From Bacteroidales bacterium UBA4284 (lineage in GTDB: Bacteria > Bacteroidota > Bacteroidia > Bacteroidales > UBA932): a stretch of DNA of 15,065 nucleotides. The translations under genes and the position numbers were made by a program. The stretch lies in NCBI GenBank assembly GCA_002395925.1, contig DGVM01000122.1:1-15065 (forward strand), written 5' to 3'. The notes under the pieces were generated by a model. It saw only the letters and a program-made list of their open reading frames with translations, was not told the DNA's origin and did not search any database. Shown here in pieces: positions 1 to 15,065 of the stretch. Numbering within the stretch: the stretch's first letter is position 1; every line of letters begins with the position of its first letter.

Positions 1-1308
1 TACGACATGGAGATGATCAAGGAGCTGGGCCACTGCTCGGGCATAGAGAACTACTCGCGCTATTTCGACGGGCGTGAGGCCGGCCAGAAGCCCTACTGTC
101 TGCTCGACTTCTTTCCGCGCGACTTTCTGCTTGTGGTGGACGAGAGCCATGTGAGCGTGCCGCAGATCAACGCCATGTACGGCGGCGACCGCGCCCGCAA
201 GCAGAATCTGGTGGAATACGGTTTCCGTCTGCCCGCCGCAAGCGACAACCGTCCCCTTAAATTCGATGAATTCGAGGCTTTGACGGGCCAGAGGGTCTAT
301 GTGAGCGCCACTCCCGCCGACTACGAGCTCGAAAAATCCGGCGGACTTGTAGTAGAACAGGTGGTGCGTCCCACCGGACTTCTCGATCCTCCCATAGAGG
401 TCCGTCCCATCGAAGGACAGGTCGATGACCTGGTAGAAGAGATACGCAAGCGCGCGGAAGTGGATGAACGGGTGCTGGTTACGACACTTACCAAACGTAT
501 GGCGGAAGAGCTCGACGAGTACCTGCGCCGCATAGGCGTGCGCGTACGTTACATCCACTCCGACGTGGATACTACCGAACGTGTCGAAATAATCGAGGAC
601 TTCAAGAACGGACTGTTCGACGTGCTTGTGGGTGTGAACCTGCTGCGCGAGGGGCTTGACATCCCCGCAGTCTCGCTGGTAGCCATACTCGATGCCGACA
701 AGGAGGGCTTCCTGCGTACCGGACGCGCCCTCACGCAGACAGCGGGACGCGCCGCCCGCAATGTCAACGGCCTTGTCATCATGTATGCCGACCACATCAC
801 TCCCTCAATGGAGCAGACCATACGCGAAACGGAGCGCAGACGCTCGCGCCAGATAGCCTACAACAAGGAACACGGCATAACCCCCAGGCAGATCGTGACT
901 CATTTCAATACTCTGGCGACGGAACTGAGCGGGGCCAAGCCCGTGACGGGAAAACTGGCCGGCGGCACCACGGGACGCATGTCTGCCGCAAATTCGTACG
1001 ACGCTCCGGTCTATATCCCCAATCCTTCCGATTACGGAAAGGGCACGGTGAGCGTAGGCTTCGGCCACGACGCCCTGCGGGAGAAAGGCGCCGCCTATTC
1101 GTCCGAAGGCTTCGTGCGGGCAGACCTGGCCGCCGTGCTGCAGGATCCTGTCATACGGTCTATGTCCCGCCCCCAGGTGGAGAAGATGATAGAAGAAGAC
1201 CGCGCCCGCATGAAAAAGTCCGCTGCCGAACTTGACTTTACGGCAGCAGCCCGCTTCCGCGACGAAATGTGGGCGCTCCAGCAGTACCTCAAGGTCTGGA
1301 AAGACTGA
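1..1308 (+). CDS. uvrB: UvrB, excinuclease ABC subunit B (5' end outside window)
   Basis: This is the C-terminal 435 residues of the UvrABC nucleotide-excision-repair helicase subunit, which takes over damaged DNA from UvrA and recruits UvrC. The frame is open from base 1, so the start codon lies upstream. Visible helicase motifs are DESH (motif II), YVSATP (motif III), [22 protein letters not shown] and QTAGRAARN (motif VI). The last ~40 residues form a UVR domain ([20 protein letters not shown]), which contacts UvrC. The linker between HGITP and the UVR domain is ~105 residues, clearly longer than in E. coli UvrB as I recall it, and is rich in Gly/Ser/Tyr. The stop is TGA at 1306-1308. I see no obvious intrinsic terminator directly after it. 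Identity is secure; the linker comparison is from memory. Confidence 0.97.
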
Positions 1309-1411
1309 CGTTGTTTGTGCCGCCACGACTGGTTTTGCGTTGTCTCACATACATTGCTTAGCGTTGCGTACCTGCATTGCTTTGGCGTCGGTGTAGCATC
1401 GGGCTCCCCAT

Positions 1412-1663
1412 CCCTTTCTGGATCAAAATTCCGCCAAAGTGATCCTGGCAGGGGAGTAGCGTGCCCTTGCTGGATCAAAATGCTATCAAAGTGATCCCGG
1501 CAGGGAAGTAGAGTGCCCTTGCTGGATCAAAACCCTGTCAAAGTGATCCTGGCTGGCATGTTGCGACCCTATGCAGGATCACTTTGGCCTCTGACTGATC
1601 CCAGAGCCCCCTTTCTTCAGCCTCGTTGGGATCACTTTGACCTCTGACGAATCCCGACAGGGA
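1412..1663. repeat. Array of five GGATC-bounded palindromic repeats (REP/BIME-like)
   Basis: Three near-identical 52-bp direct repeats start at 1412, 1464 and 1516. Each contains a 26-bp imperfect palindrome (1420-1445, 1472-1497, 1524-1549) that begins GGATCAAAA and ends CAAAGTGATCC. Two further 26-bp copies lie in opposite orientation at 1576-1601 and 1629-1654, each beginning GGATCACTTTG. Their reverse complements end in the same CAAAGTGATCC. Between the first palindromes are small stems (GCAGGG paired with CCCTTGC, one bulge) whose loops contain GTAG. The mixed orientation resembles mosaic REP clusters. No array-associated protein lies adjacent, but a RAYT gene starts ~710 bp downstream. 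Confidence 0.85.
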
Positions 1664-1671
1664 AGGGCATA

Positions 1672-1711
1672 AGGAATATGAGAGATCATAATCCTTTCAG
1701 TGTATATTCCT
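1672..1711. repeat. 8-bp inverted repeat AGGAATAT / ATATTCCT
   Basis: AGGAATAT at 1672-1679 is matched by ATATTCCT at 1704-1711, with a 24-base spacer. GGC and GCC lie just outside the arms. It marks the change from the GC-rich palindrome array to AT-rich DNA. There is no T-run, so it is not a clear terminator. It could be a relic of an element end. Confidence 0.4.
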
Positions 1712-1874
1712 CGCCATTCAAATGGACCTTGTGTGGACCTTAAAAATATGAAACTATATACATGTTGTCTATGAAATCCGCGTAAAAACTGAAACGAAAA
1801 AAAGTCCTAGACTTTATGCAATTTAACTCGTTATTGCCATATTTTGGCTTTTATAGATAATTATTAGCATTTGT

Positions 1875-2144
1875 ATGGATACGAAATCAATCGGACTAAA
1901 GTTAAAAGAACTAAACATCTCCCCGTCTTTATTATGTTGGGGCGACGATGTTGTATGTTGCACCGAGATTTGGTATGATGAGAACACCAATAGAATGTGT
2001 TCTGATTGCGGAGTCTCTGTTCATGTTGACGAACCTTTGAACATTGCCAAACTTATGATTGACATTGAGGTCGCTGTCCATGTTTATCTTAATCTGAGTA
2101 GAGTGACTGAGGGTCCGTTACGTGTACTCTTGGGCACAGTTTAG
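1875..2144 (+). CDS. Small hypothetical protein, 89 aa (doubtful)
   Basis: This open frame starts with ATG in AT-rich DNA and stops with TAG 10 bases before a long hairpin (2155-2189) that could act as its terminator. I do not recognise the product. The peptide is acidic, has five Cys including a CC pair and a CSDC motif, and shows no signal peptide or membrane segment. A loose Bacteroidota-like promoter match (TTTTGG near 1843, TAGCATTTG at 1865-1873) would put transcription start almost at the ATG, but the -7 box has one base too many. Codon use and composition differ from the neighbours. It may be a real accessory gene, a remnant, or a chance ORF. Confidence 0.35.
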   Translation: MDTKSIGLKLKELNISPSLLCWGDDVVCCTEIWYDENTNRMCSDCGVSVHVDEPLNIAKLMIDIEVAVHVYLNLSRVTEGPLRVLLGTV

Positions 2145-2154
2145 GGGCGTTATT

Positions 2155-2189
2155 GTGGCTGAAGGTCCAAGCGGCGGACCTTCAGCCAC
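2155..2189. repeat. Perfect 14-bp hairpin, left flank of RAYT unit
   Basis: GTGGCTGAAGGTCC (2155-2168), a 7-base loop (AAGCGGC), then the exact complement GGACCTTCAGCCAC (2176-2189). No T-run follows, so it is not a textbook terminator. It closely matches the hairpin at the 3' end of the RAYT gene (3226-3260): 12 of 14 bases in each arm, same loop length. One of the differences is a paired change (G-C to C-G). Confidence 0.85.
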
Positions 2190-2372
2190 GCTCACTTCAT
2201 AATACTCTGCAAAATAGCTTTGAATTAAGCGGAGTTGTTAGTAACTTGCCGGAAACATCGGGCTGCTGTGAAGAGGGCAGACGCTCCGGCCTGCTTCATC
2301 CGTGATTGCGGGCAACCAACGCTACTGCGGGAAGCCTGTTCTCCCTCAGCAGCTCCTAAACACCGATGAACT
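2190..2372 (+). other. Structured leader upstream of RAYT (possible RNA element)
   Basis: These 183 bases before the RAYT start code for nothing obvious but have strong pairing potential. GCTGCT (2262-2267) with GAGGG (2273-2277) can pair with CCCTC (2343-2347) and AGCAGC (2348-2353), closing a ~90-base domain. Inside it, GCAG (2277-2280) can pair with CTGC (2291-2294), and the stretch 2306-2332 contains GCGGGCAACC and CTACTGCGGGAAG. The closing stem ends 19 bases before the ATG. It could be a cis-regulatory RNA, a transposase recognition structure or a separate small RNA. I do not recognise a known family. Confidence 0.4.
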
Positions 2373-3233
2373 ATGAAATTCTATCTGTTAAGTACCAGTC
2401 CTTTAAAGGACCGGCTTTGGTTCCGTGACGATGCGGATTTCCAGGCCGCCATGAATTACGTCGCGGTTTCCGTCGCGGTTGTGCAGGGAGTCAATGTACT
2501 GGCGTTTATTCTGATGTCCAACCATGTGCATTTTGTTCTGGAGTGTACCTGGGAAAAGGCGCTCGAATTCATCACTCACTTCAAACGCCTGTATGGTGCC
2601 TATTTTGAGAGAAGGCATGGCGTACATGATTTACTCCGCAGGAATTCCGTGGACATAAGGGAAGTCCGGATTCAAGATGAATCCTTGCTTCGGGCGATTG
2701 CATACGTCATGGACAATCCCGTCGCGGCCAACATCTGCTTTCATCCTTCAAATTATCCCTGGGGTTGTGGAAATGTGTTATTTAATCCAGGCAAAGAACG
2801 GGGAACTGCGCTCGGGCAGTATTCCCAGAATAAGCGCAGGGTTCTGCTGAAGAGTAAGTCGCCCGTGAATCTGAACTGGGAGATAGGACGTGACGGGTAT
2901 GTACTTCCACATTCGTACATGCCGGTATCCTTTGTGGAATCGCTTTTCTGCAGTCCCAGACGCCTGACATATTTCATCACGACTTCTTCCAAGGCGAAGG
3001 CCAGGCTTGAAAAAGGTGCGGCACCTGCATTCCAGGATCAGCTGATCCTTGCTGCTGTCAAAAGCCTTTGCCAGTCTCTGTTCAGATGCAACGGCGTTTC
3101 GGAACTTCCGGAAACCGATTTGAGTTACCTGCTCAAAGACCTTCGCAGGCGGTTCAATTCTGACGTAAAACAGCTTGCCAGGGTTCTCGGGATGCCGTAC
3201 GAGTCTGTTGCAAACCTTATTGATCGTGCCTGA
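2373..3233 (+). CDS. REP-associated tyrosine transposase (RAYT, Y1/HUH family)
   Basis: This 286-residue protein belongs to the IS200-like Y1 transposases of the REP-associated type, which cut and join single-stranded DNA at hairpins. The HUH motif is H51-V-H53 in LMSNHVHFVLE, and the probable catalytic tyrosine is Y111 in AIAYVMDNPVAAN, matching the family pattern YxxxNPVxA. YPWG follows at 128-131, as is usual. The region after ~150 is an added C-terminal part ending in a helix-turn-helix-like segment (LARVLGMPYESVANLIDRA), which resembles DnaA-type DNA-binding tails of some RAYTs. ATG 2373 is the natural start, directly after the structured leader. The TGA stop lies inside the right-flank hairpin. 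Its GC-moderate composition and lone position suggest transfer. There are no IS200-style partner genes (no TnpB), which fits a RAYT rather than an autonomous IS. Confidence 0.88.
   Translation: MKFYLLSTSPLKDRLWFRDDADFQAAMNYVAVSVAVVQGVNVLAFILMSNHVHFVLECTWEKALEFITHFKRLYGAYFERRHGVHDLLRRNSVDIREVRIQDESLLRAIAYVMDNPVAANICFHPSNYPWGCGNVLFNPGKERGTALGQYSQNKRRVLLKSKSPVNLNWEIGRDGYVLPHSYMPVSFVESLFCSPRRLTYFITTSSKAKARLEKGAAPAFQDQLILAAVKSLCQSLFRCNGVSELPETDLSYLLKDLRRRFNSDVKQLARVLGMPYESVANLIDRA
3034..3049. repeat. 16-bp perfect palindrome inside RAYT gene
   Basis: AGGATCAGCTGATCCT is a perfect palindrome within the RAYT coding sequence. Its ends (GGATCA and TGATCC) are the same hexamers that bound most copies of the upstream array at 1412-1663, with only two bases between them. 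It may be chance, since GATC is short. Confidence 0.6.
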
Positions 3234-3268
3234 AAGTCCGGAGATTGGACCCTCAGGCACGATAATAA
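3217..3268. repeat. Long hairpin overlapping RAYT stop, right flank of unit
   Basis: The stem reads TTATT (3217-3221), bulged G, ATCGTGCCTGA (3223-3233), AA/CC mismatch, GTCC (3236-3239), a 7-base loop, GGAC (3247-3250), TCAGGCACGAT (3253-3263), AATAA (3264-3268). That is about 20 paired bases. The RAYT TGA stop is within the left arm. The core 3226-3260 is homologous to the hairpin at 2155-2189. It could also end transcription between the converging RAYT and purine nucleoside phosphorylase genes. Confidence 0.85.
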
Positions 3269-3337
3269 CCTTATTCTTTGTCTAATGGTACGTGGATTGG
3301 ACCGTTGGTCACGCCGATAGAATAACTTGAAGGATCC

Positions 3338-3359
3338 CGGAGGAAAGAATCGCCCTCCG
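3338..3359 (-). terminator. Possible terminator of purine nucleoside phosphorylase unit
   Basis: CGGAGG (3338-3343) and CCTCCG (3354-3359) form a 6-bp stem with a 10-base loop, starting 10 bases past the minus-strand stop at 3370. There is no U-tract, so termination is only a guess. Confidence 0.35.
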
Positions 3360-3369
3360 CTCAGGTTGC

Positions 3370-4197
3370 CTACAGCGCCTCGATCATCCGCCGGAACAGC
3401 TCGGACATCTGGTCGGCGGCGATGTCGGCCTGCTTGACTACGTCGTCGCCGTCGTTGAGATTGCGTTCTACGTTGAAGATGTTGGAGAAGTTGGTCACTA
3501 CCGACATGCCGAAGACGCGGATGCCGCAGTGGCGGGCCACTATTACTTCGGGAACCGTTGACATGCCGACCAGGTCGGCTCCGACTTCGTGGAAGAAACG
3601 AACTTCGGCAGGGGTCTCGTAGGTGGGGCCGGTGACTCCGAAGTACACGCCTTTTCTCAGGTTGACTCCCATCTCAATTCCCATTTTCTCGGCAAGCTCC
3701 TGGAGCTCAAGGTCGTAGGCGCAGGTCATGTCGGGGAAGCGGGGGCCGAAATCGTCGAGGTTGGGACCGATGAGCGGGTTTGGCATCATGTTGATGTGGT
3801 CCTTTATTATGACCAGGTTGCCTACCTTGTAGTCGGGATTGGTGCCGCCGGCCGCGTTGGACACGAAAAGGTACTCGATGCCGAGCAGTTTCATGACGCG
3901 TACTCCAATGGTGACGGTCTCCATGGGATAGCCCTCATAGTAGTGGAAACGCCCTTGCATCGCCACAACCTGCTTGCCTCCAAGGGTGCCGCAGATGATG
4001 TTGCCCTTATGGCCTACTGCGGTGGAGATGGGGAAGCCGGGGATGTCTTTGTAGGGTATGACGAGGGGATTCTCGATCTGCTCGCCGAGCTTCCCGAGTC
4101 CGCTGCCCAGGATGATGCCTATTTTGGGACGGGCGCCGCCGGAGCGTTCGCGTATGTGGGCGGCAGCAGCCTTGATGTTGTCGAGGTTGTTTGCCAT
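3370..4197 (-). CDS. punA: Purine nucleoside phosphorylase (trimeric, inosine/guanosine type)
   Basis: The 275-residue enzyme cleaves purine (deoxy)nucleosides with phosphate to the free base and (deoxy)ribose-1-phosphate, in cytosolic purine salvage. It matches the trimeric family end to end. GSGLGKL carries the phosphate-binding S32, H63 lies in AVGHKG, and GRFHYYEGY gives R83 and H85. Further on are SNAAGG (114-118), GPTYETPAE with the base-binding Glu, MSTVPE, and VTNFSN with the purine-contacting Asn. These positions fall almost exactly at the human enzyme's numbering. ATG 4197 is preceded by AGGAAG. It begins 6 bp after the stop of the PUR-domain gene, so the two are probably co-transcribed. 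A synonym symbol (deoD-type, pupG) is possible, but the sequence is not of the hexameric class. Confidence 0.95.
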
Positions 4198-4203
4198 GGC
4201 TTC

Positions 4204-4554
4204 CTATAGGTCTTCGAATTCTATTGCACTGTGCTCACCGGGTTCCCTCTGGGGAATCGTGCCTCCGAAGCAGTTGTTGGTTATGTAATCGATGACCTCG
4301 TCGAGCCCTTCGCGGAATTTGTCGAAGTCTTCTTTATAGAGGAAAATCTTATGCTTGTCGTAGGTGAAAGTTCCGTCGGGGTTGTTGCGGCGTTTGCTTT
4401 CTGTTATTGTGAGGAAGAAGTCCTTGCCTCCTTTTGTGGATTTAACATCAAAGAAGTAGGTACGCTTGCCTGCACGGACGGGTTTGGAAAAAACGTCCTC
4501 CGAATTGCGGTCCCCGTATGCGGGGGAGTCGTAATCATCTCTGTACATACACAA
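4204..4554 (-). CDS. PUR-domain DNA/RNA-binding protein (DUF3276)
   Basis: This small 116-residue protein is of the PUR (Pur-alpha-like) family common in Bacteroidota. The single PUR repeat spans roughly residues 20-95, with GKRTYFFDVKSTKGGKDFFLTITESKRR forming the first beta strands (27-56) and KIFLYKEDFDKFREGLDEVIDYI the strand-helix end (69-91). Related proteins bind single-stranded nucleic acid; the target here is unknown. ATG 4554 is used, but ATG 4548 (MYRDDYD) would also serve. A minus-strand -7 box lies at 4577-4584. It precedes the purine nucleoside phosphorylase gene by 6 bp and is divergent from nusB. Confidence 0.85.
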   Translation of the reverse strand: MCMYRDDYDSPAYGDRNSEDVFSKPVRAGKRTYFFDVKSTKGGKDFFLTITESKRRNNPDGTFTYDKHKIFLYKEDFDKFREGLDEVIDYITNNCFGGTIPQREPGEHSAIEFEDL

Positions 4555-4576
4555 TAAAAAATAATGTTAATTTCTA

Positions 4577-4584
4577 CAAAAATA
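4577..4584 (-). promoter_or_regulatory. Bacteroidota -7 box for PUR/phosphorylase unit
   Basis: The minus strand reads TATTTTTG, fitting TAnnTTTG. Predicted start near 4573 gives a ~20-base leader before ATG 4554. I see no clear -33 TTTG at the right spacing. Confidence 0.55.
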
Positions 4585-4607
4585 GGATTTATTTTCAGAT
4601 TCCGTGT

Positions 4608-4615
4608 TATCTTTG
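4608..4615 (+). promoter_or_regulatory. Bacteroidota -7 box for nusB operon
   Basis: TATCTTTG followed by C is an excellent match to TAnnTTTG. Predicted start near 4620 gives a leader of about 18 bases before ATG 4638. The -33 TTTG is not evident. The box decides that nusB starts at 4638 rather than at the in-frame upstream ATG 4518, which lies above the promoter. Confidence 0.7.
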
Positions 4616-4637
4616 CAGCAAAATTTGTTTGAAATCT

Positions 4638-5555
4638 ATGCTGAACAGAAGAATCCTCAGGATAAAGGCCTTCAAGGCAGTATATTCCAGAGTAGAGAAT
4701 CCTGCGATGACGCTCCCCGAGGCGACAGCCGAGCTGGAGCGCTCCTGTGAAGCCACGAGGGACCTGTACCTCCGCATGCTCGCCATAGTCGGCCCCCTTA
4801 CCAGGGAGGCCCGCGCACGCATCGACGCGGCCATGCATAAGTTCAACCCCAGCGAGGAAGAACTGCACCCCAATCTCAAGTTTGCCAACAATGCGATGGC
4901 AGCCGCCCTCGAAGAGGACCCCGACTTCTCCAAAATCATAAAAAAGAAAAAGATAAGCTGGGACAACGACGACGTCTTCCTGCGCAACCTTTACGAATCC
5001 ATCCGTTCCAAGGATTATTTCGCCAGGTACATGGAGACTCCCGGAACCTCCATCTCTGAAGACGCTGCGCTGTGGTGCCGCATTTTCGAGGAGGAATTCT
5101 CGGGCGTGGACGCCCTTGCCGACATCCTCGAAGACCTTTCCATCTACTGGAACGACGAGCTGGAATATGCCCTGAGCTGGTGCTGCCGTTCTGTGGAGCT
5201 GATTGGCAAAGGACGCCCCTGGACGCTTCCCGAGCTGTTCATGAGCGATATGCCCGGCGCTCCCGGGCGCGAGAGCGACAGAGCCTTCGTGAAGAACCTC
5301 GTGGGCACGGCGCTCCGCAACTATGACGACTACTACCGCAGAATCTCCGAGGTTACTCCCAAGTGGGATACAGGCCGCATATGCGCCACCGACCTTGCCC
5401 TCATAATCTGCGGCCTTGCCGAGGCCGACGCTTTCCCCGGCATCGACTACCGCACGACCATCAACGAATTCGTTGAGATTTCCAAATATTACAGCACCCC
5501 GGAAAGCCGGGCTTTCGTCAATGGCGTTCTCGATAAACTAATCAATAAAAAATAG
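4638..5555 (+). CDS. nusB: NusB family transcription antitermination factor (long form)
   Basis: The 305-residue protein carries the NusB RNA-binding fold in its C-terminal part (~residues 180-303), ending in TTINEFVEISKYYSTPESRAFVNGVLDKL by pattern, as in canonical NusB (INEAVELAK...FVNGVLD). NusB with NusE binds boxA RNA and promotes antitermination of rRNA operons. Canonical NusB is ~140 residues; this longer form with an extra helical N-terminal region (MLNRRILRIKAFKAVYS onward) is usual in Bacteroidota. I place the start at ATG 4638, just after the -7 box at 4608. An in-frame ATG at 4518 would add 40 Cys/Asn-rich residues and precede the promoter. It is the first gene of a six-gene operon, with yajC 2 bp downstream. 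Confidence 0.88.
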   Translation: MLNRRILRIKAFKAVYSRVENPAMTLPEATAELERSCEATRDLYLRMLAIVGPLTREARARIDAAMHKFNPSEEELHPNLKFANNAMAAALEEDPDFSKIIKKKKISWDNDDVFLRNLYESIRSKDYFARYMETPGTSISEDAALWCRIFEEEFSGVDALADILEDLSIYWNDELEYALSWCCRSVELIGKGRPWTLPELFMSDMPGAPGRESDRAFVKNLVGTALRNYDDYYRRISEVTPKWDTGRICATDLALIICGLAEADAFPGIDYRTTINEFVEISKYYSTPESRAFVNGVLDKLINKK

Positions 5556-5557
5556 TT

Positions 5558-5923
5558 ATGACTTTTCTGACACTTCTCCAGGCGGCTGCTCCCGCCGCAG
5601 GTAAGGCCGGCCAGCAGGGCGGCGGACTCAGCATGTGGATCATGCTCATTCTCATTTTCGTAGTGATGTGGCTCTTCATGATCCGTCCTCAGCGCCAGCA
5701 GCAGAAAAAAATGGAAGAATTCCGCAAGTCCCTCAAGAAAGGCGACAAGGTCGTCACCGCAGGCGGCATATATGGCACCATAGCCGAGGTCTCCGAGTCC
5801 GAAAGGACCGTGCTCCTCAAGGTTGACGGTGATGTGAAACTGCGTGTCGACAAGGCTTCCCTCCAGAAAGATTTCAGCGAAACCGAGGCTCCCCAGCCCC
5901 AGCAGCCCGCCGAAAAGAAATAA
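5558..5923 (+). CDS. yajC: YajC, Sec translocon accessory subunit
   Basis: This 121-residue membrane protein is an accessory of the SecDF-YajC complex in protein export. It has a short Ala/Gly-rich N-terminus, one transmembrane segment at about 26-43 (MWIMLILIFVVMWLFMI), the family signature RPQRQQQKKMEEFRKSL right after it, and then the small beta domain KGDKVVTAGGIYGTI. The C-terminal tail is Glu/Pro/Gln-rich and ends in KK. Length fits the family. The ATG is 2 bp after the nusB stop and the next gene follows after 6 bp, so it is within the operon. Confidence 0.95.
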   Translation: MTFLTLLQAAAPAAGKAGQQGGGLSMWIMLILIFVVMWLFMIRPQRQQQKKMEEFRKSLKKGDKVVTAGGIYGTIAEVSESERTVLLKVDGDVKLRVDKASLQKDFSETEAPQPQQPAEKK

Positions 5924-5929
5924 CAAACC

Positions 5930-6862
5930 TTGAAGCGCTGGACTCAGTTCCTTCTCTGCCTGCTGCTCTCTGCCAGCGTGTGGCTGATCCATAACCTCTC
6001 CCAAAGATATTCGGGAGCGGTTACTGTTTCAGTGCTTGCAAAGAGCTCTCTCAAGGGAAGGGCTGTGAATGCGTCAGAAGCGGTTACGATAAATGCGCGC
6101 TGCAACGCCACCGGTTTCCGCTTGCTCGGCATCCGTCATTCCAACCGGGATGTGCCCGTAACCATAAATCCCGAGGACTTCTCGTACGACCCTTCGGACG
6201 ACAAGTTTACGGTCACGGCCGCCAATCTTGCCAAGTACGCGTCCAATATTTTTGGCGAAGGCGTTTCGCTCGAGACATTCCTCAACCAGAGCTACAGCTT
6301 CTCATTCCCAAAGGAAAACTTCCGCACCGTTCCGGTGAAGCCCGTCGTAAACGCAAGCTTCAAGCCGCAGTACATGCCCACCGGTCCCATGCGTATCCAG
6401 CCCGACTCCGTTGTCGTATATGGCACCCAAGACCAGCTGGAGAGCATCGATGACGTAGTCACCCGGCCCATCACCATCAACGACGCCGGCAAGAACGTGA
6501 GCGGAGTGAGCCGTATCGTGCCCGTGAGCGGAGTGCGTATCTCCGATACCGAGGTCACCTGGTCGCTGGATGTTGTGCGCTATGTCGAACAGCGCAGCGA
6601 GGTCCATATCGCGGTCCGCGGCGCTCCGGCGGGAGTAAAGCTTTCCGTTTTCCCGTCAAAGGCCGAGGCGGTCTTCTTCAGCCGTTTCCCGGCCAAGGGC
6701 AATCCGGCCGACGTGTGCGAGTTCTATGTCGATTATGCCGAGTTCTCGAATTCCGTCTCCGGGACTTGCGTGGTGCATTGTGCCAATCTCCCTCAGGGGG
6801 TGATCGACTGGAGTCTCGACCCTGCCATTGTCGATTGTCTTGAAATGGAGGACGCCGAATGA
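5930..6862 (+). CDS. YbbR-like domain membrane-anchored protein
   Basis: The 310-residue protein has an N-terminal signal-anchor (residues 7-21, FLLCLLLSASVWLIH) followed by extracytoplasmic beta-rich repeats of the YbbR type. The clearest is around 110-170 (FRTVPVKPVVNASFKPQYMP, then DSVVVYGTQDQLESIDDVVTRPI). YbbR repeats in Firmicutes CdaR regulate the diadenylate cyclase CdaA, but in Bacteroidota the partner is not established and no cdaA is in the window. Start: TTG 5930 is the only usable start codon, because yajC's TAA is in the same frame 9 bases upstream and no in-frame ATG follows for more than 100 codons. Its TGA overlaps coaE's ATG (ATGA), indicating translational coupling. Confidence 0.82.
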   Translation: MKRWTQFLLCLLLSASVWLIHNLSQRYSGAVTVSVLAKSSLKGRAVNASEAVTINARCNATGFRLLGIRHSNRDVPVTINPEDFSYDPSDDKFTVTAANLAKYASNIFGEGVSLETFLNQSYSFSFPKENFRTVPVKPVVNASFKPQYMPTGPMRIQPDSVVVYGTQDQLESIDDVVTRPITINDAGKNVSGVSRIVPVSGVRISDTEVTWSLDVVRYVEQRSEVHIAVRGAPAGVKLSVFPSKAEAVFFSRFPAKGNPADVCEFYVDYAEFSNSVSGTCVVHCANLPQGVIDWSLDPAIVDCLEMEDAE

Positions 6863-7380
6863 CCACCGTTCTGGTTACAGGTCCGATAGGGGGCGGCAAG
6901 TCAACGGCGTGCCGGTATCTGCAAGCTCTCGGCTGGCCGGTTTACGACTGTGACTCCCGCTGCAAAAGGCTTTATGAAACCGTACCCGGGCTCAAAGGAC
7001 GTATCGAGGCCGAACTCGGCATTCCCTTCTCCAATCTTCGTGAAGTCTTCGGCGATGCGCAGAAACTGGAAAAGCTCGAGTCCATTGTATATCCGCTTCT
7101 GGTGCGCGACATAGAGTCCTGGAAGCAGTCGCTCGACAGCCCTCTGGCTTTTGTGGAGTCGGCTCTTGCCGGCGAGAAGCCGCAGTTTGACGGTCTCTAC
7201 GACAAAGTGCTTCTGATAACCGCACCTCTGGAACAACGCATGGAGAGAAATCCGTACGCCCGGCAACGGGACTCTCTGCAGTCATTCCGGCGCGTCAAAC
7301 CCGACCGTACGATAAGAAACGTCTCCACGGTGGAGGCACTTGAACGAAAAATAGTAAATTACCTGAAAACAATATCATGA
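6859..7380 (+). CDS. coaE: Dephospho-CoA kinase (short, divergent)
   Basis: It catalyses the last step of coenzyme A synthesis, ATP-dependent phosphorylation of the 3'-OH of dephospho-CoA. The P-loop GPIGGGKST is at 8-16, followed by D30-C-D32 (usual DxD) and the VYPLL motif after the HP-like segment. At 173 residues it is shorter than most family members (~195-205). Some usual residues differ: the strand normally ending in DIPLLFE reads FVESALAGE, and the conserved Gln after the lid arginines is not visible in RQRDSLQSFRRVKPD. Position after ybbR in the operon supports the call. It overlaps both neighbours through ATGA. It is probably functional, but a shift in catalytic residues deserves a check. 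Confidence 0.87.
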   Translation: MTTVLVTGPIGGGKSTACRYLQALGWPVYDCDSRCKRLYETVPGLKGRIEAELGIPFSNLREVFGDAQKLEKLESIVYPLLVRDIESWKQSLDSPLAFVESALAGEKPQFDGLYDKVLLITAPLEQRMERNPYARQRDSLQSFRRVKPDRTIRNVSTVEALERKIVNYLKTIS

Positions 7381-7808
7381 AAACCGATCTGGCAAAGATT
7401 ATGTCCGTTTCCGGACAGCACGGACTGTTCCGCTACCTGGCCCAGTCCCGCACCGGCGTCATCGCCGAATCCCTTTCCGACGGCAAGCGTACCGCATTCG
7501 ACGCACACAGCCGCATATCCACCCTTTCCGACATAGCCATCTATACCTCAGAAGGCGAGATGAAGCTCGCGGAGGTCTTTACAGCCATGAAGAAAGCTGC
7601 CGACGAGGGACTCGAAGTTCCTTCCGCAAAGGCATCCCAGGCTGGTGTGACGGCATTTTTCGGCAAGGCCGTGCCCAACTACGACGCCGACCGTTTCTAC
7701 TATTCCCACATGAAGAAAGTCCTCGACTGGTACGACGATATCGCAAAGCATGCATCTTTCGATTTCGTAACCGACGAGGAGCGTGAGGCCGAAGTTGAAG
7801 AAGCTTAA
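7377..7808 (+). CDS. DUF5606 family protein
   Basis: This 143-residue soluble protein has the start MKTDLAKIMSVSGQHGLFRY, which is typical of the Bacteroidota DUF5606 family. There is a beta-rich N-terminal half with GKRTAFDAHSRISTLSDIAIY, then a helical C-terminal part and an acidic tail (TDEEREAEVEEA). The function is not known to me. ATGA overlap with coaE and a 26-bp overlap (or 14 bp if the later start is used) with rimO suggest strict co-expression. The family's constant neighbourhood with coaE, yajC and nusB is the main functional hint. Confidence 0.8.
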   Translation: MKTDLAKIMSVSGQHGLFRYLAQSRTGVIAESLSDGKRTAFDAHSRISTLSDIAIYTSEGEMKLAEVFTAMKKAADEGLEVPSAKASQAGVTAFFGKAVPNYDADRFYYSHMKKVLDWYDDIAKHASFDFVTDEEREAEVEEA

Positions 7809-9081
7809 GGTCATAACTCTCGGTTGTTCCAAGAACAACGTGGATACCGAACATCTTCTGGCGGCACTGCCGCCGGAAGATTTCCGGTTGCAGGGCGACG
7901 GCCCTCTGGACTATCTGCTCTTCAATACCTGCGGCTTCATAGGAGACGCCAAGGAAGAATCCATCCAGGCCATTCTCGAGGGCGTAGAGGCCAAAAAGAG
8001 GGGCGAGACCTCACAGGTCGTCGTTTTCGGATGCCTGTCCCAGCGCTATGCCTCCGAGATGCCCCGCCTGATTCCCGAGGTCGATGCCTGGTTCGGAGCG
8101 AGGGACCTGGGCCCCGTGCTCGAGTATCTTGGCGTTCCTCCCCGGGCGCGCTACGTCAGCCGCATCCAGGAGCACCCGTGCGGATACGCATACCTCAAGA
8201 TTTCCGAAGGATGCGACCGCCGCTGCTCCTACTGCGCCATACCCTTCATAAGGGGAGCCCACCGTTCCGTTCCGATGGAGGATCTGGTGGAAGAAGCCTC
8301 CCGGCTTGCCGCCGAAGGCGTAAGCGAACTCATCATCATCGCCCAGGACACCACCTTCTACGGACTCGACCTTTACGGACGCCGTGCCCTGGCGGAACTC
8401 CTGCAGCGCCTGTCGGATGTGGAGGGGATAAGGCGCCTGCGCATCCATTATTCTTATCCGGCCGATTTTCCCGATGACGTGCTCGACCAGATGGCGCTCA
8501 ATCCCAAGATCTGCCGCTATATGGACATTCCCCTTCAGCATATCTCCGACGTCGTCCTTTCCAATATGCACCGCCATATCGACGGCGCAGCGACGCGCGC
8601 CCTTATAGAGAGGATGCGCACCAAGGTCCCCGGAGTCGTCCTGCGTACCACGATGATAGTCGGCCACCCCGGTGAGGGGCCTCAGGAATTCGCCGAGCTG
8701 CTGGATTTTGTGCGGCAGGCCCGCTTCGAGCGCCTTGGGGCATTCTGCTACTCCGAAGAAGAGGGCACCTGGGGCGGCGAGCACCTTGACGACAACGTGC
8801 CGGAGGACGAAAAACACCGCCGGCTGGACGAACTCATGTCACTCCAGGCATCCGTCTCGCTGGAATACAACCGTTCCAGGATTGGCAGCGAACTTGAGGT
8901 GATGGTAGATGCGCACCGCGGCGAAGACGTGCTGGTGTGCCGCAGTGAGTTCGAAAGCCCCGAAGTTGACGGTGAAATACTCGTAACTACAAAAAGAGCC
9001 GCACAGATAGCTGTGGGCTCTTATATCAGGGTCAGGATAACCGGTGCCGACGAATACGACCTAACGGCGGTTGAGCTCTGA
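7783..9081 (+). CDS. rimO: RimO, ribosomal protein S12 methylthiotransferase
   Basis: This radical-SAM enzyme adds a methylthio group to an aspartate of ribosomal protein S12. The N-terminal MTTase domain has the auxiliary 4Fe-4S cysteines C15 (LGCSKN), C50 (NTCGFI) and C84 (FGCLSQ). The radical-SAM motif EGCDRRCSYCAIP gives C144, C148 and C151. A C-terminal TRAM domain covers about 368-432. The motifs TLGCSKNNVDTEHL, FIRGAHRS and PLQHISD separate it from MiaB. The start is GTG 7783; TTG 7795 (MKKLKVITLGCS) is equally plausible. It is the last gene of the operon, and its last 21 bases overlap the 3' end of convergent glpC. Confidence 0.96.
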   Translation: MRPKLKKLKVITLGCSKNNVDTEHLLAALPPEDFRLQGDGPLDYLLFNTCGFIGDAKEESIQAILEGVEAKKRGETSQVVVFGCLSQRYASEMPRLIPEVDAWFGARDLGPVLEYLGVPPRARYVSRIQEHPCGYAYLKISEGCDRRCSYCAIPFIRGAHRSVPMEDLVEEASRLAAEGVSELIIIAQDTTFYGLDLYGRRALAELLQRLSDVEGIRRLRIHYSYPADFPDDVLDQMALNPKICRYMDIPLQHISDVVLSNMHRHIDGAATRALIERMRTKVPGVVLRTTMIVGHPGEGPQEFAELLDFVRQARFERLGAFCYSEEEGTWGGEHLDDNVPEDEKHRRLDELMSLQASVSLEYNRSRIGSELEVMVDAHRGEDVLVCRSEFESPEVDGEILVTTKRAAQIAVGSYIRVRITGADEYDLTAVEL

Positions 9082-10299
9082 GGTCTTTTCCAGGTCGAGC
9101 GCCTCGGCAAGTATGCTCACCGGGTTCTTGACAGTCACGCCGGTACTCATCTCTATCTGCCACTTGCAGGTTTCGCATTCGCAGGCTACGAAGTCTGCGG
9201 CTGCTTCCGCAATGTCGTCAAAGAGCTGGCTTCCTATCTTCTGTGAAACCTTGAAATTCTCTTTCTTGAATCCGTAGGTTCCTGCGATTCCGCAGCAGTT
9301 GCTTGGCAGCTCTATGAGGGTCAGGCCGGGAATCATCTTGAGCAGCTCGATAGTAAATATGCCCAGTCCGAGCCTCTCCTGGTGGCAGGGGCAGTGATAT
9401 GCCGCACGCGCCTTCCAGCCTTCTTTCCATACGGGCTTGAACTCTCCGGAGGCGATGGCCTTATAGAGGTAAGGCTCAACCAGGCTGATGTGGCCGCGGA
9501 CGTCGGAGTTATCGACCTTGAGCAGCTCCGGATACTCTTCCAGAAGCGTCATGGTGCAGGTGGTTGAGACGGTCAGGATGTCCAGCCCCTTTGCCACCGA
9601 AGCGCGGAAAGCCTGGATATTGTGACGGGCGTCGCGGGTAGCCGCGGGAATCATGCCGTTGGCTATTTTTGCGACCCCGCAGCAACGTTCGTCAAGCAGC
9701 TGTACTCCCACTCCGAAGGCGTTGAGGACGGATACGAAATCCTGGCCCAGCCTGGGATAGTTGAAGTTGGCATAGCAACCGTGGAAGTAGCTTATCTGAC
9801 GCTTGAACGCCTGCTGGGAGGCCTGTGCGTTCTTCTTGAACCACTGTACGAAAGTGGTGCCGGAGTACTTGGGCAGCGTGCGGCGGTGGTCGATGCCGAG
9901 TGCGAAATCGAGTACGCCCTTGACCGGCGAGAGCCCGAGTGCAAAGTTGGCGACGGGGGCGAAGGCGCTGGCCAGAGGTCCTACCTGGTCGGTGCTGGCG
10001 AGCATGACGTCCCTGAGCTTGGGGGCCTTACGCGAATATTCGATGCGTGCCTGCTGGATGAGGTCGCCAATGCGCACGCCCGACGGGCACGCTACCTCGC
10101 ACCTCTTGCAGTTGAGGCAGTATTTAAGTGAATCTTCGAAGAAAATGCCGTTTTTTAGGCGGTAACGTTCCCCGTCCGGGCCGGAACGCTTGGGGCCTGC
10201 GTAATCGGGGTTGTTGGCCATTACGGGACATACTGTCTCGCAGAGCGAGCACTTCTGGCACTGCTCGAAATTGCCGTAGCTTATGTTTTGCTCCTGCAT
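9061..10299 (-). CDS. glpC: GlpC, anaerobic glycerol-3-phosphate dehydrogenase Fe-S subunit
   Basis: The 412-residue iron-sulfur subunit is thought to link GlpAB to the membrane quinone pool. Two 4Fe-4S ferredoxin motifs lie at the N-terminus: C14, C17, C20, C24 (CQKCSLCETVCP) and C61, C64, C67, C71 (CLNCKRCEVACP). Two CCG domains follow, with DERCCGVAKI and LPSNCCGIAGTYG. I use ATG 10299, whose A is shared with the glpB stop (TGATG); a GTG one codon upstream (10302) is also in frame. It is the last gene of glpABC. Its stop at 9061-9063 lies within the end of rimO, leaving no space for a terminator between the convergent operons. Confidence 0.95.
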   Translation of the reverse strand: MQEQNISYGNFEQCQKCSLCETVCPVMANNPDYAGPKRSGPDGERYRLKNGIFFEDSLKYCLNCKRCEVACPSGVRIGDLIQQARIEYSRKAPKLRDVMLASTDQVGPLASAFAPVANFALGLSPVKGVLDFALGIDHRRTLPKYSGTTFVQWFKKNAQASQQAFKRQISYFHGCYANFNYPRLGQDFVSVLNAFGVGVQLLDERCCGVAKIANGMIPAATRDARHNIQAFRASVAKGLDILTVSTTCTMTLLEEYPELLKVDNSDVRGHISLVEPYLYKAIASGEFKPVWKEGWKARAAYHCPCHQERLGLGIFTIELLKMIPGLTLIELPSNCCGIAGTYGFKKENFKVSQKIGSQLFDDIAEAAADFVACECETCKWQIEMSTGVTVKNPVSILAEALDLEKTSELNRR

Positions 10300-10880
10300 C
10301 ACCTTGTCCTCCTTACCGCGTCCGCGGCTGCGAGCGCGCTTTGAATTATCTGTTCCGATCCGCCGGGCCTTGCGCCGCTGATGCCTGCAAGCACTTCGCC
10401 GGCGGGGAATAGGTTCTCAATCTTGACGCCGTCCTTGACCGCGCAACCGTCAATGCATTCGATTCCGAAATCCAGGAATGGCTGGGAAGCGCCGAAGCTG
10501 GGGTTGAACCAGTGTGAACGGTCGCTGTCGTATTTGACGTCGAGTCCGAATACCGGTTCGTACAGCCTGTCCATGTCGGCTACGATGCCGCACGAGAAGT
10601 ATTTTCCGCTTGCCAGTACGAAGCTGTCGGCCGAGAGGTCGAGGTCTCCGAGTTTTTCGGTGCGGATGCTGACGAGTCTGTTTCCGTCGAATCTGCCGCT
10701 GCAGACGCGGTCTCCTGCAAGGATGGAGCCTCCTTCCTGCCGGAACTCGTCCCTGGGGGCTTCGCTGAGCGAAAGCCCTTCGGCAATCATGGCACACCTG
10801 AGCCCCGATTTCTGCAGTGCGGTGGCCGCTGTTACTCCTGCGAGGCCTCCGCCTATAATGATAACGTCAAACTTCATCAT
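10299..10880 (-). CDS. glpB: GlpB-like subunit, compact form lacking the middle
   Basis: At 193 residues it is less than half of E. coli GlpB (~419, from memory). It starts with a Rossmann motif (MKFDVIIIGGGLAGVTAATALQK by pattern; GGGLAG at 10-15), as GlpB does. After MIAEGLSLSEAPRDEFRQ it jumps to what corresponds to the family's C-terminal third: ADSFVLASGKYFSCGIVAD, EPVFGLDV, IENLFPAGEVLAGI, GGSEQIIQSALAAADAVR. About 220 central residues seem absent. There is no sign of a broken frame: its start overlaps the end of glpA (14 bp; ATG 10880, or ATG 10877 one codon later) and its stop overlaps glpC's ATG. It is therefore probably a working short subunit. An alternative is an old in-frame deletion with loss of activity. 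Confidence 0.82.
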   Translation of the reverse strand: MMKFDVIIIGGGLAGVTAATALQKSGLRCAMIAEGLSLSEAPRDEFRQEGGSILAGDRVCSGRFDGNRLVSIRTEKLGDLDLSADSFVLASGKYFSCGIVADMDRLYEPVFGLDVKYDSDRSHWFNPSFGASQPFLDFGIECIDGCAVKDGVKIENLFPAGEVLAGISGARPGGSEQIIQSALAAADAVRRTR

Positions 10881-12495
10881 AGGAGTACGGTTTTTGGACT
10901 TTGTAAACCCTTTGCATGAATTCCATCTCTCTGAGGGTGTCGCCCCATCCTGCGGGACACATGCCCTTCCAGCGCTCGTCGAGATAATCGGCGGCGAGGC
11001 TGTCGGCCAGCGAAGGGTCGCCAAGGGCCTGGGCAAGGGCTTTTGCTGCCTTGCGTATGCAGAAAGTGCCCTGGCAGGTTCCCATGCCGAGGCGGGTGCG
11101 GCGGCGCAGGTCGGAAAGGGTGCGGACTCCGAGTTCCGCCACTGCGTATTTTATTTCTCCGAGGGTGACGTTCTCGCATTCGCATACGAGAGTGCAGTCC
11201 TCCGGATTGTCGAAGCGGATTTTGCCGGCAAGGTCGCCCTGACGTCCGGCGGCGCCTTTCTGGCCTGCTCCGGGCTTGCCGGGGAAACGCTTGATGACGG
11301 AAGAGATGCGTCCGTCGGCCGATCCGGGAAGTGGAGTCTCGGCGGTCTTGCAACTGACGTTTACCGAAAGCTTGCGGCAGACTGCGTCGGTGGCCAGTTC
11401 GGCCATGAGACGGTAGGTCATGAGCTTGCCTCCGATTATGGAGATGAGGCCGTCGATGCCGTCGCGCGTCTTGTGGTCCAGCAACACTATTCCGCGGCTG
11501 ATGCTGCGCCCGGTAGGGTCGTCGTCGCTGGCTACGAGCGGACGTACGCCGGCGTAGGCGCGCAGTATCCTGGTGCTTGCGAGCGAAGGGCAGAGTGCGC
11601 ATCCCTCGCGCAGCAGCAGGCTTACTTCTTCGGGGGTGACGGTCATGTGGTCGCACTCCTCGAATGGAATCCTGGTCGAAGTTGTTCCGATAACGGTGAC
11701 GGTGTCGCCGGGAACCAGGATGTCGCCGTCCGCAGACTTGCGGCAGCGGTTGATGACCGTGTTGTTCACCCTGTGGCCGAATACCAGCAGCGCCCCTTTT
11801 GCGGGGTACATGCCGATTGTGATGCCTGCCATTGCCGCAAGCCCCTGGCTCCAGATGCCTGCAGCGATGACGGTCACGTGTGCATGATATTCTGCGGCGA
11901 GCCCCGTGCGGGTGTCGAGCACCTTGACTCCGGTGACGGTGTTGCCGTCCATGAGGTAGCCGGTGACTTTGGTGTAGGTGAGTATCGTGGCTCCGTGAAT
12001 GGCTGCGTCGGTGATGTTTGCGCTGCACAGGCGGAAGGGGTCCACCGAACCGTCGGGAACCTTAACCGCACCTATGAGCCTGGGATTTACGGAAGGCTCG
12101 ATCTTGATGGCCTCCTCGGGAGTGATGGCGCAGGCTTCGATCCCGGCGTGGTTGCAGGCCTCTACGAATTTCTCCTGATAGTCGAGCCCGTAGCCGGATT
12201 CGGCGTCTTCGGGGAGGGTTATGAAAAGGCCTCCTGTATCTTCTATGCAGTTTGATGCGATGGAGCGGAGAATGCGGTTTTCCCTTATGCATTCTTCTGC
12301 GGATTCGCTGTCCTTGACGGCGTAGCGGGCTCCTGAGTGAAGCAGGCCGTGGTTGCGTCCCGAGGCGCCCGTAGCGATGTCTTCGCGTTCTACGAGAAGA
12401 ACCCGAAGGCCGCGCATGGCGCAGTCCCTTGCCGTTCCGGCTCCGGTTGCTCCTCCGCCGATGACGATAACGTCGAAGTCTTTGGTGTTGACCAT
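10867..12495 (-). CDS. glpA: GlpA, anaerobic glycerol-3-phosphate dehydrogenase catalytic subunit
   Basis: The 542-residue FAD enzyme oxidises sn-glycerol-3-phosphate to dihydroxyacetone phosphate in anaerobic respiration. The dinucleotide-binding motif GGGATGAGTARD begins at 13, and E36 ends the second strand. GASGRNHGLLHSGARYAV (43-60) is the family signature near the flavin. A C-terminal BFD-like [2Fe-2S] domain has C438, C440, C474 and C479 (CECENVT ... CQGTFC); this domain distinguishes GlpA from aerobic GlpD. ATG 12495 lies only ~16 bases after the rnpB T-run on the same strand, so its own promoter must lie inside rnpB, or it is expressed by readthrough. It is the first gene of glpABC. 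No glycerol facilitator, kinase or regulator gene is in view. Confidence 0.96.
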   Translation of the reverse strand: MVNTKDFDVIVIGGGATGAGTARDCAMRGLRVLLVEREDIATGASGRNHGLLHSGARYAVKDSESAEECIRENRILRSIASNCIEDTGGLFITLPEDAESGYGLDYQEKFVEACNHAGIEACAITPEEAIKIEPSVNPRLIGAVKVPDGSVDPFRLCSANITDAAIHGATILTYTKVTGYLMDGNTVTGVKVLDTRTGLAAEYHAHVTVIAAGIWSQGLAAMAGITIGMYPAKGALLVFGHRVNNTVINRCRKSADGDILVPGDTVTVIGTTSTRIPFEECDHMTVTPEEVSLLLREGCALCPSLASTRILRAYAGVRPLVASDDDPTGRSISRGIVLLDHKTRDGIDGLISIIGGKLMTYRLMAELATDAVCRKLSVNVSCKTAETPLPGSADGRISSVIKRFPGKPGAGQKGAAGRQGDLAGKIRFDNPEDCTLVCECENVTLGEIKYAVAELGVRTLSDLRRRTRLGMGTCQGTFCIRKAAKALAQALGDPSLADSLAADYLDERWKGMCPAGWGDTLREMEFMQRVYKVQKPYSYDEV

Positions 12496-12511
12496 ATGCG
12501 GTAGTTATTAT

Positions 12512-12544
12512 AAAAAAAAGGCGGAACCGTAAGCCGGTTTCTGT
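12512..12544 (-). terminator. Terminator at 3' end of RNase P RNA
   Basis: On the minus strand the RNA ends with AACCG, loop GCTTA, CGGTT, CCGCC, and then a run of eight T (12512-12519). The T-run is clear. The short local stem competes with the P1 helix made with the 5' end. It lies immediately before glpA. Confidence 0.5.
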
Positions 12545-12829
12545 TTTAGTCTGCCATTTATCTACGCAACCTACCCCCCGGCATCAGGCGGGCCGCCCTC
12601 GACTGCCGGTATATTTGGTCTTGCAGACCCTGGTGCCGTACCCGCCCGGTATCGCTATCGTGCGTCGTGAGCTCTTGCCTCGCGTTTTCACCCTTTCCGC
12701 AGAATATGCGGTGGTTATTTTCTGTTACGGCTGGCGTAAGGTTACCCCCACCTGCGCTTTCCGCAGCAGGGCGCCCTGTTCTGTCCGGACTTTCCTCGGC
12801 ATTGCTGCCGCGACAGACCGTTCCGCCTT
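12520..12829 (-). ncRNA. rnpB: RNase P RNA (class A)
   Basis: This is the catalytic RNA of RNase P, which matures the 5' ends of tRNAs. Read on the minus strand it contains the universal elements in order. GAGGAAAGTCC (12787-12797) is near the 5' end. GTAGATAAATGGC (12553-12565) and ACAGAAA (12538-12544) followed by CCGGCTTAC are near the 3' end. The 5' GGCGGAAC and 3' GTTCCGCC pair as helix P1, fixing the ends at about 12829 and 12520. GGGGGGTAGG near 12580 could supply the L15 contact for tRNA CCA. At ~310 nt it is on the short side. The reading frames across it (for example 12615-12890 on +) are chance. Confidence 0.95.
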
Positions 12830-12841
12830 AATTCTTTCATG

Positions 12842-12849
12842 CAAAAATA
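12842..12849 (-). promoter_or_regulatory. -7 box of rnpB
   Basis: The minus strand reads TATTTTTG (TAnnTTTG). Predicted start is 12835-12838, a few bases ahead of the P1 helix. The region where its -33 box would sit overlaps the opposing promoter at 12862. Confidence 0.6.
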
Positions 12850-12861
12850 AGCATTTTTCTG

Positions 12862-12869
12862 TATATTTG
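12862..12869 (+). promoter_or_regulatory. -7 box of HTH gene
   Basis: TATATTTG followed by C matches TAnnTTTG. Predicted transcription start is 12873-12876, at the GTG start codon itself, so the mRNA would be leaderless or nearly so. Confidence 0.6.
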
Positions 12870-12873
12870 CCAC

Positions 12874-13233
12874 GTGTTGACAGACAATAGACTCAAGATA
12901 TTCGTAGCCCTGGCCCAGGCGGGCGGTTTTACAGAAGCTGCAAGGCGCCTTGGCATCAGCCAGCCTGCCGTGAGCCAGTGTGCGACGCAGCTGGAGGCCG
13001 AGGCCGGTGCTCAGCTGCTTATACGCGGCCGCGCCGAAGTGTCGCTCACACCCCTTGGCGAGCGTTTCCTCTACCATGCCCTCCGCATACTGGCGGAGTA
13101 CGAATCCCTGGGGCGAGAAATGGCTGGTGAACCGGCTGCTCCGGAACAGGTCGAAATACCGGTCTCAGAGAAACTTACGGCTATTGTCGGCACCGAAAGC
13201 GGAAATATCACGATCTCTTTTAAAAGCAAATAA
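12874..13233 (+). CDS. Stand-alone LysR-type winged-HTH protein
   Basis: The 119 residues consist of a LysR-family DNA-binding domain. A winged HTH spans 5-62 (LKIFVALAQAGGFTEAARRL, then GISQPAVSQCATQLEAEAG with the recognition helix, and the LTPLGERFL wing end). It continues into the linker helix to ~85. The ~200-residue effector-binding domain is missing; a 34-residue tail takes its place. The domain also resembles the ModE N-terminus. The start is GTG 12874 (TTG 12877 is also possible), 4 bases after the -7 box. The stop is 9 bp before the porin promoter box. It may regulate the downstream porin-pot genes or rnpB/glp; this is only inferred from position. No frame remnant of an effector domain follows, so it is not a fresh truncation. 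Confidence 0.8.
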   Translation: MLTDNRLKIFVALAQAGGFTEAARRLGISQPAVSQCATQLEAEAGAQLLIRGRAEVSLTPLGERFLYHALRILAEYESLGREMAGEPAAPEQVEIPVSEKLTAIVGTESGNITISFKSK

Positions 13234-13242
13234 TTTTTTTAG

Positions 13243-13250
13243 TATCTTTG
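13243..13250 (+). promoter_or_regulatory. -7 box for porin-potA operon
   Basis: TATCTTTG followed by C fits TAnnTTTG. Predicted start near 13254 gives a leader of ~34 bases before ATG 13288. The upstream A/T-rich stretch (TTTTTTT at 13234-13240) has no clean -33 TTTG. An out-of-frame ATG at 13278 opens a 26-codon upstream ORF overlapping the porin start. Confidence 0.65.
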
Positions 13251-13287
13251 CGCCCAAGTTTAACTAAAATTATCTTTATGAGTAGAG

Positions 13288-14343
13288 ATGAAGAAACTGC
13301 TTTTATTCTCCGCAGCTATGCTGCTATGCTCCCTTGCGCATTCGCAAGAGGCTGAGGAAACCGGCAGATATGCCGAGTTTCAGTTGATTCCGCGAATCGA
13401 TTTCAATCCTTATTACGGTCTGGACAACGGCGGTGACGCATCGAGCGGATTCGGGTACACATTCGGCAACACTTCAATCTACACTGTTCTGGAAGGTGCT
13501 TTCTCTGAGCACGTTTCATTTACCTTGAGCAATCATTGGGTCAGCGCAAACCAGCTTGACTGGGGAGAGACCGCCGGCCTGTACACTTCTACATTCTATT
13601 CCAATACAAACAACTGGCTCGACGTCCTCACCTTCGACTTCTCCTTCGGCGACTGGACATTCACCCTCGGCAAGGACAGCATCCTTACCGGTGGCTACGA
13701 ATTCGGCGAGTGGGATTTCGACTGTGACGAACTTTTCGTCGCCGACGACAAAATCCTTTACGGCTCCTATCTCTGGTACAATCTTCCCGCGTACCAGTGG
13801 GGCGCCAAGGTGGCTTATAGTCCTTCTGAGCGTACCACGCTCTACCTCCAGATGACTACATCTCCTTTCGGTGAGCGCCCGTTCGCCAGCGGACTGTTCT
13901 GCTATTCCGGCATGCTCGAGGGCAGCTACGGTCCTTACTCCAACATGTGGTCGGCATCTGCGATCCAGCGTCTCGACGGCGGCTTCGAGTGGCTCGTAGC
14001 CCTCGCCAACCAGGTGGAGTTCGCCGACGACTTCGTCTTCGGCTTCGACTGGTACAACTGCGTGGACATCGATTACTTCGAGGATGTCCCCATCGAGCTC
14101 ATAAAGGGCAACACCTTCCGTCCCAGCCTCGCATGGGCGCCCTCCGAAACCTTCAACTGCAAGCTCGTGACCAACATCTATTCCCGGGCCAGGCAGCTGT
14201 ATGACCTCAATGTGGCGGCGGCGTTCCACTATCGTCCCCTGGAATTCCTCCAGGCTCATGCTACCGTCGGATACGACGTCATGACGAAAAGCATTGCCGC
14301 CATGGTCGGCGTAAAGGCAAACATCAAGCTCTTCAGTTTGTAG
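13288..14343 (+). CDS. Acidic outer-membrane porin-like beta-barrel protein
   Basis: This 351-residue secreted protein has a type I signal peptide ([19 protein letters not shown], cut after S19). The mature part alternates aromatic/hydrophobic strands with Gly/Asn/Asp turns throughout (for example [35 protein letters not shown]), as expected for a transmembrane beta-barrel. By my count it has about 41 Asp/Glu against 17 Lys/Arg, with acidic clusters at 138-154 and 260-270. No lipobox or TonB box is visible. It ends in LFSL, so the usual C-terminal aromatic residue is not last. The stop is 1 bp before potA's ATG, which links it to polyamine transport. I infer a cation-favouring channel feeding PotABCD; the exact porin family is not recognised. 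Confidence 0.72.
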
Positions 14344-14344
14344 A

Positions 14345-15065
14345 ATGACAGAAGATTATATCATCGACATTCAGCACCTCAGCAAATCGTTCGGCGGCGT
14401 AAAGGTGCTGGATGACATCAATTTCTATGTGCGCCGCGGAGAGTTCGTAACCCTTCTGGGCCCCTCGGGCTGCGGCAAGACTACGCTCCTGCGCCAGATC
14501 GCCGGTTTCATAGCTCCCGACGAGGGCCGCATCCTCCTGGAAGGCAAGGATATATCGGGCATTCCGCCCTACGAGCGTCCGCTCAATACCGTGTTCCAGC
14601 GCTACGCCCTCTTTCCTCATCTTGACGTATTCGACAACATAGCCTTCGGCCTCAAGCTGCAGAAAGTGCCTGCCGCCGAGATAGAGGTCCGGGTCAAGAA
14701 GATGCTCAAGATGGTCAGCATGACCGACTACGAAGACCGTTCGGTAGATTCCCTCTCCGGCGGACAGCAGCAGAGGGTCGCCATCGCAAGGGCGCTCGTG
14801 AACTATCCCAAGGTCCTGTTGCTCGATGAACCGCTTGCCGCTCTCGACCTCAAGATGCGTAAGGATATGCAGCTTGAGCTCAAGGAGATACACCGCAAGA
14901 TGGGTATCACCTTCATTTATGTAACGCACGACCAGGAGGAAGCCCTTACGCTTTCCGATACCATCGTGGTCCTCAACGAAGGCCGCATCCAGCAGATAGG
15001 TACTCCCACCGACATCTACAACGAGCCCTGCAATTGCTTTGTCGCCGACTTCATCGGCGAGAGCA
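14345..15065 (+). CDS. potA: PotA-type polyamine ABC transporter ATPase (3' end outside window)
   Basis: The first 240 residues are the ATPase that powers spermidine/putrescine import with PotBC and the binding protein PotD. Walker [10 protein letters not shown] is at 39-47, the Q-loop Gln at 85 ([12 protein letters not shown]), signature LSGGQQQR at 137-144, Walker B VLLLDEP with D161/E162, D-loop LAALD, and H-loop H195 (YVTHDQEEA). [23 protein letters not shown] is the pattern typical of PotA rather than of sugar (MalK) or sulfate ATPases. The C-terminal regulatory domain is cut off at the window edge. ATG 14345 is 1 bp after the porin stop, so the two are almost certainly co-transcribed. 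potB, potC and potD are expected next. Confidence 0.93.

Follow-up and report, generated by a model that had tools for sequence, protein, structure and literature searches.

A RAYT-like transposase gene flanked by hairpin doublets in Bacteroidales: a probable REPtron-like locus

Results

A putative transposase gene between hairpin doublets

The window, by which we mean the whole 15,065-nucleotide stretch analysed here, carries a predicted RAYT-like HUH/Y1 transposase gene in the 2,061 bp that separate the convergent genes uvrB and PNP (purine-nucleoside phosphorylase), with two hairpins on either side of it (Table 1).

Table 1. Coordinates of the RAYT-like gene and its flanking hairpins in the window
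Feature	Position	Strand	Remarks
Degenerate outer hairpin, upstream doublet	2103..2137		14+7+14 geometry, 9/14 pairs; 52-bp offset as in relatives
Spacer between upstream hairpins	2138..2154		AGTTTAGGGGCGTTATT; by eye like the doublet spacers of genomes G001 and G002
Inner upstream hairpin	2155..2189		14 perfect pairs, 7-nt loop
RAYT-like HUH/Y1 transposase gene	2373..3233	+	286 aa
Inner downstream hairpin	3223..3263		17-nt arms, two A.C mismatches (plus strand), holds the RAYT stop codon
Degenerate outer hairpin, downstream doublet	3278..3312		9/14 pairs; 52 bp from the inner hairpin

The inner hairpins (stem sequence GTGSCTGARRGTCC) are clearly related, as the initial annotation had proposed: each arm shares 12 of 14 bases between them, and both have 7-nt loops, AAGCGGC on the left, where all 14 pairs are Watson–Crick, and GGAGATT on the right, where the same 14+7+14 frame (3226–3260) gives 12 of 14 pairs before the arms grow to their full length. 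At arm position 4 the left hairpin has G-C and the right C-G, so the compensatory swap noted earlier is real, but that account omitted two A.C mismatches of the right hairpin, at arm positions 9 and 10; read on the minus strand, these are G.T wobbles. Because one of the three differing pairs is compensated and the other two fail to pair on the plus strand, the window's single compensatory change is weak evidence by itself for retained structure; stronger evidence comes from relatives, as described below.

Such hairpins are rare by chance. Of 15,030 window positions scanned for this geometry, two reach 12 or more of 14 pairs, and they are the two inner hairpins. Nine or more pairs occur at 49, and only four of these positions also have an arm at least 10/14 identical to the left hairpin. 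The outer hairpins lie exactly 52 bp outside the inner ones and have arm identities to the left inner hairpin of 12/14 (5′ arm of the hairpin at 2103) and 10/14 (hairpin at 3278). With geometry and arm sequence both matching, each side of the gene can be read as a doublet with a decayed outer member, and the originally proposed unit at 2155–3260 gives way to a gene between hairpin doublets, spanning about 2103–3312. The decay of both outer members means that this copy may be ageing, though its reading frame is open.

Several other features of the window were recorded. The stretch that leads from the upstream hairpin to the start of the RAYT (2190–2372) forms part of a stable fold (2090–2380, hairpin included; z −3.4); by blastn against the fetched RAYT loci, positions 1309–2102, 2190–2372 and 3264–3369 had no match, leaving a conserved 5′ UTR unsupported. 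Five palindromic repeats of the form TGGATCA...TGATCC lie at 1412–1655 with variable centres and a spacing of 52–54 bp, a period close to that of the RAYT doublets; they gave a single weak match among 151 genus genomes and are possibly the repeats of a second RAYT family. A bacterial class A RNase P RNA (12514–12829, minus strand, E 2e-61) was the only Rfam match in the window at E ≤ 1, and a search of IMG/VR confirmed no relatives.

The predicted protein resembles RAYTs

The window protein has HUH at residues 51–53, tyrosine at 111, SS at 205–206 and a helical C-terminal part in which a helix-turn-helix is possible. Across 81 aligned sequences H51, H53, Y111 and N115 are invariant, with V, L, I or F at position 52. 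In the Y...NP motif the residue after the asparagine is P in 25 sequences (including the window), S in 29 and C in 27. S205 and S206 are likewise present in all 81 and probably correspond to the SS motif of PMC6006769. The protein scores below the cut-off of the NCBIfam RAYT model NF047646 (31.1 versus 80 bits), which all 36 of 36 alignment members match at E ≤ 0.01, and below that of Pfam Y1_Tnp (E 0.028). Its predicted fold is that of TnpA_REP, with 4er8 as the nearest solved structure, and this model together with the HUH and Y motifs supports the original identification of the gene as RAYT-like. The W of the W[EQ] motif, which is tied to reading of the GTAG guide, is not conserved between the HUH and Y motifs in the alignment.

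Doublets with locus-specific stems recur at related loci

A scan of genome contigs yielded 392 relatives, of which the best 80 loci were kept; they derive from Bacteroidales metagenome-assembled genomes (MAGs) of unstated completeness, many from ruminant stomachs by title. Flanks were complete at 79 of the 81 loci (the best 80 of 392 plus the window), and a qualifying hairpin was found upstream at 49, downstream at 59 and on both sides at 39 of these 79, compared with 12.9%, 11.0% and 1.5% of background windows of equal size. At the other 40 loci one or both sides lacked a qualifying hairpin, and L024, L027, L028, L042 and L055 had none at the listing threshold. Measured by hairpin geometry, 29 of 78 loci had hairpins with 11/14 pairs or better on each side.

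Of 65 intervals between successive hairpins on the same side, 54 measured 51–53 bp. A looser threshold, for which there is no background count, gave 73 doublets in 51 of the 81 loci, with doublets on both sides in 19. Most listed spacers consist, by eye, of an A/T run, a G/C-rich core and another A/T run, and where spacers could be oriented the doublets pointed the same way on both sides in 10 of 11 loci (the exception is L041). The first downstream hairpin starts anywhere from about the stop codon to roughly 60 bp or more past it, so that the overlap of gene and element ends proposed initially, which does describe the window with its TGA (3231–3233) inside the right hairpin, is not general among relatives.

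Stem sequences follow the individual locus. Stem likeness averaged 0.776 within and 0.482 between loci, a mean never reached in 10,000 permutations; the best match to an upstream stem was the locus's own downstream hairpin in 24 of 39 loci, and three loci from one assembly (L001, L014 and L045) have different stems. A Mantel test on 62 loci gave r 0.249 (0/2,000 permutations), with kinship not controlled. The idea that each RAYT has its own hairpin family thus holds in relatives as a tendency. Although the window's left hairpin starts GTGG, the tetramer GT[AG]G is not enriched: of 90 hairpins from 78 loci, 15 carry it within their 20-nt arms, as against 24% of shuffled arms.

The doublet arrangement extends to some paralogs. 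Among four closer ones, L170 has doublets on both sides, L171 has them on one side, L166 has one hairpin and L169 has none. Nine matches to distant RAYT-like paralogs in G001, G002 and G006 included none with nearby hairpins 51–53 bp apart, and because several of these matches are partial their flanks are approximate. One distant paralog of G002 (L164:2050-3300) has an identical 62-nt imperfect hairpin on each side, unlike the doublets.

Doublets are dispersed without the gene in related genomes

The stem of locus L002, searched with a free loop, occurs 23 times in its own genome, G002, with four copies at the RAYT, and in none of five other genomes; the reversed control pattern gave no match. 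Those G002 copies that lie on fetched loci group into ten doublets, with members 51 bp apart and a similar spacer in either orientation. Nine of the ten overlap no predicted ORF (crude stop-to-stop ORFs), and the tenth, which flanks the RAYT, overlaps a stop-to-stop frame only. The repeated unit in relatives is the doublet without the gene.

A stem like that of the window occurs 21 times in G001 (four at the RAYT), six times in G003 (three at the RAYT) and four times in G004 (one at the RAYT), and is missing from G002, G005 and G006; its reversed control matched once, in G002. Conservation of the stems found in this way partly reflects the pattern used for searching. These counts and those for G002 agree with the earlier expectation of scattered copies in related genomes. 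Among 151 genus genomes the window hairpin pattern matched in 12, eight of them with a single copy, and its reversed control gave one or two matches in 17, so only G011 (10 copies), G042 (12) and perhaps G129 (3) and G070 (2) stand out. The near relatives G005 and G010 lack the pattern. G011 has ten copies, yet a different hairpin accompanies the closest RAYT found there. The copies in G042 include several with the same loop and some near the first bases of a contig, unlike those of G002, and look like a recent amplification or a piece of a longer repeat. By extension from these relatives, dispersed doublets probably also exist in the window's own genome.

If the hairpins were the ends of an ordinary IS200/IS605-type insertion sequence, the whole 1.2-kb unit would transpose, and this we regard as improbable. 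The hairpins are scattered without the gene, and near-identical gene copies were not found: RAYTs of the same assembly share just 48–62% pairwise identity (ten assemblies, each with two or three fetched loci), so no insertion-sequence-like multiplication is seen, although MAG assembly could have collapsed such copies, or they could fall outside the best 80 of 392 loci.

The G002 copies also provide evidence on structure. Their stems are 97% identical, a figure that is in part a product of the search pattern (three mismatches were allowed, and 17 of the 23 copies have none), whereas their 5-nt loops are 26.6% identical, compared with 27.1% for random loops, and 20 of the 23 are distinct. At five pairs beyond the searched core, in 20 of the 23 hairpins, 88 of 100 cells are paired and the maximum in 5,000 shuffles was 85, with the shuffles not controlling for a few recurring arm types; the replacements at covarying pairs are A-T/C-G and C-G/T-A. 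This covariation is structural evidence beyond the one compensatory change in the window.

Kept stems with unconserved loops would also fit continued selection at each site, as expected if the hairpins were host elements (terminators or protein-binding sites) beside which the RAYT lies by chance. The position of nine of ten G002 doublets outside predicted ORFs suits that explanation, as does the run of four Ts after some G002 hairpins, which makes terminator activity possible. However, stem sequence tracks the RAYT locus and not only the host genome, two of the nine doublets lie between divergent genes by crude ORF calls, and a consensus terminator scan made no call at 2155–2189, at 3223–3263 or at the L082 doublet. 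We consider host elements very unlikely, and with stems following the RAYT locus and no terminator called at these hairpins, ordinary terminators were rejected as the main reading.

The uvrB–PNP site in relatives

Relatives without the unit between the same two genes exist, in line with the initial annotation. The two closest relatives by PNP (91% for G010) and by a four-gene tree are G005 and G010. In G010 a mere 2 bp separates the uvrB stop codon from that of PNP, with nothing between them, and this genome has a RAYT elsewhere, with a different hairpin; G005 has uvrB reversed, starting directly behind PNP, and no RAYT between. The two genes are about 10 bp apart in G114 and within roughly 60 bp in G052 and G028. 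In G053 the gap measures some 0.7 kb and contains a different reading frame, and the fetched stretch of G116 yielded no uvrB.

G001 likewise has a RAYT behind uvrB (65% identical), but its PNP–rimO block is inverted (L154:7930-15500). A doublet behind PNP shares both loops with the doublet downstream of the RAYT, which places doublets at both ends of the inversion and suggests recombination between them. The tree does not join the window and G001 as sisters, which allows for either an ancestral presence followed by losses or separate insertions. Upstream of the unit the window gap contains a further 0.8 kb or so of DNA, so the site does not show a precise insertion or excision, and the element ends given here are approximate.

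Discussion

We think it very probable that the window holds a REPtron-like locus, in which a RAYT is accompanied by its own hairpin doublets, spread or maintained in trans. The HUH/Y1 protein would be the RAYT of a Bacteroidales clade, flanked by its own family of hairpins on a common plan (hairpin, A/T–G/C–A/T spacer, hairpin; centres 51–53 bp apart). It may bind these hairpins in single-stranded DNA by reading the stem sequence and not the loop, and would nick and rejoin at those it recognises. Doublets of roughly 90–100 bp could thereby be spread or kept in trans between genes, while the gene would stay single per hairpin family and diverge jointly with its hairpins.

This organization resembles the REP and RAYT/TnpA_REP systems (REPtrons) of Escherichia coli in its HUH/Y1 protein with cognate hairpins on both sides, scattered intergenic copies, family-specific stems and 4er8 as nearest fold. 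It differs in that GT[AG]G is not enriched, the W is not conserved and the protein has an extra C-terminal helical part. The loops of the E. coli REP consensus are variable too, so we dropped hypervariable loops as a point of novelty.

Further comparison draws on the consulted parts of PMC6006769, PMC3733652, PMC3116915 and PMC8049555. As in REPINs, the repeated unit is an intergenic, RAYT-associated doublet, but REPINs pair inverted REPs into one long hairpin at a spacing of 71 bp (GI) or 110 bp (GII) in the part of PMC3116915 consulted, whereas each doublet member here is a hairpin alone, 51–53 bp from the next centre to centre. The protein shares NHVH and SS motifs and a longer C-terminus with TIRYT/TnpA_Y1 subclass 2.1, as that group appears in sections of PMC3733652 and PMC6006769, and by length, SS motif and possible C-terminal helix-turn-helix it leans towards this subclass. 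The terminal repeats (TIRs) of TIRtrons can be self-complementary, dimeric and moderately repeated (PMC3733652, in part); unlike them, the window's upstream spacer departs from GGGGWSAS, and the stems here are locus-specific. For subclass 2.1, REP-like sequences were not found according to the portion of PMC6006769 consulted. From the same portion, subclass 2.6 offers a second likeness, being from Bacteroidetes, with atypical hairpins without GTAG and copies elsewhere in the genome; its median length of 179 aa and its Y motif YIH[QN]NP differ from the approximately 286 aa and YV..N[PSC]VAAN found here. Subclass 2.2, at a median of 165 aa (PMC6006769, Table 1, consulted in part), is shorter as well. 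The best reading is thus a new branch of the known REP-repeat/RAYT systems, with REPIN-like doublets but without the canonical GT[AG]G tag; the doublet family is unnamed in the titles and abstract openings of the literature searched, which is no proof of its absence.

Constant stems around random loops are hard to obtain by neutral decay alone, and candidate causes are selection that still acts on the copies, active lineages under constraint, and active homogenisation. The last could mean that the RAYT actively maintains its doublets, with cycles of nicking and rejoining converting stems in place as loops drift to random. We hold this to be unlikely, but if it were true the RAYT would act as an enzyme that homogenises sequences, and its recognition code would evolve jointly with its stems.

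This clade bears on the questions of how REP repeats are spread by RAYTs and of what lets RAYTs persist. It comprises dozens of RAYTs, several per genome, in which stems vary and the doublet geometry recurs, and it supplies a REP-like partner for RAYTs resembling a subclass reported without REPs. It therefore offers a natural set in which to study the code of hairpin recognition by HUH enzymes and whether the doublet is the mobile unit.
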